The notes below the pieces were generated by a model. That model worked only from the letters and a program-made list of their open reading frames with translations. It was not told the origin of the DNA and searched no databases. 64,000 nucleotides of DNA from an uncultured Fodinibius sp. (GTDB lineage Bacteria; Bacteroidota; Rhodothermia; Balneolales; Balneolaceae): the NCBI GenBank assembly GCA_913056455.1, contig CAJXMJ010000001.1, forward strand, positions 930,001 to 994,000, in the 5' to 3' direction. Shown piece by piece: positions 1-64,000 of this stretch. Both the position numbers and the translations under genes were made by a program. Each line of letters begins with the position of its first letter. Within the stretch, counting starts at the first letter, position 1.

Positions 1-235
1 CGAAAAAATTTTGCACAACATTGGAAGTTGCAATTCCAAAACTGTGCATTATGGTGACATTTAGATTACGTGCCTGAAGGGTTTCGGTAGTCGTTTGGGT
101 GATAAGAGTAGGGGCCCAGAATGTTTCAACAGGTTCCACAATATCAGCTCTTTTTCTTTCCATCTGAGCAAAACTCTGTATCGAGAAAAGAAGAATAAAA
201 GCTGGTATCAAATAAAATTTAAGTTGAGATCTCAT
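1..235 (-). CDS. DUF5777-type outer-membrane protein, partial (3' end outside window)
   Basis: The ATG at 233-235 opens a frame that runs without a stop to the left edge (78 codons seen). Residues 1-24 form a clear signal peptide ending SFAQ. The mature start ERKRADIVEPVETFWAP followed by NLNVTIMHSFG is the typical opening of DUF5777, a Bacteroidota family predicted to be an outer-membrane barrel of unknown function. It starts 11 nt after the yceI stop codon, so it is probably the last gene of the sigma-barrel-cytochrome-YceI transcript. In this phylum DUF5777, YceI and c-type cytochrome genes are often neighbours, suggesting a shared envelope redox or lipid-related job; that role is inference. 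Confidence 0.65.
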   Translation of the reverse strand, partial: MRSQLKFYLIPAFILLFSIQSFAQMERKRADIVEPVETFWAPTLITQTTTETLQARNLNVTIMHSFGIATSNVVQNFF

Positions 236-246
236 AGGTTTAATAG

Positions 247-804
247 TTAATTAGAACTTAGTGTGGCAGATATGGAAACTTCAATTTTTTCACTAACTCG
301 ATAAAATAATATGCCGGGTGGCTCAATATTATAGTCTTTCATGTTTAGCGTCCATGAAGCCTCTACATGTATTTCTTTTCTGACTTTTTGTAGTGTCCCG
401 GTAATGGTTATCTTTTTTGAGACCCCATGTACAGCAAATTCGCCTTTCACAGTAACTTTTCGTGGTTGATTGTTAAGCGGCCTAAAGTCTGATATGATCT
501 TGCCGTAGAATTCTGCAAAAGGATATTTGTCGGCTTCGAGTGTTCTAAGCATGTCGTTATCTCTCTTGCCAATTCCTGTTTCTAAAGTATGTACATCCAC
601 ATAGAAATCAACAATGGAGTCTGCCAGTGCTATTTTTCCTATTAAGTGATCGGAAACTCCTGTAAAAGAATGTAAGGGGACTGATGAGTCAAATTCTACG
701 TGTCCCGACTCGGTCATATAGCTCTGCGCTGTACCCAATATGGGCACTGTGAGGAAACAGAGAGCTAATGACAAACTGGATAGTATATAACTGGTTGTGT
801 TCAT
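247..804 (-). CDS. YceI family periplasmic protein
   Basis: A 185-residue secreted protein with a signal peptide (about residues 1-27, ending GTAQS). The rest is a YceI lipocalin-like barrel: the HVEFDSSVPLHSFTG start, a KRDNDMLRTLEADKYP helix region, the VKGEFAVHGVSKKITI strand pair and the closing MKDYNIEPPGILFYRVSEKIEV. YceI proteins bind isoprenoid-type or other hydrophobic ligands in the periplasm; what this one binds cannot be read from sequence. It lies 29 nt after the cytochrome gene and 11 nt before the DUF5777 gene, all on one strand. It is normal length for the family. Confidence 0.88.
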   Translation of the reverse strand: MNTTSYILSSLSLALCFLTVPILGTAQSYMTESGHVEFDSSVPLHSFTGVSDHLIGKIALADSIVDFYVDVHTLETGIGKRDNDMLRTLEADKYPFAEFYGKIISDFRPLNNQPRKVTVKGEFAVHGVSKKITITGTLQKVRKEIHVEASWTLNMKDYNIEPPGILFYRVSEKIEVSISATLSSN

Positions 805-833
805 ACCTTACTTGGTGTCTTTACAAAGTGTTA

Positions 834-1325
834 TCAATTGTCTGGGGCACCGTCTGCTATCCAAGCTCTGATTGAATCTATATTCGCCTGAGATAACGGA
901 TCACGTTGATAGGGCATTCGTTGACCTTCCTGAGGGTCCGGCTCAATCTTATCAACCAGCGGACTTTCATCAGGGTTGCCTGTATTGACTATACTTTCTC
1001 CGTATTGATTGCCAACGCTATTTATGACATCATCATAGGAACTTAAGTTGACGCCGCTTTCCTGTGTGCCAGAATCATGACAACCACTTGTTGCGCAAGA
1101 GGACTGAAGGATAGGTGATATATCCTGAGAAAAGCTTACATTTCGATCTGGGTCGGGATCCGGTTCGGGGTCAGGGCCGGTACTATTTCCATTCCCTCCG
1201 CAGGAAATGAATACAAAAGTGAGAAAGCATATCCCCATTATTACAAGGAAACGTGATTTCGTGGAATTACTTGTATGATTTTTGAATAGGGCACCATGAG
1301 TTGAAAATGAGTTTGAATACTTCAT
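834..1325 (-). CDS. Monohaem c-type cytochrome lipoprotein (PSCyt1-like)
   Basis: The start is the ATG at 1323-1325, because GGAGG sits five bases upstream; an in-frame TTG further out (1335-1337) overlaps that ribosome site and is rejected. After a long N-region comes a hydrophobic stretch and a lipobox-like FISC near residue 42, then a disordered DPEPDPDPD linker. The haem-binding motif is CATSGCH (CX4CH spacing, common in this family of small cytochromes) near residue 79, followed by a GQRMP segment that can supply the distal Met ligand. It is likely an outer- or inner-membrane-anchored electron carrier. It sits between the sigma/barrel pair and yceI. The electron partner is unknown. Confidence 0.75.
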   Translation of the reverse strand: MKYSNSFSTHGALFKNHTSNSTKSRFLVIMGICFLTFVFISCGGNGNSTGPDPEPDPDPDRNVSFSQDISPILQSSCATSGCHDSGTQESGVNLSSYDDVINSVGNQYGESIVNTGNPDESPLVDKIEPDPQEGQRMPYQRDPLSQANIDSIRAWIADGAPDN

Positions 1326-1369
1326 TATATCCTCCAATTGAAAATCAGGTTATTTGAATGTTTGCCGTG

Positions 1370-2629
1370 TTAAAAAATGTTGTAGTTAACCGAAATAAAT
1401 GACCCCATTGAATAGAGTTTGACATTAGCCCATCCTACTTCTTGTATAGGAACTTTGATAAATGGTTCAATGCGTAAACTGATATTACTTTTGAGATCCA
1501 TTTCATATCCCAGTGAGAAAACAGCATTACTCATCCAATGGCGGGTACCGGTTCGTTCTTGCCAACGTTGTGGCTGTCCGGATGAATAACCGCCATAGTC
1601 AAATCGGTAGTCTTCATTAAGCATGATGTATGAAGAAACTCCACCGCTGGCAAAGATCCTGGAATCATCAAAATGCAAAACATTGTACTTTAAGCTTATG
1701 GGAATATCGATAAGTAGGCATTTACCGACTGTTTCTTGTGGTACAGCTCCATATGACCAGTATCCTTCAGGTGGATTATAATCATTACCACTGGCCGTGT
1801 ATTGAACTCTGGAATGTATTGCACCAACAGAAATCGCAAGATTTTTAGTGAGAGCGTACTCAGCAGATAATCCAATTTTGTAGCCGGGATTATAAAAGTT
1901 GGAGATGCCACCAACAGTACTCATGTCAGGTCCCCCTATAAGGCCTATAGTAAACTGTGAAGTTTCACGACGAGGAAGCTGATTCTTCGTGTTAAATCCA
2001 TTAGAACTTTTTGTAGCGTTACTAATAGATGTGAATTGATTTTTGGCATTTCGTGGTGTAAGGTCTTTACCGGCAAAACCAGATACTTTGGTTCCAGCAA
2101 AGGGAGTTTCCTCAGTAATGAACTTTTCAGGGTCTGATAAGGAAGCCAGAACAATAGTAGACTGATAAGAATCCTTATTCAGCTTTTCCTCACGTTGAGT
2201 GTTGCCACTGTTATTTTGAGTACCATCGACAATATTATTATTTGAACTTGGATTTGGTTCTGACCTGTTTAACGGATGATTATCTGATGATTCAGCAGGG
2301 AAGGAAAAATTAAAAAGCCCTTCAGGTAATATTTCTGTGGGTTTACTCTGAGGGTCTGTAACTTGTTCACTTCTCGTCAATCGTTCATTAAGTTGATCAA
2401 TTTTTTGCTGTTGTTCGTAGGTATAGTAGGCTAAAACAGAAAGCAGCAATATAACTGCAGCAGCTGCTGAATACCGTTTCCAGTAACTTTGCTTGTTTTG
2501 ATCCGCTTCCGCGGCATCAAGCCTACGTTCAAGCTTAAGCCAGTCCTCTTCCTGATATTCAATATCATACTCTTGAACCTTCTTTTTAAAGAATTCTTCA
2601 AGGGGATCGTTATGTTGTTCGTTACTCAT
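1370..2629 (-). CDS. Putative sigma-factor partner: cytoplasmic head, one membrane helix, C-terminal barrel-like domain
   Basis: A 419-residue protein that starts 4 nt after the ECF sigma stop, so the two are probably co-translated. Residues 1-50 are charged with no signal peptide (DWLKLERRLDAAEAD), residues about 52-68 form one transmembrane helix (SAAAAVILLLSVLAYY), and a short coiled coil follows. A long low-complexity Ser/Asn/Thr linker leads to a C-terminal region from about 225 (FTIGLIGGPDMSTVGG through SVNYNIF) that reads like a Bacteroidota outer-membrane beta-barrel domain. The head-helix-linker layout and position suggest an anti-sigma role. Such sigma-adjacent proteins are known in this phylum, but which membrane the barrel part meets is unclear. 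Confidence 0.6.
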   Translation of the reverse strand: MSNEQHNDPLEEFFKKKVQEYDIEYQEEDWLKLERRLDAAEADQNKQSYWKRYSAAAAVILLLSVLAYYTYEQQQKIDQLNERLTRSEQVTDPQSKPTEILPEGLFNFSFPAESSDNHPLNRSEPNPSSNNNIVDGTQNNSGNTQREEKLNKDSYQSTIVLASLSDPEKFITEETPFAGTKVSGFAGKDLTPRNAKNQFTSISNATKSSNGFNTKNQLPRRETSQFTIGLIGGPDMSTVGGISNFYNPGYKIGLSAEYALTKNLAISVGAIHSRVQYTASGNDYNPPEGYWSYGAVPQETVGKCLLIDIPISLKYNVLHFDDSRIFASGGVSSYIMLNEDYRFDYGGYSSGQPQRWQERTGTRHWMSNAVFSLGYEMDLKSNISLRIEPFIKVPIQEVGWANVKLYSMGSFISVNYNIF

Positions 2630-2633
2630 ATTC

Positions 2634-3161
2634 TTAGATAAAATTTTTCTCTACAATCGATTGCAGGTTTTTTTTGGCTTTCGACAAATTTGATTTAGAG
2701 GTGCCAACTGCAATATCAAGCATATCTGCAATTTCCTTGTGTTTGAACCCTTCAATCACATAGAGATTGAAAACCGTTCTATAAGCGGGCGTTAGTTGTT
2801 GAACCATTTCAATAATCTCATCATAGGACATGCCGCTTAAGACTTCCTGTTTCCGGGCAGGCTTTTGATTAATTGATTCCAAATCAGTTTTCTGGAACTT
2901 GTTTTGATTCTTGTGGTATTGATTAATAGCGGTGTTCACAATTATTTGTCGCAGCCAAGGCTTAAAGGAACGATTGGGGTTATATTTTTCTATATTTGTA
3001 AAAACCTTCATAAAAGCATCATTTAATACTTCTGCTGCTTGTTCTCTGGAATCGGCATACCTCAGAGTGATGCTCATGCCATAGCCATAAAACATTTTAT
3101 AAAGCTCTTTTTGGCTTTTTCGCTGCCTCTTTTGGCAGCCTTGTATGATCTCTTTGATCAA
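2634..3161 (-). CDS. ECF-type RNA polymerase sigma factor
   Basis: A 175-residue sigma-70 family protein of the extracytoplasmic-function class. Region 2 covers about residues 10-80 (LRYADSREQAAEVLNDAFMK and then FKPWLRQIIVNTAIN), and region 4 about 113-168 (LTPAYRTVFNLYVIEGFKHK, then EIADMLDIAVGTSKSNLSKA helix-turn-helix). The start is TTG at 3159-3161; the next Met (residue 23) would cut into region 2, so TTG is preferred although the ribosome site is weak. It heads a minus-strand group with the barrel/anti-sigma-like protein, cytochrome, YceI and DUF5777, which are its likely targets or co-regulated partners. The inducing signal is not visible. Confidence 0.85.
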   Translation of the reverse strand: MIKEIIQGCQKRQRKSQKELYKMFYGYGMSITLRYADSREQAAEVLNDAFMKVFTNIEKYNPNRSFKPWLRQIIVNTAINQYHKNQNKFQKTDLESINQKPARKQEVLSGMSYDEIIEMVQQLTPAYRTVFNLYVIEGFKHKEIADMLDIAVGTSKSNLSKAKKNLQSIVEKNFI

Positions 3162-3273
3162 AACAGAACCTATCCCGTTAATAGATTTTTTGTTTCCTCT
3201 ATTTAATAATACAAGACTTTAATGGAAAGGGTTGCCTCTAAATTGAAATAATCTGAGGAAATAAGGTGGGTAT

Positions 3274-3385
3274 AAAAAAGAAGCTCCCGACCGGTCAAAG
3301 CCGGGAGCTCATTATTTAGGGCATTTGGAGCTTAGTAACTCCAAACTATTGCTCTTCCGCTAATTCCTTACGAAAAGGAAAGTGC
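3274..3385 (-). ncRNA. Candidate small RNA or leader with three hairpins and an intrinsic terminator
   Basis: Three perfect stems occur in a row in the 328-base gap between the sigma gene and the divergent BI-1 gene: TTCCTT/AAGGAA (3364-3380), TTTGGAG/CTCCAAA (3324-3345) and AGCTCCCG/CGGGAGCT (3282-3309). Read on the minus strand the last stem is followed by CTTTTTT, giving a good intrinsic terminator that ends about 110 bases before the sigma start. This fits a stand-alone small RNA or an attenuator leader. No known RNA family was recognised and no promoter match is convincing. The rest of the gap holds nothing else I can support. Confidence 0.35.
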
Positions 3386-3489
3386 ATTGTTGCATAATAC
3401 CTTAAAAGAAATTTTTGACCTCGAATATTGTCATTCCTATTGGTGAGATTGTATATTGAGCACTCAAAAATTTTAACATAACTTCTTAT

Positions 3490-4212
3490 ATGAGAACCGG
3501 AAATCCTACGCTAAGCGAAAAGACATTCCAAGATTTAGATAGAACTGCTACATCATCAGAAGGAGCCATGACGGTGAGTGGAACGGTTAACAAAACCGGA
3601 ATGCTCTTTTTAATTCTCTTGCTGGGAGCCTCGATAAGCTGGTATCAACCATCGCAAGTGCTTATTTGGGGCGGAGCTATTGGAGGATTTATTGTTGCCT
3701 TGGTTACTGTTTTTAAAAAAGAATGGTCACCGTTTACCGCACCTCTTTACGCTGGACTGGAAGGCCTATTTCTGGGGGGAATTTCAGTAATGTACGAGGC
3801 TGCATATTCCGGAATAGTCTATAACGCTATTTTGCTAACGCTCGGGGTATTTGCGGCCATGCTTTTTGCTTATCGTTCCGGGTTGATAGAAGTAACTCAA
3901 AAGTTCAGGACCGGTGTTGTGGCTGCAACAGGGGGTATTTTCCTGGTGTATATGGCGAGCTTTGTATTAAGTTTTTTTGGAATAAATATAAGTCTTATCC
4001 ATGGTTCAGGACTTATGGGTATAGGTTTTAGTCTAATTATTGTAGGCGTAGCTGCTCTTAACCTGGCGTTGGACTTTGATATGATTGAAAAAGGAGCACA
4101 AGCAAAGGCTCCCAAATATTTTGAGTGGTATACCTCGTTTGGGCTAATGATTACATTGATTTGGCTATACATCGAAATTTTGCGCCTGCTTGCTAAGTTA
4201 CAACGAAGATAA
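3490..4212 (+). CDS. Bax inhibitor-1/YccA family membrane protein
   Basis: A 240-residue integral membrane protein with about seven hydrophobic helices and a hydrophilic N-terminus of about 35 residues (MRTGNPTLSEKTF, typical of the Bax1-I-like YccA group). The family signature is visible in the PLYAGLEGLFLGGIS segment (about 96-110), in the ALNLALDFDMIEKG segment (about 189-202) and in the KYFEWYTSFGL segment before the last helix. Eukaryotic BI-1 relatives conduct calcium in a pH-dependent way; the bacterial role is poorly defined. It starts a plus-strand pair with mltG, 21 nt downstream, divergent from the sigma operon. Confidence 0.85.
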   Translation: MRTGNPTLSEKTFQDLDRTATSSEGAMTVSGTVNKTGMLFLILLLGASISWYQPSQVLIWGGAIGGFIVALVTVFKKEWSPFTAPLYAGLEGLFLGGISVMYEAAYSGIVYNAILLTLGVFAAMLFAYRSGLIEVTQKFRTGVVAATGGIFLVYMASFVLSFFGINISLIHGSGLMGIGFSLIIVGVAALNLALDFDMIEKGAQAKAPKYFEWYTSFGLMITLIWLYIEILRLLAKLQRR

Positions 4213-4233
4213 TTTGAAAATTGCCGATCTATT

Positions 4234-5304
4234 TTGAACAAGAAGCACTTCATACTGTTTTCCAGCAATGAGTTTATTTTTGGGATGCTGATTCTGCTTG
4301 CGACGATATTCTTTGTTGCAGAATCACGGTGGACCCGCCTTTATAGTTCCAAGGCGGTTTCAACCGATAAAGCAGTACAACTTTATCTGGAGGAATCTAC
4401 ACAGCTGGACGAATTAACCCGAATATTAGTGGACTCATCACTTGTTAAAAGCGAAGAGGAATTAAAGTGGGCTGCCAATATTTTTGGGTGGAGAAAGTTT
4501 CAGCAGGGGCATTACATGGTAGATGATCCCTTAAGTTATGATGCTTTTTTATCAAAACTGGCGCGTGGTATGCAGGATCCTGTTTCGGTGACGATTTTAC
4601 CGGGTAGATCCAAGACCGATATCGTGGCTAAAATTTCGAGTCAGCTCAAATTTGATTCGCTTGCATTTGATCAGGTCATCAAAGATTCGGTTTTTCTTGC
4701 AGAGCATAACCTGGACCAAAAGGATGTTATTGGCAGGTTATTCCCAAATACCTATTCTGTATACTGGACGACTTCTCCGCAATCATTTTTCGAGCGGATA
4801 TTAAGTGAGTTTGATAATGCAGTAGTCGAATCCTATAAAAAACAACTCAATAAGATAGATCAGTCGGTAGATGAAATTGTTACTTTGGCCTCTATTATTG
4901 AATGGGAGGCAAAAAATAATGAGGAAAAGAGAACGATAAGCGGGCTTTATTGGAATCGGTTGAACAGGGAAATGCGCCTGCAGGCAGATCCCACTGTTAA
5001 CTATGCAGTAGGCGAACGCAGACGACTTTTGTATGAGGATTATCAGGTTGATCATCCCTACAATACCTATCTATATCGCGGATTGCCTCCGGGACCTATA
5101 ACTAATCCCGACTTAGCATCAATCAGAGCTGCACTCTATCCGGAAGATCACGATTATTTATACATGGTAGCAACCCCCAAGGGTGGGCACGCCTTTTCAA
5201 AAACCTTTGAAGAGCATAAGCAAAAAAGTGCCAAATGGCGTAACTGGCTACAAGAACAGTATCGTATAAAGAGAATGAAAGAACGGAATCAAAATAGCAA
5301 CTAA
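4234..5304 (+). CDS. mltG: Endolytic murein transglycosylase MltG
   Basis: A YceG/MltG family enzyme that cleaves nascent glycan strands at the inner membrane, setting peptidoglycan strand length. The TTG at 4234 gives 356 residues, normal for the family, with one N-terminal membrane helix (about 15-31) and no cleaved signal. The catalytic domain shows ASIIEWEAK with the active-site Glu near residue 222, then LQADPTVNYAVG and NTYLYRGLPPGPITNP. The N-terminal part (about 45-105) resembles the LysM-like region of MltG. It lies 21 nt after the BI-1-like gene. Its stop codon overlaps the stop of the convergent binding-protein gene by 3 nt. Confidence 0.93.
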   Translation: MNKKHFILFSSNEFIFGMLILLATIFFVAESRWTRLYSSKAVSTDKAVQLYLEESTQLDELTRILVDSSLVKSEEELKWAANIFGWRKFQQGHYMVDDPLSYDAFLSKLARGMQDPVSVTILPGRSKTDIVAKISSQLKFDSLAFDQVIKDSVFLAEHNLDQKDVIGRLFPNTYSVYWTTSPQSFFERILSEFDNAVVESYKKQLNKIDQSVDEIVTLASIIEWEAKNNEEKRTISGLYWNRLNREMRLQADPTVNYAVGERRRLLYEDYQVDHPYNTYLYRGLPPGPITNPDLASIRAALYPEDHDYLYMVATPKGGHAFSKTFEEHKQKSAKWRNWLQEQYRIKRMKERNQNSN

Positions 5305-7064
5305 TCCTGTTTTAGGACCGGACGAATTCCATTCTCAGACATCTCAAATATTTTTACTTCTTGATTAATGTGACTGCCTTTAAAATTGATATTACCAATG
5401 ATTCCCTTATACATTGGTTGCTGTTTTAAAGCGTCCTTCAGATAAGCGGGATTTTCTACACGGTCAAGAGTTGTCAATACATAAGAAGCAACATCATAGC
5501 CAATCATTGCAAAGCGGTTGGGCTCGGTATCAAAACGTTGATTAAACATTTCTCTAAACTGCTCGACTCGCTCACTTTTTTGATTGATGTAGTAACTTTC
5601 AGAGAAATAGATTGGTTGATTTTTAAGTTGAATCTCTGGGATGTCAAAGTTACCCCACTTTTGGGAACCCAATACGGGGATATTGCTTCCTTTTGCTTGC
5701 ATATCTACCAATAGCAATTCAGCAAGAGTAGAGGCTGCCTGCCCAGTAAACGGCGCATAGATTCCATCTAGGTAGTGATAATTGCCTAAGCTATCAATTT
5801 TTGCACTATCAGTCGTGAAAAATTTAGTGTACTCCGTAAGATCGTATCCCTTTGATTTGAGATCATCAACAAAGAAATAAGCTACCTTGGCACCAAGCTT
5901 TTCAACCCTGTCTCTGAATGCAAACGCAGAAGCTTCCCCCAGAGAATTTTTCTCGGTTAACACAGCAAGAGTATCCATCTGTAAACTTTGAACAGCGTAC
6001 TCCGCCATTTTTCGACCGTGAGAGGTGAAAGTTGGGTTTGCCTGGTACACATAGGGATTGTCTGAGTTCAATGTATCAGAATTCGCCAGAGGGGCAATCA
6101 AAGGAATCTGGTATTGTTCTGCCAGATCAGCCATCTTGCGAGCAGGTTCTGAAAACAGTGGTCCCAATATAGCATCCGCATGATAATTCCAGGCCAGATT
6201 CGTCATGGCATGGCCGGCAGAATCCATATTTGCCGCCGTATTCTGATGCCTGATGAACGCTTTTTTATCGGTATGGCGCTGGTTGAACTCTTCTGCTGCC
6301 ATCACATATCCAAAATGTAGCCCCCGGGCCACTTCAAACTCCGAACCCGAATCGGAGTGAGAGGGAAGAGCAGCTCCAAGATCATAAATGATGCCTTTTG
6401 GTGCGCTAACTTGATTACCGTACCTGCGCTTAGTAGCATAGCTCACAGAGTCAGCAAGGGTTTCGGATAGCTCGCGCATGGCTTGATTTGCGGTATCAAT
6501 TTTTGATTGTACAAGCTGTGAATAGAGAATACGAGCATCCTCAAGGGGCACTGATCCTATAGCCGCTTTAATAAGGTCGTATTTTATTTCTGGGGATTTT
6601 GCCTGTTGGAAGGCGTTCTTCCGTTGATTCAGCGTTAAAAAGCCCAAGATCTCATTATAGAGCTGGCGCCCCTCAGTTACCAGTTTTGTCTTTATAGAAT
6701 GATTCTTGAGATCGTATAGCCTGTTTAGAGCATCGCCGTACAATCCAAGCTGAAAGTTTATTAAAGCAGTCGTATATGCCGCCTCCAGATAGATTTCATC
6801 CTCGGCTTTCTGGTCAACTTGGTTTAAATAGGTTTTAGCTGTCAGATACTTGCCAAGACTGTAATAAGATTTTCCTGAAAATAATCTTCCCTGAGGACTA
6901 TCAATATTGTTAAAAATTTTAAGTGCCTGCTCATAATCTCCCTGCTGATAATATTTGATTCCCTCATTCATTGATTGCCCATGAGCAATATTTGGCAGCC
7001 ATAAAAGAGAAAAAGCAATTGTCAGACAAAGTATTGATAGAGGTTTTTGGATCGAAAAAGTCAT
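5301..7064 (-). CDS. LppC-like protein: TPR repeats plus type 1 periplasmic binding fold
   Basis: A 587-residue exported protein with a signal peptide ending IAHGQS (about 30). Residues about 30-150 hold TPR-like helices (YYQQGDYEQALKIFNNI, FSGKSYYSLGKYLTAKTYL). From about 222 a Peripla_BP_6 / LppC-like two-lobe domain begins (KGIIYDLGAALPSHSD, ADAILGPLFSEPARKMADLA, IPLIAPLANSDTLN). The TPR-plus-binding-fold order is that of LpoA-like activators of peptidoglycan synthases. Convergence with mltG may be coincidence, but both can be placed in wall growth. It could equally be a ligand receptor, and I see no lipobox. Not recognised more narrowly. Confidence 0.7.
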   Translation of the reverse strand: MTFSIQKPLSILCLTIAFSLLWLPNIAHGQSMNEGIKYYQQGDYEQALKIFNNIDSPQGRLFSGKSYYSLGKYLTAKTYLNQVDQKAEDEIYLEAAYTTALINFQLGLYGDALNRLYDLKNHSIKTKLVTEGRQLYNEILGFLTLNQRKNAFQQAKSPEIKYDLIKAAIGSVPLEDARILYSQLVQSKIDTANQAMRELSETLADSVSYATKRRYGNQVSAPKGIIYDLGAALPSHSDSGSEFEVARGLHFGYVMAAEEFNQRHTDKKAFIRHQNTAANMDSAGHAMTNLAWNYHADAILGPLFSEPARKMADLAEQYQIPLIAPLANSDTLNSDNPYVYQANPTFTSHGRKMAEYAVQSLQMDTLAVLTEKNSLGEASAFAFRDRVEKLGAKVAYFFVDDLKSKGYDLTEYTKFFTTDSAKIDSLGNYHYLDGIYAPFTGQAASTLAELLLVDMQAKGSNIPVLGSQKWGNFDIPEIQLKNQPIYFSESYYINQKSERVEQFREMFNQRFDTEPNRFAMIGYDVASYVLTTLDRVENPAYLKDALKQQPMYKGIIGNINFKGSHINQEVKIFEMSENGIRPVLKQD

Positions 7065-7135
7065 AATTGATAATAATTAGGAGCAGTATCAGTGTTACGT
7101 ATACTAACTAAATTGGAGCGATTTTGTTCTCTGAC

Positions 7136-8686
7136 CTATTCCCACTCAATAGTGGATGGAGGTTTTGAACTAACATCATAAACCACGCGGTTGATACCTC
7201 GTACCTCATTGATAATTCTATTTGATACATGAGCTAGAAACGGGTGGGGCAGATGAGCCCAGTCGGCAGTCATACCGTCCACACTGGTAACCGCACGCAA
7301 ACCGATAGTAAATTCATACGTTCTCTCATCCCCCATAACTCCAACGCTTTGAACTGGCAAGAGTACGGCAAGTGCTTGCCATACTTCATCGTACAGATCA
7401 TTTTTACGTAATTCGTTGATAAAGATGTCATCAGCCTCGCGCAATATTTCAAGCTTGGGCCGATCGACATCAGATATAACTCGAATGGCCAATCCCGGGC
7501 CGGGGAAGGGGTGGCGCTTGATAAAATCTTCGGGAATCCCCAGCTCGCGACCCACATTGCGAACCTCATCTTTGAAAAGTTCACGAACGGGTTCTATGAG
7601 GTCAAGATTCATTTCTTTTGGCAAACCACCCACATTGTGGTGCGATTTGATGGTAGCCGAAGGTCCTTTGAATGAAATGCTTTCAATTACATCGGGATAG
7701 AGCGTGCCCTGAGCGAGATATTTATAGGAATCGTCGTGGGCAATAGACTCATCAAATACCTCGATGAAGGTTTCTCCAATAATTTTACGCTTCATTTCGG
7801 GATCTACAACGCCTTTAAGACGTTCCAGGAATTTATCACTGGCATCAATGCCTTTGACCGGAAGATGCAGTTGCTCTTCACATATATCCAGCACATCCTG
7901 GAATTCATTTTTACGAAGCACTCCGTTATCCACAAAGATACATTGAAGCTGATCACCAATAGCTTCGTGAACCAGGGTGGCCACGACTGTTGAGTCAACG
8001 CCCCCGCTCAAGCCGCAAATAACACGATCATCGCCAACTTGTTCCCTAATTTCCTCAATGGTAGATTCAATAAAAGATTGAGCCGTCCAGCTTCCCTTTA
8101 AATTGCAAATAGAATAGACAAAATTCTTTAAGATCTGCTTTCCATGTACGGTATGAATAACTTCGGGATGGAATTGAACACCATATATAGGGGCCTCGGC
8201 ATGGCGTACCGCAGCCACATGAGCGTTGTCGGTGTGGCCAATAATTTCATAATTCGAAGGCAGTTCTTTAATATGGTCTCCGTGACTCATCCATACGACC
8301 GACTCTTCGGGAATCTCCGCAAGTAGATCCGTACTGTCATCTACAATAAGCTCTGAGCGGCCAAATTCCCGGCGATCTGCCTTTTCAACGCTTCCCGGAA
8401 TTTCATTATGAGCTAAAATTTGCAGTCCGTAACAAATTCCTAAAATAGGAACATCCCAATCAAAGATATCGTCATTAAGATCGGGAGCATTTTTGTCATT
8501 AACGCTACTGGGTCCCCCGGAAAGAATAACCCCACTTGGGAGGTTTCCAGAAAAGGTTGTTAGATCTCTATTAAAAGGATGAATTTCGCAGTAGACATTT
8601 AACTCCCGGACACGTCGGGCAATAAGTTGAGTGTATTGAGAGCCAAAATCGAGGATTAGTATCCAGCTTTGTGGGCGGTGTTGCAT
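7136..8686 (-). CDS. guaA: GMP synthase (glutamine-hydrolysing)
   Basis: Converts XMP to GMP with ATP and glutamine, the last step of guanine nucleotide synthesis. The N-terminal class I amidotransferase has [10 protein letters not shown] with its nucleophile Cys near residue 83 and the YGVQFHPEV His/Glu pair near 168-172. The ATP pyrophosphatase domain has the [11 protein letters not shown]-loop near 226, and the C-terminal dimerisation domain ends KPPSTIEWE as expected. At 516 residues it is standard. Only 45 nt separate it from gcvH, and a strong intrinsic terminator lies in that gap, ending 14 nt before the ATG, so it is either separately transcribed or fed by read-through. Confidence 0.97.
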
Positions 8687-8699
8687 AACTCAGAAAAAT

Positions 8700-8723
8700 A
8701 AAAAAGGCACCCGAGAGGGTGCC
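8700..8723 (-). terminator. Intrinsic terminator between gcvH and guaA
   Basis: On the minus strand GGCACCC-TCTC-GGGTGCC (8706-8723) is followed at once by a run of T. This is a textbook rho-independent terminator for the efp-accB-accC-gcvH transcript. It lies unusually close to the next gene: the T tract ends about 14 bases before the guaA start codon. Confidence 0.85.
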
Positions 8724-8731
8724 AATATAGA

Positions 8732-9112
8732 TTAAGCTACGATTTCTTTGTATTCGTCGGGAGACATCAGGTCATCAAGCTGAGAATCATCTTCAACAGA
8801 TATTTTAACCATCCAGCCATCACCATAGGGGTCATCGTTTACAAGTTCCGGCTCCATTTCGAGCTGTTCATTAATCTCAACAATTTCGCCGGTTACGGGA
8901 GCAAAAAGTTCTGATACAGTTTTAACAGCTTCAACGGTACCAAAAACCTCATCTTGTTCAAATTCAAAACCTTCCGGTTCAATTTCCACAAATACGATAT
9001 CACCGAGTTCGCTCTGGGCAAAATCGGTAATTCCTATGGTAGCTGTACCATCACCATTGTCTCGTATCCATTCATGCTCTTTGGTATATTTTAAATCAGC
9101 AGGATAGCTCAT
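8732..9112 (-). CDS. gcvH: Glycine cleavage system H protein
   Basis: The 126-residue lipoyl carrier of the glycine cleavage system. The lipoyl attachment loop is VEAVKTVSELF with the modified Lys near residue 63 (the family consensus is ESVKAASDIY), preceded by VFVEIEPEG. The ending DDLMSPDEYKE is typical. It is the last gene before a terminator and follows accC by 15 nt. The GcvT and GcvP partners are not in the window. Clustering of gcvH with biotin carboxylase genes puts two swinging-arm carriers in one operon; it could also serve lipoate relay rather than glycine breakdown alone. Confidence 0.95.
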   Translation of the reverse strand: MSYPADLKYTKEHEWIRDNGDGTATIGITDFAQSELGDIVFVEIEPEGFEFEQDEVFGTVEAVKTVSELFAPVTGEIVEINEQLEMEPELVNDDPYGDGWMVKISVEDDSQLDDLMSPDEYKEIVA

Positions 9113-9127
9113 ATTAGGTCACTTAAA

Positions 9128-10474
9128 TCAGTTGTCAGGATTAAATTTAAACTCTTCTAAATACTTGGTGTTAAAGGTTCCCTTCTTAAAGTTTTCATCT
9201 TCCATTAATTGGATATGGTAGGGGATGGTCGTCTTAACGCCCTCTATGATAAACTCTTCCAGGGATCGCTTCATCCGTTTTATAGCTTCCTCTCGGGTAG
9301 GTGCACTCACAATAAGCTTACCAATCATGGAATCGTAATGAGGAGGAATGCGATATCCGGCATATGCATGGGTATCAACGCGAACGCTGTGACCACCGGG
9401 CGTATGGAATACTTCAATCTTCCCGGCAGAGGGACGAAAGTTATGCTCAGGGTCCTCAGCATTAATTCGACACTCAATAGCATGCCCGCGCATTTTTAAT
9501 TCCTTTTGCTCCAGCTTTTGGCCTGCAGCAGCTTTAATCTGCTCAGCCACAAGATCATAATTTGTTATCTCTTCTGTTACCGGGTGCTCAACCTGTATGC
9601 GGGTGTTCATCTCCATAAAGTAGAAGTTATGGTCTTTATCGACCAAAAACTCTACTGTACCTGCTCCTTCATAGTCAACGGCCTTGGCTGCATCAACCGC
9701 AGCATCCCCCATTTTTTTGCGTAGTTCGGGAGTCATGAGGGGAGAGGGGGCTTCCTCCAGAATCTTTTGGTGACGTCGCTGTAGCGAGCAATCTCGCTCT
9801 CCAAGATGAATTACATTCCCGTGTTGATCGGCTAAAATCTGTATCTCAACATGATGAGGATCTGCAACAAACTTCTCGATATAAACATCCGGGTCATCAA
9901 ATGCTGTTTCAGCCTCATTCTTACACATGCTGTAGGCTTGCTTGAGGTTCTCTTCTTCATGAACCACGCGCATTCCACGTCCGCCACCGCCTGATGATGC
10001 CTTGATAATACAGGGATATCCGATTTCGGCGCATATCTCTTTTGCTTCATCAAGGCTTTCTACAACTCCATCGCTACCGGGTACTGTGGGGACGCCACTG
10101 TCTTCCATCGTTTCTTTAGCCATAGATTTGTTTCCCATGGCAGAGATACTTTCGGGGGCGGGACCAATGAACTTGATATCGTGTTCGGCACAGATGCGCG
10201 AAAACTCAGCCTTTTCGGATAAAAATCCATAGCCGGGATGGATGGCGTCGGCATTAGTGATTTCTGCTGCGGCTAAAAGATTGGGAATTTTAAGATAGCT
10301 TTCCTTGCTGGGGGGAGGTCCTATACAGACCGCTTCATCAGCAAATTTTACGGGAAGGCTGTCACGATCGGCCGTAGAGAATACGGCAACTGTGGGAATT
10401 CCCATTTCTTTACATGTACGAATGATACGTAGTGCAATTTCGCCTCTGTTGGCGACAAGAATTTTATTAAACAT
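9128..10474 (-). CDS. accC: Acetyl-CoA carboxylase, biotin carboxylase subunit
   Basis: Carboxylates the biotin carried on AccB with ATP and bicarbonate, the first half-reaction of fatty acid synthesis. It opens with [17 protein letters not shown], the ATP-grasp has the [10 protein letters not shown] loop (about 160-169), and the catalytic [16 protein letters not shown] stretch sits near 288-303. At 448 residues it is the normal length of a stand-alone subunit. It starts 13 nt after accB ends and is followed by gcvH. The carboxyltransferase genes accA and accD are elsewhere. Confidence 0.97.
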
Positions 10475-10487
10475 GAATTTTATTGTT

Positions 10488-10994
10488 TTATCCGATGATA
10501 AATAAAGGTTGATCGAACTCTACCGCTTCGGCGTCGTCAACAAGAATCTTTTTAACCTCTCCGGAATAATCGGATTCGATTTCATTCATGATTTTCATGG
10601 CTTCAACGATACACAAGGTTTCACCTTTCTCGACCGTATCGCCCACTTTTACAAAAGGATCATCGTCAGGAGAGGGGGCGCGATAGAAAGTACCTACAAT
10701 GGGTGATTTAACTACATCACCGGACGGTTGTGCGTCACCACCAGAATCTCCTGATGATTCTTGTCCTCCAGAAGATTGCTGAGGCTGTTGTTGCGGAGCC
10801 TGCTGTGGTTGTTGGGGAGCTTGTGGTTGGGCAGGAACCTGATATTGTACCGGCATCTGCTGTGGTGCCGCTGATTGTTTCACATCAGGTTTCTTTTTAA
10901 CCTTTATTTTAAAATCCCCTTCTTCGATAGACACTTCATTAACTTCACTTTTAGCAATGAGGTCCAGAAGATTTTCAATTTCTTTTAAATCCAT
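10488..10994 (-). CDS. accB: Acetyl-CoA carboxylase biotin carboxyl carrier protein
   Basis: A 168-residue biotin carrier. An N-terminal AccB helix region ([18 protein letters not shown]) is joined through a long Gln/Pro/Ala-rich flexible linker (about 38-85) to the biotinyl domain. That domain has [20 protein letters not shown] and the attachment motif [11 protein letters not shown] with the biotinylated Lys near residue 134. The VEAMKIMN form distinguishes it from lipoyl domains. It sits between efp (9 nt) and accC (13 nt) in one transcript. Confidence 0.97.
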
Positions 10995-11003
10995 GATATG
11001 TAA

Positions 11004-11579
11004 TTAGTTTGATGTTACGCGTTCAATATATTCTGAGGTTCGTGTATCTACTTTTATTTCTTCACCTTCATTAATAAAAAGTGGCACCTGTACTGTGGCA
11101 CCTGATTCTAATGTTGCCGGCTTGCTGCCACCTGTTGCGGTATCTCCCTTGAGTCCCGGACGAGTCTTGGCAATTTTAACAGTAATGTGATCAGGCGGCT
11201 GTGCATATAATACTTCCTCGTTATCAACATCAATAACCAGGGTGCATTCTTGTCCTTCGGCAATGAATTCCGATTTTTTCACATTTTCTTCTGAAACAGG
11301 AAGCTGCCGATAGGTTTCCTGGTGCATAAAGTAGAACAAATTTCCATCCCTGTATAGGAACTGATAGGGCTGATGCTCCACACGGATTTCTTCGACATCT
11401 TCACCGGAACGGAACTTTTTTTCGATATTCTTTTCATTTACAACGCCCTTTAACTTTGTACGCAAAAAGGCACCCCCCTTGCCGGGCTTTACGTGCTGAT
11501 AGTCGATAACTTCGTACAGCTCATTATTGAGCTCAATTACCATTCCGGTTCTAAAATTTGATGTAGAAACTTTTGCCAT
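11004..11579 (-). CDS. efp: Translation elongation factor P
   Basis: Rescues ribosomes stalled at polyproline. It is 191 residues with three beta-barrel domains: the KOW-like N-terminal domain (FRTGMVIELNNELYEVID), the central OB domain and the C-terminal OB domain ending in TRTSEYIERVTSN. The tip loop PGKGGAFLR carries the conserved Lys near residue 33, the usual modification target; no modification enzyme (EpmA type) is in the window. It leads the efp-accB-accC-gcvH operon, with a good promoter just upstream. The efp-accB-accC order is common in bacteria. Confidence 0.97.
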   Translation of the reverse strand: MAKVSTSNFRTGMVIELNNELYEVIDYQHVKPGKGGAFLRTKLKGVVNEKNIEKKFRSGEDVEEIRVEHQPYQFLYRDGNLFYFMHQETYRQLPVSEENVKKSEFIAEGQECTLVIDVDNEEVLYAQPPDHITVKIAKTRPGLKGDTATGGSKPATLESGATVQVPLFINEGEEIKVDTRTSEYIERVTSN

Positions 11580-11612
11580 AAATGCTAATTAGTGATCTTT
11601 AAATTCAGTGCC

Positions 11613-11643
11613 CAAAAATACCATGCGACATGAAAGATAACAA
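11613..11643 (-). promoter_or_regulatory. Bacteroidota-type promoter for efp-accB-accC-gcvH
   Basis: On the minus strand TTG (11641-11643) is followed by 20 bases and then TATTTTTG (11613-11620). This matches the phylum consensus TTTG/TTG-N19-20-TAnnTTTG. A start near 11606 would leave a leader of about 27 bases before the efp ATG. It lies wholly in the gap downstream of the NSS transporter gene. Confidence 0.55.
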
Positions 11644-11645
11644 GC

Positions 11646-13022
11646 TTAAAATAGTTCTTGAATATATGTTATCAATCCAATGGCTTCTAATAAATTATAT
11701 AGAATAGCAAGTGGGGCAATATATTTGATGAATATAGGCCAAACCGTCTTAAATAGGGACGTATGCAACCCTGAATAACCCTGTTCTAACTCATCAAAGG
11801 CATTCTCAACCTTCCAAACATATCCCAAAAAGTAGCAGATCAAAAATCCACCAAGGGGTAGACCTACAGTACTAAAGATAAAGTCTATCGTATTGATGAG
11901 GGAGATATCAAATGAAATTATAAGCGATACTATTAAAATACCCCCGCCAATTAAAGTGGCTGCTTTTTTGCGTTGTACGTTAAACTCGTCAATCACATAG
12001 GAGGTAGGTACCTCAAGCAGTGAAATTGTTGAGGTAAGAGCAGCCATCGACAAAAGGAGGAAGAAACTGGTGCCAAAAATAATGCCGGCTGTCGTACTCA
12101 GACTATGAAAGAGGGCAGGGAGTACCTGAAAAATAAGATCCGTACTGGCTAATAATTCCCCGGATTCATTAAAAATGTTTACTCCAAACGACTCGGCCAT
12201 GTACATAGCCGGCATAATAAGAAGCCCGGCTAAGAAGGCGATTCCGACATCTGCAAGTGTAACGTATGCTGCTGCCTCGGGGATATTTTCTTTTTTACTC
12301 AGGTACGACCCATAGGTGATTAAAGCCCCCATTCCCAACGAAAGTGAAAAGAATGCTTGTCCCATTGCACTAAATATGAGAGGCGCAGAGATCATCGAAA
12401 AGTCGGGCTTAAGGTATTCGGCAAATCCAACTCCTGCTCCAGGTTGGAAGGCAACGTAGCCAATCATAATGAGCAAAATACCTATCAAGACGGGCATTAA
12501 AAACTTGGTTGCTCGCTCAATACCATCGCTTACACCTCCAAGGATGATAGAGACGGTGGCTCCCATAAACAGTACAGAAAAAATAGCATTTTTTACGCCG
12601 TGAGACACGTCAGCAAAAAGTGCAGCCCACTCGGTAAATCCAGTAAAAAAGAGAATCTCTTCAAATACATAACTAAATGTCCATCCGGCAACTACGGTGT
12701 AAAAGGAAAGAATCATGACACCACAAAGAACGCCCCAGAAACCAATGAGCGGATAAAATTTATTGGAACTTAGTGCTTTAAACGCTCCGACGGGATTACG
12801 ATTGGTCTTTCGACCGATACTTAATTCTGCTACCATAACCGGGAATCCAATTGCAAAACAACAAAGTAGGTAGATAAGCAAAAAAGCTCCGCCACCGTTA
12901 GAGGCTACCTCAGTAGGGAAGCGCCAAATGTTACCCAACCCAACGGCCGATCCTGCTGCCGCAAGAATAAACCCCAGTTTTGAATTCCAGTTTCCCCGAG
13001 TTTTCGATGTTGTTTCAGCCAA
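11646..13022 (-). CDS. Sodium-dependent neurotransmitter:sodium symporter (NSS) family transporter
   Basis: A 458-residue LeuT-fold membrane protein with about 11-12 helices. The first helix carries the NSS hallmark GSAVGLGNIWRFP (about 24-36), which forms the sodium and substrate sites, followed by ASNGGGAFLLIY. The SAMGQAFFSLSLGMG stretch corresponds to TM6. Prokaryotic members import amino acids with sodium; the substrate cannot be fixed from sequence. It stands alone: 66 nt separate it from efp, which has its own promoter, and about 200 nt from metG. Confidence 0.92.
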   Translation of the reverse strand: MAETTSKTRGNWNSKLGFILAAAGSAVGLGNIWRFPTEVASNGGGAFLLIYLLCCFAIGFPVMVAELSIGRKTNRNPVGAFKALSSNKFYPLIGFWGVLCGVMILSFYTVVAGWTFSYVFEEILFFTGFTEWAALFADVSHGVKNAIFSVLFMGATVSIILGGVSDGIERATKFLMPVLIGILLIMIGYVAFQPGAGVGFAEYLKPDFSMISAPLIFSAMGQAFFSLSLGMGALITYGSYLSKKENIPEAAAYVTLADVGIAFLAGLLIMPAMYMAESFGVNIFNESGELLASTDLIFQVLPALFHSLSTTAGIIFGTSFFLLLSMAALTSTISLLEVPTSYVIDEFNVQRKKAATLIGGGILIVSLIISFDISLINTIDFIFSTVGLPLGGFLICYFLGYVWKVENAFDELEQGYSGLHTSLFKTVWPIFIKYIAPLAILYNLLEAIGLITYIQELF

Positions 13023-13227
13023 AAGTCAGATCCCCGTTTCTTTAGTTTTGGTTTATAAGTATTGAAATAAAATATCGCCGTAAAATGTAATGGAAGAAGC
13101 TTACTTACAAATCAAATTTTTGAAAAGATGTTAATCTTGTCTATAAGCCAAACTTCGTTCAAAATCGTCACACTAAATTTCTCAGAAATAAGATACTGCA
13201 GATTTAAAATATGGTATTAATCAACCA

Positions 13228-15261
13228 TTACTTGACAACACTCCCGGGCTCAGCATCGGTTTCTACAAATTTGAGAGAACCATCCTCTTCCTCAGCCATT
13301 AGGATCATGCCGTTGCTTTCGACTCCCATGAGTTTTTTTGGAGCGAGATTTGCCACTACACATACATTTTGTCCGACAATTTCATCGGGAGTAAAATCAT
13401 TTGAGATGCCCGACACAATTATACGTTCTTCAAAGCCCAAATCTACTTTTATTTTAAGCAACTTATCAGCCTTTTCAATAGCCGAGGCCTCAATAATTTT
13501 TCCGGCTCTAAGATCCATCTTCATGAAGTCATCAAACTTCATGTTCTCTTTAAGGGGTTCATAGTTTGTTTTTGATTCTTCTTCATTTTCTGAAGCTCGT
13601 TCTTTTAATTTTTCAAGCTGTTTGTCAATCTCTTCATCTTCAATCTTTTCAAATAGAATGGCTCCTTTGTTGATCTCAGAGCCACTCGTCAAAATGGTGC
13701 CAGAAACTTTGTCCCAACTAATATCGCCGGTAATATTTAGTTCGCTACGCAATTCACCCATTTTATTGGGAAGTATGGGATCAAATAGGATGCTCAGAGC
13801 GGCCGTTATCTGTAAGCACACATGCAAGGTGTTGCCGCAGGTTTCCATATCGTCTTTGCGGCTTTGCCATGGTTCCATATCAGTAAAATACTTATTGCCG
13901 ATACGTGCTAAGTTCATGGTTTCAGCAATGGCTTCGCGCAGATTAAACTGTTCATACGCCTTACTAATCTTCTCCTTTTGTTCTTCAATTTTTGCTAATG
14001 TTTCTCGATCCTTTTCTGTTGGATTAGTTAACTCTGGAACACTACCGTCAAAATAGTTTTCAGTAAATGAAGTCGTGCGATAGACAAAATTTCCAAGTAC
14101 GTCTGCAAGTTCACTATTTACTTTGTTTTGAAAATCTTGCCATGAGAAGTCAGAGTCTTTTGTTTCCGGTAGGGTAGTGCCCAATACATACCGCAGGAGA
14201 TCAGCATCAAAATCCTTTAAGTATTCATCCAGCCAGACAGCCCATCCGCGAGAGGTTGACAGTTTCTTTCCTTCCAAGTTCAAGAACTCATTGGCAGGCA
14301 CATTTTCAGGTAATACGTAATTACCATGCGCCATTAGTGTAGCAGGGAACATGATGCAGTGGAAGACAATATTGTCTTTACCTATAAAATGGATGAGGTC
14401 AGTATCTTCGTCTTGCCAGTATGATTTCCATTCGTCGGGCTTCCCTTTCTCGACAGCCCATTCTTTGGTTGCAGAAATATACCCGATGGGAGCATCAAAC
14501 CAGACGTAGAGCACCTTTCCTTTTGCATCTTCTAGTGGCACCGGAACGCCCCAGGTCAAATCGCGGGTTACAGCTCGATCGGCAAGGCCGTCATTAAGCC
14601 AGCTTTTTACCTGACCCATTACATTGGGTTTCCAGTTCTCGCGTGTATCAAGCCAATTTTCAAGTCGCTCTTGAAAATCGCCCAGCGGTAAATACCAATG
14701 GGTCGTTTCTTTGGTTTCGGGAGTATCTCCGGTTATGGCACTTTTTGGATTTTTGAGCTCTGTGGGAGACAGTGAGGTGCCACAACTTTCACATTGATCC
14801 CCATAGGCCTCTTCGTATCCGCAATTGGGACAGGTGCCTTTTACATAGCGATCGGGCAGAAACATGTTTGCCTTGGGGTCGTAGAGCTGCTCTTCGGTCT
14901 TTTGTACAAAAACATCGTCCTCGTATAGCTTGGTGAAAAATTGTTGTGATGTTTTGTGATGCACCTCCGAGCTCGTTCGACCGTAATAGTCAAAATGAAT
15001 TCCAAAATCCTCAAATATTTGCTTATTACGTTCATGGAACTTGTCCACAACATCTTGCGGACTAATACCTTCTTTTTCAGCTGCAATGGTAATTGGGACA
15101 CCATGCTCGTCAGACCCACAAATATGTATAATTTCCTCATCTGTTAATCGCTTATAGCGAACGTAAAGATCTGCAGGCAGGTAAGCACCTGCAAGGTGTC
15201 CTAAATGTATAGGACCATTAGCATAGGGCAGAGCAGAAGTAACAAGTGTTCTTTTGGACAT
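13228..15261 (-). CDS. metG: Methionyl-tRNA synthetase with C-terminal tRNA-binding domain
   Basis: Charges tRNA-Met, and at 677 residues it has the long, dimerising architecture. The class I HIGH motif reads IHLGHL (about 18-23). A single zinc knuckle CPNCG...CESCG lies near 143-160. The KMSKS loop is present as KLSTS near 333, a known variant. The C-terminal EMAP/Trbp111-type OB domain (about 575-677: MDLRAGKIIEASAIEKADKL, VVANLAPKKLMGVESNGM) is fused rather than separate. It is flanked by AT-rich gaps of about 200 nt on each side with no gene. Confidence 0.97.
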   Translation of the reverse strand: MSKRTLVTSALPYANGPIHLGHLAGAYLPADLYVRYKRLTDEEIIHICGSDEHGVPITIAAEKEGISPQDVVDKFHERNKQIFEDFGIHFDYYGRTSSEVHHKTSQQFFTKLYEDDVFVQKTEEQLYDPKANMFLPDRYVKGTCPNCGYEEAYGDQCESCGTSLSPTELKNPKSAITGDTPETKETTHWYLPLGDFQERLENWLDTRENWKPNVMGQVKSWLNDGLADRAVTRDLTWGVPVPLEDAKGKVLYVWFDAPIGYISATKEWAVEKGKPDEWKSYWQDEDTDLIHFIGKDNIVFHCIMFPATLMAHGNYVLPENVPANEFLNLEGKKLSTSRGWAVWLDEYLKDFDADLLRYVLGTTLPETKDSDFSWQDFQNKVNSELADVLGNFVYRTTSFTENYFDGSVPELTNPTEKDRETLAKIEEQKEKISKAYEQFNLREAIAETMNLARIGNKYFTDMEPWQSRKDDMETCGNTLHVCLQITAALSILFDPILPNKMGELRSELNITGDISWDKVSGTILTSGSEINKGAILFEKIEDEEIDKQLEKLKERASENEEESKTNYEPLKENMKFDDFMKMDLRAGKIIEASAIEKADKLLKIKVDLGFEERIIVSGISNDFTPDEIVGQNVCVVANLAPKKLMGVESNGMILMAEEEDGSLKFVETDAEPGSVVK

Positions 15262-15487
15262 GGAAAGTTATTTAATAGTTGATTTTCTAAGCTCGAAAAT
15301 AATAGTATCGCCCTTAAAATTAAAAACGCTTTTGAAATACACTTTGATCTTCTATAAACGCTCTAATTTATTTGAATAGGAAGAATTAATAGGCAGCTTT
15401 AAACGTAAATAAAATATGCTCTTGTAATAGATATAGGAGACAATATATGATTTGATAATTAGTATAATAGGAAAAGGTGAAATTAAC

Positions 15488-15742
15488 CTATTTAGAGTTC
15501 TGGATACTCTTACTATCTGATTTTGATGATTCCTGCTCAGACAAATAGTTATCTATCTTTACGAACATTTTCTGAAGTGCTTCTTCTTTAAATTGCCCAG
15601 ATGCAAAAAGCTCTTTTTCTCCGTTACTAAATGTAAGGTGTGTTTTAGCGGAAAGCTTATAGGTGTGCTCTCGAATCTTATAAAACCCTCTGTAATTACC
15701 GATTTTATAATATTCTTCTAAACTTTTATTGGATTTGTTCAT
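15488..15742 (-). CDS. Small conserved-looking protein of unknown function
   Basis: A Lys/Ser-rich protein of 84 residues from the ATG at 15740-15742; an in-frame TTG at 15778 would add 12 residues with no visible support. It has the core YKIGNYRGFYKIREHTYKL then THLTFSNGEKELFASGQF and a helix EEALQKMFVKIDNYLSEQ, so it reads like a folded strand-strand-helix protein, not noise. There is no signal peptide or membrane helix. It is isolated between metG (226 nt) and the methyltransferase gene. I do not recognise the family. The reading frame is strand-consistent with its neighbours. Confidence 0.5.
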   Translation of the reverse strand: MNKSNKSLEEYYKIGNYRGFYKIREHTYKLSAKTHLTFSNGEKELFASGQFKEEALQKMFVKIDNYLSEQESSKSDSKSIQNSK

Positions 15743-16000
15743 GCTTATTTCACTAATAAAATGCCCTGATTTTTTCAATATACTACGATGTGTTTATATT
15801 TAAATCAATAGCATCAAATAATTATTTAAGTTATTTAACAATTAGTAGAAAACATCTAATCTGTACTTTCAGACTCAACAAAGTGTTAAAATCATATTAT
15901 ATGATTCCTCACTATAGTAATTCATGAGCTCATGCTTTAGTTACTTGGGTCAAAGAAAGGAGATACTAACATTTTATCGCAGGAATCAATGAAAAGCCTT

Positions 16001-16528
16001 CTACCAAAACTTTACTAAAAAGCCATATAAGGCTACACCAACACTTACAGATACATTTAACGAATGCTTGTGTCCATATTGAGGAATCTCCACAAAATCA
16101 TCAATATAAGGAAGGATATCTTCGTCAACTCCGGTCACCTCGTTTCCAAAAACAAGACAGATATCCTGCTCTTCCGGGATTTTGTAATCAGGTAATAAAA
16201 TACTCTCTGTCATTTGCTCCAGTGCTACCAGTCGATAGCCTGTCTCTTTAAGGGTCTCAATTTTTGTGTGGGCATGTTCAATGTGTTGCCATTCAACATG
16301 CTTCTGAGCTCCAATTGCTGTTTTGGCGATTTCCGGCCGCGGTGGTGTAGGGGTATATCCTGATATAAGTATTTCATCTATACCAAAAGCATCCGCACTC
16401 CGAAAAGCAGCTCCTACGTTATGCATGCTTCTAACGTTATGAAGCAATATTTTAAGTTTATGAAGGCGTCCCGGACTGGTGCGTTCAAGGTTCTGTTCGA
16501 GAATTTCCTTGGTGCTTAACTTTTCCAA
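16001..16528 (-). CDS. SpoU/TrmH family RNA 2'-O-methyltransferase
   Basis: A 175-residue single-domain SPOUT enzyme that methylates ribose 2'-OH in tRNA or rRNA with S-adenosylmethionine. Motif 1 is LHNVRSMHNVGAAFRSADAF (about 28-47), motif 2 ICLVFGNEVTGVDEDIL (about 122-138), and motif 3 with the knot HKHSLNVSVSVGVALY (about 152-167). There is no extra RNA-binding domain, so the target nucleotide is not predictable; a TrmH- or TrmL-like tRNA role is possible. It is divergent from greA, with about 175 nt between starts. Confidence 0.9.
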   Translation of the reverse strand: MEKLSTKEILEQNLERTSPGRLHKLKILLHNVRSMHNVGAAFRSADAFGIDEILISGYTPTPPRPEIAKTAIGAQKHVEWQHIEHAHTKIETLKETGYRLVALEQMTESILLPDYKIPEEQDICLVFGNEVTGVDEDILPYIDDFVEIPQYGHKHSLNVSVSVGVALYGFLVKFW

Positions 16529-16704
16529 AATGGATGTTTTTTTGAAGTTTCAAACAGCCTTGAAGGTACAAAATTTAGATTTGGAAACAGAGCGTAAATC
16601 ATGGTATTTTAAGGCGCTTTGTAGAGAAAGGTGTCAGCTTTGTTGGCTGGCATTTATTATTTGAAAGCTTGCACAAACAAGGATTTAAACCAAAGAAAAG
16701 TACC

Positions 16705-17175
16705 GTGGATAAGAATTACCTATCACGAGAAGGTTACGAGAAGCTTGAGGCGGAATTAAAAGATTTAAAAACCCGTGGAAGACAAGAAATTGCTGAGGAG
16801 ATAGCCGAAGCACGGGCAAAGGGAGACTTGAGTGAAAATGCAGAATATGATGCTGCAAAAGAAGCCCAGGGAATGCTTGAAAAGAGAATTGCCGAGCTCG
16901 AAAATGCCCTTGCAAATGCCAGAATATTGGATGAAGAAGATATTAAAACAGACAAAGCCTATTTGCTTTCAACAGTAACTATTCACAATCATAATGTGGA
17001 TAAAGAGGTTAAATATACCTTGGTTTCTAAGGATGAGGCTAACTTTAAGAAGAATAAGATTTCGGTAGAATCACCTATTGGGAAAGCGATTCTCGGTCGA
17101 GAAATCGGAGAAACGTTTGAGGTAGACGTGCCCGCCGGAAAACTAAAATTGGAAGTCAAAAATATTGAGCGATAA
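16705..17175 (+). CDS. greA: Transcription elongation factor GreA
   Basis: Rescues backtracked RNA polymerase by stimulating transcript cleavage. The GTG at 16705 (MDKNYLSREGYEKL) gives 156 residues, the family length; an in-frame TTG at 16669 would add 12 atypical residues. The coiled-coil arm covers about residues 8-75, with the acidic tip GDLSENAEYDAAKE that reaches the active site. The C-terminal FKBP-like domain holds SPIGKAILGREIGE. A TAGATTTG box at 16576-16583 is a possible -7 element. The stop lies 4 nt before the ugd start, suggesting co-transcription. Confidence 0.95.
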   Translation: MDKNYLSREGYEKLEAELKDLKTRGRQEIAEEIAEARAKGDLSENAEYDAAKEAQGMLEKRIAELENALANARILDEEDIKTDKAYLLSTVTIHNHNVDKEVKYTLVSKDEANFKKNKISVESPIGKAILGREIGETFEVDVPAGKLKLEVKNIER

Positions 17176-17179
17176 GTAA

Positions 17180-18514
17180 ATGAACATAGCAGTAATAGGG
17201 ACGGGATATGTGGGGCTGGTCAGCGGGACCTGTTTCGCCGATTCCGGCAACCACGTAACATGTGTCGACATTGATGAAGAGAAAGTAGAACAGCTTAGAG
17301 AAGGGCAGATCCCGATTTACGAGCCCGGCCTGGAGACCATCTTCGCCCGCAGCCAGCGGGAGGGGCGCCTGCAGTTCACCACGGATATCGGGGAGGCGGT
17401 GCCTGATGCTGATATTGTTTTTCTATGCCTGCCGACCCCGCCCGGCGGCGACGGACAGGCCGACTTGAGTGCGGTCATGAAGGTGGCCTCCGACCTCGGT
17501 CCGCTCATCAGCGATTACACCGTAATTGTCAATAAATCGACTGTGCCCGTCGGCACCGGCGACCGCGTGGAAGAGGCGATCAGCAAAAATGTGGACCCCG
17601 ACCTGTTTGATGTGGTCTCGAACCCGGAGTTCCTGCGCGAGGGAGCGGCCGTCGAAGATTTCAAGTACCCCGAACGCGTGGTGATCGGTACGGGCAGCGA
17701 GGAGGCCGCCGAGATCATGACGACCCTCTATGAGCCGTTTGTTCGCTCCGGCAATCCCATTATCGTGATGGACCGCCGCAGCGCGGAGCTCACCAAGTAT
17801 GCCGCCAACGCGATGCTGGCCACCAAGATCACCTTTATGAACGAAATAGCCAATATCTGCGAGAAAGTCGGCGCCAACGTTGACAATATTCGCCGCGGCA
17901 TCGGCACCGACTCGCGCATCGGCAAGCGCTTCCTGTTTGCCGGCATCGGCTATGGCGGGAGCTGCTTCCCCAAAGACGTGCAAGCCATCCACCACACCGC
18001 CGGCCAGCACGGCTACGACTTTAAAATTGTGGATTCGGTGATGCAGGTGAACAACGCCCAGAAGGTCTCCATTGTCAAGAAGATGGAGGAGTATTTTGGC
18101 ACCGACGACTTCAGCGGCATGACCTTCGGCATGTGGGGGCTGTCCTTTAAGCCGGAAACCGACGACATCCGCGAGGCGCCGGCCTTGTACATCGCCGAAG
18201 AACTCGTCAAACGTGGAGCGAACCTGCTGGCCTATGATCCCGAGGCGATCGGGACCTTCAAGCAAGCGACCACCCAAGCGGTGCTTGATAACACAACCTT
18301 CGTCCACGACCAGCAAGCGGCCCTCAACGATATTGACGCGCTGGTGATCTGCACCGAATGGAACGAGTTTCGTCGTCCAACGGTCGATAATTTTGCCGAT
18401 GAGATGAAGGACCCGGTCATTTTTGACGGCCGCAACCTCTACGACCTCAAACGAGCCGAAAAAGCAGGCATAACCTATATCAGTGTGGGGAGGCCTTCAA
18501 TAAATGTCAACTAA
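17180..18514 (+). CDS. ugd: UDP-glucose 6-dehydrogenase, GC-rich insert-like gene
   Basis: Oxidises UDP-glucose to UDP-glucuronate with two NAD+. It is 444 residues: Rossmann start [23 protein letters not shown]-type [16 protein letters not shown], catalytic Cys in [13 protein letters not shown] (about 260) and the C-terminal [17 protein letters not shown]. Base use is unlike both neighbours: the 60 bases 17341-17400 hold 43 G+C, while 18601-18660 in the next gene hold 26. The first 40 and last 20 codons look native, so the middle may have been exchanged with a GC-rich donor copy. It overlaps the decarboxylase gene by 11 nt; the pair makes UDP-glucuronate and then UDP-xylose. Confidence 0.96.
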
Positions 18515-19451
18515 ACGAGTCCTCATTACGGGTGGCGCTGGTTTTCTTGGATCGCACCTATGTGATCGCTATTTAGATGAAGGTTATAAGGTTATCTGTA
18601 TGGATAATCTTCTTACCGGCAGTGCTGAAAACATTTCCCATTTGATGGGAAACGAGGACTTTGAGTTCATCAAACACGATGTTACTAATTTTATCCATGT
18701 GCAAGGTGAGCTCGATTTAATTCTTCATTTTGCATCACCTGCCTCACCGGTTGATTACCTGGAGATGCCGATACAAACTCTTAAGGTTGGTTCTTTAGGT
18801 ACTCATAAGGCACTTGGACTTGCCAAGGAAAAGGATGCGCGTTTTCTACTCGCGTCCACCAGTGAAGTATACGGTGATCCGCTTACGCATCCCCAAAAAG
18901 AAAATTACTGGGGAAATGTAAATCCTATTGGACACCGCGGGGTGTATGACGAGGCCAAACGTTTCGCCGAAGCGATGGCCATGGCGTACCACCGTTATCA
19001 TGGTATTGAAACCCGCATTGTTCGCATTTTTAATACGTATGGAGCGAGGATGCGACTGCACGACGGGCGTGCTCTGCCAACATTTATGCGTCAGGCATTA
19101 AACGATAAGCCGCTTACCGTTTATGGAGATGGTTCGCAGACGCGTTCGTTTATGTATGTCGATGATCTGGTGGAAGGGGTATGGCGGCTTTCACAGTCGG
19201 ATTACGTAGAGCCTGTAAATATTGGGAATCCCGAAGAAATCACCATCTTGGAATTCGCCAAAGAGATTATTGAAATAACAGGATCTGACAGTGATATTAT
19301 TTTTGAAGAGCTACCTAAAGATGATCCTCAAATTCGTCAGCCTGATATAAACAAAGCTAAAGAGATCCTCGATTGGGAGCCAACCTATGATCGCACAGAA
19401 GGACTTTCGCTGGCACTGGAGTACTTTAGAAAAAAAGTACTTGATTCCTAA
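18504..19451 (+). CDS. UDP-glucuronate decarboxylase (UDP-xylose synthase), extended SDR
   Basis: A 315-residue NAD-dependent sugar-nucleotide enzyme. It has the Rossmann loop [12 protein letters not shown] (about 10-21), [12 protein letters not shown] (about 75-86), [10 protein letters not shown] and the catalytic YDEAK (Tyr-x3-Lys, about 151-155), all in the form typical of UXS proteins, plus [10 protein letters not shown] and IRQPDI. Its start lies inside the last codons of ugd, which makes its likely substrate UDP-glucuronate. The product, UDP-xylose, would feed envelope or exopolysaccharide synthesis. A dTDP-glucose dehydratase-like role is less likely given the context. Confidence 0.9.
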
Positions 19452-19465
19452 AATACTCTATTGAT

Positions 19466-19912
19466 ATGAAATGCCTCGTTGACGTGTATCCGTACCAAAA
19501 GGAACAAGACGAGGTTGAATTTCTGGTTTTTAAACGAGATACCGATGTGCAATATGCCCACCAATGGCGAATGATAGGCGGAAAAGTTGACCCTGAGGAA
19601 ACCCATTATGAAGCAGCCCTTAGAGAATTGAATGAAGAAACGGGTCTTTTACCCGATCTTTTGTGGACGATTCCGTCAGTGAATCACTTTTATGATCACA
19701 AGAGTGATCATATTTCCCTCATCCCAGCTTTTGGTGCTAAAATAAATAAAGAGCAGAATATCACGTTAAATCATGAACATGTTTGTTGGAAATGGATTTC
19801 ACAAGATGAATTGGATACCTATATTCAATGGCCGGAACAGAAACGACTAATGAAGTTATTAGCTGATATTGTAATAACTAAACAAATTTTAAACGAGTGG
19901 ATAGTCGAATAG
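19466..19912 (+). CDS. NUDIX hydrolase
   Basis: A 148-residue NUDIX protein with a complete box GGKVDPEETHYEAALRELNE + ETGL (about 38-61), matching GX5EX7REUXEEXGU. It has no extra domain. The N-terminal CLVDVYPYQKEQDEVEFLVF and later HVCWKWISQDEL resemble the branch that includes dihydroneopterin triphosphate diphosphatase, but the substrate is not certain. It is 14 nt after the decarboxylase gene, and its last codons overlap the start of the barrel gene by 16 nt, so all are probably in one transcript. Confidence 0.9.
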   Translation: MKCLVDVYPYQKEQDEVEFLVFKRDTDVQYAHQWRMIGGKVDPEETHYEAALRELNEETGLLPDLLWTIPSVNHFYDHKSDHISLIPAFGAKINKEQNITLNHEHVCWKWISQDELDTYIQWPEQKRLMKLLADIVITKQILNEWIVE

Positions 19913-21144
19913 CAAAATCGTTTTATTGTTTTATAACACTTCTATTGGTTTTTGTAATAGGTGGTATTTCTATTCCAAATGCATTGCATGCCCAAGATAA
20001 TAGTTCTTCCTATGAGCTATTGCCAGCACCTGACGTGTGGTATAACAGTGTGGACGGTGTTCGCGTAGGTATACGACTCCGGGGACAAGTGCCTGGAACT
20101 TTTGGTGACGGACCACATCGCTTGAATACCGGACTATGGCTTGGTACCAACTTTCCCGATAATCCTATTTCATATTATCTAAAATATACTGAACCAATTC
20201 CGGCTATTTCGGATTTTGGGAGTGAAGGAAGTATTTCTGCAATAACATCTTATCGTACCGGATTTCAGGCACATGGGCTGACCTTTAACAAACGTTGGCA
20301 AACCGGTTTTAATGAGTTGAATTACAAGGAGTTAGCAATCGGAGTAAGGGGGGAGCACCGTTTTAATGAAGAATACCTGTTGTATCAACAACTGTGGCAA
20401 ACTCAGTGGTTATATTTGGCAAATGCCGCTTTTGATTATACAGATGTAAATTCATTAGGTAGATACCTTCTTTCTCTTTCGATTGATGCAAATATTGCGG
20501 GTAATGCTGATCCGTTTTTCAGGAGTGAAGTCATTATTAGCCAAAAAGCAGACCTTTCAGACCAGTTTTCGATTTCGGGTCGATTGTACTCTGGCTTTGC
20601 TACTGATAATACGGCCCCGGAGTATTTGTTTACTCATGGGTTTCAATCAGCTCGGAGTTGGATGAAAAGTGGACTTACAAGAGCACGAGGTACGATACCG
20701 CCTTCTTGGATGCAAATTGGTAATATTCAGGTTACCGGCGGTCCAAATCTGCGAGGTTATCTAAAAAATGACATCCGGTCATTAAATAATGGAGGGATGC
20801 CTCTTTACACTTCAATATCAGCTCTTAACCTTGAATTGGATTACCCCAATCCGTTGGATCAAGGCCTTAAAAAAATCCCGGTAATTGGTGGTCTCATAGA
20901 TCTTCGTTCCTATTTATTTTGGGATTCCGGAACATCACTTGGACTAACGAGTATTGAAGAAAACAATATCTTGTCTGATGCCGGACTCGGTTTTTTATTA
21001 TCGATTAATATTCCTGATTATCTTGGCAAATCACGCGGATTAGTTTTACGTTACGATATGCCTTTCTGGCTCTCGCATCCCGGTGCAGAGAATGCATTTA
21101 AGTTTCGGCAGGTATTTGGCATAGGAGCTACAATTTCACTTTAA
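19897..21144 (+). CDS. Omp85-like outer-membrane beta barrel without POTRA domains
   Basis: A 415-residue exported protein that starts at GTG inside the NUDIX gene. Its signal peptide ends LHAQDN (about 32). The remaining 380 or so residues alternate amphipathic strands throughout, about the size of one 16-strand barrel, with no room for POTRA repeats. The segment GGPNLRGYLKNDIRS (about 285-299) recalls the L6 RGY/RGF motif of Omp85 proteins, and the tail has the DAGLGFLLSI and RYDMPFWLS strands common near the end of such barrels. The likely group is the short 'noNterm' Omp85 branch. It is followed after 6 nt by a lipoprotein gene, a likely partner. Confidence 0.5.
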   Translation: MDSRIAKSFYCFITLLLVFVIGGISIPNALHAQDNSSSYELLPAPDVWYNSVDGVRVGIRLRGQVPGTFGDGPHRLNTGLWLGTNFPDNPISYYLKYTEPIPAISDFGSEGSISAITSYRTGFQAHGLTFNKRWQTGFNELNYKELAIGVRGEHRFNEEYLLYQQLWQTQWLYLANAAFDYTDVNSLGRYLLSLSIDANIAGNADPFFRSEVIISQKADLSDQFSISGRLYSGFATDNTAPEYLFTHGFQSARSWMKSGLTRARGTIPPSWMQIGNIQVTGGPNLRGYLKNDIRSLNNGGMPLYTSISALNLELDYPNPLDQGLKKIPVIGGLIDLRSYLFWDSGTSLGLTSIEENNILSDAGLGFLLSINIPDYLGKSRGLVLRYDMPFWLSHPGAENAFKFRQVFGIGATISL

Positions 21145-21150
21145 TAACTG

Positions 21151-22905
21151 TTGAGAACGATACAATACATACTGTTAGCTACTTTTTTACTTTCTTTTTT
21201 GGGATCCTGTACCAGTGCTCGATGGACTGTCAAAGAAAAAAAATCCATTGATAGATCTGAGTATGAAATTGTTGAAGAAAATTTCTTCTTACAACAAAGT
21301 AATGACGTAAGCCCTGAAAACCCGGTCTTGTCGTTAGCACTCTTCTCTGAAACTGAATATGAATATACCCAGCGTGTATTAATGCAGCGTACTATTCAGG
21401 ATTATAAGCTCCGAGCAGGAACAGTGGCATTAGGTATTGGGGGCGCTGCCATGGCTTTTTATCTGGCCAATGTTGCTGATTTTGGGAGTCATTCATCAAC
21501 GACCAAGAGATGGACGCTAAACGGGATGGGAGCCCTTATACTTGCATCAGGTTTTTTGAACATGAAACCTGTGGGCGAACCTCGTCCGACAGGAGAGGAG
21601 CGATACAAAAGAGCTACCGGTACTACTATTAAAAAAGATACCGTTAAAACTGATGCTAAAATTGATACTTCTGCATCGGTGTACATGCTATATAACGATC
21701 TAATTATTTTTGAGGAGACGAATCAGGATATTAACAATGGAGTACTTAATGTTCCGATTGGAAATGCGCTGAGTGATTTAAAACTGTCCGGTCAAAATCC
21801 AGGAAATACAACAGTAGAGGTACTATTTGCTGATTCACTATACAGATATAATTATGCTGTAGACTCCGTTTTACAACCCTATGCGGTTATCAATAAACAA
21901 CTTACAGCATTGCGTAATAGTCCCCAGCAAAATTCTGATAACGTACTTGCAGATCTTGTTGAAGGGAGCCAACTCAAGATTAGTAGTATCACTGAAGACT
22001 GGTATCAAGTAATGTATGGGATCTCAGAAACGTATATTAAAAAGTCAGATGCCAGTATTATATGGCGATCAGAAGACTATGAGGTCGAAGACCAGGTTGT
22101 GGTTGTTCCACGCGTTCCTTTTGGGGAGATTGATGTCGAAAGCAATATCCCAATCCTGCGTAATGATAATCCCAATGCAAAGGCGCTGTTGCTGATAAAC
22201 CAAAATTACGCCGATACCCTTGGCGAACGCAACTATTCGCTGCGTGACGGACGTCTAATGCGTTCCTATTTGCAAAATGCATTGGGTTACTCTGAAGACA
22301 ATATATATCAATTAGCTGATATTAGTAGTACTGACAGTCTTAATACGCTGATTTCTTCTTTGCAATCAACAGCCAATGATAGCACCGAATTATTTATATA
22401 CATCAGTGGATATGGGACTGTCGATAAAGAACAGCAAAAGCTGCACTTTTTGCCGGTATCTTCCGACATGGAATCCGATTCCACAATAGCATTATCTGAT
22501 TTGTTTGGTCAAATAGGGAATATTCCATCTGAACATACAGTAGTCTTAAGTGACATTGACTTTGTAAGAAGTAGTAAGAACGGATCAATGTCTGAAAATG
22601 AAATGCGAAATATTATCGAAAACAATGTTTCGCCGTTGTTAATACAAAATACCAATAACTCGGTATTGTTGGGAACACAGCTAAATAATCCATCCCGTTT
22701 ATATATGTCAGAGGAGGGAGAGGACAAAAAGCACCACATTTTCCCATACTTTTTTGCAAAGGCGTTGCAAGAACGCAAAACTACTCTTTCGGATATTTAT
22801 CAATATCTCGAACGGAATGTATCTTATACCTCACGTAAGCTTTTTGATCGCCCGCAGGATCCATTACTTCTCGGCAATACCCAATTGAATTTAGCCGGAC
22901 AATAA
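21151..22905 (+). CDS. Lipoprotein with SH3-like domain and degenerate caspase-like domain
   Basis: A 584-residue protein starting at TTG with lipobox FLGSC (Cys20) and a short hydrophobic segment near 90-110. An SH3-type region lies at about 265-305 (ADLVEGSQLKISSITEDWY). From about 345 the order is that of a caspase/C14 fold: ALLLINQNYADTLGERNYSL, DGRLMRSYLQNALGYSEDNI, then ELFIYISGYGTVD, where the catalytic His of SGHG is Tyr, and TVVLSDIDFVRS, where the usual D-A/S-C Cys is absent. The peptidase site therefore looks dead. It is 6 nt after the barrel gene and its stop overlaps the next ATG (TAATG). Function is unknown; a scaffold or sensor is inference. Confidence 0.6.
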   Translation: MRTIQYILLATFLLSFLGSCTSARWTVKEKKSIDRSEYEIVEENFFLQQSNDVSPENPVLSLALFSETEYEYTQRVLMQRTIQDYKLRAGTVALGIGGAAMAFYLANVADFGSHSSTTKRWTLNGMGALILASGFLNMKPVGEPRPTGEERYKRATGTTIKKDTVKTDAKIDTSASVYMLYNDLIIFEETNQDINNGVLNVPIGNALSDLKLSGQNPGNTTVEVLFADSLYRYNYAVDSVLQPYAVINKQLTALRNSPQQNSDNVLADLVEGSQLKISSITEDWYQVMYGISETYIKKSDASIIWRSEDYEVEDQVVVVPRVPFGEIDVESNIPILRNDNPNAKALLLINQNYADTLGERNYSLRDGRLMRSYLQNALGYSEDNIYQLADISSTDSLNTLISSLQSTANDSTELFIYISGYGTVDKEQQKLHFLPVSSDMESDSTIALSDLFGQIGNIPSEHTVVLSDIDFVRSSKNGSMSENEMRNIIENNVSPLLIQNTNNSVLLGTQLNNPSRLYMSEEGEDKKHHIFPYFFAKALQERKTTLSDIYQYLERNVSYTSRKLFDRPQDPLLLGNTQLNLAGQ

Positions 22906-23762
22906 TGGCGTACCTGTTTTTGATTTTAAGCTCGGTATGTTCACTTACGATTGCCCATCTGCTTAAAGTCACTGAGACAAAAAATTTGCGCACCCTCAAT
23001 ACACTCACGGTCAATTATATAGTGGCGGCGATTTTTGCCTTCCTTGTAGGATACGAGAGCAATACAGGATCTGCTTTTGTTAGCTATTCTGCGATTCTTT
23101 TCATGTTTTGCATAATCGTCGGAGCCTTTTTCATTGGTAATTTTGTAGCATATAGTAAGTCAGTCCACACTAACGGGGTGGGAATTACCATTGCCGCCAT
23201 GCGATTGTCTTTACTGATTCCGGTCGTAATCTCAATATATTGGTATGCCGAATACTTAAGTGGACTTAAAATTGTGGGCATTCTTGGAGTATTTGGGGCG
23301 ATGCTGTTACTCATCCCCAAAAAGAATCATATTAAAATTGGTTCTATCAGTGCTTCCTGGCTGTTAATTTTAATCTTTGTCTTATCCGGTTTTGCTGATG
23401 CTTCGCTTAAAATCTACGAAGAAGAATTTAGTTCAAACCTCAATGAGCTTACCTTCATGGGATTAGTCTTCTTGGGAGCTTTCATTATTGGATTGATTGT
23501 TGCCTTATTGCGAAAGGGGCCGCTCGTTACTAAAAAAGAGGCCCTTCTGGGAGCAGCTATTGGAATTCCTAACTTATATTCCTCAATCTTTTTAATTTAT
23601 GCCTTGGGCGGCATCAGTGGTTCAGTAGCTTATCCAATAGTTAATATCTTAAATGTATTGGGCGGTACGTTTCTCGGATTAATTATTTGGAATGACCAAG
23701 TATCAACCAAGCAATGGATGGGCATTTCTATGGCCGTTATTGCAATTTTACTTTTGATATAA
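22905..23762 (+). CDS. EamA/DMT family transporter
   Basis: A 285-residue membrane protein with about ten helices arranged as two repeats of five, the drug/metabolite transporter fold. Visible features are the N-terminal [16 protein letters not shown] helix, [20 protein letters not shown] in the first repeat and [19 protein letters not shown] followed by W near the end of the second. The substrate is not predictable. Its ATG overlaps the previous stop codon by one base, so it is translationally coupled to the caspase-like lipoprotein gene. Confidence 0.85.
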
Positions 23763-23772
23763 TTCTGAAGTC

Positions 23773-24762
23773 ATGGACGTAAAGATTATTCAACAGATAC
23801 GAGACCGAGCTTCAAAAAAGAATAAAACCATTGTCTTCCCCGAAGCTCGGGATCAAAGAGTGCTAAGAGCCGCCGCATATTTAGTCAAGAAAAATATTTG
23901 CGATATCAGGCTCTTAGGTAATAAACAGGAAATTCTTTCATCTGTTAATAAAAAGGAAGAAAAAGAGAGTGTAGCAGAATTATCAAGTTACTTTGTGGAT
24001 GGAGGTGAAAATCGGAAAGTACTTGCTGAGCATTTATATGAAAGGAGAAAACACAAAGGAGTATCACGAGAAGAGGCTATAGCAAAACTGAAAGATCCAC
24101 TTTACCTGGGAGCTCTCTTGGTGGCAACGGGCGCTGCCGACGGTTGTGTGGCCGGATCAATAGCAACTACCGGCGATGTGATTCGAGCCGCGATCCACAG
24201 TATAGGACTCAGAAAGGGAAATAATACCGTATCAAGCACTTTTTTGATGGCGCTTAAAAATCAGCCTGCGCTAACCTATGCCGACTGTGGGGTCGTCCCA
24301 TATCCTGAAGCCGAACAACTCGCTGATATTGCCATAGAATCGGCCCGAACACATGAGTTATTAACTCAAAAAACTCCCAAGATAGCAATGCTTTCTTTTT
24401 CAACTAAGGGCAGTGCGCAACACGATCGTACATCATTAGTCGTAGAAGCTACGAAAATTGTCAGGCAGAAAGCATCAAATTTAACTATTGACGGCGAACT
24501 TCAATTTGATGCGGCCTTTGTCCCCGAGGTAGCACAGCGAAAAGCTCCGGATTCACCCTTAAAAGGAGAGGCCAATGTGCTTATTTTTCCCAACCTTGAT
24601 GCTGGAAATATTGCTTATAAAATTACAGAACGACTCGCAGGGGCCTCAGCTACCGGTCCAATCCTACAAGGTCTTGCGAGGCCCATGATGGATCTCTCCC
24701 GAGGATGTGGTTGGCAGGATATCGTAAATGCCGCCTGTGTAGCTATACTGATGGAAAAATAA
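23773..24762 (+). CDS. pta: Phosphate acetyltransferase
   Basis: Interconverts acetyl-CoA and acetyl phosphate. It is 329 residues, the short single-domain form without the N-terminal DRTGG part. Typical segments are [19 protein letters not shown] (about 19-37), [19 protein letters not shown] (about 115-133), [14 protein letters not shown] and [19 protein letters not shown] followed by [18 protein letters not shown]. It starts 10 nt after the EamA gene and ends in a stem-loop. No acetate kinase is adjacent. Confidence 0.94.
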
Positions 24763-24782
24763 TTCCTGTTCCGGCAGGAATT
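24761..24782 (+). terminator. Stem-loop after pta
   Basis: A perfect 8-bp stem AATTCCTG/CAGGAATT with a 6-base loop starts within the pta stop codon. No T run follows, so it may stabilise the 3' end rather than act as a strong terminator. Confidence 0.5.
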
Positions 24783-24910
24783 AAGGCAGCATTATAAATG
24801 CTATTTATTGCATGTATAGCAACATTCAATTGGCATAGAAGTTAATTCAATTCGATTTTAACTATGTATTAATAAGAGTTGGGGCAATAAATAAAAGTAG
24901 CTGAATTAAG

Positions 24911-24941
24911 TTTAAGTTACATGCAATTATCCTTATATTTG
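24911..24941 (+). promoter_or_regulatory. Bacteroidota-type promoter for the suf operon
   Basis: TTTA (24911-24914), 19 bases, then TATATTTG (24934-24941) fits the TTTG-N19-TAnnTTTG consensus with one mismatch. It lies in the 321-base gap between pta and sufB and would give a leader of about 135 bases. The rest of the gap is AT-rich with no gene; no binding site for an iron-sulfur regulator was recognised. Confidence 0.5.
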
Positions 24942-25083
24942 AGGCTCTGATCGAGAAGCTAAATTATTGGTTCGATTGAGACTACTTAGAATTAATCCAG
25001 ATTTAGTTTCTGAACGTAATATTTTGTTCTACTGTTTTATAAATCGAACTGCTGAAATCGTAAAATTACCGCAATAATTTCTT

Positions 25084-26532
25084 ATGAGTGAAACTGAAGC
25101 GCTTGAATCCATGGTTGGTGGTGAGTATAAGTATGGATTTACCACCGATGTGGAATATGAAGACTTTCCTACAGGTATAAATGAGGATATCATCCGGGAA
25201 ATTTCTCGTCGTAAAGATGAACCGGAATGGGTCTTGGAATTTCGTCTGGAAGCTTTTGAAAAGTGGAAGCAGATGGAAGAGCCCGACTGGCCCAATGTGG
25301 AGTATGAAAAACCGGATTTTGAAAATATCCAGTACTATTCTTCTCCAAAGAAGAAAGATGGCAAAAAAGCAGAGAGCCTGGATGACGTGGATCCACAGAT
25401 TCTGGAAACCTATGAAAAACTGGGAATACCTCTTCAGGAGCAGAAGCAACTGCAGGGGATTGCTGTAGATGCAGTTTTTGACAGCGAATCCATTTTTACC
25501 ACATTCAAAGAGAAGCTTGCTGAGGCAGGCGTCATTTTCTGCTCGATTTCGGAAGCTATTCAGGACCATCCCGAAATAGTTAAAGAATATTTAGGTTCTG
25601 TAGTACCTAAGGGAGACAACTTTTATGCTGCATTGAACTCGGCGGTATTTTCCGATGGATCGTTTGTATATGTTCCGGAAGATACGGTTTGCCCGATGGA
25701 GCTTTCGACCTATTTCCGCATTAATAACATGCAGTCGGGACAGTTCGAACGTACGCTGATCATCTGTGAGGATAACAGTCATGTTAGTTATCTTGAAGGA
25801 TGTACTGCTCCACAATACCAAGATAATCAGTTGCACGCAGCTGTGGTTGAGCTTGTAGCACTCGAAGATGCTGAAATCAAGTACTCTACTATTCAGAACT
25901 GGTATTCCGGTGACGAAAAAGGGCAGGGCGGTATCTTCAACTTTGTTACTAAACGGGGACACTGCCGTGGAGACAACTCAAAAATTTCCTGGACACAGGT
26001 CGAAACCGGCTCTGCCATTACATGGAAATATCCAAGTGTAATCATGCAGGGTGATAATTCCGTTGGAGAATTTTACTCTGTAGCAGTAACCAATCAGCGT
26101 CAGCAGGCTGACACCGGGACAAAGATGATTCACGTTGGTAAAAACACCAAGAGTACCATTATCTCGAAAGGTATTTCTGCGGGTGAATCCAACAACAGTT
26201 ACCGAGGATTGGTGAAGATTAGTCCCCGAGCAGATGGTGCCCAAAACTACTCGGTTTGTGACTCCATGTTAATTGGTCAAACCTGTGGCGCTCATACCTT
26301 CCCATACATCGAATCGGCCAATCCCACAGCAAAGGTAGAGCATGAGGCTTCTACCAGCCGTGTTGGTGAAGAACAGATCTTTTATCTGCAGCAGCGCGGA
26401 ATGGATGAGGATGATGCAATTTCACTCATCGTTAATGGCTTTGCCAAAGAAGTATTACAAGAACTGCCGATGGAGTTTGCCGTTGAAGCTGACAAATTGC
26501 TCGGCATTAAGCTCGAAGGCAGCGTAGGTTAA
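25084..26532 (+). CDS. sufB: Fe-S cluster assembly scaffold protein SufB
   Basis: The large scaffold subunit of the SUF machine, which receives sulfur and iron and builds clusters with SufC and SufD. It is 482 residues, as usual for Suf[17 protein letters not shown] start, [15 protein letters not shown], the beta-helix core with [38 protein letters not shown] and the C-terminal [20 protein letters not shown]. It is the first gene of a seven-gene plus-strand cluster. Cys in LEGCTAP is one of the conserved residues around the cluster site. Confidence 0.97.
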
Positions 26533-26582
26533 TAGATCAGGAAAACTTTTTAATCAAAAAATATTTAGAGGAATAAGTTAAA

Positions 26583-27347
26583 GTGTTAGAAATAAAAGAT
26601 TTACACGTATGCGTAGAAGAGGATCCGTCAGAAGAGATCCTTAAAGGAGTTAATTTGACAATTAATAAAGGAGAGATCCATGCGATCATGGGTCCCAACG
26701 GAAGCGGCAAGAGTACGCTTTCCAAAGTTGTTGCGGGTCACGAAGCCTATGAGGTAACCCAGGGCGATATCCTGTACAATGGCGAAAGCATTCTCGAGCT
26801 CGAGGCCGATGAACGTGCTCACTTGGGAATCTTTCTTGCTTTTCAATATCCGGTTGAAGTTCCCGGCGTAACGAATAAAAACCTGCTTCGTCAGGCATAC
26901 AATACCATTGCCGAAGAACAGGGACGTGAAGAGCTCGATCCCCTGCAATTTGAGGATCATGCTCGTGAACAGCTCGAGCTTGTTGATATGAAAGAAGAAT
27001 TTCTTGAGCGAAGCGTTAACGCTGGATTTAGTGGCGGTGAGAAAAAGCGTAATGAAATTTTCCAGATGGCAGTATTGCAGCCTAAGTTGGCATTTCTGGA
27101 TGAGACCGATTCCGGATTGGATATTGATGCCTTGAAGATTGTCGCAAATGGCATTAATGAGTTATCCGGAGAAGATAACGCTACTGTTTTAGTAACACAT
27201 TATCAGCGTATTCTGGATTACGTGCAGCCCGATCATGTCCATGTAATGATCGATGGGAAAATTGCCAAATCAGGCGATAAGGACCTTGCTATCAAGCTCG
27301 AAGAAAAAGGCTACGACTGGTTGAGCAAGGATGCATCAGTACTGTAA
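26583..27347 (+). CDS. sufC: Fe-S cluster assembly ATPase SufC
   Basis: A soluble ABC-type ATPase that drives SufBD rearrangement. It starts at GTG ([13 protein letters not shown]) with GAGGAATAAG upstream and is 254 residues. Walker A is [12 protein letters not shown] (about 38-49), the signature [14 protein letters not shown] (about 149-162) and Walker [17 protein letters not shown]; the KKRNE form is characteristic of SufC. It lies 50 nt after sufB and 20 nt before sufD. Confidence 0.97.
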
Positions 27348-27367
27348 ACGGAGAATCTTATAATCAA

Positions 27368-28711
27368 ATGGGTAAAGTGAAGCAACAAAAAGAACGCACG
27401 TTTTTACAAGACTTACTTAATTTCCAAGGTTCACTGAACGGGAAATCTAAATTTTTGGATGAAGTTCGCCTCAAGGGAGCAGAAGAAGTTCGGAATATTT
27501 CTTTCCCAACTAAAAAACTTGAGGACTGGAAGTTCATCAGCTTGCGGGATCTTTATAAGGATTCTTACGAGCTGGCTTCTGATCTGGATCTTGAGGTCCC
27601 GGATATTAGTGAACATTATCTCCCCGAAAGCAAAGGCGCTCGGTTGACTTTTGTCAACGGTTCATTTTCTGCCGAACATTCTTCTACGGAAGATATCCCG
27701 GAAGAGGTTCTGATTGGCAATATTGCAAAACTTGCTGAAGAGGATAATGAACTTCTCAAAAAGCATCTCAACAAGTACGTTGAGAATAACTTCGAAAAAG
27801 ATGTATTCTCGTCTTTCAATAAGGCCTTCTTAAAAGACGGAGTGTTTGTCTATGTACCTGAAGGGCTTAGCGTTGACGTACCATTGCATTTATTGTTTGT
27901 GCAAACCGATGCGGATACTAACTACTTTACGACATCACGCAGTGTCGTTGTTGCAGACAAAGAATCCGAAGTAACTATTGTTGAAGATCATATTGGATTA
28001 GGAGATAATAAGTACTTCAATCTGCCGGTTGTTGAGATCAATGCTGAGGAAGAGTCGTATGTTAAGCATACCAAGATTCAGCGTGATAGTCGTGAGGCGA
28101 TTCATATTGCTCGTACGGCAGTTTTTGTACATCATCACGCCAATTACGAGTCATATACAATTACTCGCGGAGCAAAGCTATCACGGAACGAGCCACGCAT
28201 TTCGCAGCGTGACGAAGAGGTTGAATTCACCGTTGACGGACTTGTACTCATTGATGGAGACCAAGTTTCTGATACGCATTCTGTCATGGATCACCGTTTT
28301 TCACACTGCGAAAGTCACCAGTTGCACAAATGTGTAATTAACGGCAATGCACACTCTGTATTCAACGGCAAGATTTTTGTCCAAAAGGATGCGCAGAAAA
28401 TTGACTCATTCCAGGAAAATCGAAACCTACTGCTTTCTCGCAAAGGATTGGTAAATACCAAACCTCAGCTTGAGATTTTTGCTGATGACGTGGTCTGTAC
28501 ACACGGTGCTACCGTAGGGCAGTTGGAACAGGATGAGCTTTTCTACTTAATGAGTCGCGGCCTTAACGAACAACAAGCTCGCGAAATGCTTATCTACGCT
28601 TTTGCTCTTGAAACAATCGAAAATATTACGGTCGACTCAGTGCAAGATCTGCTCGTTGATGAAGTACACCAATTTACGGAGAATCAGCTCGATTCAAAAT
28701 TAACAGCGTAA
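27368..28711 (+). CDS. sufD: Fe-S cluster assembly protein SufD
   Basis: A 447-residue paralogue of SufB that completes the SufBC2D scaffold. The N-terminal helical part (about 1-110) includes RNISFPTKKLEDWKFISLRD, typical of SufD. The beta-helix core ends with DRNFSHCESHQ-like HRFSHCESHQLHKCVINGNA, VFNGKIFVQKDAQKIDSFQ and THGATVGQLEQDELFYLMSR, with the conserved His in CTHGATVG. It is placed between sufC and sufS (9 nt). Confidence 0.96.
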   Translation: MGKVKQQKERTFLQDLLNFQGSLNGKSKFLDEVRLKGAEEVRNISFPTKKLEDWKFISLRDLYKDSYELASDLDLEVPDISEHYLPESKGARLTFVNGSFSAEHSSTEDIPEEVLIGNIAKLAEEDNELLKKHLNKYVENNFEKDVFSSFNKAFLKDGVFVYVPEGLSVDVPLHLLFVQTDADTNYFTTSRSVVVADKESEVTIVEDHIGLGDNKYFNLPVVEINAEEESYVKHTKIQRDSREAIHIARTAVFVHHHANYESYTITRGAKLSRNEPRISQRDEEVEFTVDGLVLIDGDQVSDTHSVMDHRFSHCESHQLHKCVINGNAHSVFNGKIFVQKDAQKIDSFQENRNLLLSRKGLVNTKPQLEIFADDVVCTHGATVGQLEQDELFYLMSRGLNEQQAREMLIYAFALETIENITVDSVQDLLVDEVHQFTENQLDSKLTA

Positions 28712-28720
28712 AGGTTATTT

Positions 28721-29968
28721 ATGGCTGAAGCTGCAACAAAATCAAAGATGAATGTAAATTTCGATCGCATTCGGGACCAATTTCCTGTTCTTACACAGCA
28801 GGTGAAAGATCAACCCTTGGTTTATCTGGATAATGCAGCTTCCAGCCAAATGCCTGCACGTGTTGCCGATCGCATCGATGCATACCACCGTAATGAGCAT
28901 GCTAATGTGCACCGCGGTATTCATACACTTAGCCAAAAGGCAACGGATGCATATGAATCAACGCGGGAAAAAGTGCAGCAGTTCATTAATGCTGAGCATA
29001 AAGATGAAATTATTTTCACAACCGGCACAACCGATTCGATAAACCTCGTAACCAACAGTTTTGGGGATCGATTTATTGATGAAGGAGATGAAATTCTTCT
29101 CTCAGAGATTGAGCATCACGCTAATATCGTCCCTTGGCAGATGATTGCCGAACGAAAGGGGGCAGAGGTTCGTGTAATTCCGGTTGATGATAATGGTGAT
29201 ATTATTTGGGATAAGTTTGTTAAACTGCTTAGTGACAGGACTGCAATCCTAGCTGTAGGACACGTTTCCAATGCCTTGGGAACCGTTCATCCCATTAAAA
29301 GGATGATCACAGAAGCCCACAAGCAAGATGTTCCTGTTTTAGTAGATGGAGCCCAGGCTGTACCGCATACTCCTGTCGACGTACAGGATCTTGATGCCGA
29401 TTTTTATGCATTTTCAGCTCATAAAATGTGCGGACCCACTGGGTTTGGTATTCTCTACGGCAAGAAAAAAATTCTCGATGAAATGCCACCATATCGCGGT
29501 GGTGGAGACATGATTGACAAAGTCTTCTTTGAAGAGACAACGTACAATATTACTCCTCATAAGTTCGAGGCAGGGACGCCGCCCATTGCAGTTGGGATTG
29601 GTTTTGGAGAAACTATTTCATTTCTGAATGAAATCGGAATGGAAAATATTGCTCAATATGAACAAGAGTTGCTGGAGTACGGTACCGCTCAACTGGAGAG
29701 CATTGATGGTATCCGTATCATAGGCACAGCCAAAGAAAAAGCTTCAGTATTATCTTTTGTCCATCAGGATATCCACGCCACCGATATCGGTACTATTTTA
29801 GATCAACAGGGGATAGCTATTCGCACTGGCCATCATTGTGCACAACCTACGATGCGTCGTTTTAACGTTTCTGCCACGGCTCGAGCCTCACTTTCATTCT
29901 ACAATAACAAAGAAGATATTGATCGGCTTGCAGCGGGAATTAAGAAAGCTATTTCCATGTTCGAATAG
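28721..29968 (+). CDS. sufS: Cysteine desulfurase SufS
   Basis: A PLP enzyme that takes sulfur from cysteine for the SUF scaffold. It is 415 residues with VYLDNAASSQMP near the start, HANVHRGIHTLSQKATDAYE, the PLP-binding Lys in FSAHKMCGPTGFGILYGK (about 235) and the catalytic Cys in RTGHHCAQPTMRRF (about 373), the short-loop group II form. Group II enzymes normally need SufE or SufU as sulfur acceptor; neither gene is in this window. It is 9 nt after sufD. Confidence 0.97.
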   Translation: MAEAATKSKMNVNFDRIRDQFPVLTQQVKDQPLVYLDNAASSQMPARVADRIDAYHRNEHANVHRGIHTLSQKATDAYESTREKVQQFINAEHKDEIIFTTGTTDSINLVTNSFGDRFIDEGDEILLSEIEHHANIVPWQMIAERKGAEVRVIPVDDNGDIIWDKFVKLLSDRTAILAVGHVSNALGTVHPIKRMITEAHKQDVPVLVDGAQAVPHTPVDVQDLDADFYAFSAHKMCGPTGFGILYGKKKILDEMPPYRGGGDMIDKVFFEETTYNITPHKFEAGTPPIAVGIGFGETISFLNEIGMENIAQYEQELLEYGTAQLESIDGIRIIGTAKEKASVLSFVHQDIHATDIGTILDQQGIAIRTGHHCAQPTMRRFNVSATARASLSFYNNKEDIDRLAAGIKKAISMFE

Positions 29969-30054
29969 CTCAACTCGGAGCTGTGAATTGAATTATTTTA
30001 TATTTATATTCGTTCTAAATAGTGAAATAACAAAAGCTATTAGACCAAACTATT

Positions 30055-30606
30055 ATGCCTAAGATTAAAGAAATTGAACGTACGCCTAATCCCGATGCCA
30101 TGCGCTTCGTATTGGGAGAAGCCTTGACCAACGGAGTAACAAAATCCTTCGAAAATCCTTCCGATGCGGAGGATGACGAACTGGCATCAGCGCTTTTCTC
30201 TATCGATCACGTGATTAATGTCTATTATGTAGATAAATACGTGACGGTAACGCAAGACGGTGATGCTGTATGGTCTGAGCTCCTTCGTCAATTGGCTCCA
30301 CCAATTCGTGAAGCAACTCCCCAAACAGACGCTGTTGAGGATGAGGAAGTCCATGCCACCAAAGAAGTTCAGGAGACTGACGATCCTCGTCTTCAGGAGA
30401 TCAATAAAATGCTTGACGAGCAGGTTCGACCATATCTACTTGCTGACGGCGGTGGACTAAAAATATTGGGCCTTGATGGCAATCGCCTCAAGGTTCACTA
30501 CCAGGGTGCATGTGGGACCTGTCCAACAGCAACAAGTGGTACGCTTTATGCCATTGAAAGCATGGTTAAGCGCATTGACCCTGAAATTCAGGTCATCTCT
30601 GTATAA
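30055..30606 (+). CDS. Nfu-type Fe-S carrier protein
   Basis: A 183-residue two-domain protein. The N-terminal Nfu_N domain (about 1-88: IERTPNPDAMRFVLGEAL, ALFSIDHVINVYYVDKYVTV) is joined by an acidic linker to the NifU C-terminal domain (about 115-183). That domain has VRPYLLADGGGLKILGLDG and the cluster-binding CGTC in GACGTCPTATSGT. Nfu proteins deliver 4Fe-4S clusters to target apoproteins. It lies 86 nt after sufS, the largest gap inside the suf cluster, followed by sufA. Confidence 0.94.
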   Translation: MPKIKEIERTPNPDAMRFVLGEALTNGVTKSFENPSDAEDDELASALFSIDHVINVYYVDKYVTVTQDGDAVWSELLRQLAPPIREATPQTDAVEDEEVHATKEVQETDDPRLQEINKMLDEQVRPYLLADGGGLKILGLDGNRLKVHYQGACGTCPTATSGTLYAIESMVKRIDPEIQVISV

Positions 30607-30621
30607 ATAGAGAATATTTTT

Positions 30622-30960
30622 ATGTCCATTTCCATTACAGATCGTGCGGCACAACGTATAAAGCAGATTCGCGAAGAGCAGAAAATTGCCGATGATGCTA
30701 TTCTACGTGTAGGCGTTGTAAGCGGCGGATGTTCTGGTTTAACTTATGATTTGGAATTTGATTCCAATCCTGAAAATGGGGAAGAGGAAGATCAACAGTT
30801 TGAAGACAAAGGCATACAGCTGGTCGTTGATATGCGAAGCTTTTTATACCTCTCGGGTACAGAATTGGATTACACAGATGGGTTAAATGGCGAAGGCTTT
30901 CACTTTCATAATCCGAATGCAAATCGCACATGCTCGTGCGGAGAATCATTCTCAATTTAA
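30622..30960 (+). CDS. sufA: A-type iron-sulfur carrier (SufA/IscA family)
   Basis: A 112-residue HesB/IscA-like protein. The three conserved cysteines are present: one in VSGGCSGLTYDLEF (about 36) and the pair in CSCGESFSI at the very C-terminus. DMRSFLYLSGTELDYTDGL is typical of the family. It transfers clusters from the SUF scaffold to targets. It sits 15 nt after nfu and 3 nt before the DUF2480 gene. Confidence 0.94.
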   Translation: MSISITDRAAQRIKQIREEQKIADDAILRVGVVSGGCSGLTYDLEFDSNPENGEEEDQQFEDKGIQLVVDMRSFLYLSGTELDYTDGLNGEGFHFHNPNANRTCSCGESFSI

Positions 30961-30963
30961 GTT

Positions 30964-31488
30964 ATGGCTACTGATACAAAGGGCGAAATTGTCAATAAGG
31001 TCAAACAGTCTGATAAACTGGTCACTATCGACCTTCAAAAATATTTTGATAATACACCCAAAGCCGAACTTGATTTAAAACAATTTCTTTTCAAGGGCAT
31101 GATCCTGAAAGAACAGGATTTCAGAGATCAGCTGGAACAGTTTGATTGGAGTCAGTTCAAGGATCAATATGTGGCTGTTTTCTGTTCCACTGATGCAATC
31201 ATATCAAAATGGGCATATATGCTTGTTGGTCAATATCTTACCGGTTACGCCAAGGAGGTTTTCAAGGGACAAGAAAATGATATGCTTTTTGAGTTGTATC
31301 GTCGAAAATTGGAGAACGTTGATTGGAGTAGTTACGAAGATAAATTCGTGATTCTCAAGGGTTGTTCAAGTAAAGAAAAGCCTGTTCCAGAAAGTGTTTA
31401 CCTCTATGCTACGCAACGACTTGTTCCACATGTTAAAAAGCTGATGTACGGTGAGGCTTGCTCAAATGTGCCCGTTTACAGGGCGTAG
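30964..31488 (+). CDS. DUF2480 family protein
   Basis: A 174-residue soluble protein matching DUF2480, a family almost confined to Bacteroidota and relatives and frequently found with SUF genes. Recognisable segments are VTIDLQKYFDN, FLFKGMILKEQDFR, DWSQFKDQYVAVFCSTDAII, KWAYMLV and FVILKGCSSKEKPVPESVYL. Two or three Cys are present, one in KGCS. The function is unknown. Its position as last gene of the cluster, 3 nt after sufA, supports a part in iron-sulfur assembly or delivery; that is inference. Confidence 0.85.
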   Translation: MATDTKGEIVNKVKQSDKLVTIDLQKYFDNTPKAELDLKQFLFKGMILKEQDFRDQLEQFDWSQFKDQYVAVFCSTDAIISKWAYMLVGQYLTGYAKEVFKGQENDMLFELYRRKLENVDWSSYEDKFVILKGCSSKEKPVPESVYLYATQRLVPHVKKLMYGEACSNVPVYRA

Positions 31489-31566
31489 CATATGGTGAAA
31501 TCTTTGGATGAGCTAAATCCGATTCTTACCTTCCCCATAAACCACTTATAACGAACAAAAATTGTT

Positions 31567-32295
31567 GTGTACGCATTAGTCACTGGCGCTTCTCGTGGAA
31601 TTGGTAAAAGTATTACTAAATCACTCTTGAAAGAGAGTTTTAGTGTTATTGGCACTGCCCGCTCTTCTGAATTTCCCAATGAATTTTCTCAACATGATAA
31701 CTTTGAAGAGCTTTATGTTGACTTGTCCGACCCTGTAGCTGTTGAATCTAAAGTAAAGCCCATATTTGATCGGGAAGAGGCTCCCACCGTACTCATCAAT
31801 AATGCCGGGGTTTTCATGGAGTCCGGATTTGAAAAAGATGATGAGACCTGGCTTGAAAAATGGGACCAAACCATGCAGGTTAATCTACGTGCTCCCGCTT
31901 TAGTTTCTAAATGGGCCCTAAATCGATGGATAAAAGAGGAGGGAGGGTATCTTATTAATATATCCTCCAGAGCAGCATATCGAGGTGACACCCAGGAATA
32001 TTCGGCTTATGCCGCCTCGAAAGGTGGACTTGTAGCATTTACTAAAAGTGTAGCCCGAGACTTTGGAGAACACAATATTTCAGCATACTCTATCGCCCCC
32101 GGTTTTATTAAAACTGACATGGCTATGGATTCTATTGATGTATATGGCGAAGAGTATTTAACCGAAGGGATGGCTTTTGATGAGATTACATCACCGGATG
32201 AAGTCGGGGAATTGGTCACCTTTCTTGCAAAGGGTAAAGTTCCACATATGACGGGATCAACCTTCCATATTAACGGCGGAAGCTATATGATTTAA
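31567..32295 (+). CDS. Short-chain dehydrogenase/reductase
   Basis: A 242-residue classical SDR starting at GTG (YALVTGASRGIGKS). It has the cofactor loop TGASRGIG (about 5-12), NNAGV (about 78-82), catalytic Ser in INISSRAAYRG and Tyr-Lys in YAASKGG (about 149-155), then SIAPGFIKTDMA. It resembles 3-oxoacyl-ACP reductases (FabG-like), but the genomic context (upstream of the isoprenoid genes) does not fix the substrate. It lies 78 nt after DUF2480 and 2 nt before the isomerase gene. Confidence 0.88.
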   Translation: MYALVTGASRGIGKSITKSLLKESFSVIGTARSSEFPNEFSQHDNFEELYVDLSDPVAVESKVKPIFDREEAPTVLINNAGVFMESGFEKDDETWLEKWDQTMQVNLRAPALVSKWALNRWIKEEGGYLINISSRAAYRGDTQEYSAYAASKGGLVAFTKSVARDFGEHNISAYSIAPGFIKTDMAMDSIDVYGEEYLTEGMAFDEITSPDEVGELVTFLAKGKVPHMTGSTFHINGGSYMI

Positions 32296-32297
32296 TT

Positions 32298-33320
32298 ATG
32301 AGCATAAAGGATCGCAAAAAAGACCATGTAGAATTAACGACTTCGGGAGAGGTCAATTATAAAATACCGGCCGGTTTCGATCAGTTTTATTTTACTCATA
32401 ATGCCCTTCCCGAAATCAACGTTGATGATATCTCGACAGAAGTAAATTTGTTGGGCAGAACTTTTTCATTTCCTCTTTTTATTTCATCGATGACGGGCGG
32501 ATATACGGATGCCGGGGCTGTAAACGCTATTATTGCTGAGTTTTGTGAGGACTATAACTTGCCCTTTGGCGTAGGAAGTCAGCGGGTAATGCTCGAAGAG
32601 CCCGAGACCTCTTCTTCGTTTTCCATTGTTCGTGAAAAAGCGCCAAACGCTTTTATTGCATCAAATATCGGTGGAGCTCAATTGGTGGGCGGATTATCGA
32701 AAGAGAAATTAAGGTTACTTGTTGATTATATTGAAGCTGATGCCATAATTGTACACTTGAATCCGCTCCAGGAGCTCATGCAACCAGAAGGAGATCGTAA
32801 TTTCAAAGGTATTGAAAAGGGTATCGCTAAGCTATGTAAAGATACGTCACTACCTGTTATCGTAAAAGAAACCGGGGCTGGAATATCGGCAGAAGTTGGA
32901 GAACGACTTTTGAATGCCGGCGTTGAAGTAATTGATGTGGCAGGCGCAGGGGGCACCAGCTGGGCCAAAGTTGAGAACGAGCGATCATCTAACCAAGCCC
33001 CCGATCATAGTTTTAACGACTGGGGCATACCAACGCTGGAGTGCCTCACACAGTTAGCAGATCTTAAAAAAGAACATGAGTTTGAACTGATTGCGTCGGG
33101 AGGAATCCGATCGAGCCAAGATATTGCAAAATCAATCTGTTTGGGAGCAAATTTCGCCGCTTCCGCCCAGCCTATAATCAAAGCCGTTGTAGAAGATGGG
33201 TATGATGGATTAGAACAATTATTTCAAAAATGGAACAACCAGCTGATCACCATTCTTACGTTATTGGGAGCTCAAACACCGTCTGAGTTAGCTCCCAAGC
33301 ACTTAAAATTGAAGCGATAA
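32298..33320 (+). CDS. fni: Type 2 isopentenyl-diphosphate delta-isomerase
   Basis: An FMN-dependent enzyme interconverting IPP and DMAPP. It is 340 residues with RKKDHVELT at the start, ISSMTGGYTDAG (about 74-85), HLNPLQELMQPEGDRNFKG (about 153-171) and FMN-binding DVAGAGGTSW and ASGGIRSSQDIAKS. It is 2 nt after the SDR gene and followed by a polyprenyl diphosphate synthase, so the two act in sequence in isoprenoid chain building. Confidence 0.95.
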   Translation: MSIKDRKKDHVELTTSGEVNYKIPAGFDQFYFTHNALPEINVDDISTEVNLLGRTFSFPLFISSMTGGYTDAGAVNAIIAEFCEDYNLPFGVGSQRVMLEEPETSSSFSIVREKAPNAFIASNIGGAQLVGGLSKEKLRLLVDYIEADAIIVHLNPLQELMQPEGDRNFKGIEKGIAKLCKDTSLPVIVKETGAGISAEVGERLLNAGVEVIDVAGAGGTSWAKVENERSSNQAPDHSFNDWGIPTLECLTQLADLKKEHEFELIASGGIRSSQDIAKSICLGANFAASAQPIIKAVVEDGYDGLEQLFQKWNNQLITILTLLGAQTPSELAPKHLKLKR

Positions 33321-33348
33321 CAGCAACAATATGTTGTTGTAAATTACT

Positions 33349-33356
33349 TATATTTG
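33349..33356 (+). promoter_or_regulatory. Possible -7 element before the polyprenyl synthase gene
   Basis: TATATTTG matches the phylum -7 box TAnnTTTG and lies about 29 bases before the TTG start. No good -33 box is seen at the expected distance, so confidence is low. Confidence 0.3.
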
Positions 33357-33384
33357 GCCTTTTGTAAATACAGGTTGCAAGAAT

Positions 33385-34380
33385 TTGAAAATTACTGAAC
33401 GACAGCAAAAACTTTCTGAACTTATAGATGAAAAGCTGGCAGAACTGAATCTGCCCGAGGAACCGTCATTACTCTATGATCCTGTACGCTATACTCTTAA
33501 CCTATCGGGAAAGCGTGTTCGACCATATTTAACATTGATAGGTTGTGGAATATGTGGTGGCAATGTTCAAGAAGCGTTGCCGGCTGCCTTATCCATAGAA
33601 CTGCTCCATAATTTCACGTTGTTACACGATGATATTATGGATAGAGCGGATACAAGGAGAGGAAAGCCAAGCGTATTTAAAAAGTGGGATTCCAATACGG
33701 CTATTTTATCCGGGGATGCCATGTATGCCAAGGCATTTAAGCAGTTGCAACAATACGGGCATTCAGAGTACTATAGCAAGAGCCACTACAGAACGATTCT
33801 CGATATTTTTTTGAATAGTGCTGAGACAGTTTGTGAGGGACAAGCATACGATCTTATGTTTGAAGATCAATCGGATGTCCGTATTGATGAATACATCCAT
33901 ATGATTGAAGGAAAAACGGCTGCTCTAATAAGCGGTGCATTAGCAATAGGGGGAGCAGTAGCAGGAGCAAAAGACTCAATTCTTGATGAGTTACGTTTTG
34001 TAGGTCGAAAGGCGGGAATTGCCTTTCAAATACAGGACGATTTGCTTGATGCCGTTGCTGATCCAGAAAAGTTTGGCAAAAAAAGGGGTGGGGATATTAT
34101 TGAAGGAAAGAAAACATACCTGACACTGCTCGCACTGGAAAGATGTAATAATCAGCAGCAAAAACAGTTACAAAAAATACTGTCTGATAATAAAAGTAGT
34201 TCCACCGATGTTGATTCCATTATTGGAATATATCAGGATTTAAATATTATTGAAGACACTAAAAAAGCTGTTCAGTATCACTATCAAGAAGCAATGAACC
34301 ACCTTGAACAGTTTGAGGATTCAGACTACAAAAAGGAAATTATCAACTTTTTTAATCATTTGATCTCTCGTGAATATTAA
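33385..34380 (+). CDS. Polyprenyl (geranylgeranyl-type) diphosphate synthase
   Basis: A 331-residue trans-isoprenyl diphosphate synthase, starting at TTG. The first Asp-rich motif is LLHDDIMDRADTRRGKPS (about 78-95) and the second FQIQDDLLDAVADPEKFGKK (about 214-233), with GKRVRPYLTLIG binding the diphosphate upstream. Product chain length is set by residues before the first motif (LSIELLHNFTLLHDD), with no small plug residue I can interpret safely; geranylgeranyl or longer are both possible. It lies 64 nt after the isomerase. Confidence 0.9.
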   Translation: MKITERQQKLSELIDEKLAELNLPEEPSLLYDPVRYTLNLSGKRVRPYLTLIGCGICGGNVQEALPAALSIELLHNFTLLHDDIMDRADTRRGKPSVFKKWDSNTAILSGDAMYAKAFKQLQQYGHSEYYSKSHYRTILDIFLNSAETVCEGQAYDLMFEDQSDVRIDEYIHMIEGKTAALISGALAIGGAVAGAKDSILDELRFVGRKAGIAFQIQDDLLDAVADPEKFGKKRGGDIIEGKKTYLTLLALERCNNQQQKQLQKILSDNKSSSTDVDSIIGIYQDLNIIEDTKKAVQYHYQEAMNHLEQFEDSDYKKEIINFFNHLISREY

Positions 34381-34396
34381 ATCAGAAATAAAAATA

Positions 34397-35269
34397 ATGC
34401 ATAAGCTTTCTACTTTAACATTTAAATTCTCTTGCCTGTTACTTGCTGTATTTGTATTTGCCTCTTGTAAAAATAGTGATTTGATACAAAGAGGGGATTC
34501 CCTGGAGGTAGCATTTAACAAGGCAATGGCCTTCTATGAGAAGGGAGACTATACCGAGGCCTCCGAAGCTTTTGAGACGGTTGTACAGATCGCTCGAGGT
34601 ACGGAATATGGACAAGATGCTCAATTTTACCTGGCAGAATCTTATTACAACGACGGTCGATATCTGTTAGCAGCCTCAGAATATGAGCGGTTTATTTCTC
34701 TTTTCCCTCGTGTAGAAAGACGACAAGAAGCCCAGTTCAAAGAAGCATACTGTTATTACAAACTGAGTCCTCGGTATAAGCTGGATCAAAAATATACCCG
34801 AAATGCCATAGAAAAATTTCAGCTTTACAACTCTCGTTTTCCGAATTCAGAAAAAGCTGATGAGGCAGGGCAGTATATCTCTGAAATGAGGTCAAAGCTT
34901 GCAAAAAAACAATATCATGCTGCCGATTTATATTTGCGTACTGATCGATACGAAGCGGCCATTATCTACTATGATTTGACGATTGACAAATATCCAGAAA
35001 CAACATGGGCGCAACGTGCTCTTGTTGATGAGATTAAAACCTACAATACATACGCTGGTCGCAGTGTTCCATCGAAGCAGCGAGAACGCTATCAAAAAGC
35101 GGTGGAAGCCTACGAAAAGTTTGTCCAACTTTATCCCAATGGAGAATATCGTCAACAAGCCGAAGAGTATGTAGATGAAGCCCGCTCGGCACTGGCAGAT
35201 CTCCCCGAAGAAACGCCCGTATCAGAAGATGGAGAAAACTTACAGGCTGATGTTGAGGGAGAATCCTAA
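34397..35269 (+). CDS. bamD: Outer-membrane assembly lipoprotein BamD
   Basis: The ATG at 34397 (MHKLSTLTF) gives a clean lipoprotein signal with FASC (Cys24), total 290 residues. A GTG at 34370, inside the previous gene, would add nine residues. Tandem TPR-like helices cover the mature protein (AMAFYEKGDYTEASEAFETV, YYNDGRYLLAASEYERFI, KADEAGQYISEMRSKLAKK, YPNGEYRQQAEEYVDEARS), the layout of BamD/YfiO. BamD docks on BamA to insert outer-membrane barrels. The C-terminus is an acidic tail. NadD follows after 9 nt. Confidence 0.9.
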   Translation: MHKLSTLTFKFSCLLLAVFVFASCKNSDLIQRGDSLEVAFNKAMAFYEKGDYTEASEAFETVVQIARGTEYGQDAQFYLAESYYNDGRYLLAASEYERFISLFPRVERRQEAQFKEAYCYYKLSPRYKLDQKYTRNAIEKFQLYNSRFPNSEKADEAGQYISEMRSKLAKKQYHAADLYLRTDRYEAAIIYYDLTIDKYPETTWAQRALVDEIKTYNTYAGRSVPSKQRERYQKAVEAYEKFVQLYPNGEYRQQAEEYVDEARSALADLPEETPVSEDGENLQADVEGES

Positions 35270-35278
35270 TACAAGTTC

Positions 35279-35887
35279 ATGTCACTTCAGGAAAAGCGAA
35301 TAGGAATATTGGGAGGAACCTTTGATCCCGTTCATTACGGCCATATATCTATTGCTGAGTCATTTTTAGATGCCGATATACTTGATGAGCTCTGGATACT
35401 TTTAACGCCAGATCCCCCTCACAAAACAGAACAAGCTCAAGCAGATTATCAATTGCGGCTGAAAATGCTGCAAGAAGCCTTTAAAGGGTTTGATAATGTA
35501 AAAGTCAGTGATATAGAAAAACAGCTACCTCAACCATCGTATACCATTCAGACCCTTGAGTTTTTAAAAAGTCGATATTCCGGTTATACATTTTATCTGT
35601 GTATTGGGGGTGATTCGCTGCACAATTTTAAGAAATGGAAAGATTGGGAAAAGATACTACAGATTTGTGATCTTTTCGTTGCTCAACGACCATCTACTGA
35701 TACACAGGCTATTGATGAATCAATAAGGGAGCATGCACATTTTGCTGATCATGAACCCATTCGGGTTTCATCAACAATGATCAGGCAGGCTGTTGCCAAG
35801 GGCGATGATATTTCGGAACTGCTTCCATCATCGGTTAAAAAAATTATTGATAAAGAAGAACTCTACAGAGTCATAAATCATGAATAG
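35279..35887 (+). CDS. nadD: Nicotinate-nucleotide adenylyltransferase
   Basis: Adenylates nicotinate mononucleotide in NAD synthesis. It is 202 residues with the nucleotidyltransferase motif GGTFDPVHYGH (about 12-22), a DPPHK substrate loop (about 46-50), GGDSLHNFKKWKDWEKIL and the RVSSTMIRQAVAKG (ISSTxIR) motif near 160-173. It starts 9 nt after bamD. Its last 8 nt overlap the start of the next gene. Confidence 0.95.
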   Translation: MSLQEKRIGILGGTFDPVHYGHISIAESFLDADILDELWILLTPDPPHKTEQAQADYQLRLKMLQEAFKGFDNVKVSDIEKQLPQPSYTIQTLEFLKSRYSGYTFYLCIGGDSLHNFKKWKDWEKILQICDLFVAQRPSTDTQAIDESIREHAHFADHEPIRVSSTMIRQAVAKGDDISELLPSSVKKIIDKEELYRVINHE

Positions 35888-36899
35888 AAAGGGATTTTTA
35901 AAACTTTTATCGACAGGCGGATTGGGGGCTTTTCTGGCAAATACCGGCAGCTATTCTTATGACAAGAGTTTAATCAAGCCTAAGAAATTACAGAAGGGTG
36001 ATACCATTGGGCTTATTAGTCCCGGATTTATCTTGCCTGATCGTAGCAAGTATGATAAGATCATTAAACAGATCAAAAAATTGGGCTACCAGGTTAAAGA
36101 AGGACCTAATGCACGCAACAAATATGGCTATTTAGCGGGCACCGATAATGAAAGAGCCGCTGACCTTAATGCGATGTTTGCTGATAATTCTGTCGATGCT
36201 ATTATGCCTTTCCGGGGTGGTTGGGGCTGTAATCGAATATTGCCGCTCATCGATTTCAATACCATTCGAAATAATCCCAAAATCCTTGTCGGTTTTAGTG
36301 ATATCACAACCTTGCTTTTATCTATTTATGCAAAAACGGGTCTCGTAACATTTCACGGACCGGTAGGAAAATCTGAATGGACAAGCTACACGAAAAAGTA
36401 TTTCGAACAAGTTCTCGCGGGAGAACAAAGATCATTTACTCTCCCTAATAATGAGGTGTGCAAGGATTGTGATGAGTTAGCAGTAATTACCCCTGGCAAG
36501 GCAACGGGTTCGCTTCTGGGTGGCAATTTAAGCGTATTGTCAGCGATGATGGGCTCTGACTATCTTCCTGACTGGAATAACAGCATTCTCTTTCTGGAAG
36601 ATCTGGGCGAAGACGTATATCGAATCGATCGTATGTTGACCCAACTTAAATTAAACGGTGTCCTGGAAAAGATTTCAGGATTCATTCTTGGCCAATGCAC
36701 CTCTTGCGAAATGGCAAGCTCTAACGGTCTAAGTCTGCAACAAGTTTTTGATGATCACATCAAGCCACTTGGTGTTCCTGCATTTTCGGGAGCTATGATT
36801 GGTCATATCGATAATATGATCACTTTACCTGTTGGACTGCCTGTTGAAATGAGTGCCCAAGATGGAATTATTGAACTACAAGAAAACGCTGTGGTATAG
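35880..36899 (+). CDS. S66 family LD-carboxypeptidase-like serine peptidase, exported
   Basis: A 339-residue protein of the LdcA/MccF family. The nucleophile Ser is in VGFSDIT (about 141), followed by FHGPVGKSEW. The catalytic Glu-containing LEDLGEDVYRIDRMLTQL and His in AMIGHIDNMITLPVG complete the triad. The N-terminus MNRKGFLKLLSTGGLGAFL resembles a Tat-type or lipid-less export signal, so it may act in the periplasm, unlike cytoplasmic LdcA. LdcA cuts the L,D bond of muropeptide tetrapeptides. It overlaps nadD by 8 nt and converges on the VWA protein gene. Confidence 0.85.
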   Translation: MNRKGFLKLLSTGGLGAFLANTGSYSYDKSLIKPKKLQKGDTIGLISPGFILPDRSKYDKIIKQIKKLGYQVKEGPNARNKYGYLAGTDNERAADLNAMFADNSVDAIMPFRGGWGCNRILPLIDFNTIRNNPKILVGFSDITTLLLSIYAKTGLVTFHGPVGKSEWTSYTKKYFEQVLAGEQRSFTLPNNEVCKDCDELAVITPGKATGSLLGGNLSVLSAMMGSDYLPDWNNSILFLEDLGEDVYRIDRMLTQLKLNGVLEKISGFILGQCTSCEMASSNGLSLQQVFDDHIKPLGVPAFSGAMIGHIDNMITLPVGLPVEMSAQDGIIELQENAVV

Positions 36900-36906
36900 G
36901 TAACAG

Positions 36907-39030
36907 TTACGGAAGAGACAAATATTTTCGTAATATCCACTCACTGCATAACAGAATAATTACGAGAATAAACCATCCGACATGCTGGTGTAAATAAAAG
37001 AAGTCCGTATCAACTTGCTCTTGCCGGTCCAAAAGGCTCTTTTCTTTTAGATTCTTCCATAAACCATCCACAGAATCAAAAGAAACGGATTCACCTCCCG
37101 TATTCTTAGCAATCTGTTGTAATAACTGTTCATTTCGATCGATATTAATGTATTCCGCATTTGAGGCACTCACGGAAAATTCACCACGGTCGGTATCTAA
37201 TACTCGTTTATCTTTCTGAGCTTTTGCTTCGTAAGTATAAACTCCTTCGGGCATGGGAGGGATGCTTAAACGGTAATTTCCGTCTCCTCTATTTTCCATA
37301 GAATATATTTGGTCATCTATAGTATCAGCGCTGATGGTGACCGTAATATTTGCTTCTGACTCATTTTGACCGCGTTCATTTTTAAGATAGGCCTCAATAA
37401 CTATAGGTTCGGAACCAGAAAAAGAGTCTTGCTGAGGCCGGATATCAAGCAATTTGTCATCCGGATCGGTGGCCGTCCAGCTTATCATATTTTGCCAGAG
37501 CTGATTTGCCAAAGCTTGGGTTTGAGGATTTTGACTCTGCTGAAAAAGATACCAGTTGTAAGCTGTTACCAATATGTGTCGTTTATTCCCCAATTCATGA
37601 GCAGCAATTACGGGCTTTCCAATGGATTGCCCCTGATAACTGCTGCTAAATAGCATATTAGCATAGTTTACAGGACTAATATTTTTAATAGGTCCCATTA
37701 AATTGGGAAGTTGATCATAAGTGACGGGTGGGAGTTCTGTAATTGGATGGCCGGTTGTTTTTGACTCCAAACGAAGATCAATTTGGCCGTAATGCCAGGC
37801 ACCGGTTATGCTAACAGGCAAGTCAGTCATATCTTGTTCAAACTGCTGGGGGTTAAACCGAGGGGTTGCTATTAGGATTAATGGAACCTGATCACCAATT
37901 CTTTTTAAATTCTCTCTTACATTTTGAGGTAATCCTGTGCTCGGATAGCCGTGGATGACAGCCAGATCCAGCGAGTCTGCTTCAACAGAAAAATTACCTT
38001 CTATAAACTTATCTCCTTTAAGCCATGTACGATTAATAAGCTCCGTATTCTCATCAGTTAACAAAAGTGAACGGATAAATTGTACATCCGGGTGTACCTC
38101 CAAAGCAAGCGAAAGTATTATTTGCTGAGCATCTTTAACATCTACCGTAAATCGTTGCGTATTATTAGCTGACGTCCATTCATCGTTGAGTGTGGGAACA
38201 TGGATTTCATACTGTTGTAGGCCTTCCTCTTCGAGCAAAAGATCAAACATTATCTCCTTACTGCTATTTTTTATTTCCGGAACAATCACTTTTTCAGAAA
38301 GTATCTCCTTTCCTTTTCTTAGATGAACAGGAATTCTGCTTCCTTCAAAACCCTTACTGTTTATTGTTGCAGTTATGTTTTGTCTACTGTTGAGATAACC
38401 ACTTGAATTTGTTGAGACTGATGTAACCAGTACATCTTTTTGAAATGTCGTATCTCCCAGGGCTATTGAGAATATTGGGATATCGATATCTGAAGTTTCA
38501 TAAACGGGATTTTTCCCTGTAGTATAAATACCATCACTTATAAAAAGAGCTGCATTTGCATCGTTCTGGTTTGCCCTAATTGCCTCTATTCCGGACGTTA
38601 GGTTCGTTTGATCTTCATCAAAAGTAAGGCTGTCAATCTCTGTTTTCTTTACTTGGCTGCCCATCTTATAAAATTGATACTTGACGGCAGCCTCATCCGT
38701 AAAGCCAAGTTTCTCTATAAGGTCAGTATAACTTTGGCTGCCTTTATATGTCTTCTTCTCAACTTGCGTGCTTGCTGAATTATCAAGTATCACCAAGATG
38801 TTGGCGGGTTCGTAATAAGTATTTTCTGTTTTTATAAATGGATTTAGAAGGAGTAGCAGGAGGATAAAAAATACACCGGTGCGAAAAGCAATAAGAGCGT
38901 AATAGAAAAACCCACTAATTTTCTTAACGCTGGAATACGACCACCAGGCAATGAGAAAAGTACAGATGAAAATCAGCAGGTAGAGCCAAAAGGGAAGAGA
39001 AGCCTCAAATCCTTGAAAGATGAAGTCCAC
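36907..39030 (-). CDS. Membrane protein with a VWA-like domain
   Basis: A 707-residue protein with two N-terminal helices (about 15-33 and 42-62), a large extracytoplasmic part and a C-terminal helix (about 683-700). Residues about 75-195 resemble a von Willebrand A domain (NILVILDNSASTQVEKK, with DNSAS in the MIDAS position, and AALFISDGIYTTG). A central part recalls the glutamine-amidotransferase-like domain of such proteins, and a filamin/Ig-like segment sits near 560-640. It starts 11 nt downstream of a MoxR ATPase, the usual partner of VWA membrane proteins. Together they probably serve as a chaperone or assembly pair; substrates unknown. Confidence 0.75.
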   Translation of the reverse strand: MDFIFQGFEASLPFWLYLLIFICTFLIAWWSYSSVKKISGFFYYALIAFRTGVFFILLLLLLNPFIKTENTYYEPANILVILDNSASTQVEKKTYKGSQSYTDLIEKLGFTDEAAVKYQFYKMGSQVKKTEIDSLTFDEDQTNLTSGIEAIRANQNDANAALFISDGIYTTGKNPVYETSDIDIPIFSIALGDTTFQKDVLVTSVSTNSSGYLNSRQNITATINSKGFEGSRIPVHLRKGKEILSEKVIVPEIKNSSKEIMFDLLLEEEGLQQYEIHVPTLNDEWTSANNTQRFTVDVKDAQQIILSLALEVHPDVQFIRSLLLTDENTELINRTWLKGDKFIEGNFSVEADSLDLAVIHGYPSTGLPQNVRENLKRIGDQVPLILIATPRFNPQQFEQDMTDLPVSITGAWHYGQIDLRLESKTTGHPITELPPVTYDQLPNLMGPIKNISPVNYANMLFSSSYQGQSIGKPVIAAHELGNKRHILVTAYNWYLFQQSQNPQTQALANQLWQNMISWTATDPDDKLLDIRPQQDSFSGSEPIVIEAYLKNERGQNESEANITVTISADTIDDQIYSMENRGDGNYRLSIPPMPEGVYTYEAKAQKDKRVLDTDRGEFSVSASNAEYINIDRNEQLLQQIAKNTGGESVSFDSVDGLWKNLKEKSLLDRQEQVDTDFFYLHQHVGWFILVIILLCSEWILRKYLSLP

Positions 39031-39041
39031 GATGATGGTGT

Positions 39042-40034
39042 TTACATTTCGTCAAGTAGCATTTCAATAAGCTTGTCGGCGGTTAATCCCTCTGCTTCAG
39101 CCGCATAATTGTTGACAATACGGTGACGCAAGACAGGTTTAGCAAGGGCTCTGATATCCTCTTCGGAAACATTATATCGCCCCTGAGAAAGAGCTCGTGC
39201 TTTTCCTCCCAATACTAAATACTGAGAAGCACGCGGACCAGCGCCCCAACTCATGTATTTTTGGATAAATTCCGGGGCTATTTGGGACTGGGGACGGGTT
39301 TTCGTTACAAGTTCAACCGCCGATTTCAATACCCCATCCGGAACAGGTACTTTCCGCACCAAATCCTGTAATTCTACAATCTGTTCGGCATTTAGAACCG
39401 CGTTGATTTCAGCCTCTCCAAGCGAAGTGGTTTGACTTACAATATCTTGTTCCTCATCAATAGAAGGATAGTCAAGCCACAAGTTGAACATAAACCGATC
39501 AAGCTGTGCTTCCGGTAATGGATAAGTTCCTTCCTGCTCAATAGGATTTTGTGTGGCTAAAACAAAAAACGGCGGCTCAAGAGGGTAGGTATGTCCCGCC
39601 GCAGTGATATGAAATTCCTGCATCCCTTCGAGGAGGGCAGCCTGTGTTTTGGGAGGCGTACGATTGATCTCATCAGCTAATACAATATTGGCAAAGATAG
39701 GACCTTTAACGAATTTAAAGTTCTTTTTCCCCGTTTTACGGTCATCTTCAATAACTTCTGTGCCCGTAATATCACCGGGCATTAGATCGGGTGTAAATTG
39801 TATACGACTAAATCTCAAGTTCAGCGTTTGAGATACAGTACGAATAAGAAGCGTTTTGGCCAGCCCCGGAACTCCTATAAGCACACAATGTCCCCGGGAA
39901 AAAAGGCAAATAAGAAGTTGATCAAGTATTTTCTGCTGACCAACAATTACTTTCCCTACTTCCTTTCGAATCTTCTGGAAAGATTCCTGGAAAAAGTCTA
40001 CTGCCTCAACCGATTCCTCAGGTATTGTGCTCAT
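39042..40034 (-). CDS. MoxR family AAA+ ATPase
   Basis: A 330-residue AAA_3 ATPase. Walker A is GVPGLAKTLLIRT (about 58-70), Walker B NIVLADEINRTPPKTQAALL (about 119-138), the sensor region FVLATQNPIEQEGTYPLPEA (about 160-179) and an arginine-bearing lid domain with GAGPRASQYLV. MoxR proteins act with VWA-domain proteins as chaperones for cofactor insertion or complex assembly. The gene lies 5 nt after the foldase gene and 11 nt before the VWA membrane protein gene. Confidence 0.93.
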   Translation of the reverse strand: MSTIPEESVEAVDFFQESFQKIRKEVGKVIVGQQKILDQLLICLFSRGHCVLIGVPGLAKTLLIRTVSQTLNLRFSRIQFTPDLMPGDITGTEVIEDDRKTGKKNFKFVKGPIFANIVLADEINRTPPKTQAALLEGMQEFHITAAGHTYPLEPPFFVLATQNPIEQEGTYPLPEAQLDRFMFNLWLDYPSIDEEQDIVSQTTSLGEAEINAVLNAEQIVELQDLVRKVPVPDGVLKSAVELVTKTRPQSQIAPEFIQKYMSWGAGPRASQYLVLGGKARALSQGRYNVSEEDIRALAKPVLRHRIVNNYAAEAEGLTADKLIEMLLDEM

Positions 40035-40039
40035 ATCTT

Positions 40040-41428
40040 CTACAAGTTCATGTTTTTATAACGCTCAGGAATCGTAATTTTATACTCTACGTACATATCT
40101 TCACGTAAATCTGTTAACAGGTTGTTCATGTATCCCACCTGCTTTTCTTGCAGTGCAGCCTGCTTAATACGCGTATAATCCTGTTTTAAGTTTGCTCTAT
40201 GTTCTTCAATCCGTTTATCAAGTCGAACAATGCGAAAAGCTCGCTGCGAGTTATCCTCCTCACCCATTGTAAACGATTTTGGCTCAGAAATATCTCCGAC
40301 CTCATCCAGCAAAAGGACAATTCTATAGAGGGCGGGATCGAGTTGTTCGAGGGCGATAAGTCGTTCCCCGGTTTGTGGATTCAATACACGACCACCCTGT
40401 GGTGCCGTATTGGGATCATCTGAATGCCGTCTGGCCATCTCAGCGAAGGTAATATCATCGTTAGTTAGTACAGAATCTCGAATTTGCCTCAATTCCCTTT
40501 TAGCTGTTTCATCATCGTAACTTTTCTCATCGACTTCAATGAGGATATGATTAGTGTCAATTTGATCACCCTGACGCTTATTAAGTCGAATAACGTGGAA
40601 CCCAAAGCTCGTTTCCACTACTTGCGAAATATCACCCGGCTCAAGGGACGATGCTGCAGCCGAATATTCAGCAACAAAATCATCCATCGACATCATCGGC
40701 AATTTTCCGTCTGAGGAAGCGGATGGACCGTCACTGTATTTTCTTGCCATTTCCTCAATGGTTTTACCATGGTTGAGTACCGAATCACGCAACTGTCCCG
40801 CGAGCTCTCTGGCTTCGGCTCTGGCATTTTGTAAGGGGGGAGGTACAGAAACAATTTGTGATACCGCAACTTGTTCAGGTATCATCGGAAGTGAATCCTG
40901 GGGGATCTTGTTAAAATACGCTTCGACTTCAGGCCGTGTTATAGAAACATTGCTGCGCTTTTGCTGCTGAAATTGTTGCACAATCATTTGCTCGCGATAA
41001 TTGTCTCGCAAATCAGCCCTAATCTGAACAATACTTTGTCCCATCTGTTCTTCCAAGGCTTGCTCGCTACCTACCTGTTCAACGTAAGAGTTTATCTGTT
41101 GATTAATTTGCTGATCAACTCTTTCATCGGAAACTGTTATAGAATCGCGCTTGGCCTGGTCAAGCATTACATGGCGATCAATAATATTTTCCAATACGGT
41201 GTACCAAATTTCTTTGCTAAACGAGATCTGCTGATTGCGTTGTCGCTGAAGCTGCATCATATATTGCTGTACCTCCTGATCAACATCCGATTTGAGGATG
41301 ATATGATCATTAACAACAGCAACAATCTGATCTAATTTCTTATTAGATGACTGATTTTGTGCTTGTGATAGGAGAGGGGTTAGAATTAATGAAATTACAA
41401 AAAAGAGCAGTAAATATGCTTTATTCAT
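40040..41428 (-). CDS. SurA-like periplasmic chaperone with two parvulin domains
   Basis: The ATG at 41426-41428 is chosen because its ATGAATAA overlaps the stop of the upstream gene; a TTG at 41446 would add six residues. The 462-residue product has a signal peptide ending SQAQ (about 24), a SurA N-terminal domain (about 30-160: IVAVVNDHIILKSDVDQEV, WYTVLENIIDRHVMLDQAKR) and two PpiC/parvulin domains (about 170-275 and 280-400). Segments EEMARKYSDGPSASSDGKL and FAEMARRHSDDPNTAPQGGR mark the two domains. It should escort barrel proteins to the Bam complex. Confidence 0.9.
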   Translation of the reverse strand: MNKAYLLLFFVISLILTPLLSQAQNQSSNKKLDQIVAVVNDHIILKSDVDQEVQQYMMQLQRQRNQQISFSKEIWYTVLENIIDRHVMLDQAKRDSITVSDERVDQQINQQINSYVEQVGSEQALEEQMGQSIVQIRADLRDNYREQMIVQQFQQQKRSNVSITRPEVEAYFNKIPQDSLPMIPEQVAVSQIVSVPPPLQNARAEARELAGQLRDSVLNHGKTIEEMARKYSDGPSASSDGKLPMMSMDDFVAEYSAAASSLEPGDISQVVETSFGFHVIRLNKRQGDQIDTNHILIEVDEKSYDDETAKRELRQIRDSVLTNDDITFAEMARRHSDDPNTAPQGGRVLNPQTGERLIALEQLDPALYRIVLLLDEVGDISEPKSFTMGEEDNSQRAFRIVRLDKRIEEHRANLKQDYTRIKQAALQEKQVGYMNNLLTDLREDMYVEYKITIPERYKNMNL

Positions 41429-42353
41429 TCGTTGAGTTGTTTTCAAGGGTATCGTCGCGCGTTGAATTTTGATTAGGTTTAGTAGGTAAAACGTTAAAAG
41501 TCTCTACTTCATTATTCGATTCAGCCTTAAGATAAAGATTCTTAACAAAGGAACTGAAATTTCGCTGCCGATTATTTAAGGTCATCCAATCTTTAATCTG
41601 TTCTATAAGCCATTCCAAGTTGGGGTGGTCCCCCTCAGATCGCGTTTCAATTAGTTGCACAAAGTGATAAATGCCGTTCACCCGCTGAATGGGGGAGATT
41701 TCATTTTGTCCGATGACCTTTAAATATCGGTTCATTATATCTATATCCTGCGCTGCCATCGAAATAGGCCAGTACTGATCAGACTCGCTAATAACGGTTG
41801 AAGGATTTATGGCGTAGGTGCGGGCAACTTCGGGCCAGGGAACTCCATCTAACAGATCCTGGCGGGCATTACGTGCTTCCTTGATGGTGCTCGTGCGCAT
41901 GTGTCGAAATTTTACAAAATCTTCCTCGAGCACAAATTGCTCTTTATTTGCCTGATAATAAGTTCTGGCTTTTTCATCTGTTATCTGTAAATCACTTTCA
42001 TTGGATGTCAATACATAATCTTTGAGTGCTTGGCGGAGAATTTCTTCTCTTGCCCGCTCAATTTTTTGCTGGATGGCGGGCTTCTGTTCCAAGCCGAGAC
42101 GCTGCGCTTCCTGAAGCAACAGCTGCTGGCGGATCCAGTTATCCCGGTATTGAGTTAAGGCCTCAACACTATCCTCAGATAAAACAGCGTCAGGAATATC
42201 ATCAACAGCCTGATCAACCGTTAAATACTCGTTACCAACACGTGCAAGGGCATCTTCAACATCTTGTTGACTTGTTTGCTGACAAGAGACAAGTGAAAAC
42301 ACGGTCCCGATAATAATCAGCAGATAAAATGTATTTGTTTTTTTTGATCCCAT
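41421..42353 (-). CDS. SurA/PrsA-like foldase lipoprotein
   Basis: A 310-residue lipoprotein (lipobox SLVSC, Cys24) resembling the N-terminal half of peptidyl-prolyl isomerases. It has RVGNEYLTVDQAVDDIPD, a helical region RDNWIRQQLLLQEAQRLGL and AREEILRQALKDYVLT, then YYQANKEQFVLEEDFVKFRH where a parvulin domain would begin. The parvulin part is divergent and may lack isomerase activity. Its stop overlaps the next foldase gene by 8 nt, so the two probably form a pair acting on outer-membrane proteins. Confidence 0.7.
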   Translation of the reverse strand: MGSKKTNTFYLLIIIGTVFSLVSCQQTSQQDVEDALARVGNEYLTVDQAVDDIPDAVLSEDSVEALTQYRDNWIRQQLLLQEAQRLGLEQKPAIQQKIERAREEILRQALKDYVLTSNESDLQITDEKARTYYQANKEQFVLEEDFVKFRHMRTSTIKEARNARQDLLDGVPWPEVARTYAINPSTVISESDQYWPISMAAQDIDIMNRYLKVIGQNEISPIQRVNGIYHFVQLIETRSEGDHPNLEWLIEQIKDWMTLNNRQRNFSSFVKNLYLKAESNNEVETFNVLPTKPNQNSTRDDTLENNSTNE

Positions 42354-42359
42354 AGTCTG

Positions 42360-43694
42360 TTAAAATAACATTCCAGCAATTGTTGCAGTCATTAAGTTTG
42401 CAAGGGTACCGGCCAATACTGCTTTAAGACCAAACTCGGCAAGCTCAGATTTTCTACTCGGTGCTAATCCGCCTATACCTCCGATTTGAATAGCGATAGA
42501 GGAAAAGTTGGCAAATCCACATAAAGCAAATGTAGCCATTCTTATCGTTTTATCACTAATTTCTGATGCACTTACCATCTCTGATAGTTGTAAGTAGGCA
42601 ACAAATTCATTGAGCACTACTTTTGTGCCCAGCAAAGAACCCATATTGATGGCATCGGCCCAAGGAACCCCTACTACAAACGCAATGGGAGCAATGATCC
42701 AGCCAAGAACTCTTTCAATGGTCAAAGTCCCGTCTGTTATCATAGCATTAATACCGGTAATACTACCAAAGCTTTCAAGGAAATAGTTACCCATAGCCAG
42801 CAATGCTATAAAGGCCAACAACATAGCCCCAACATTTCCAGCCAATTTTAATCCGGTAGAAGCACCGCTGGCCGCAGCATCAATCCCATTGGCATCCGTC
42901 TTTTCAACACTCATATTAACTTCGCCCTTGGTTACCGGCTCATCCACTTCGGGATACATAATCTTAGCAATAACAAGGGCAGCAGGGGCGGCCATCAAAC
43001 TTGCCCCGAGTAGCTGTTCGGCAAACATGAGGCGTCCAACATCTAATGCCACATCATGAGCCTGAGCGTAGGAGTTGCCCAACATCTGTACATATGCAGC
43101 CATCACTCCACCGGCAATCGTAGCCATCCCGCCGGTCATGACAGCCAACAGCTCAGATTTTGTCAGCTTTTTAATATAAGGTTCAATTACCAAGGGGGAT
43201 TCGGTTTGTCCTACAAAAATATTGGAAATAACCGCTAATGACTCAGCTCCCGAGGTCCCCATTACTTTCTGCATGCCCTTGGCCATATATTTTACAATAC
43301 GCTGCAGAATGCCGTAGTGGTATAAAATAGCGGTAAGTGAAGCAAAAAAGATGATTGTCGGTAATACCTGAAAGGCAAAAAAGTTTCCCATGCTACCTTC
43401 CATACCCGGGCTTTTGGCCAAATCACCGAAAATAAATTTAGCCCCTTCTGTTGTAAAATCTAACACAATGACAAAAAAGGAGGAAACCCAGCTAAAGAAC
43501 TCCTTTGGCCATCCTAAGGGGGCCCAATATTCAGACATTTGCCGACCCTTTAAAATAAATACAGCCAAAACAAACTGTATTCCCAAGCCCGTACCAACTA
43601 ATCGCCAATTAATATGCTTTTTGTTTTTACTAAATAATATAGAAATGCCGATAATAACCGCCATTCCGATCATACCACGAAATATGTCAATCAT
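42360..43694 (-). CDS. Concentrative nucleoside transporter (CNT/NupC family)
   Basis: A 444-residue inner-membrane importer of nucleosides with sodium or protons. The family motifs are VGQTESPLVIEPYI (about 163-176), MTGGMATIAGGVMAAYVQMLG (first 20 residues of the stretch near 184-204) and LCGFANFSSIAIQIGGIG (about 390-407). About ten or more hydrophobic helices are visible. Its start overlaps the end of the thymidine kinase gene by 4 nt, so uptake and phosphorylation of nucleosides are coupled in one salvage unit. Confidence 0.93.
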   Translation of the reverse strand: MIDIFRGMIGMAVIIGISILFSKNKKHINWRLVGTGLGIQFVLAVFILKGRQMSEYWAPLGWPKEFFSWVSSFFVIVLDFTTEGAKFIFGDLAKSPGMEGSMGNFFAFQVLPTIIFFASLTAILYHYGILQRIVKYMAKGMQKVMGTSGAESLAVISNIFVGQTESPLVIEPYIKKLTKSELLAVMTGGMATIAGGVMAAYVQMLGNSYAQAHDVALDVGRLMFAEQLLGASLMAAPAALVIAKIMYPEVDEPVTKGEVNMSVEKTDANGIDAAASGASTGLKLAGNVGAMLLAFIALLAMGNYFLESFGSITGINAMITDGTLTIERVLGWIIAPIAFVVGVPWADAINMGSLLGTKVVLNEFVAYLQLSEMVSASEISDKTIRMATFALCGFANFSSIAIQIGGIGGLAPSRKSELAEFGLKAVLAGTLANLMTATIAGMLF

Positions 43695-44329
43695 GATTCG
43701 TTTTCTTCTTTCATATTATCTTGTTTCTGGATAGGCTGAATAGGTTTACCCCTTCGCTTGTCAACAGGAGGGCGGTAACAATGCCTGGCACGGGGTTCAT
43801 AAGCGCCTGTTTCACCAACGAGTACCCGATCCTTACTTTCTACGACCCGTTGTGAATAGTGAGCCATCGTTCCACTTTCTGCACAAACAGCATGCAGTTT
43901 TGTTACATATTCTGCGATGGCAAGCATCTGGGGCATCGGTTCAAAGGGACGCCCCTCAAAATCCATGTCTAGACCAGCTACAATCACTCTCTTACCATCA
44001 TTAGCCAAGGTGTTGGCTACATTCATCAATTGCTTATCGAAAAATTGGGCTTCATCAATACAAACTACTTCAGCTTCGCCGGTGAGCAACACAATTTGAT
44101 CAGCGGTATCAACAACTAAACCGGGCAAAACATTTTGATTGTGTGATACCACATCTTCCTCATCATAACGGTCGTCAACCTTTGGCTTTACAACCACAAC
44201 TTTCTGACCGGCAATATGGGCCCGTTTAGCACGTCTGATCAGCTCTTCGGTTTTGCCGCTGAACATCCCCCCACATATAACTTCAATCCAGCCAACTTTG
44301 TGTGGTACAAATGACGGTTCGTTAAGCAT
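43691..44329 (-). CDS. tdk: Thymidine kinase
   Basis: A type II thymidine kinase of 212 residues that phosphorylates thymidine or deoxyuridine. The P-loop is GGMFSGKTEELIRRAK (about 20-35), the Walker B-like CIDEAQFFDKQ (about 91-101), and the lasso region ends GETGAYEPRARHCYRPP. The usual four zinc cysteines are reduced: CAES and RARHC each keep one Cys of a CxxC pair, a divergence also seen in other members. It overlaps the CNT transporter gene by 4 nt. Confidence 0.95.
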   Translation of the reverse strand: MLNEPSFVPHKVGWIEVICGGMFSGKTEELIRRAKRAHIAGQKVVVVKPKVDDRYDEEDVVSHNQNVLPGLVVDTADQIVLLTGEAEVVCIDEAQFFDKQLMNVANTLANDGKRVIVAGLDMDFEGRPFEPMPQMLAIAEYVTKLHAVCAESGTMAHYSQRVVESKDRVLVGETGAYEPRARHCYRPPVDKRRGKPIQPIQKQDNMKEENES

Positions 44330-44425
44330 AAATTCTTTTATTATAAATGATTCTGGGTGCCCCTCTTAAAGCATGGAATATATCTTTGTAAGGGTAAAAA
44401 TAAAAAGATGAATTCGAATTGTATG

Positions 44426-45697
44426 CTATGCTGATTGCAATTGATTAGTATCGACCTCATCGACCGATCTGCATCCCGATAATGCCATTGTTAATTCGAA
44501 GTCTGCGCGATAGTTTTGGATAAGTTCTTGCACGCCTTGTTCGCCCGCAATCGACAGGGCATAGGTATAGGGGCGACCCAATAATACCGCATCGGCTCCC
44601 AAGGCAATAGCTTTGAACATATTACTCCCTGACCTTATTCCGCTATCCATAAGTACGGGCACCTCGCCATTTACTTCTTTAACAATATCCGGCAATACTT
44701 CAACAGCACTTACAGCACCGTCGACCTGTCGTCCGCCGTGGTTTGATACAATAATGCCATTCATGTTTCTTTCAATCGCTTTGCGTGCATCCTTGGGATT
44801 CAATATCCCTTTTAAAAGGATGGGTAAATCGGTAAGGGATCGTAAAAAAGAAAGGTCATCCCATGTTAACGAGGGACGCGAGTAGCATTCTATAAAAGTC
44901 TTAACGGATCTTCGGGGATCTTCAGAAAGCAAATTAGTCCAAAATCCACCGGGATAATTTTTTGCCATCTTGACCAGTGCTTTGATCGAGCTCCAAGTGA
45001 GCTTGGGGGGCTCATCAGCATCTCCAAGCGACGTCTTCATTAATTCTTGAAAGACCGGATCACTGGTATATTGTGCGATACCACGTCCACGCAAAAAGGG
45101 GAGGTAATCGAGATCCAGGTCGCGCGGACGCCATCCAAGCATGGTGGTATCAACAGTAAGTACGATAGCTTCGCATCCGCATGATTCTGCCCGACGCACA
45201 AAACTCTCAACAAGATCATCCGATGTGCTCCAGTATAACTGAAACCAGCGAGGCGAATCTCCCATAACCGCACTACATGTTTCCATATCAACAGAAGCCT
45301 GACTTGAAAATATAAACGGTACGTTTTCAGCAGCTGATGCTTTGGCTACGGCCAGATCTGCATCGGGATGAGCCATATCCAACACCCCAATAGGTGCCAG
45401 CAAAAAAGGAACCGGGTAGCGTTGCCCAAATAAGGTGACCCCCGTATTAGGTTCCGAAACATCGTTGAGCATGTTCGGCGTAATTTTCCACTTATTAAAA
45501 CCGGCCCGATTGGATTTTTTGGTCATTTCGCGCCCCGCAGAACCGGCTATATAAGCAAAGGCTTCTTTTGACAGCTTCTTTTTTGCAGTATTACGCAGTT
45601 TATCAAATGAAATGGGTATCGTTCGATCGTTACCCCGAAGGCTTCCTAAAAAGATGTCGGTTTGTCGTTGTCGGGAGAAGGGTTTGTCGGAAGCCAT
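44426..45697 (-). CDS. FMN-dependent alpha-hydroxy acid oxidase/dehydrogenase
   Basis: A 423-residue TIM-barrel flavoprotein of the lactate oxidase/glycolate oxidase family. Characteristic parts are FAYIAGSAGREMTKKSNRAG (about 47-66), PFLLAPIGVLDMAHPDADL, FQLYWSTSDDL and the active-site His/Arg of SNHGGRQVDGA (about 310-320), followed by VLMDSGIRSGSNMFKAIALG. The long middle insertion (about 185-240) is like lactate 2-monooxygenase. Substrate is not decidable: lactate is the first guess. It follows the small membrane protein gene by 2 nt. Confidence 0.9.
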   Translation of the reverse strand: MASDKPFSRQRQTDIFLGSLRGNDRTIPISFDKLRNTAKKKLSKEAFAYIAGSAGREMTKKSNRAGFNKWKITPNMLNDVSEPNTGVTLFGQRYPVPFLLAPIGVLDMAHPDADLAVAKASAAENVPFIFSSQASVDMETCSAVMGDSPRWFQLYWSTSDDLVESFVRRAESCGCEAIVLTVDTTMLGWRPRDLDLDYLPFLRGRGIAQYTSDPVFQELMKTSLGDADEPPKLTWSSIKALVKMAKNYPGGFWTNLLSEDPRRSVKTFIECYSRPSLTWDDLSFLRSLTDLPILLKGILNPKDARKAIERNMNGIIVSNHGGRQVDGAVSAVEVLPDIVKEVNGEVPVLMDSGIRSGSNMFKAIALGADAVLLGRPYTYALSIAGEQGVQELIQNYRADFELTMALSGCRSVDEVDTNQLQSA

Positions 45698-45699
45698 AC

Positions 45700-45939
45700 C
45701 TATTTAACATCTTTTTCCTTCATGAGGTGACTCTGACGATACATGTCGACAAAAAGCCAGATAATAGGGTAGGGCGGAAAAAATATAGAGCATACAAGCT
45801 TTATATTTTTTTTGCGGGATTCCGGCAGCTGAGAGAGACCCGCTAGGCCGGCCATCCAGAAAATAAAGGCAAGAAAAATAGTAAATGCGACTGTGATTGA
45901 ACCGATAAATCCGAAGCTATTATAAAAGGTTTCAAGCAT
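45700..45939 (-). CDS. Small membrane protein, unknown function
   Basis: A 79-residue protein with two hydrophobic segments (about 9-32, FIGSITVAFTIFLAFIFWM, and about 48-66, LVCSIFFPPYPIIWLFVDMY) and a short basic loop ESRKKNIK between. It ends in a charged tail MKEKDVK, 2 nt before the oxidase gene, and its start is 83 nt from the divergent der gene. I do not recognise a family, but coupling to the oxidase and a clear membrane layout argue it is real. Confidence 0.6.
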   Translation of the reverse strand: MLETFYNSFGFIGSITVAFTIFLAFIFWMAGLAGLSQLPESRKKNIKLVCSIFFPPYPIIWLFVDMYRQSHLMKEKDVK

Positions 45940-45973
45940 TGAGTTTATACTCTACTTTAACAGTTAAATTCCT

Positions 45974-45981
45974 TATTTTTG
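45974..45981 (+). promoter_or_regulatory. Possible -7 element before der
   Basis: TATTTTTG matches the TAnnTTTG box and would give a leader of about 35 bases before der. No -33 box is found at 19-21 bases, so this is only a candidate. Confidence 0.3.
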
Positions 45982-46022
45982 TGGCTTGTCATTGAAAATA
46001 AAATATAAAGAATAAATACCAC

Positions 46023-47330
46023 ATGCTCCCTGTAGTTTCAATCGTAGGGCGGCCTAATGTAGGCAAATCTACTATCTTTAATCGACTGATCGGCAGCCGC
46101 AAGGCTATTGTTGATGATCAATACGGTGTTACCCGCGATCGACATTACGGTGAATCGTTCTGGAATGGCCGTGAATTTAATGTTATTGATACCGGTGGAT
46201 ATCTGCCAAATGAAACGGATGTAATGATACAAGGAATCCGGGAGCAGATCCATATCGCTATTGAAGAATCTGATCTTATTCTATTTGTCGTCGATACCGA
46301 AGCCGGTATTACAAGCCTCGATCAATCCGTGGCACAACTGCTGAGGCAGGAAGAAAAGCCTGTATTGCTGGTGGCCAACAAAGCTGATAACGAGGAACGA
46401 GAGCTGAACGCCACAGAATTCTACTCCCTGGGATTTAAGGAATTGCATCCCATATCGGCTTTGAGCGGACGCGGTACGGGAGATTTGCTGGATGAGGTCG
46501 TAAAACTTCTACCTGAAGAGAAGGATGAACCAGAAACATCTGTTCCAAAACTAACTGTGGTAGGACGTCCCAACGTTGGTAAAAGCAGTTTTATCAATGC
46601 ATTGCTGGATGATGAGCGCTGTATTGTGACGGATATCCCCGGGACAACCCGAGACTCCATCAACAGTAAGCTTATTTACAACGAGAAAGAATACATCCTC
46701 GTTGATACGGCAGGGCTCAGAAAGAAAGCCAAGGTTAAAGAAAATGTGGAGTTCTATAGCACTGTCAGAACTGACCGAGCTCTCAAAGAGTGTGATGTTG
46801 CCTTAATAATGCTCGATGCTATGCGTGGTTTTGAAGAGCAGGATAAACGTATTCTGAGAGATGCAGCAAAATATAACAAGGGCATCGTAATTGTCCTTAA
46901 TAAGTGGGACCTGGTACCTGACAAAGACACAAATCTCCACAAGGAGTTCGAAGAGTATGTGTACAGCCGTGTACCAATGATGAAGTATATTCCTATCGTA
47001 TCTATTTCAGCAATACACCGGAAACGTATCCACAGGGTAATAGACGTTGCCGACAACGTCTTACAGGAACGGAAGAAGACGATAAAAACTTCAGACTTAA
47101 ACGATTTTATCGAACGTATTTTAAAAGAAAAATCCTTGCCGGTTCGACGGGGCGTTAAATTAAAAATAAAATACGGTACCCAAGTAAAGGCTAATCCTCC
47201 TGTATTTAAGTTCTTCATGAATAAACCTGAGGAACTGCCGGCCAGTTATCGGCGATTTATCGAAAATAAGATACGTGAAGAGTTTGGATTTACCGGTGTT
47301 CCTATTACAATGAGATTCGTTCAGAAATAA
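46023..47330 (+). CDS. der: Ribosome-associated GTPase Der (EngA)
   Basis: A double-GTPase essential for 50S ribosome assembly. It is 435 residues: G domain 1 with GRPNVGKSTIFNRLIG (about 8-23), DTGGY and NKADN; G domain 2 with GRPNVGKSSFINALL (about 181-195), DTAGLRKKAKV and NKWDLV; then the KH-like C-terminal domain with GTQVKANPPVFKFFMN. All G motifs are intact. It is divergent from the small membrane protein/oxidase pair and leads a plus-strand run. Confidence 0.97.
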   Translation: MLPVVSIVGRPNVGKSTIFNRLIGSRKAIVDDQYGVTRDRHYGESFWNGREFNVIDTGGYLPNETDVMIQGIREQIHIAIEESDLILFVVDTEAGITSLDQSVAQLLRQEEKPVLLVANKADNEERELNATEFYSLGFKELHPISALSGRGTGDLLDEVVKLLPEEKDEPETSVPKLTVVGRPNVGKSSFINALLDDERCIVTDIPGTTRDSINSKLIYNEKEYILVDTAGLRKKAKVKENVEFYSTVRTDRALKECDVALIMLDAMRGFEEQDKRILRDAAKYNKGIVIVLNKWDLVPDKDTNLHKEFEEYVYSRVPMMKYIPIVSISAIHRKRIHRVIDVADNVLQERKKTIKTSDLNDFIERILKEKSLPVRRGVKLKIKYGTQVKANPPVFKFFMNKPEELPASYRRFIENKIREEFGFTGVPITMRFVQK

Positions 47331-47418
47331 TTGATATTCCTTTTGACGCGAATCGTTGAATCAGTTATTTTTCCACCGAGATCGCGTTGAGCAACAACCA
47401 ATTTTTAATTGCATACTC

Positions 47419-48117
47419 ATGCCAACACCACAAAATTTAGAACAGCCCAGAGCAAATGCGCTCAATGAACAATTTGACCGAGAGCGTTCTTTTTCTCTTT
47501 TGGAAAATTTATATCTGCCCGAAATCTTTAAGGCGCTGTGGTATTCGCTCAAGCAGATGTTCCAGCCTACTATAACGTTGGAATACCCCGAAGAAAAGTG
47601 GGATCCTCCGTCTATATTTCGAGGTCGCCCGGTGTTGGTTGAAGATAATGGCAAAGAACGCTGTGTTGCCTGTGGACTGTGTGCTCGAGCTTGCCCACCG
47701 CTGGCCATAAGTATGCAGGCCAATGAGGATTCCGACGATCCCAAAGAGCGTTATCCTGATTTTTTCGAAATCAATATGCTGCGGTGCATTTACTGCGGAT
47801 ATTGTGAAGAGGTATGTCCGGAAGAGGCGATCGTCATGAGCAAGGACTATGATATTGTTTTTGAATCCAGAGAAGAGGCTATTTACGACAAACAGCGTCT
47901 GCTTGTTCCAAAAGAAGATCTCAAAGACCGCTTAGAGTTCTTGCGTGAATATAAAAATCGTCAGTTTGGTCAATTCTGGGATTTCCAGGAAGAGAATAAC
48001 ATCCACTCTGTACGTGACCGAGATCAAGAGTTTCATTCCGGGCTTTCGCTTGTTGAAATGCTTGAGCAGCAACGTCATAATGATGATGTAGAGCCCGAAT
48101 CTGAATGGGTGAGATAG
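47419..48117 (+). CDS. NuoI-like 8Fe ferredoxin, solitary
   Basis: A protein of 232 residues from ATG 47419; a TTG at 47356 in frame would add 21 atypical residues. It matches NADH dehydrogenase subunit [18 protein letters not shown] (about 31-47), [18 protein letters not shown], then two 4Fe-4S sites [16 protein letters not shown] (about 92-107) and [16 protein letters not shown] (about 131-146), each CX2CX2CX3CP. A C-terminal extension of about 70 residues past the usual end is charged. No other complex I subunit is near. It may be the complex I subunit displaced from its operon, or a related ferredoxin. Confidence 0.8.
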
Positions 48118-48124
48118 TCAAATC

Positions 48125-48688
48125 ATGACTGATCGAGAAATCTCACAGGAAGACCTTGACCGTTTAGTTGATGATGCCTCATATCTACAGGATGAGGCAG
48201 AGGCAATGCAATATGTGATCGATGACGTTCCCTATTCAAAGGCACCTCCTGAAGGACGTTCAATAGCGGAAATGCTATTGCTCATTGATCATGCCCAGCT
48301 TTCCTACTATCGGCCGATCATGGAAGAGGCCATCGACAATCCTCGTCCCACGCATCTCGAAAACTTTACCCATTTTAAAGAAAATTTCGAGAAAGATGAG
48401 GAAAAATTAGAGAATGTGCATAAGATCCTGAAAAAGATAGCAAAACATAGGGCAGGGCTTGTAAATGCTATTAAAAACATCTCCCTAATTGACTGGGAAA
48501 CAGTTATTTACAAGGATAATCAACAGATTATCCTTTTCGACTTTATGCAAGAAATGATTCGCTTTGAAAGGGGGATATTGAGAGATATTGCCGACCAGGT
48601 ACGGATTCACAATCAAGACAAAAAACAGCAACGTGATATTGAACAGCGTCGCGCTAAGCGGCCGGATCAACATCCCACCGAAAATTAA
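48125..48688 (+). CDS. DinB-like four-helix protein, tentative
   Basis: A 187-residue soluble, strongly helical protein. Segments EAMQYVIDDVPYSKAPPEGR (about 25-44) and IAEMLLLIDHAQLSYYRPIM (about 46-65) recall the first helices of DinB-superfamily bundles, where His residues bind a metal; only HAQ is clear here. The end is a charged tail rich in Gln, Arg and Lys. It starts 7 nt after the ferredoxin gene. The function is unknown; thiol-dependent transferase chemistry is typical of the superfamily but not shown. Confidence 0.5.
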   Translation: MTDREISQEDLDRLVDDASYLQDEAEAMQYVIDDVPYSKAPPEGRSIAEMLLLIDHAQLSYYRPIMEEAIDNPRPTHLENFTHFKENFEKDEEKLENVHKILKKIAKHRAGLVNAIKNISLIDWETVIYKDNQQIILFDFMQEMIRFERGILRDIADQVRIHNQDKKQQRDIEQRRAKRPDQHPTEN

Positions 48689-48708
48689 TACTGTTAATAC
48701 AAACCTTT

Positions 48709-49335
48709 ATGATCTGGGCAACATTATTACTCATATTTATCAGTGGATATGTTGCTGCTAAATTTTTCACCCTTACAAATAAAAGGGGACGGCTTAAATT
48801 TCTTGGGCTTACGGTTGCATCCATAATATTTACGATTATGCAATTGTCCGTTTTAATGGATTATTTAATGATGGGTCCCAATGTAACCACCGCAGCAGAA
48901 TTTATCGTTGAATGGGGGCATATAACGAGCCTGGCATTTGTACTTAGCTCCTTGGCTATCTTTATCCGGGAATCGAAACCGGTTTTTGCTCAGTTCCCCA
49001 TGATTTATACTGCTTTACCCCTCTTAATTATCATTTCATACTTGTTGGTTCAGGATACATATGCTATTAAAACGTGGCTATTAGCAATTTACCAAGGGGG
49101 AGCAATCATAATAGCACTGCTTATGTATGCTGTTTATACCTATCGCCGTACGGAGTACGCACTAATCTTAGGTGGAGTGATTGTTTTTCTGATTTGCTAC
49201 ATCCTTTTTTGGACCATTTCCGAAATACAGGATACCTATCAATGGATATGGAAGCTACTGGTAGGGGTGGCCATGATCACAAGTATTTTAGGATACGAAC
49301 AGACCGAAAAAGAAACTGCTGTAAATACTGCATAA
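48709..49335 (+). CDS. Integral membrane protein, unknown function
   Basis: A 208-residue protein with about six to seven hydrophobic helices (TLLLIFISGYVAAKFF, TVASIIFTIMQLSVLM, LPLLIIISYLLV, ILGGVIVFLICYILFW, among others) and small loops. There is no signal peptide or known signature. It is 20 nt after the DinB-like gene and 6 nt before the peroxiredoxin gene, so the group from der to the peroxiredoxin may be one transcript. I do not recognise the family. Confidence 0.6.
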   Translation: MIWATLLLIFISGYVAAKFFTLTNKRGRLKFLGLTVASIIFTIMQLSVLMDYLMMGPNVTTAAEFIVEWGHITSLAFVLSSLAIFIRESKPVFAQFPMIYTALPLLIIISYLLVQDTYAIKTWLLAIYQGGAIIIALLMYAVYTYRRTEYALILGGVIVFLICYILFWTISEIQDTYQWIWKLLVGVAMITSILGYEQTEKETAVNTA

Positions 49336-49341
49336 CCTACT

Positions 49342-49812
49342 ATGGCGACAGAAATTAATTCAAAAGCTCCGAACTTTACGCTGCAGAACACTAAAGGTGA
49401 TAAGGTAACGCTATCTGACTTTCAGGGTAGGGCGAACGTAGTACTCTTGTTTTTTCCCGTGGCATTTTCGAGTACGTGTACAAAAGAACTTTGTACTGCA
49501 AGAGATAATATGAAGTTTTATGATTCGCTGGATGCCCAGGTTATTGGAATAAGTGTTGATAGTTTCTTCTGTCTGCGGGAATTTAAAAAGAGCGAAAACT
49601 TAAATTTCACCCTGTTAAGTGATTTCAATAAGGAGGTATCAGCCGAGTATAATGTATTGTATGATGATTTTTATGGCATGAAAGGGGTTTCCAAGCGGGC
49701 ATCATTTGTCATTGACAAACAGGGCAATATACAATTTAAAGAGATATTAGAGGATGCCAGCGAACTACCAAACTTCAAGCAAATCCAAAAAGTGCTTGCT
49801 GATCTTGATTAA
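49342..49812 (+). CDS. Thiol peroxidase of the AhpC/TSA (peroxiredoxin) family
   Basis: A 156-residue thioredoxin-fold peroxidase that reduces hydroperoxides. PDFTL-type start PNFTLQNTKGDKVTLSDF, then LFFPVAFSSTCTKELCTARD (about 33-52), where the peroxidatic Cys is the first Cys in SSTCTKELC. The second Cys, five residues on, could be a resolving partner, as in AhpE/1-Cys relatives this is variable. VLYDDFYGMKGVSKRASFVI is near the end. It is the last plus-strand gene before the cassette-like region and ends 55 bases before a perfect long inverted repeat. Confidence 0.9.
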   Translation: MATEINSKAPNFTLQNTKGDKVTLSDFQGRANVVLLFFPVAFSSTCTKELCTARDNMKFYDSLDAQVIGISVDSFFCLREFKKSENLNFTLLSDFNKEVSAEYNVLYDDFYGMKGVSKRASFVIDKQGNIQFKEILEDASELPNFKQIQKVLADLD

Positions 49813-49866
49813 ATATCTGACTACAGTATTTCCCATAATTGTTAGAAAGCTACTTAGAATACCTTC

Positions 49867-49921
49867 TTCATGATAATACTCTAACTTATTGACATGTAAT
49901 AAGTTAGAGTATTATCATGAA
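49867..49921. terminator. Perfect 24-bp inverted repeat between convergent genes
   Basis: The arms 49867-49890 and 49898-49921 are exact reverse complements with a 7-base loop (GACATGT, itself nearly palindromic). It lies between the stop of the peroxiredoxin gene and the stop of the cupin gene, so a bidirectional transcription stop is the simplest reading. Length and perfection exceed an ordinary intrinsic terminator, and no T run is needed on either side because the arms are A/T rich. A remnant of a mobile element cannot be excluded. Confidence 0.7.
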
Positions 49922-49938
49922 CTATTTATAAAAGGAAC

Positions 49939-50505
49939 CTAGTCCCGGTATTCGACTCCGAACTTATTATTTATCTGTTGCCAATCTTCTCCGGTAAGCT
50001 TTTTACTCGGTTCTCCTGGTGGCACCCCGATAGCCCTAAAGTAATCTTCAAATCCCGACGGACTGTATCCGAATACCATCCTTAGCATGTCGTTGCTTTC
50101 ATTACGAAGGCCGTGCCAAACGTTTCGCGGTACCAATGCCATGCTTCCTGATGTTACATCATATTGCTTCTGCCCAAATGTAAATATACCGCTTCCTTTT
50201 TCTATAAATACAAGTTCTTCCTCCGAAGAATGCCTGTGTACCGGTATTCCGTCTCCGGGCTTAATATCTTCGGTAAGAAGGGACATTGTTTCAATACCCG
50301 TATTTTGTTTGTCTACCTTGATAGTTACACGGCCTTTGCGATCTCCGATTAAATATACTTCTCCTTCATCTGCGTTGAGTACTAAATCCGGATTAGCATC
50401 ACTCTCAGTGTTATAGTTCACAGCAGGCATATTCGGCAACATACTGCCAATACCGAGTAAGCCGGCCGATGTTAGGAACCCTTTCCGTGAAATAGATCTC
50501 TCCAT
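49939..50505 (-). CDS. Exported cupin-domain protein
   Basis: The ATG at 50503-50505 is chosen because GGAGG lies 7 bases upstream; the longer frame from 50565 is ignored. The 188-residue product has an export signal ISRKGFLTSAGLLGIG, Tat-like (one R-K pair). The cupin core spans about residues 60-165: HRHSSEEELVFIEKG carries the metal-binding His-x-His and Glu, and VPRNVWHGLRNES the third His. A DUF-like EDYFRAIGVPPG end follows. The substrate is unknown. It starts the minus-strand run and lies at the edge of the repeat-rich cassette region. Confidence 0.75.
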   Translation of the reverse strand: MERSISRKGFLTSAGLLGIGSMLPNMPAVNYNTESDANPDLVLNADEGEVYLIGDRKGRVTIKVDKQNTGIETMSLLTEDIKPGDGIPVHRHSSEEELVFIEKGSGIFTFGQKQYDVTSGSMALVPRNVWHGLRNESNDMLRMVFGYSPSGFEDYFRAIGVPPGEPSKKLTGEDWQQINNKFGVEYRD

Positions 50506-50539
50506 ATAAATACCTCCGAAACTATCTCTTATGGTAGGT

Positions 50540-50671
50540 GACGTGCTTACGTAAAACCTATGCACGTATTGTTAATGAATTAACTAAATAATGAACGCAA
50601 AGCTAAAAAACCAGAAAATAGGAGTAGAAGCCAAGAAATTTATGCATATTAGGCTATTCCAAAACATCGGT
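50540..50671 (-). repeat. attC-like site F (eroded), 3' of the CPBP protease gene
   Basis: On the plus strand a stretch near 50590-50625 reads AATGAACG...TAAAAAACCA, closely matching the same part of site C (54590-54620), and the preceding TGCACGTATTGTTAAT also aligns with site C. The R-type ends are weak. It starts at the stop codon of the CPBP gene. A 66-codon plus-strand frame here is an artefact of the repeat. Confidence 0.4.
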
Positions 50672-51702
50672 TATCTCTGTTTCAAATACATTTTATCTTT
50701 GAATACAATAAATAAGATGAATGAAATACTTAAGACAGGATATACTATCGAAGAGGGGATGGCAGTACCAACTATGTTGATGGTGGTATGAAGTATTACC
50801 AATACCAATAATTGCCCTTGGGATTTATTATAAACCCACGTTAAAAGTATAGAGGCAGGAATAATGATGATACTTCTGCCTACCATCCCTTCAACAAGTC
50901 CGGAAGAATAAAATCCGTTCAGATGAAGTGGAATGTGCCAAGCATCCCAAAAGAAAGCTATAATGACAGAGGCTACAAGCGGACTATACTTTTTCTGAAG
51001 TTCGGGCAGCATGAAGCCCCGCCATCCGGGTTCTTCCATACCACCTCGAATCAGGGCTGTAACTATAAAAGTAATGATGAATAAATACGTGGCTTGCAAG
51101 GGAGAGTATTCAGAAAGTGGGGCAGGTGATATATTCAACCCAAATAAGGCAGCGAGTCCCCAACTGATGAGATATAGTGAAGCCAGAAAAAACAATACAA
51201 AGATAAGCCAGAACCATGAAATATCAGAAGGAATCAAGGATTGCATTGTAGCGCGTACATGTTGATTGCTTGATCGGGCAGATGATATTACAAAGGCTCC
51301 TGTTAAAAAAGCGAAGAACCCTAAAACAATTACCGGGACAGAAATGAGTGGATCTTCGGATAATGTATCATAATGAGGTATCTCACCGGCCCACATTCGT
51401 AATGACATAATGCCTAATAACATCAGAAATATTATACCTATCAGTTGAAGTCTTTTCCTTGACAAATCTATTTTTATTCCACTTTGCAATTGAAGCGTTA
51501 AAACACTGCCCAGAGCAGGCCCATAACCCCCAATGAAGGTTATAGCCATCATAAGTGCAGGGTTGTCATCAGAGAATGGAATAGCAGCTATCCAAAACAA
51601 CCAACTCCATATAAAAGTAATTAAAAGAAAAGTACTGACGGGGTAAGAATTCGATAAGCTAAATAACAAGCCTCCCTTATTTGATGAAGAATTAGTATTC
51701 AT
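50671..51702 (-). CDS. CPBP family intramembrane protease (CAAX-like)
   Basis: A 343-residue membrane protein with about eight helices. The glutamic-protease motifs are all present: EEPGWRG (EExxxR, about 220-226), FFWDAWHIPL (FxxxH, about 252-261) and LHTTINI (HxxxN, about 308-314). CPBP enzymes process prenylated or small peptides and are common in mobile cassettes; the substrate here is unknown. The stop borders the eroded repeat F, and the MORN lipoprotein gene lies 134 nt upstream on the same strand. Confidence 0.85.
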   Translation of the reverse strand: MNTNSSSNKGGLLFSLSNSYPVSTFLLITFIWSWLFWIAAIPFSDDNPALMMAITFIGGYGPALGSVLTLQLQSGIKIDLSRKRLQLIGIIFLMLLGIMSLRMWAGEIPHYDTLSEDPLISVPVIVLGFFAFLTGAFVISSARSSNQHVRATMQSLIPSDISWFWLIFVLFFLASLYLISWGLAALFGLNISPAPLSEYSPLQATYLFIITFIVTALIRGGMEEPGWRGFMLPELQKKYSPLVASVIIAFFWDAWHIPLHLNGFYSSGLVEGMVGRSIIIIPASILLTWVYNKSQGQLLVLVILHTTINIVGTAIPSSIVYPVLSISFILFIVFKDKMYLKQR

Positions 51703-51739
51703 GAATTATCCCATATTAGTTTTCAAGCTCTCTCAACTC

Positions 51740-51778
51740 AGATAGTATTGGGTATAATCGACAGGCACAATACTATCT
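51740..51778. terminator. 11-bp inverted repeat between the MORN lipoprotein and CPBP genes
   Basis: AGATAGTATTG (51740-51750) and CAATACTATCT (51768-51778) are exact reverse complements with a 17-base loop. There is no T tract. It may slow transcription between the two genes; no repeat of the attC-like family is seen in this gap. Confidence 0.4.
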
Positions 51779-51836
51779 ATATGTTTACCGAAATTTTAAG
51801 GATAAAATATGAAACGGTCAAAAGGAAGGATAAGGC

Positions 51837-52493
51837 CTACTTATCTGAAACCAATTCTCCCATCTCGTAAACCTTCTTGCTGATTATATTTCCTTCTTTA
51901 TCCCATTCCTTAAACGTACCGTGTTTCACATTATTAATATAATGCTTCTCGGACTTTTTCTGGCCATTCTCGTACCATCTAACCAATTTCCCATGTAGTT
52001 TTCCATTCTTTAATGGCATTTCAAACTGTGGCTGTCCATTTTTGTACCACTGTTTCATAACCGTTTGATCAGTTTTTACTCTCCGGGTACCGTCCTCGTC
52101 CCAAGTATGGAATGCCACTTTATCAGATAAATTCTCACCATAGAGGGTTACCATCCTGGGATGGCTATTTCTTTTATTGTAATAAGATGTTTTCATCAGC
52201 CCATTTTCAGTGGTGTAACGGATCGTTGGTACTCCACCGGGGCTAAAAATTTCACCCTCAGAAATCATCCCGTCTTTGAACGTTACATCGGCCTGAACAG
52301 ATCCGTTTTGGTAGGTAGACATATAATGACCCTCGGCCGGTTTTCCGGATTCATCAACATATAGGTTGAGCTCTTCGGAGAGGGAAATATTGCTAAATAT
52401 TTTTTCAACTTTGCCTGTATACTCTTCAGAATTTTTTTGGCTGCAGCCCGTAAATAAAAAAAATATAAATAGTATGGATAATATTTGTCTCAT
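51837..52493 (-). CDS. MORN-repeat (YwqK-like) lipoprotein
   Basis: A 218-residue lipoprotein (FTGC, Cys17). The mature part is made of MORN_2-type repeats: MSTYQNGSVQADVTFKDG, KQWYKNGQPQFEMPLKNGK, LVRWYENGQKKSEKHYING-like and KEWDKEGNIISKKVYEMGE. YwqK-type proteins are annotated as antitoxins in some genomes, but no toxin gene is adjacent, so a surface or sensing role is just as possible. It sits between the CPBP gene and repeat A. Confidence 0.8.
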   Translation of the reverse strand: MRQILSILFIFFLFTGCSQKNSEEYTGKVEKIFSNISLSEELNLYVDESGKPAEGHYMSTYQNGSVQADVTFKDGMISEGEIFSPGGVPTIRYTTENGLMKTSYYNKRNSHPRMVTLYGENLSDKVAFHTWDEDGTRRVKTDQTVMKQWYKNGQPQFEMPLKNGKLHGKLVRWYENGQKKSEKHYINNVKHGTFKEWDKEGNIISKKVYEMGELVSDK

Positions 52494-52589
52494 AATCTTG
52501 ATTAAATTGATGAATAGAGCTATATCTATAAGTCGATATATACTTTGTTCATATCAGACAGATGCTGGAATATCGAATGTGTGATGGAA

Positions 52590-52669
52590 GATTAACCAAT
52601 AAATAGAAGGGAGGCAAGAAGATGGCGAGACCTGACGAGGTGCGTCCCTTTAATGGGCTAATTATAGGG
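52590..52669 (-). repeat. attC-like site A, 3' of the glycosyltransferase gene
   Basis: Plus-strand landmarks GACGAGGTGCGTCCC, TTTAATGGGC and TAATTATAGG line up with site E (GGCGAGGTGCGTCCC, TTAATGCGC). The left end is ATTAACC. The inner part is more diverged than in D and E. It ends about 45 bases from the glycosyltransferase stop. Confidence 0.55.
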
Positions 52670-52712
52670 CGAAGATGTTGCTAATAATTATTAGAGCCAC
52701 CGTTAAAATATA

Positions 52713-53888
52713 TTAAAAATGTACTCGCTGCATTCTACGGAGTTCATCGACAGCATAGAAGGTTCCCCTCCAACTAATTCCTCCTCTTTTAAAACATGCG
52801 AATGTTGAACGAATAAGGGCATACATCGGAAAGAATATACCAAGCGCAGAAAAAAGAAACGGTAAAAGTGGCCTTTCTAATTTATATGAAGCCATGACAT
52901 TGAACGGTATACTGGCTATGATGACTACTGACGATAGTATTTGCACCAAAGTAAACGAGGAAAACAAACCGGCTAAAGGTCCCATTAAAAACAAAAGCCA
53001 AATAATGGGTATTAAAAATCCTTTCCAATAATTGTAATGGGCAACAACACCAATACTGTTTTTTTCAAGCCCCTTTATCATTTTTCCCAACGATCCATAC
53101 CATTGCAGCTCGAGCTGATCAAATGCGTAATAAATTCCCTGTTTCGCACCGTGATCTCTTAACATGCGGGCAATACCCATATCATCAGTTACTTCCATAC
53201 GCAGCCACGCAAAACCTCTTGTTTGTTCAAAAAACTTCCTTCGAAACATATTAAAAGCACCAAAGCCGAAATAATCATCCGATTCGGGATCGGAAACGCC
53301 TTCAATATTTTGTTGGCTAAATAACAGACTTACAAAACCATCAAAGGCGGTTTCATGGAGGAAACCATTATTCTTTATTTTTGGGATACAGGAAACATGA
53401 TCACGATCATGGTGTAGTGCTACTGCCATGATAGATCTGAGTGCTAACTTTTTGTAGCAGACATCTGCATCTGTAGCAAGTACCCAGTCTCCCTTTGCAA
53501 TTTCGTACCCTTTCTTTAAAGCATGCGTTTTTCCCAACCATCCGTCGGGAAGGGTTTCTATGTGAATAACACGCAAATTATCATATTGCGTAGCCAACTG
53601 TTCTATTATTTCGCCGGTCTGATCTGTTGAACGGTCATTGATGGCTATAACTTCTAGGTTGGGATAGTCCTGTTTCAGTATTGACTGCAGCGCGGGACTT
53701 ATTTTATCAGCTTCATTACATGCAGGAACCAGTACTGAAAGGGAAGGAAAAGATGAGGGTTCCGGGGCATTCACCTGATTTATCTTTTGCGGTGCATAAA
53801 TTTGCTTGAGTACAAACCAGTATGCAATCAACCATAATAAACCGGTGATTGCTGAATAACCGGAAACCAGGTAAGTGAAATAATCCAT
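52713..53888 (-). CDS. Family 2 glycosyltransferase, membrane-bound
   Basis: The ATG at 53886-53888 gives 391 residues; AGGAG lies about 10 bases upstream, and a longer frame from 53918 has no such support. An N-terminal helix (about 5-27) precedes a GT-A domain: SVLVPACNEADKISPALQSI (about 51-70), INDRSTDQTGEI and the metal site ATDADVCYK (about 130-138), then EVTDDMGIARML. Three C-terminal helices follow. It resembles HpnB-type and other processive or lipid-linked GT2 enzymes, but the sugar and acceptor are unknown. It lies between repeats A and B as a single-gene cassette. Confidence 0.85.
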   Translation of the reverse strand: MDYFTYLVSGYSAITGLLWLIAYWFVLKQIYAPQKINQVNAPEPSSFPSLSVLVPACNEADKISPALQSILKQDYPNLEVIAINDRSTDQTGEIIEQLATQYDNLRVIHIETLPDGWLGKTHALKKGYEIAKGDWVLATDADVCYKKLALRSIMAVALHHDRDHVSCIPKIKNNGFLHETAFDGFVSLLFSQQNIEGVSDPESDDYFGFGAFNMFRRKFFEQTRGFAWLRMEVTDDMGIARMLRDHGAKQGIYYAFDQLELQWYGSLGKMIKGLEKNSIGVVAHYNYWKGFLIPIIWLLFLMGPLAGLFSSFTLVQILSSVVIIASIPFNVMASYKLERPLLPFLFSALGIFFPMYALIRSTFACFKRGGISWRGTFYAVDELRRMQRVHF

Positions 53889-53972
53889 GAAATCATTTCT
53901 CCTATTGTTAATCACCACTTACAAGCTACAATGATTGAGACGGATTCTAAAGATGGAGAAAATTGTCTGAGC

Positions 53973-54104
53973 CCTATAACGAGATTGGGCATAAGTTGGG
54001 TGCAGGCCAACGTTAATTTAAAAACAAAATGTACTACAGAAATTGACCAGCCCAAAGTCGGCAAGAATGAGTGAGACACGTTCGCTTAATGCGTGTGTTA
54101 GGTG
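53973..54104 (-). repeat. attC-like site B, 3' of a small lipoprotein gene
   Basis: On the minus strand it begins CTAACACACGCATTAAGCG (R''-like) 12 bases after the lipoprotein stop and ends CTTATGCCCAATCTCGTTATAG (R'-like), giving an imperfect dyad of about 132 bases: CATTAAG pairs with CTTATG and CTAAC with GTTA. The middle has TTGCCGACTTTGG, shared with site C. Confidence 0.65.
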
Positions 54105-54116
54105 CACGCGATATAT

Positions 54117-54521
54117 TTATTTGCCTTCTACTGATGTAAAGTTATCGTTAAGTATAATTTGGGAAATTTGGTTGAACTCTTTTTCGGTCTCCCAAGTCGT
54201 TTCTCCATTCTTCTGAGCAACTAATTTAACGATCAATGAGCTATTGCCTTTTAACTTGTGGAAAGTACCATAAAAATTAGCTGTACTTACCGTAAACTCG
54301 AATGGTGTTGCTTGTGAATCAGCAGGTGCCGAACCATTCCATTCACCAATATTTATGGCTTCAAATATTACCGTACTATCTGGATTAGAGGAAGAAATAC
54401 TGATGGTAATATTTTCCTCTATAATAGCGGCCTTTTTATTCTCATTTTCTGAGGAATTAGAGCATGCAATGAAAGTGAATAATATGGCAAAAGTTGCAAT
54501 CCCAAGATGAATAGTTTTCAT
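54117..54521 (-). CDS. Small lipoprotein of unknown function
   Basis: A 134-residue lipoprotein (TFIAC, Cys20) with a short acidic linker, then a beta-rich mature domain (NITISISSSNPDSTVIFEAI, PFEFTVSTANFYGTFHKLKG, SSLIVKLVAQKNGETTWETE). There is no recognised family. It lies alone between repeats B and C, with a repeat directly after its stop, the arrangement expected of a gene cassette. Confidence 0.65.
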   Translation of the reverse strand: MKTIHLGIATFAILFTFIACSNSSENENKKAAIIEENITISISSSNPDSTVIFEAINIGEWNGSAPADSQATPFEFTVSTANFYGTFHKLKGNSSLIVKLVAQKNGETTWETEKEFNQISQIILNDNFTSVEGK

Positions 54522-54540
54522 AGTAAATAGTTTAAATTTT

Positions 54541-54667
54541 GTTAGGTAATGCGCATGAGCTGCACGCTAATAAATGTTGAGTTGATAAACAATGAACGGA
54601 GAGATAAAAAAACCAAAAGTCGGCAGAGAGAGGGCGAGGTGCGTCCTCGTTAATAGGTGGGTAGGTT
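54541..54667 (-). repeat. attC-like site C, 3' of the BspA-like gene
   Basis: On the minus strand it runs ATTAACGAGGACGCACCTCGCC, whose CGAGG/CCTCG halves form a small stem, then TGCCGACTTTTGGTTTTTTT and GCTCATGCGCATTACCTAAC. It shares its core with A, D and E and its TGCCGACTTT part with B. The terminator of the BspA-like gene separates it from that gene's stop. Confidence 0.6.
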
Positions 54668-54699
54668 TCTTTAACTAACTATTATATTCTTTAAAAGTA

Positions 54700-54725
54700 A
54701 AAAGGCGGCCCGAAAGCCGCCTTTT
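54700..54725 (-). terminator. Intrinsic terminator of the BspA-like lipoprotein gene
   Basis: A perfect 10-bp stem AAAAGGCGGC/GCCGCCTTTT with a 6-base loop lies 24 bases after the gene's stop, with T runs on both strands. It is a strong, possibly bidirectional terminator, unusual inside a cassette. Confidence 0.85.
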
Positions 54726-54749
54726 CTTCATTTTCCATATTTTCGTCTA

Positions 54750-56222
54750 TTAAGGACACGTGCCCCACTGCGGCTGAATACTGCTTTGACCATCAAAACC
54801 GGCATTAGTATCGAAATCAGTTGGTTTTGAATTGATCTGACTTACGCACCATCCGCTGATATCTTGATTAAAGCTGGAAGCATTATTGAACATGTAATTC
54901 ATATCAGTGACGCTGCTGACATTCCAGCCGCTAAGATCACCGTTAAAGCTGGAAGCGTCCTGGAACATGGCATACATGTCGGTAACATTGCTGACATCCC
55001 AGCTGCTTATATCTTGATCAAAATTTGAATGATTTTCCAATAACCTTGACATATCCGTAACAAGAGTGGTGCATACTCCGGTTACATCTTTACTATTGTC
55101 AATCATTTGCTCCAGCATGGCCCGATCCACGGCTTTATAAGCCTTGGCAGATGGATCACCATTTAAATAGCCTTTCTGGCCCGATTCGGCTTCGGGGCAT
55201 ACTACTGTATATCCATTTTCAGCCAGATAAAAGAGCGGCTTTTTTTCGAATACAGCGGTTATATCTGGCTGGGAATGCACGGTTACGGTTAATTTCGGTG
55301 TCGTGCCGGAGATCTCACCCGCCCATTCCTTAAAGGTCCAGTTGCTTGCAGGCTCGGCCGTGAGGGTCACCTTGTCGCCGTATTTATATTCGCTCTGCTG
55401 GGGATCTTTTTGTATGGTCCCTTTTCCAGTCGTGTCGACGTCCATGGCGAATGTTTTGCGCTCGAATACCGTCGTGACGGCCTTGGCGGTATCCACGGTA
55501 ATCTGGACGGGAACGTCGGATCCCGACAGGTCGCCGTTCCATTCTACAAATTCCCAACCTTCGGCCGCGCTGGGCATCAATTCCACTACATCCCCATATT
55601 CATAGTCTTTGGCTTTCGATACGACCTGCTCGGAAACGGCTCCGCTTCCCTTGGTCGTGACCGCCAGCTCGTAGCTTTTCTTTTCAAACACGGCCGTAAC
55701 CTCTTTGGAGGTATCCACAGTATCTTGGACGGGATTGGCGGTTCCTTCGATATCGCCTCTCCATTCCACAAATTTATAACCTTTGGCCGGCGTGGCAATC
55801 AACTCTACCACCGTGCCGTGCTCATATTCTTTGGTTTTTTGCTGCAATACATTTTCCTGTATCGCTCCTTCGCCTTCAACATTGGTCGTCAAATCATAGT
55901 TTTTAAGTTCGAAGTTGGCCGTCAGATTAAAATCCTGGCTCACCGTCAGCGGCAGCGGGTTTACCTCACCCTCCATGTCGCCGGTCCAGCCGGTGAACAC
56001 ATAATCATCACTCGGATTGGCTAACAGTTGAACTTCTTTGCCTTCTTCGTAGGTTTCCTCGGTCGACGGCGATACGGTTCCCGCATCCGATGGAGCCATA
56101 TCGACGGATACCGTATAGGTCGTTGTTTGCTCATCTGTGTCAGGTCCCGTGCTGGAATCCCCACAGAATGTTAATGAAAGCGATATTAGTACAATGATAA
56201 CAAAGCCAAGTAGTCGCCTCAT
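54750..56222 (-). CDS. BspA-like surface lipoprotein with four bacterial repeat domains
   Basis: A 490-residue protein with a signal peptide and a lipoprotein-like TFCGDSSTGPD junction (Cys20). Four tandem domains of about 75 residues follow (about 35-108, 109-183, 184-257 and 258-335), each with a GxWxGD core such as FTGWTGDMEG, FVEWRGDIEG, FVEWNGDLSG and FKEWAGEISG, the InlB B-like 'bacterial repeat' type. The C-terminus (about 405-475) has BspA/DUF285 repeats FDQDISSWDVSNVTDMYAMF and NGDLSGWNVSSVTDMNYMF. It is probably a surface or adhesion protein. The repeat part is more GC-rich than its neighbours. It lies between repeats C and D. Confidence 0.82.
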   Translation of the reverse strand: MRRLLGFVIIVLISLSLTFCGDSSTGPDTDEQTTTYTVSVDMAPSDAGTVSPSTEETYEEGKEVQLLANPSDDYVFTGWTGDMEGEVNPLPLTVSQDFNLTANFELKNYDLTTNVEGEGAIQENVLQQKTKEYEHGTVVELIATPAKGYKFVEWRGDIEGTANPVQDTVDTSKEVTAVFEKKSYELAVTTKGSGAVSEQVVSKAKDYEYGDVVELMPSAAEGWEFVEWNGDLSGSDVPVQITVDTAKAVTTVFERKTFAMDVDTTGKGTIQKDPQQSEYKYGDKVTLTAEPASNWTFKEWAGEISGTTPKLTVTVHSQPDITAVFEKKPLFYLAENGYTVVCPEAESGQKGYLNGDPSAKAYKAVDRAMLEQMIDNSKDVTGVCTTLVTDMSRLLENHSNFDQDISSWDVSNVTDMYAMFQDASSFNGDLSGWNVSSVTDMNYMFNNASSFNQDISGWCVSQINSKPTDFDTNAGFDGQSSIQPQWGTCP

Positions 56223-56616
56223 GATGAGTTATTTATTTAAACTTCAAACGAATGATTCCTTGATAATTACACTCAAAAAACGTTTTAAATATTATGTCAA
56301 GTGTCAAACTGCTCAAAAAGATAGCTGGGGCGAGAATTATTGATTGCTCCCAGGAGTGTTTACCAACCTGTGCGAATACCCCCATAGTGAGGCATACTAC
56401 TCCCAATGGCTACACTAAGCAGACTATTTAATTTCTAACGATCTGCGTATTAGAAAAGGCAGTCTCTAAACTTTAACAAAGAGAGGGCACCAATGTTAGT
56501 AAATCAAAAAGACAACCTGAATTTGTCACTAACGTTGATTGCAATGTCAGGCTTTAACTATGATGCTTTCAAAAAATAGTGATGCTGCGCAATTAGTACC
56601 TGAACTGCTGTTTTGA

Positions 56617-56694
56617 GCTAACGAAAGAAGAATCGTAAAACCAAGAGGGGCATAGGATTGGAGAGGTGAGTCCGCTTAATGCGTTGGTTAGCTG
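56617..56694 (-). repeat. attC-like site D, 3' of the DUF5677 gene
   Basis: It begins 3 bases after the DUF5677 stop: minus strand AGCTAACCAACGCATTAAGC, GGACTCACCTC, TGCCCCTCTTGGTTTTAC, and TTCGTTAGCTC at the end. The ends GCTAAC and GTTAGC are exact reverse complements. A second CTAACG further out (56529-56534) could be the true far end of a longer dyad. The 474-base gap around it holds no gene. Confidence 0.7.
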
Positions 56695-56696
56695 TA

Positions 56697-57536
56697 CTAT
56701 TTGTCAAAAATGTTTTTTAAGCTTTGATAATGACTATCGATTTGATCTAAGTATTGTTTTGGATCTCCATATTGAAATTCCGAAAATACCTTTTCCAGAG
56801 ACATTTTTAATATGCTGATTGTGGTCAATATATGTGGAGAAACATCATAAAAATCCCAATTAGTTTTCATAGAAATAATTAATCCATCTTCACCTTTTGT
56901 AAAATGTCTATTTTCGAGCCTAAGTAAGTCATTATGTGAATCTTGGCACAATACTTTATAAATACCATGATAAACTTCCTCTAAATCGGCTAATTTAAAA
57001 CGTGTTTTTATTTGCCTTAAATTACCTTCAAAATGACTTATTTCTTTTTTTAAGCTATCCAATTCCTCTCTATACTCATTGATAACATTGCCTCTATCGT
57101 CGATGTTTTCAATTGTGTCTTTAAAATATGGGTTTTCAGGATTTTTAAAGGTTGCCTCTAACATATTTATCCTTTCCCACAAATGAATTGAATAGAGTAC
57201 TTTATGATACTTTTCGTATTTACAAAGATTTAGTAAATCAATATGAGCCTCAAATAGACTTCTGAAGGCTGGAGGTATTCCAATAAGATCATCGGTTTTT
57301 AATGAACCGACAATTGATTGAGCATAATCAACAATCGTAGAATAGAATGCAGTGATATAAAGATCATTTATTTCTTTATTGATACTCTTTTGTTTTAGAA
57401 TTGAATCCCTTGATATTTCTACTATTTGATGTAAATGGTCAATTACTTCTTGATTATCCATGGCCTGAATATTTTTGCCAAGTACAGCTAACGACATGGC
57501 GCATAAGGTGCGCACGAATTGATGTTGAATTAGCAA
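56697..57536 (-). CDS. DUF5677-like helical protein
   Basis: A 279-residue soluble helical protein. The region about 60-140 (LYITAFYSTIVDYAQSIVGS, GIPPAFRSLFEAHIDLLNL) resembles DUF5677, where R-x-x-x-E next to an aromatic-rich helix is typical, and YKVLCQDSHNDLLRLENRHF supplies a conserved His pair. The first Met codons lie within repeat E, so an inner ATG (MDNQEVIDHL, 57461) may be the real start. The function is unknown; relatives occur in variable and defence-rich regions. Repeats D and E border it. Confidence 0.6.
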   Translation of the reverse strand: MLIQHQFVRTLCAMSLAVLGKNIQAMDNQEVIDHLHQIVEISRDSILKQKSINKEINDLYITAFYSTIVDYAQSIVGSLKTDDLIGIPPAFRSLFEAHIDLLNLCKYEKYHKVLYSIHLWERINMLEATFKNPENPYFKDTIENIDDRGNVINEYREELDSLKKEISHFEGNLRQIKTRFKLADLEEVYHGIYKVLCQDSHNDLLRLENRHFTKGEDGLIISMKTNWDFYDVSPHILTTISILKMSLEKVFSEFQYGDPKQYLDQIDSHYQSLKNIFDK

Positions 57537-57612
57537 CTAACGAAAGATGAGTTGTAAAACCAAGAGCGGCAATGAATAGGCGAGGTGCGTCCCCTTAATG
57601 CGCTTGTTATAC
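57485..57612 (-). repeat. attC-like site E, 3' of the unknown membrane protein gene
   Basis: Minus strand: AGTATAACAAGCGCATTAAG and GGGACGCACCTCGCC, then TTGCCGCTCTTGGTTTTAC, TTTCGTTAG, and finally CCTTATGCGCCATGTCGTTA. The first 17 bases, TAACAAGCGCATTAAGG, pair with the last (CCTTATGCGC...GTTA) apart from a bulge, the arrangement of R''/L'' and L'/R' with extrahelical bases in attC sites. It starts 7 bases after the stop of the membrane protein gene and runs into the 5' part of the DUF5677 frame. Confidence 0.75.
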
Positions 57613-57618
57613 TACTTT

Positions 57619-58569
57619 TTATTGTTTAAAAGATCTCCACTCCTTGAGTTCCTCTTGAGTCTCTTCTATGTTAAGTTGATTAAACTGTTCTTCAATATTA
57701 GAAACCCATCTTCGATATTTAGACATATTGGGATGTCCAATTTTCCACCTTTTTAATTCACTGTTGATTTCAATAATGTAAGATGCATTTACAATATCAT
57801 CTCTTTCTCGTATGGCTAAGATTCTACCTACTCGCCCAAATCCACGTGAATAGGTAGCTTTCTGAAACTTTATGTCGATTGATGAAAATGGATTATTAAT
57901 TATAATAGAGAAATAAAAACTTTGTTGAACAAATTTAATTTCACTGTTAGGTGGTAAATTAATACCCTGGGTTAATCCGGGTATATTCTCTCTTTGTAAT
58001 GGGTTATCCTTGAAAATTTCCGTCGCATTTAGCTTTGACAATAAGTCTTCCCAAGGGATAAATTTCTTACTTAAATCATCGTAGTTTGTCACAGTAGTTC
58101 TATCACTAGTTGGGAAAGTGTTTTCTAGCTTTTCAATATCCCATGAATTCGAAAATAAGTTGCACATATCCCAAATAGCTCCGGTTATAAACATCCGAAA
58201 ATATCTGTCTTGAATACTATCACTGAAAATATTCTCTTCAGTTTCTATAGGATTTCCACGAGTTGGAATTCTGTCATAATCCGACATCAATATTGCTTGT
58301 TCTGCTTGTCTATATATTGAAGGATCTACTATAGGGGGTGGTACATCAATTGAGTCAATATATCTAAGGTTTGTATTCGATTTATAGTAATCCTGAAGAG
58401 GTATGGACCTTTGCAAATTTGGATAATAAAAAAATGTAGTTGGTACCCTGGTTTTACTTTTTTCTGGATTAAGTACAGTAAAAATTGTTAATAAGGGGAT
58501 AACAATACCAGCAGTAATAGCAGCGATAAGAGGTTTAATTATATTTGGTTCAACTCGGTTTTGCCACAC
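57619..58569 (-). CDS. Membrane-anchored protein of unknown function, possible 5' frameshift
   Basis: A frame of 316 residues starting at GTG (WQNRVEPNIIKPLIAAITAG) with one hydrophobic helix near 12-30 and a hydrophilic, beta-rich remainder (NLPPNSEIKFVQQSFYFSII, SSIDIKFQKATYSRGFGRVG). Upstream, an ATG at 58643 in another frame reads MRLNEISFSFILLIFVASF and then IWLFFL into a run of seven T on this strand; an eighth T would join the two frames into one protein with two N-terminal helices. Either an indel or a later start is possible. No family is recognised. Repeat E follows its stop. Confidence 0.55.
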   Translation of the reverse strand: MWQNRVEPNIIKPLIAAITAGIVIPLLTIFTVLNPEKSKTRVPTTFFYYPNLQRSIPLQDYYKSNTNLRYIDSIDVPPPIVDPSIYRQAEQAILMSDYDRIPTRGNPIETEENIFSDSIQDRYFRMFITGAIWDMCNLFSNSWDIEKLENTFPTSDRTTVTNYDDLSKKFIPWEDLLSKLNATEIFKDNPLQRENIPGLTQGINLPPNSEIKFVQQSFYFSIIINNPFSSIDIKFQKATYSRGFGRVGRILAIRERDDIVNASYIIEINSELKRWKIGHPNMSKYRRWVSNIEEQFNQLNIEETQEELKEWRSFKQ

Positions 58570-58643
58570 AAGAAAAAAAGCCAGATAAAGGATGCTACAA
58601 ATATCAATAAAATAAAAGAGAAGCTGATTTCATTTAATCTCAT

Positions 58644-59737
58644 ATTCAGATCATTAATGACAATTACTTACTTAATATATAGTTCAGAGGTCCTTTTACA
58701 ACGCAATGTGAGAATGTAGCGTCCTCTATGCTAGATTAAAAGTAGTATAACCTATACTTATTCATATAGTTTCTTATGTACTCATGGTATACATAATATA
58801 ACAAAAGGTCTACTGGCCGATAGGGAGGCGGGAACCTATGAAATTATGGATACTGTGGGGGTTATCTTGATTACAGATAACATTTACACATAAAGTATGT
58901 TATTTGTAAAGATAAAAAACACAAGTTCCAGGGAGGGGAATCTCTTGGCCAACCAGTGATCATGCAATAACATGGGTTAAATTATTTTATTTTGGTTGTC
59001 CGTAAATATTAAAGTGGTTGTCTCTCGATACAGATAGTGAATAGGTTTTATGGTACCCAGCTACCCCTACTTTACATAATATAAATTATACGACAAATAT
59101 ATGGTTATTACTTATAAACGTGTATTATCCCGTTAAGAAAATGTATTCTATCACTTTTATTATATGATTGATCTAGCTTTATAGTATTAATGTATTGTAC
59201 CAGATCAACTACTTAGTGTATTCTGATATTTATATCCATTCTAATAATCGCTAAGATATCTATATACATATAGGATATCTATCTGAATTCCTATTCTCTA
59301 CTCACATCTATTCTTCAATAATCTATCTTCCGGTTATCCCCGTTAATACTTCTAAAAAATTTACTCCACTTAATTTGCACTATGTTAAATACTCATTTTT
59401 ACAAAAACTACTCTATTTACTGCCCGCAATCCTTATAAACCCTCCTAATGGGCTTTAAACGGCAAAATATAGTAAATTTTGGTTCTAAGCGGCTAACTAT
59501 AGTTTGTAATGGTATAGCATGTCTAAACAATTACAAAAGGGCGAATATCACCCATTTCTAATAGTTTTATCCAATTGAGGAACCGAAGTGACAAGAATTG
59601 CATATATATACAGAGACTTGTGCTAATTGCCGGTATTAATATTTGTATCTCAAAAAAAACCCATTATAATAAGGCAGGTTTACTAAAATAATCGACTTGT
59701 ATTCATCAAGATTTTACTGATAATTAAAACACTGTAT
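58644..59737. other. Long AT-rich region without supported genes
   Basis: Nearly 1.1 kb holds no frame of gene size on either strand and is conspicuously AT-rich. Visible bits are a short ATG frame of ten codons with two Trp at 58838-58870 after GGGAGG, followed by a stem-loop at 58871-58909, a loose copy of a cassette-repeat half near 58720-58740, and two similar short stretches (TAAACGGCAAAATATAGT, TAAGCGGCTAACTATAGT). It marks the right border of the cassette-like region. Confidence 0.6.
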
Positions 59738-60187
59738 ATGAAGAATTCCCAAAAAATATTCCGATTGGCATTAACACTGTCTTTTTTGGTTGCTCTTTCA
59801 GACGTACAAGCCCAGTCCATCTTAGAGAAATTACAATCGAATACTCAAACAACCCAGTTTGCTCAGGCGTTGGAACGAACCGGCGTTGATGATCGCCTAA
59901 ATGGATCCGGACCTTTTACGGTATTTGCTCCCACAAATTCGGCCTTTGAGGAACTCAGTATAGGTCAAAAATCAGATGCGAACCTTTTGTTAAATCATAT
60001 TTTAACCGGTATGGCTACCGAACGAAGCTTGCGGGCCATGTCTGATATTACCTGCTTAAGCGGCCAAACCATTTCTATTCAGAATAAAAACGGAAAAAAC
60101 CTGGCTATCGAATCAAATAGAATACGTGTATCTAATATCAGGGCAAGCAACGGAGTGATCCACATTATTGACGGAGTCATTGAATAA
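59738..60187 (+). CDS. Secreted fasciclin (FAS1) domain protein
   Basis: A 149-residue protein with a signal peptide ending VQAQS (about 26) and one FAS1 domain. The typical FTVFAPTNSAFEEL (about 60-73), LLNHILTGMATERSLRAMS and the closing NIRASNGVIHIIDGVIE are present. FAS1 domains mediate adhesion or matrix binding in many phyla. Alone on the plus strand, it converges with the lipid kinase gene 4 nt away. No membrane anchor is seen, so it is likely periplasmic or released. Confidence 0.88.
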   Translation: MKNSQKIFRLALTLSFLVALSDVQAQSILEKLQSNTQTTQFAQALERTGVDDRLNGSGPFTVFAPTNSAFEELSIGQKSDANLLLNHILTGMATERSLRAMSDITCLSGQTISIQNKNGKNLAIESNRIRVSNIRASNGVIHIIDGVIE

Positions 60188-60191
60188 CCTT

Positions 60192-61067
60192 CTATAGCGG
60201 ACAAATTACTCTTAAAGCATTGGCATTCAACGAGATAGAAAACTCGTTTCTATTTTTTTCTATCATTTCGCCGTCCGCATGAATATCTATATCTCCGGCA
60301 ATATTTAGTGAAAGCTCTTCCACTTCTGATGACTTTACATGCGGGATAAGTTGTGGTTTTTTAAATAAAAACAGCGGGAGTAACACAGGAATTAGCCATT
60401 TGGATACAGGTTTTACCAGCACCACATTTAGCTTTCCATCTATAATAGAAGCATTGGGTGCAATCCAAAAATTACCTCCTTCTACCCTTCCATTGGCCAA
60501 CGAAAACATAATAGCTTGCTCTTGAGAAATTGTCTCCGCTTTTCTAATGGTTACCTCAAAAGAAGAATGATTGAACACTGCTTTTAGAGCCGATATAGCA
60601 TATGTTAAAAATGGATGTAAATGTTTGAGCTGCAAGGCATAACGGTTTGTTAAGCCATCAAAACCAAAGCCCAATGAGTTTAAAAAGATAAAGTCGTTGC
60701 ATTGCCCCACATCAATAGAAACTGCATCTTCACGTTTTAAGACCGAAATAGATTGCTTCAGCTTAACTGGGATATTGAGCGTTTTACAGAGATCATTACC
60801 GGTACCAAGCGGTACAATCCCCATTACTTTTTCGGTATTGATGAGCGTTGTGGCGACCTCCCGGACCGTCCCATCACCGCCACAGGCTACAAATACGTCA
60901 AATTCCTCGAGGTTTTGATCGACAAAATGAGCAATGTCGCCAATGCTCTGGGAGTGAAACAGCTGTGCATCGGTAAACTCGTCAATAAGTGTCCGCAGGC
61001 ACTCAAGTTTTAATTCTGACTTCCCTCCTTGTGCTGCAGGATTATATAAGAACGCATAACGCTTCAC
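60192..61067 (-). CDS. Diacylglycerol/lipid kinase (YegS/DagK family)
   Basis: The GTG at 61065-61067 gives MKRYAFLYNPAAQGG, the family start, and overlaps the previous stop as GTGA; an in-frame TTG at 61109 would add 14 residues. At 291 residues it contains the nucleotide-binding CGGDGTVREVA (about 61-71) and PLGTGNDLCKTL (about 87-98), with the C-terminal beta-sandwich ending around HADGEMIEKNRNE. The enzyme phosphorylates a lipid alcohol; which one is unknown. It is the last gene of the RimK-led operon. Confidence 0.88.
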   Translation of the reverse strand: MKRYAFLYNPAAQGGKSELKLECLRTLIDEFTDAQLFHSQSIGDIAHFVDQNLEEFDVFVACGGDGTVREVATTLINTEKVMGIVPLGTGNDLCKTLNIPVKLKQSISVLKREDAVSIDVGQCNDFIFLNSLGFGFDGLTNRYALQLKHLHPFLTYAISALKAVFNHSSFEVTIRKAETISQEQAIMFSLANGRVEGGNFWIAPNASIIDGKLNVVLVKPVSKWLIPVLLPLFLFKKPQLIPHVKSSEVEELSLNIAGDIDIHADGEMIEKNRNEFSISLNANALRVICPL

Positions 61068-61915
61068 GAGCCCAATTGATTTAGGTATGAGTCCAATATC
61101 GTTAAGCAACGCTCTATGTCATCAATAAATACTCGTTCACCTTTTTGGTGATAGGGATAAATAGAGGGCTCTAATGCCACCGAAACTGTTGTGCGACCAT
61201 CCTTTTGATTAAACTCATCTCCGTAATGAAGATAATCATTGGTGTTGTTATCTACTTTTATATCAGCATCAATATCCAAAAACTGATTGACTGTTTGTTC
61301 GGTTTTTTGGATAAGCTCTTCGGTTGGCTCGAGATTATTTAATTCCCAGTGATTGGCATACAGTGCCACACCTTTCTCTCCTTTAAATAACGGAGTAGTA
61401 TCCAGGGTAATAACCTGTTCGGGCACTATATCCGACGCTATACAATGCTGCGCAATGCGACGAGCCCCCATCCCATTTGAATAACCCTTGCCATCGTTTT
61501 TTAACAGATCGGGATGCTCTTTAAGACCCTTCTTTTCTTCCATCTCGGAAAAGAAAAAGAGCATATTTGGCCATGTGCGGCTTCTGACCATTTCTGCCAA
61601 TGTTACCACCATCCCCAGCCCGGCACTATCATCCATGGCCCCCTCTATTTGACCATCTAAGATATCCACCGGTAAAACATCGGGAAAGTCAGTCCCATAA
61701 TGGTTGATTTTGTCGAGATGAGCCGTTAAAGCTACTGTTGGCAACTCAGAGTTATCACCAATCTGGTAAACCAAGTTATTGCCTTTGACGGGGATTTCAC
61801 GTGCTGAAATATCCTTAAAGACCTGACTAATATAGGGATGGAGTCGTTCTTCGTAGGAACTGAACGATGGAACCTGTGCAATTTCGGTAATATGTGTAAT
61901 CGCCTGATCTAACAT
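61064..61915 (-). CDS. M20/M28-type zinc aminopeptidase-like hydrolase
   Basis: A protein of 283 residues from ATG 61915 (an adjacent TTG at 61921 adds two). The metal site reads ALTAHLDKI (His), GAMDDSAGLGMVV (bridging Asp), SEMEEKKG (Glu pair) and LDTTPLF. The usual lid domain of dimeric M20 enzymes is not evident, so it resembles the compact M28/M42 type. Substrates are probably peptides or acyl-amino acids. It overlaps the lipid kinase by 4 nt and lies 2 nt after the DUF952 gene. Confidence 0.8.
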   Translation of the reverse strand: MLDQAITHITEIAQVPSFSSYEERLHPYISQVFKDISAREIPVKGNNLVYQIGDNSELPTVALTAHLDKINHYGTDFPDVLPVDILDGQIEGAMDDSAGLGMVVTLAEMVRSRTWPNMLFFFSEMEEKKGLKEHPDLLKNDGKGYSNGMGARRIAQHCIASDIVPEQVITLDTTPLFKGEKGVALYANHWELNNLEPTEELIQKTEQTVNQFLDIDADIKVDNNTNDYLHYGDEFNQKDGRTTVSVALEPSIYPYHQKGERVFIDDIERCLTILDSYLNQLGS

Positions 61916-61917
61916 GG

Positions 61918-62268
61918 TCAATTAGTGGTAAATGCGATATCAAAATTGCCGTCGTCTTCAGCTTTTATACCAATTCTATCAATAATAGCATTGGTATTAA
62001 GCGGACTGTAGAGGTGTGGAAATTTATCACCGGTATCTTCACTCTTTTCATATTTGATATCTTCGTGAAGCGTAGTAGCATCAATCACCAGCAGTAAAAT
62101 TTCATCTTCTCCTGCAAAAAGTCTATTTGCAGTATCTTCAACCTGTTCACCGGTCGAACAATGGATAAATCCTTGACTTTCAAGGGATTCCGGCTCATAA
62201 CTTCCACTGTTATTAAACTGTTTCCAATCCTCTTTAGTAGTTATATGAAATAAAAGATCGTCGCGCAT
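61918..62268 (-). CDS. DUF952 family protein
   Basis: A 116-residue soluble protein of the DUF952 family: FHITTKEDWKQF at the start, SQGFIHCSTGEQVEDTANR (about 31-49) and FPHLYSPLN (about 83-91). DUF952 members have an ADP-ribosyltransferase-like fold; the function is not established. The gene lies 24 nt after the aspartoacylase-like gene and directly before the M20-like gene. Confidence 0.85.
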   Translation of the reverse strand: MRDDLLFHITTKEDWKQFNNSGSYEPESLESQGFIHCSTGEQVEDTANRLFAGEDEILLLVIDATTLHEDIKYEKSEDTGDKFPHLYSPLNTNAIIDRIGIKAEDDGNFDIAFTTN

Positions 62269-62292
62269 AAATATATAAAGTGAATTTTAAAT

Positions 62293-63237
62293 TTATTCGT
62301 AAGCTAAATGTAATAATGCATCCCCCTTGTGAACTACGGGAGCATAATTTAAGCCAATTACCTGTCCATCATGCGGACAAGTAAACTTAAATTGTTCATT
62401 GCCATACGGGTCGTTGACATGCCCTAACACCTGGCGTTTCTTTACTTTATCACCGAGTTCAATTTGGGGGCGAAATAAACCGGCGTATTTTGCTCGAACC
62501 CACGTTGTTTTTCGATATGTTTTTGTTTCCTGAATGGGTTGAGGTGCCCCCTCTTTCATCTCAAGGTATTTCATCAGGCGAAGTGTACCATTAATCCCCT
62601 CCTGTATCCCAAACTCATCAAAACGGGTCGATTCACCGGACTCGTATACTAAAATATGTTTTCCTTTTTTATGTGCTGCTTTGCGAAAAGACTTTTCAAT
62701 GAGCGAAGAGTGTACCACAATAGGCGCTCCAAAAGCTTCTCCAAGCTCCTTATTCTTTTCTACATCCAGCGTACATCGTATTTGGGGATAATTGGATCGG
62801 GCAGCCCCGCCGGTATGAAAATCAATGCCATAATCTATTTGTGGAACGATCTCATTCATTAACGTATGAGCCAACAAGCGGGCCAGCGATCCACCTTTTA
62901 CACCCGGAAAACTACGATTGATGTCTTTTCCATCCGGTAATCCACGTACATTTTGTATAAATCCGTATACGTTAACCAACGGAAGCGCAATGATACTTCC
63001 CTTTTTCGGCATTAATAGATCTTTGGCAATCATTCGCCGAATAATTTCAATACCGTTTAATTCATCCCCATGTAGCCCGCCTGTAAGTAATAAAGTGGGT
63101 CCATCCTCCTCAGAACGAAATACATGAACCGGAAGATCTATATTGGTGTAAGTTGGCAGCCGGGCTATATTAAGCTGTATCTCTTTGTGCTCTCCCGGCT
63201 CAATTTCGTAGTTGTTGATCGTAATAGTATCAGGCAT
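62293..63237 (-). CDS. Succinylglutamate desuccinylase/aspartoacylase family zinc hydrolase
   Basis: A 314-residue member of the AstE/AspA-like M14 group. Zinc ligands are in [16 protein letters not shown] (His-x2-Glu, about 51-66) and [15 protein letters not shown] (His, about 138-152). The catalytic Glu is probably in [14 protein letters not shown]. The C-terminal domain has the barrel-sandwich segments [14 protein letters not shown] and [14 protein letters not shown]. Such genes are commonly next to rimK, and the two overlap by 8 nt. The substrate is not known; a role opposite to or alongside glutamate ligation is inference. Confidence 0.85.
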
Positions 63238-64000
63238 TTCTGGTCAAATTCTGACTCTTCCGGGGACTATTCTTTATCTCTGTTGCCCTACGCTCAACGA
63301 ACGAAATAATACGTCCGGCAATATTTTTTCCGGTTGCCGATTCAATGCCTTCCAATCCGGGCGAAGAGTTCACTTCGAGCACCAGCGGACCTCGTTCCGA
63401 CTGCAGCATGTCTACCCCTGCAACCGATAAACCCATCGCACGAGCAGCAATGAGGGCCGCACGACGTTCTTCTTTGGTTAGCTTAATTAGCTCCCCACTT
63501 CCGCCACGGTGTATATTCGATCGAAATTCTCCCTCCACACCTTTCCTTTTCATAGCGCCAACGACTTTGCCGTCCACCACAAAGGCTCTGATATCCTCGC
63601 CTTTCGCCTCTTCGATAAATTCCTGAACAATTACCCGAGCCTTCATACTGTGAAATGCCTGGATAATCGATTCAGCTGCTTTAAAAGTCGGTGCTAAAAC
63701 CACACCAACGCCTTGTGTACCTTCCAGCAATTTAACGATGAGCGGTGGCCCCCCTACCGACTCAATAATTTTTCGCACCTCGGTAGAATAATTAGTAAAC
63801 ACCGTCTTGGGCATTCCAACACCGGCCCGTGCCATAATTTGCAGGCTTCTTAGTTTATCGCGAGACCGTACAAGGGCTTGGGATTCAACAGCTGTAAATA
63901 CTTTCATCATCTCAAACTGGCGAACTACTGCAGATCCATAAAACGTCACGGATGCACCAATACGAGGGATTACGGCATCAACCCCAGCCACTTTAGTGCC
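63230..64000 (-). CDS. rimK: RimK-type glutamate ligase, partial (5' end outside window)
   Basis: The frame runs off the right edge (257 codons seen, including GTK before the internal [14 protein letters not shown]). It is an ATP-grasp ligase: [34 protein letters not shown] (about 100-113), [38 protein letters not shown] and [13 protein letters not shown], all of which match RimK, the enzyme that adds glutamates to the C-terminus of ribosomal protein S6. It overlaps the aspartoacylase-like gene and heads this operon. Confidence 0.92.

Follow-up and report, generated by a model that had tools for sequence, protein, structure and literature searches.

The window (the whole stretch of 64,000 nucleotides of DNA analysed here) encodes, side by side, two envelope proteins conserved across a bacterial order, one an outer-membrane barrel of the Omp85 fold that lacks POTRA domains, and the other a lipoprotein with a caspase fold. 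The lipoprotein has lost the catalytic dyad of the caspases while maintaining the acids of the specificity pocket, and it is under purifying selection; the two genes share a conserved neighbourhood, and each has been lost separately. The explanation that we prefer, which in our estimate has an even chance of being right, is that of two conserved, separable envelope proteins, a dead-caspase binder lipoprotein and a POTRA-less Omp85 barrel, for which no standing complex is required.

The barrel and its relatives

19897..21144, + strand: outer-membrane barrel of the Omp85 fold, devoid of POTRA domains, 415 aa, starting with GTG (AlphaFold2, Foldseek, VIA, conservation)
19897..19992, + strand: barrel signal peptide, about residues 1-32 (sequence; helix predicted at 3-24, low-confidence linker at 29-33)
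20749..20760, + strand: LRGY (residues 285-288), the Omp85 loop-6 motif, in the long loop joining strands 11 and 12
20917..20925, + strand: F341-W-D343, an Omp85 motif of the FxDxG type; all 37 barrel members have both F341 and D343

The sequence-only reading had proposed a single Omp85-like barrel with an LRGY motif and no POTRA domain, and the structural evidence agrees with it. The AlphaFold2 model (pLDDT 86, pTM 0.80) has 16 long strands, and the matches listed for it by Foldseek are TamA, BamA or Sam50 in 50/50 cases (best E 2.5e-10), while all 50 matches listed by VIA are Omp85-type barrels, with Z 20.6 over 300 residues against Sam50 and Z 19.6 against BamA of F. johnsoniae. Along with BamA, TamA and Sam50 (Z 17-20.6), the barrel possesses the hallmarks of the Omp85 superfamily, a 16-strand fold, a loop 6 that joins strands 11 and 12 and contains an invariant Arg (Arg286, 37/37) in the (V/I/L)RG(F/Y) motif, and the invariant Asp of FxDxG, but it differs from them in lacking POTRA domains and in its sequence profiles, which match theirs weakly. 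The signal peptide extends to about residue 32 and strand 1 begins at residue 40, which leaves too few residues for a POTRA domain, and in the AlphaFold2 model only the signal peptide precedes strand 1, with no POTRA domain of the kind found in BamA or TamA.

By sequence, the family is much harder to recognise. The Pfam Omp85 profile PF01103 matches none of the 37 barrel members at E up to 1, no Pfam family recognises the barrel, and a sequence search of solved structures returned nothing meaningful. The nearest relatives outside the order are the C-terminal domains of Peptidase_M1 proteins (local hhalign, probability 100, E 6e-46), and profile-profile comparison with BamA/TamA-like sets, weak on its own, becomes stronger once these fused barrels are added. 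The fusions (L115, L116, L117 and L122, about 1009-1083 aa) carry a homologous barrel domain and, unlike the stand-alone barrel, an N-terminal Peptidase_M1 domain (PF01433). We document a POTRA-less Omp85-fold subfamily that lies outside every Pfam profile and is linked to M1-peptidase-fused barrels. Literature searches for POTRA-less Omp85 proteins led mainly to one survey (Heinz and Lithgow, 2014; PMC4104836), in which a ‘noNterm’ group, proteins without an N-terminal extension, is proposed to act in membrane-protein biogenesis, and its barrels are described as similar to the Omp85 ‘Metallo’ group. The barrel of the window is similar to these proteins in possessing an Omp85 barrel, a conserved RGY/F loop motif, a signal peptide and no other domain, and different in that its kin are Peptidase_M1 fusions, whereas theirs are ‘Metallo’-like by description. 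The most likely role of the barrel, exerted via its own seam, is in the handling of outer-membrane proteins or in export, a putative insertase-type function.

Gene string, separate loss and the question of a pair

19466..19912, + strand: NUDIX hydrolase gene, lying upstream in the string (Pfam NUDIX, E 1.4e-16; synteny)
21151..22905, + strand: pseudocaspase lipoprotein, 584 aa, TTG start
22905..23762, + strand: EamA/DMT-family transporter (Pfam EamA, E 1.6e-11)
23773..24762, + strand: phosphate acetyltransferase (pta), closing the string (sequence reading; conserved downstream gene)

The open reading frames of the barrel and the lipoprotein were confirmed as first called, both on the + strand with a spacer of 6 nt, and their GTG and TTG starts are supported because orthologues start at the same positions with ATG. 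The end of the NUDIX gene and the start of the barrel gene share 16 nt, and the stop of the pseudocaspase gene and the start of the transporter gene share 1 nt. A search of contigs with a single protein returned five relatives, all Fodinibius/Aliifodinibius (of a family of salt-loving bacteria). A neighbourhood survey finds the pair recurring order-wide, on the same strand and in the same order, in about 60 loci. The string is longer than two genes and mostly metabolic, with the order greA-(ugd-uxs)-nudix-barrel-(ackA)-pseudocaspase-DMT-pta. The barrel directly adjoins the pseudocaspase in 26 of these loci, and in 27 the two are separated by ackA, which in the genome of the window is found on a different contig. 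In the genus g28 and in g32 (G078), an inverted insert, MFS-transporter/acetyl-CoA-synthetase-like, takes the place of ackA, and both genes are still at the same locus. This persistence provides some evidence of a shared role.

Both genes are present far more widely than expected by chance (barrel in 80/98 and lipoprotein in 75/98 related genomes). In a sample of the class, with about 97 genomes of the order, 77 possess both genes, 9 the barrel without the pseudocaspase, and 7 the pseudocaspase without the barrel. These absences are lineage-specific. One example is the family f4, represented among others by a single-contig genome of 4.3 Mb (G066), in which the pseudocaspase has been lost but the barrel persists; the opposite is seen in the genus g5 and the lineages g29 and g30, where the pseudocaspase is kept and the barrel lost. 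As each gene has been lost separately in whole clades, an obligate two-component unit is rejected. These natural lineages offer ready-made tests of what each protein does alone, and could show what an Omp85 barrel does without POTRA domains.

Of the alternatives, the one that we hold open, if tentatively and as rather less than likely, makes the pseudocaspase a dedicated accessory of the barrel, a gate, plug or substrate receptor standing in for the missing POTRA domains. BamA is served by POTRA domains and by the BAM lipoproteins, and a barrel devoid of POTRA domains would need some periplasmic receptor; the shared order and strand, with adjacency in 26 loci, persist even where ackA has been replaced, and the fusion of related barrels to a soluble peptidase domain makes a split hydrolase-fold partner conceivable. 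However, family f4 maintains the barrel without the pseudocaspase, and g5, g29 and g30 the reverse; ackA intervenes in 27 loci, and the transporter gene lies as close to the pseudocaspase (often at -1 or -4 nt) as the barrel gene does. Nor do the divergences of the two proteins correspond: in a mirror-tree analysis with four neighbouring genes as controls, pair-specific co-evolution was not seen (partial r 0.021, with 198/500 permutations as high), even though with 31 genomes and simple distances a real interaction could be missed, and the pseudocaspase tracks pta and the DMT transporter instead. A more specific proposal, that the lipid-anchored dead caspase is a separate periplasmic receptor replacing POTRA and presenting basic-tailed clients to the Omp85 barrel, we consider unlikely. 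Of the coupling proposed from the sequence, then, the conserved neighbourhood stands and the functional couple is not supported, given the longer string, the intervening ackA, the separate losses and the lack of pair-specific co-evolution; a partnership in gating, scaffolding or sensing, as was suggested, is possible.

Inheritance of an operon alone, with no functional link among the barrel, the pseudocaspase and the acetate genes, we likewise regard as improbable. The presence in the string of greA, ugd, uxs, nudix, the DMT transporter and pta, which have no evident common pathway, speaks in its favour, as does the departure of single genes, such as the ackA of the window's genome. Against it, the overlaps between genes of the string, often of -1, -4, -10 or about -20 nt, have been maintained order-wide despite low sequence identity, suggesting selection for co-expression. 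The two envelope genes probably share a transcript with genes for housekeeping and acetate metabolism. A role in a defence system is rejected, neither protein having a PADLOC match at E up to 0.1.

The lipoprotein and its caspase domain

21199..21210, + strand: lipobox LGSC, with lipidation Cys20 invariant in 45/45
21214..21414, + strand: stalk, two very long predicted strands (22-49, 60-87; AlphaFold2)
21415..21558, + strand: Gly/Ala-rich helical hairpin, helices 89-107 and 117-136 (structure model, alignment)
21898..22068, + strand: bacterial SH3-like domain, residues 250-306 (SH3_4, E 0.014, weak here)
22159..22902, + strand: caspase-fold domain (p20 + p10), residues 337-584 (Peptidase_C14, E 3.7e-6; VIA)
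22246..22248, + strand: Asp366, likely the first S1-pocket Asp (TbMC2 Asp95; PMC6426788), Asp in 35/45
22411..22413, + strand: Tyr421, catalytic His site (Y 29, F 6, H 4, other 6 of 45)
22552..22554, + strand: Asp468, likely the second S1-pocket Asp (TbMC2 Asp211), Asp in 44/45 and Glu in 1
22558..22560, + strand: Asp470, catalytic Cys site (D 35, E 6, S 2, I 1, M 1 of 45)

The signal peptide with its lipobox and invariant Cys mark the protein as a predicted bacterial lipoprotein, presumably periplasmic. Its stalk is followed by the helical hairpin, moderately hydrophobic in 45/45 members, and then by a third long predicted strand (138-166). The SH3 domain called in the earlier reading is weakly matched in the window but more clearly in relatives, 12 of which match SH3_3 (best 5e-7). 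The caspase fold, both p20 and p10 parts as in peptidase family C14, is firmly supported: Peptidase_C14 (PF00656) matches above its curated cut-off, 30/45 members match, the structure superposes on metacaspase 4 with Z 21.6 and rmsd 2.9 over 218 residues (VIA), and nearly all matches listed by Foldseek are MALT1, metacaspases and caspases, the fold searches being filled by matches to this domain. A sequence search of solved structures gave one match alone, metacaspase-4, below threshold.

The loss of the catalytic residues, also part of the sequence-only reading, holds across an alignment of 45 relatives, which represent four families within a single order. The assignment of Tyr421 and Asp470 to the two sites was confirmed against relatives with GHG and DAC. 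Cys never occurs at site 470 in the 45 members and His is kept at site 421 in four, all of one family, so that none possesses the His-Cys dyad of an active orthocaspase. The three outcomes named beforehand as counting against the pair (no predicted caspase fold, an intact dyad in close homologues, no co-occurrence elsewhere) were looked for, and none occurred.

The gene is not decaying. Omega is 0.085-0.098 in the caspase domain, indicative of strong purifying selection, and a pseudogene is rejected with omega at about 0.07-0.09 and frames open across the order. As the dyad is lost and the two pocket acids are largely kept under this selection, the lipoprotein looks, from its conservation, like a retained binding module rather than a relic. 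It would be a lipid-anchored pseudo-orthocaspase, whose caspase fold is complete and whose acidic pocket would accept a basic (Arg/Lys) side chain, and with the dyad gone and the pocket in place it would most likely bind a peptide or the tail of a protein and leave it uncut, the long stalk holding the caspase domain off the membrane and the SH3 domain possibly positioning the lipoprotein.

By alignment position, the combination of a p20 fold, a substituted dyad and maintained S1-pocket acids corresponds to that of the pseudo-orthocaspases, in which the acids equivalent to those forming the basic-residue pocket of metacaspases are kept (PMC6426788). The YS, YN and other variants (PMC6426788) and SyOC of Synechocystis (PMC7889975) likewise have the dyad replaced in a p20 fold, commonly with Tyr at the His site and the acidic specificity pocket kept. 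The differences lie in the replacement of Cys by Asp/Glu, in the build of the protein as a lipoprotein that carries a stalk and an SH3 domain, and in its order-wide presence in a Bacteroidota lineage. The survey in PMC6426788 contained 10 pseudo-variants among 1078 sequences of this lineage, and we found no paper linking Balneolota with caspases. The family is an order-wide set of membrane-anchored pseudo-orthocaspases whose dyad is replaced in a new way, by Tyr/Phe and Asp/Glu, within a lineage believed to be poor in such pseudo-enzymes.

Could the site have been re-purposed, with Tyr421, Asp/Glu470 and Asp468 forming a new hydrolase or metal-binding site? The D-x-D/E pattern, found in 40/45 members, and the uniformity of the two sites (acidic at the Cys site in 41/45, aromatic at the His site in 35/45), more than random loss predicts, would be consistent with this, but the flanking residues vary, the combinations H/D, S/E, A/D, K/D, Q/D and I/D occur, and we know of no caspase-fold enzyme that uses a Tyr-Asp/Glu pair, making this very unlikely.

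Active relatives of the binding module we favour are also found in Bacteroidota. Exported C14 proteins such as L081, L123, L124 and L126 share the homologous caspase domain (about residues 327-580, E as low as 1e-41) and differ in their intact GHG and DAC and in their companions (CARDB, PEGA, YCF48-like); Arg562 and Gln569, invariant p10 residues of the pseudocaspase, lie in a stretch similar to the R...Q.P of these active relatives. As c-FLIP is a regulator of caspase-8, the pseudocaspase might by analogy regulate such a paralogue, and L081, one of the closest relatives, is encoded in the window's own genome, but the rarity of high-scoring active paralogues, present in only three sampled genomes of the order (G000, G053 and G382) versus 84 with the pseudocaspase, makes this role hardly credible.

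The barrel and its kin

The two genes in question are separated by 6 nt, and their GTG and TTG starts fall at the same place as the ATG starts of the orthologues:

19897-21144, + strand, barrel, open reading frame of 415 aa, GTG start
21151-22905, + strand, pseudocaspase lipoprotein, open reading frame of 584 aa, TTG start

The barrel protein has no match among Pfam or NCBIfam models, and the Omp85 model matches none of the 37 aligned family members. The structure predicted by AlphaFold2 from these 37 sequences (pLDDT 86, pTM 0.80) is a barrel of 16 strands; a signal peptide precedes the first of them, which begins at residue 40, and the long loop joining strands 11 and 12 carries the LRGY motif. 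All 50 Foldseek matches listed are TamA, BamA or Sam50 (E from 2.5e-10), and VIA aligns the model with Sam50 (Z 20.6, rmsd 4.0, 300 residues) and with BamA of Flavobacterium (Z 19.6). Arg286 (of LRGY) is invariant in the family, as are Phe341 and Asp343 of the subsequent FxDxG-type motif. On the basis of the predicted fold, the structure matches and the invariant residues, the modelled protein is an Omp85-type barrel without POTRA, in agreement with the sequence-only reading. Structurally it groups with the Omp85 proteins that have no N-terminal extension, and it would presumably work in a similar way.

Outside the order Balneolales, the nearest relatives are the C-terminal parts of proteins of 1009-1083 aa with a Peptidase_M1 domain (profile-profile E 6e-46). 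These fusion barrels match a TamA-like set with 95% probability, and a joint profile of both groups matches the order's own short POTRA-less Omp85 proteins with 92%; the barrel family profile by itself matches BamA/TamA-like sets weakly. Such fusions occur in Bacteroidota both inside and outside the order, and no description of them was found in the literature searched. The following loci encode Peptidase_M1 with a C-terminal Omp85-like barrel of this family:

L115:2107-5358
L117:1704-4955
L116:1894-5115
L122:2758-5787

In one genome (G023) the barrel gene is tandemly duplicated (L091:4766-7454), the second copy having diverged. The window's genome encodes at least two more short PF01103 Omp85 proteins (G000:C6:20378-21235 and G000:C2:215013-215888), in frames of 432 and 384 aa, into which POTRA domains hardly fit.

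The pseudocaspase lipoprotein

The only named relatives recovered for the lipoprotein are from Fodinibius/Aliifodinibius (identity up to 83%). The Cys of its lipobox (LGSC20) is invariant across the 45 aligned members, from families f1, f2, f3 and f5. For residues 20-170 the prediction gives three strands, each about 28 residues long, and a helical hairpin, rich in Gly and Ala and moderately hydrophobic, that all members retain; strands and hairpin adjoin the lipid anchor (residues 22-166, window 21214-21648), and possibly the hairpin inserts into the membrane. Beyond residue 170 follow an Ig-like part (from predicted strands alone), an SH3-like domain (a weak match here, clearer among relatives) and a caspase domain, their orientation being tentative at the model's pTM of 0.52. 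The caspase fold, as proposed earlier, is evident from Peptidase_C14 (E 3.7e-6; matched in 30 of 45 members) and from the alignment of residues 342-584 with Arabidopsis metacaspase 4 (VIA, Z 21.6).

The proposed loss of the catalytic dyad also holds. While relatives beyond the family keep GHG and DAC, the His site is occupied by Tyr (29 members), Phe (6), His (4) or other residues (6), and the Cys site by Asp (35), Glu (6), Ser (2), Ile (1) or Met (1), never by Cys. The four members that retain His all belong to family f3 (L067, L073, L078, L079; GHA/GHG) and have Asp in place of Cys, a pattern suggesting that Cys was lost before His. In TbMC2, Asp95 and Asp211 hold the basic P1 side chain (PMC6426788); their positional equivalents are Asp366 (35/45) and Asp468 (44/45). 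Between three closely related species the caspase domain has a low omega (0.085-0.098), at nearly saturated synonymous sites. The domain has thus been maintained despite the lost dyad, and its putative pocket could still bind. By definition the lipoprotein counts as a pseudo-orthocaspase, with a residue combination, an architecture and a taxonomic range that are new. One of very few active relatives within the order is encoded in the same genome (G000:C3:3555-6135, L081:556-3135), an exported protein of 859 aa that combines YCF48-like repeats and CARDB with a caspase domain whose GHG/DAC is intact.

A conserved gene string with separable members

A conserved pairing, which the sequence-only reading proposed to check, is borne out by about 60 loci, in which both genes keep strand and order within the string greA-(ugd-uxs)-nudix-barrel-(ackA)-pseudocaspase-DMT-pta. 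The two are direct neighbours in 26 loci; in 27, ackA lies between them, and in six (five in genus g28, one in g32) the gap is about 4 kb. Two of the latter were inspected (G071, g28; G078, g32): the intervening genes are one for an MFS transporter, inverted, and one resembling acetyl-CoA synthetase, both called from reading the sequence, not from a profile; this insert replaces ackA at L085:3779-7441 and L079:3597-7157 (g28, g32). In the window's genome ackA sits on a different contig.

The functional couple proposed by the sequence-only reading fares less well. Among about 97 genomes of the order in the class sample, 77 possess both genes, nine the barrel alone (an incomplete f1 genome and family f4, one of whose genomes is a single contig), seven the pseudocaspase alone (genus g5, g29 and one g27 genome, its match cut by a contig end) and four neither. 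The absences held up in profile searches at relaxed thresholds. Genus g5 has no barrel between nudix and ackA, and G013 and G075 have no pseudocaspase between barrel and DMT. The sample's approximately 99 genomes outside the order contain no member of either family; their only matches are weak ones, to other caspase domains or to C-terminal stretches of far longer proteins.

A crude co-evolution test (distance correlation, 31 genomes with six string genes, 500 permutations) gave a raw barrel-pseudocaspase correlation of 0.50, below the pseudocaspase's value with every other gene. Once the other four genes were controlled for, the value fell to 0.02, and 198 of 500 permutations reached it; the corresponding values were 0.64 for pseudocaspase-pta, 0.45 for barrel-DMT and 0.37 for pseudocaspase-DMT (each 0/500). 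The test thus provides no support for a pair-specific link. A partnership of the two proteins may exist but is rather unlikely; separate losses and the controlled correlation do not favour it. On the preferred reading, held at about even odds, the conserved and probably co-transcribed string would encode a lipid-anchored pseudoprotease with a binding role and, acting on its own, an Omp85-type barrel; the binding, the location and the function of the barrel are what we infer here. A literature search, covering only a minority of subscription journals, turned up no account of the pair.

Antisense to the UDP-glucose dehydrogenase gene lies an open frame of 297 codons (window 17423-18316, - strand), probably a shadow frame.
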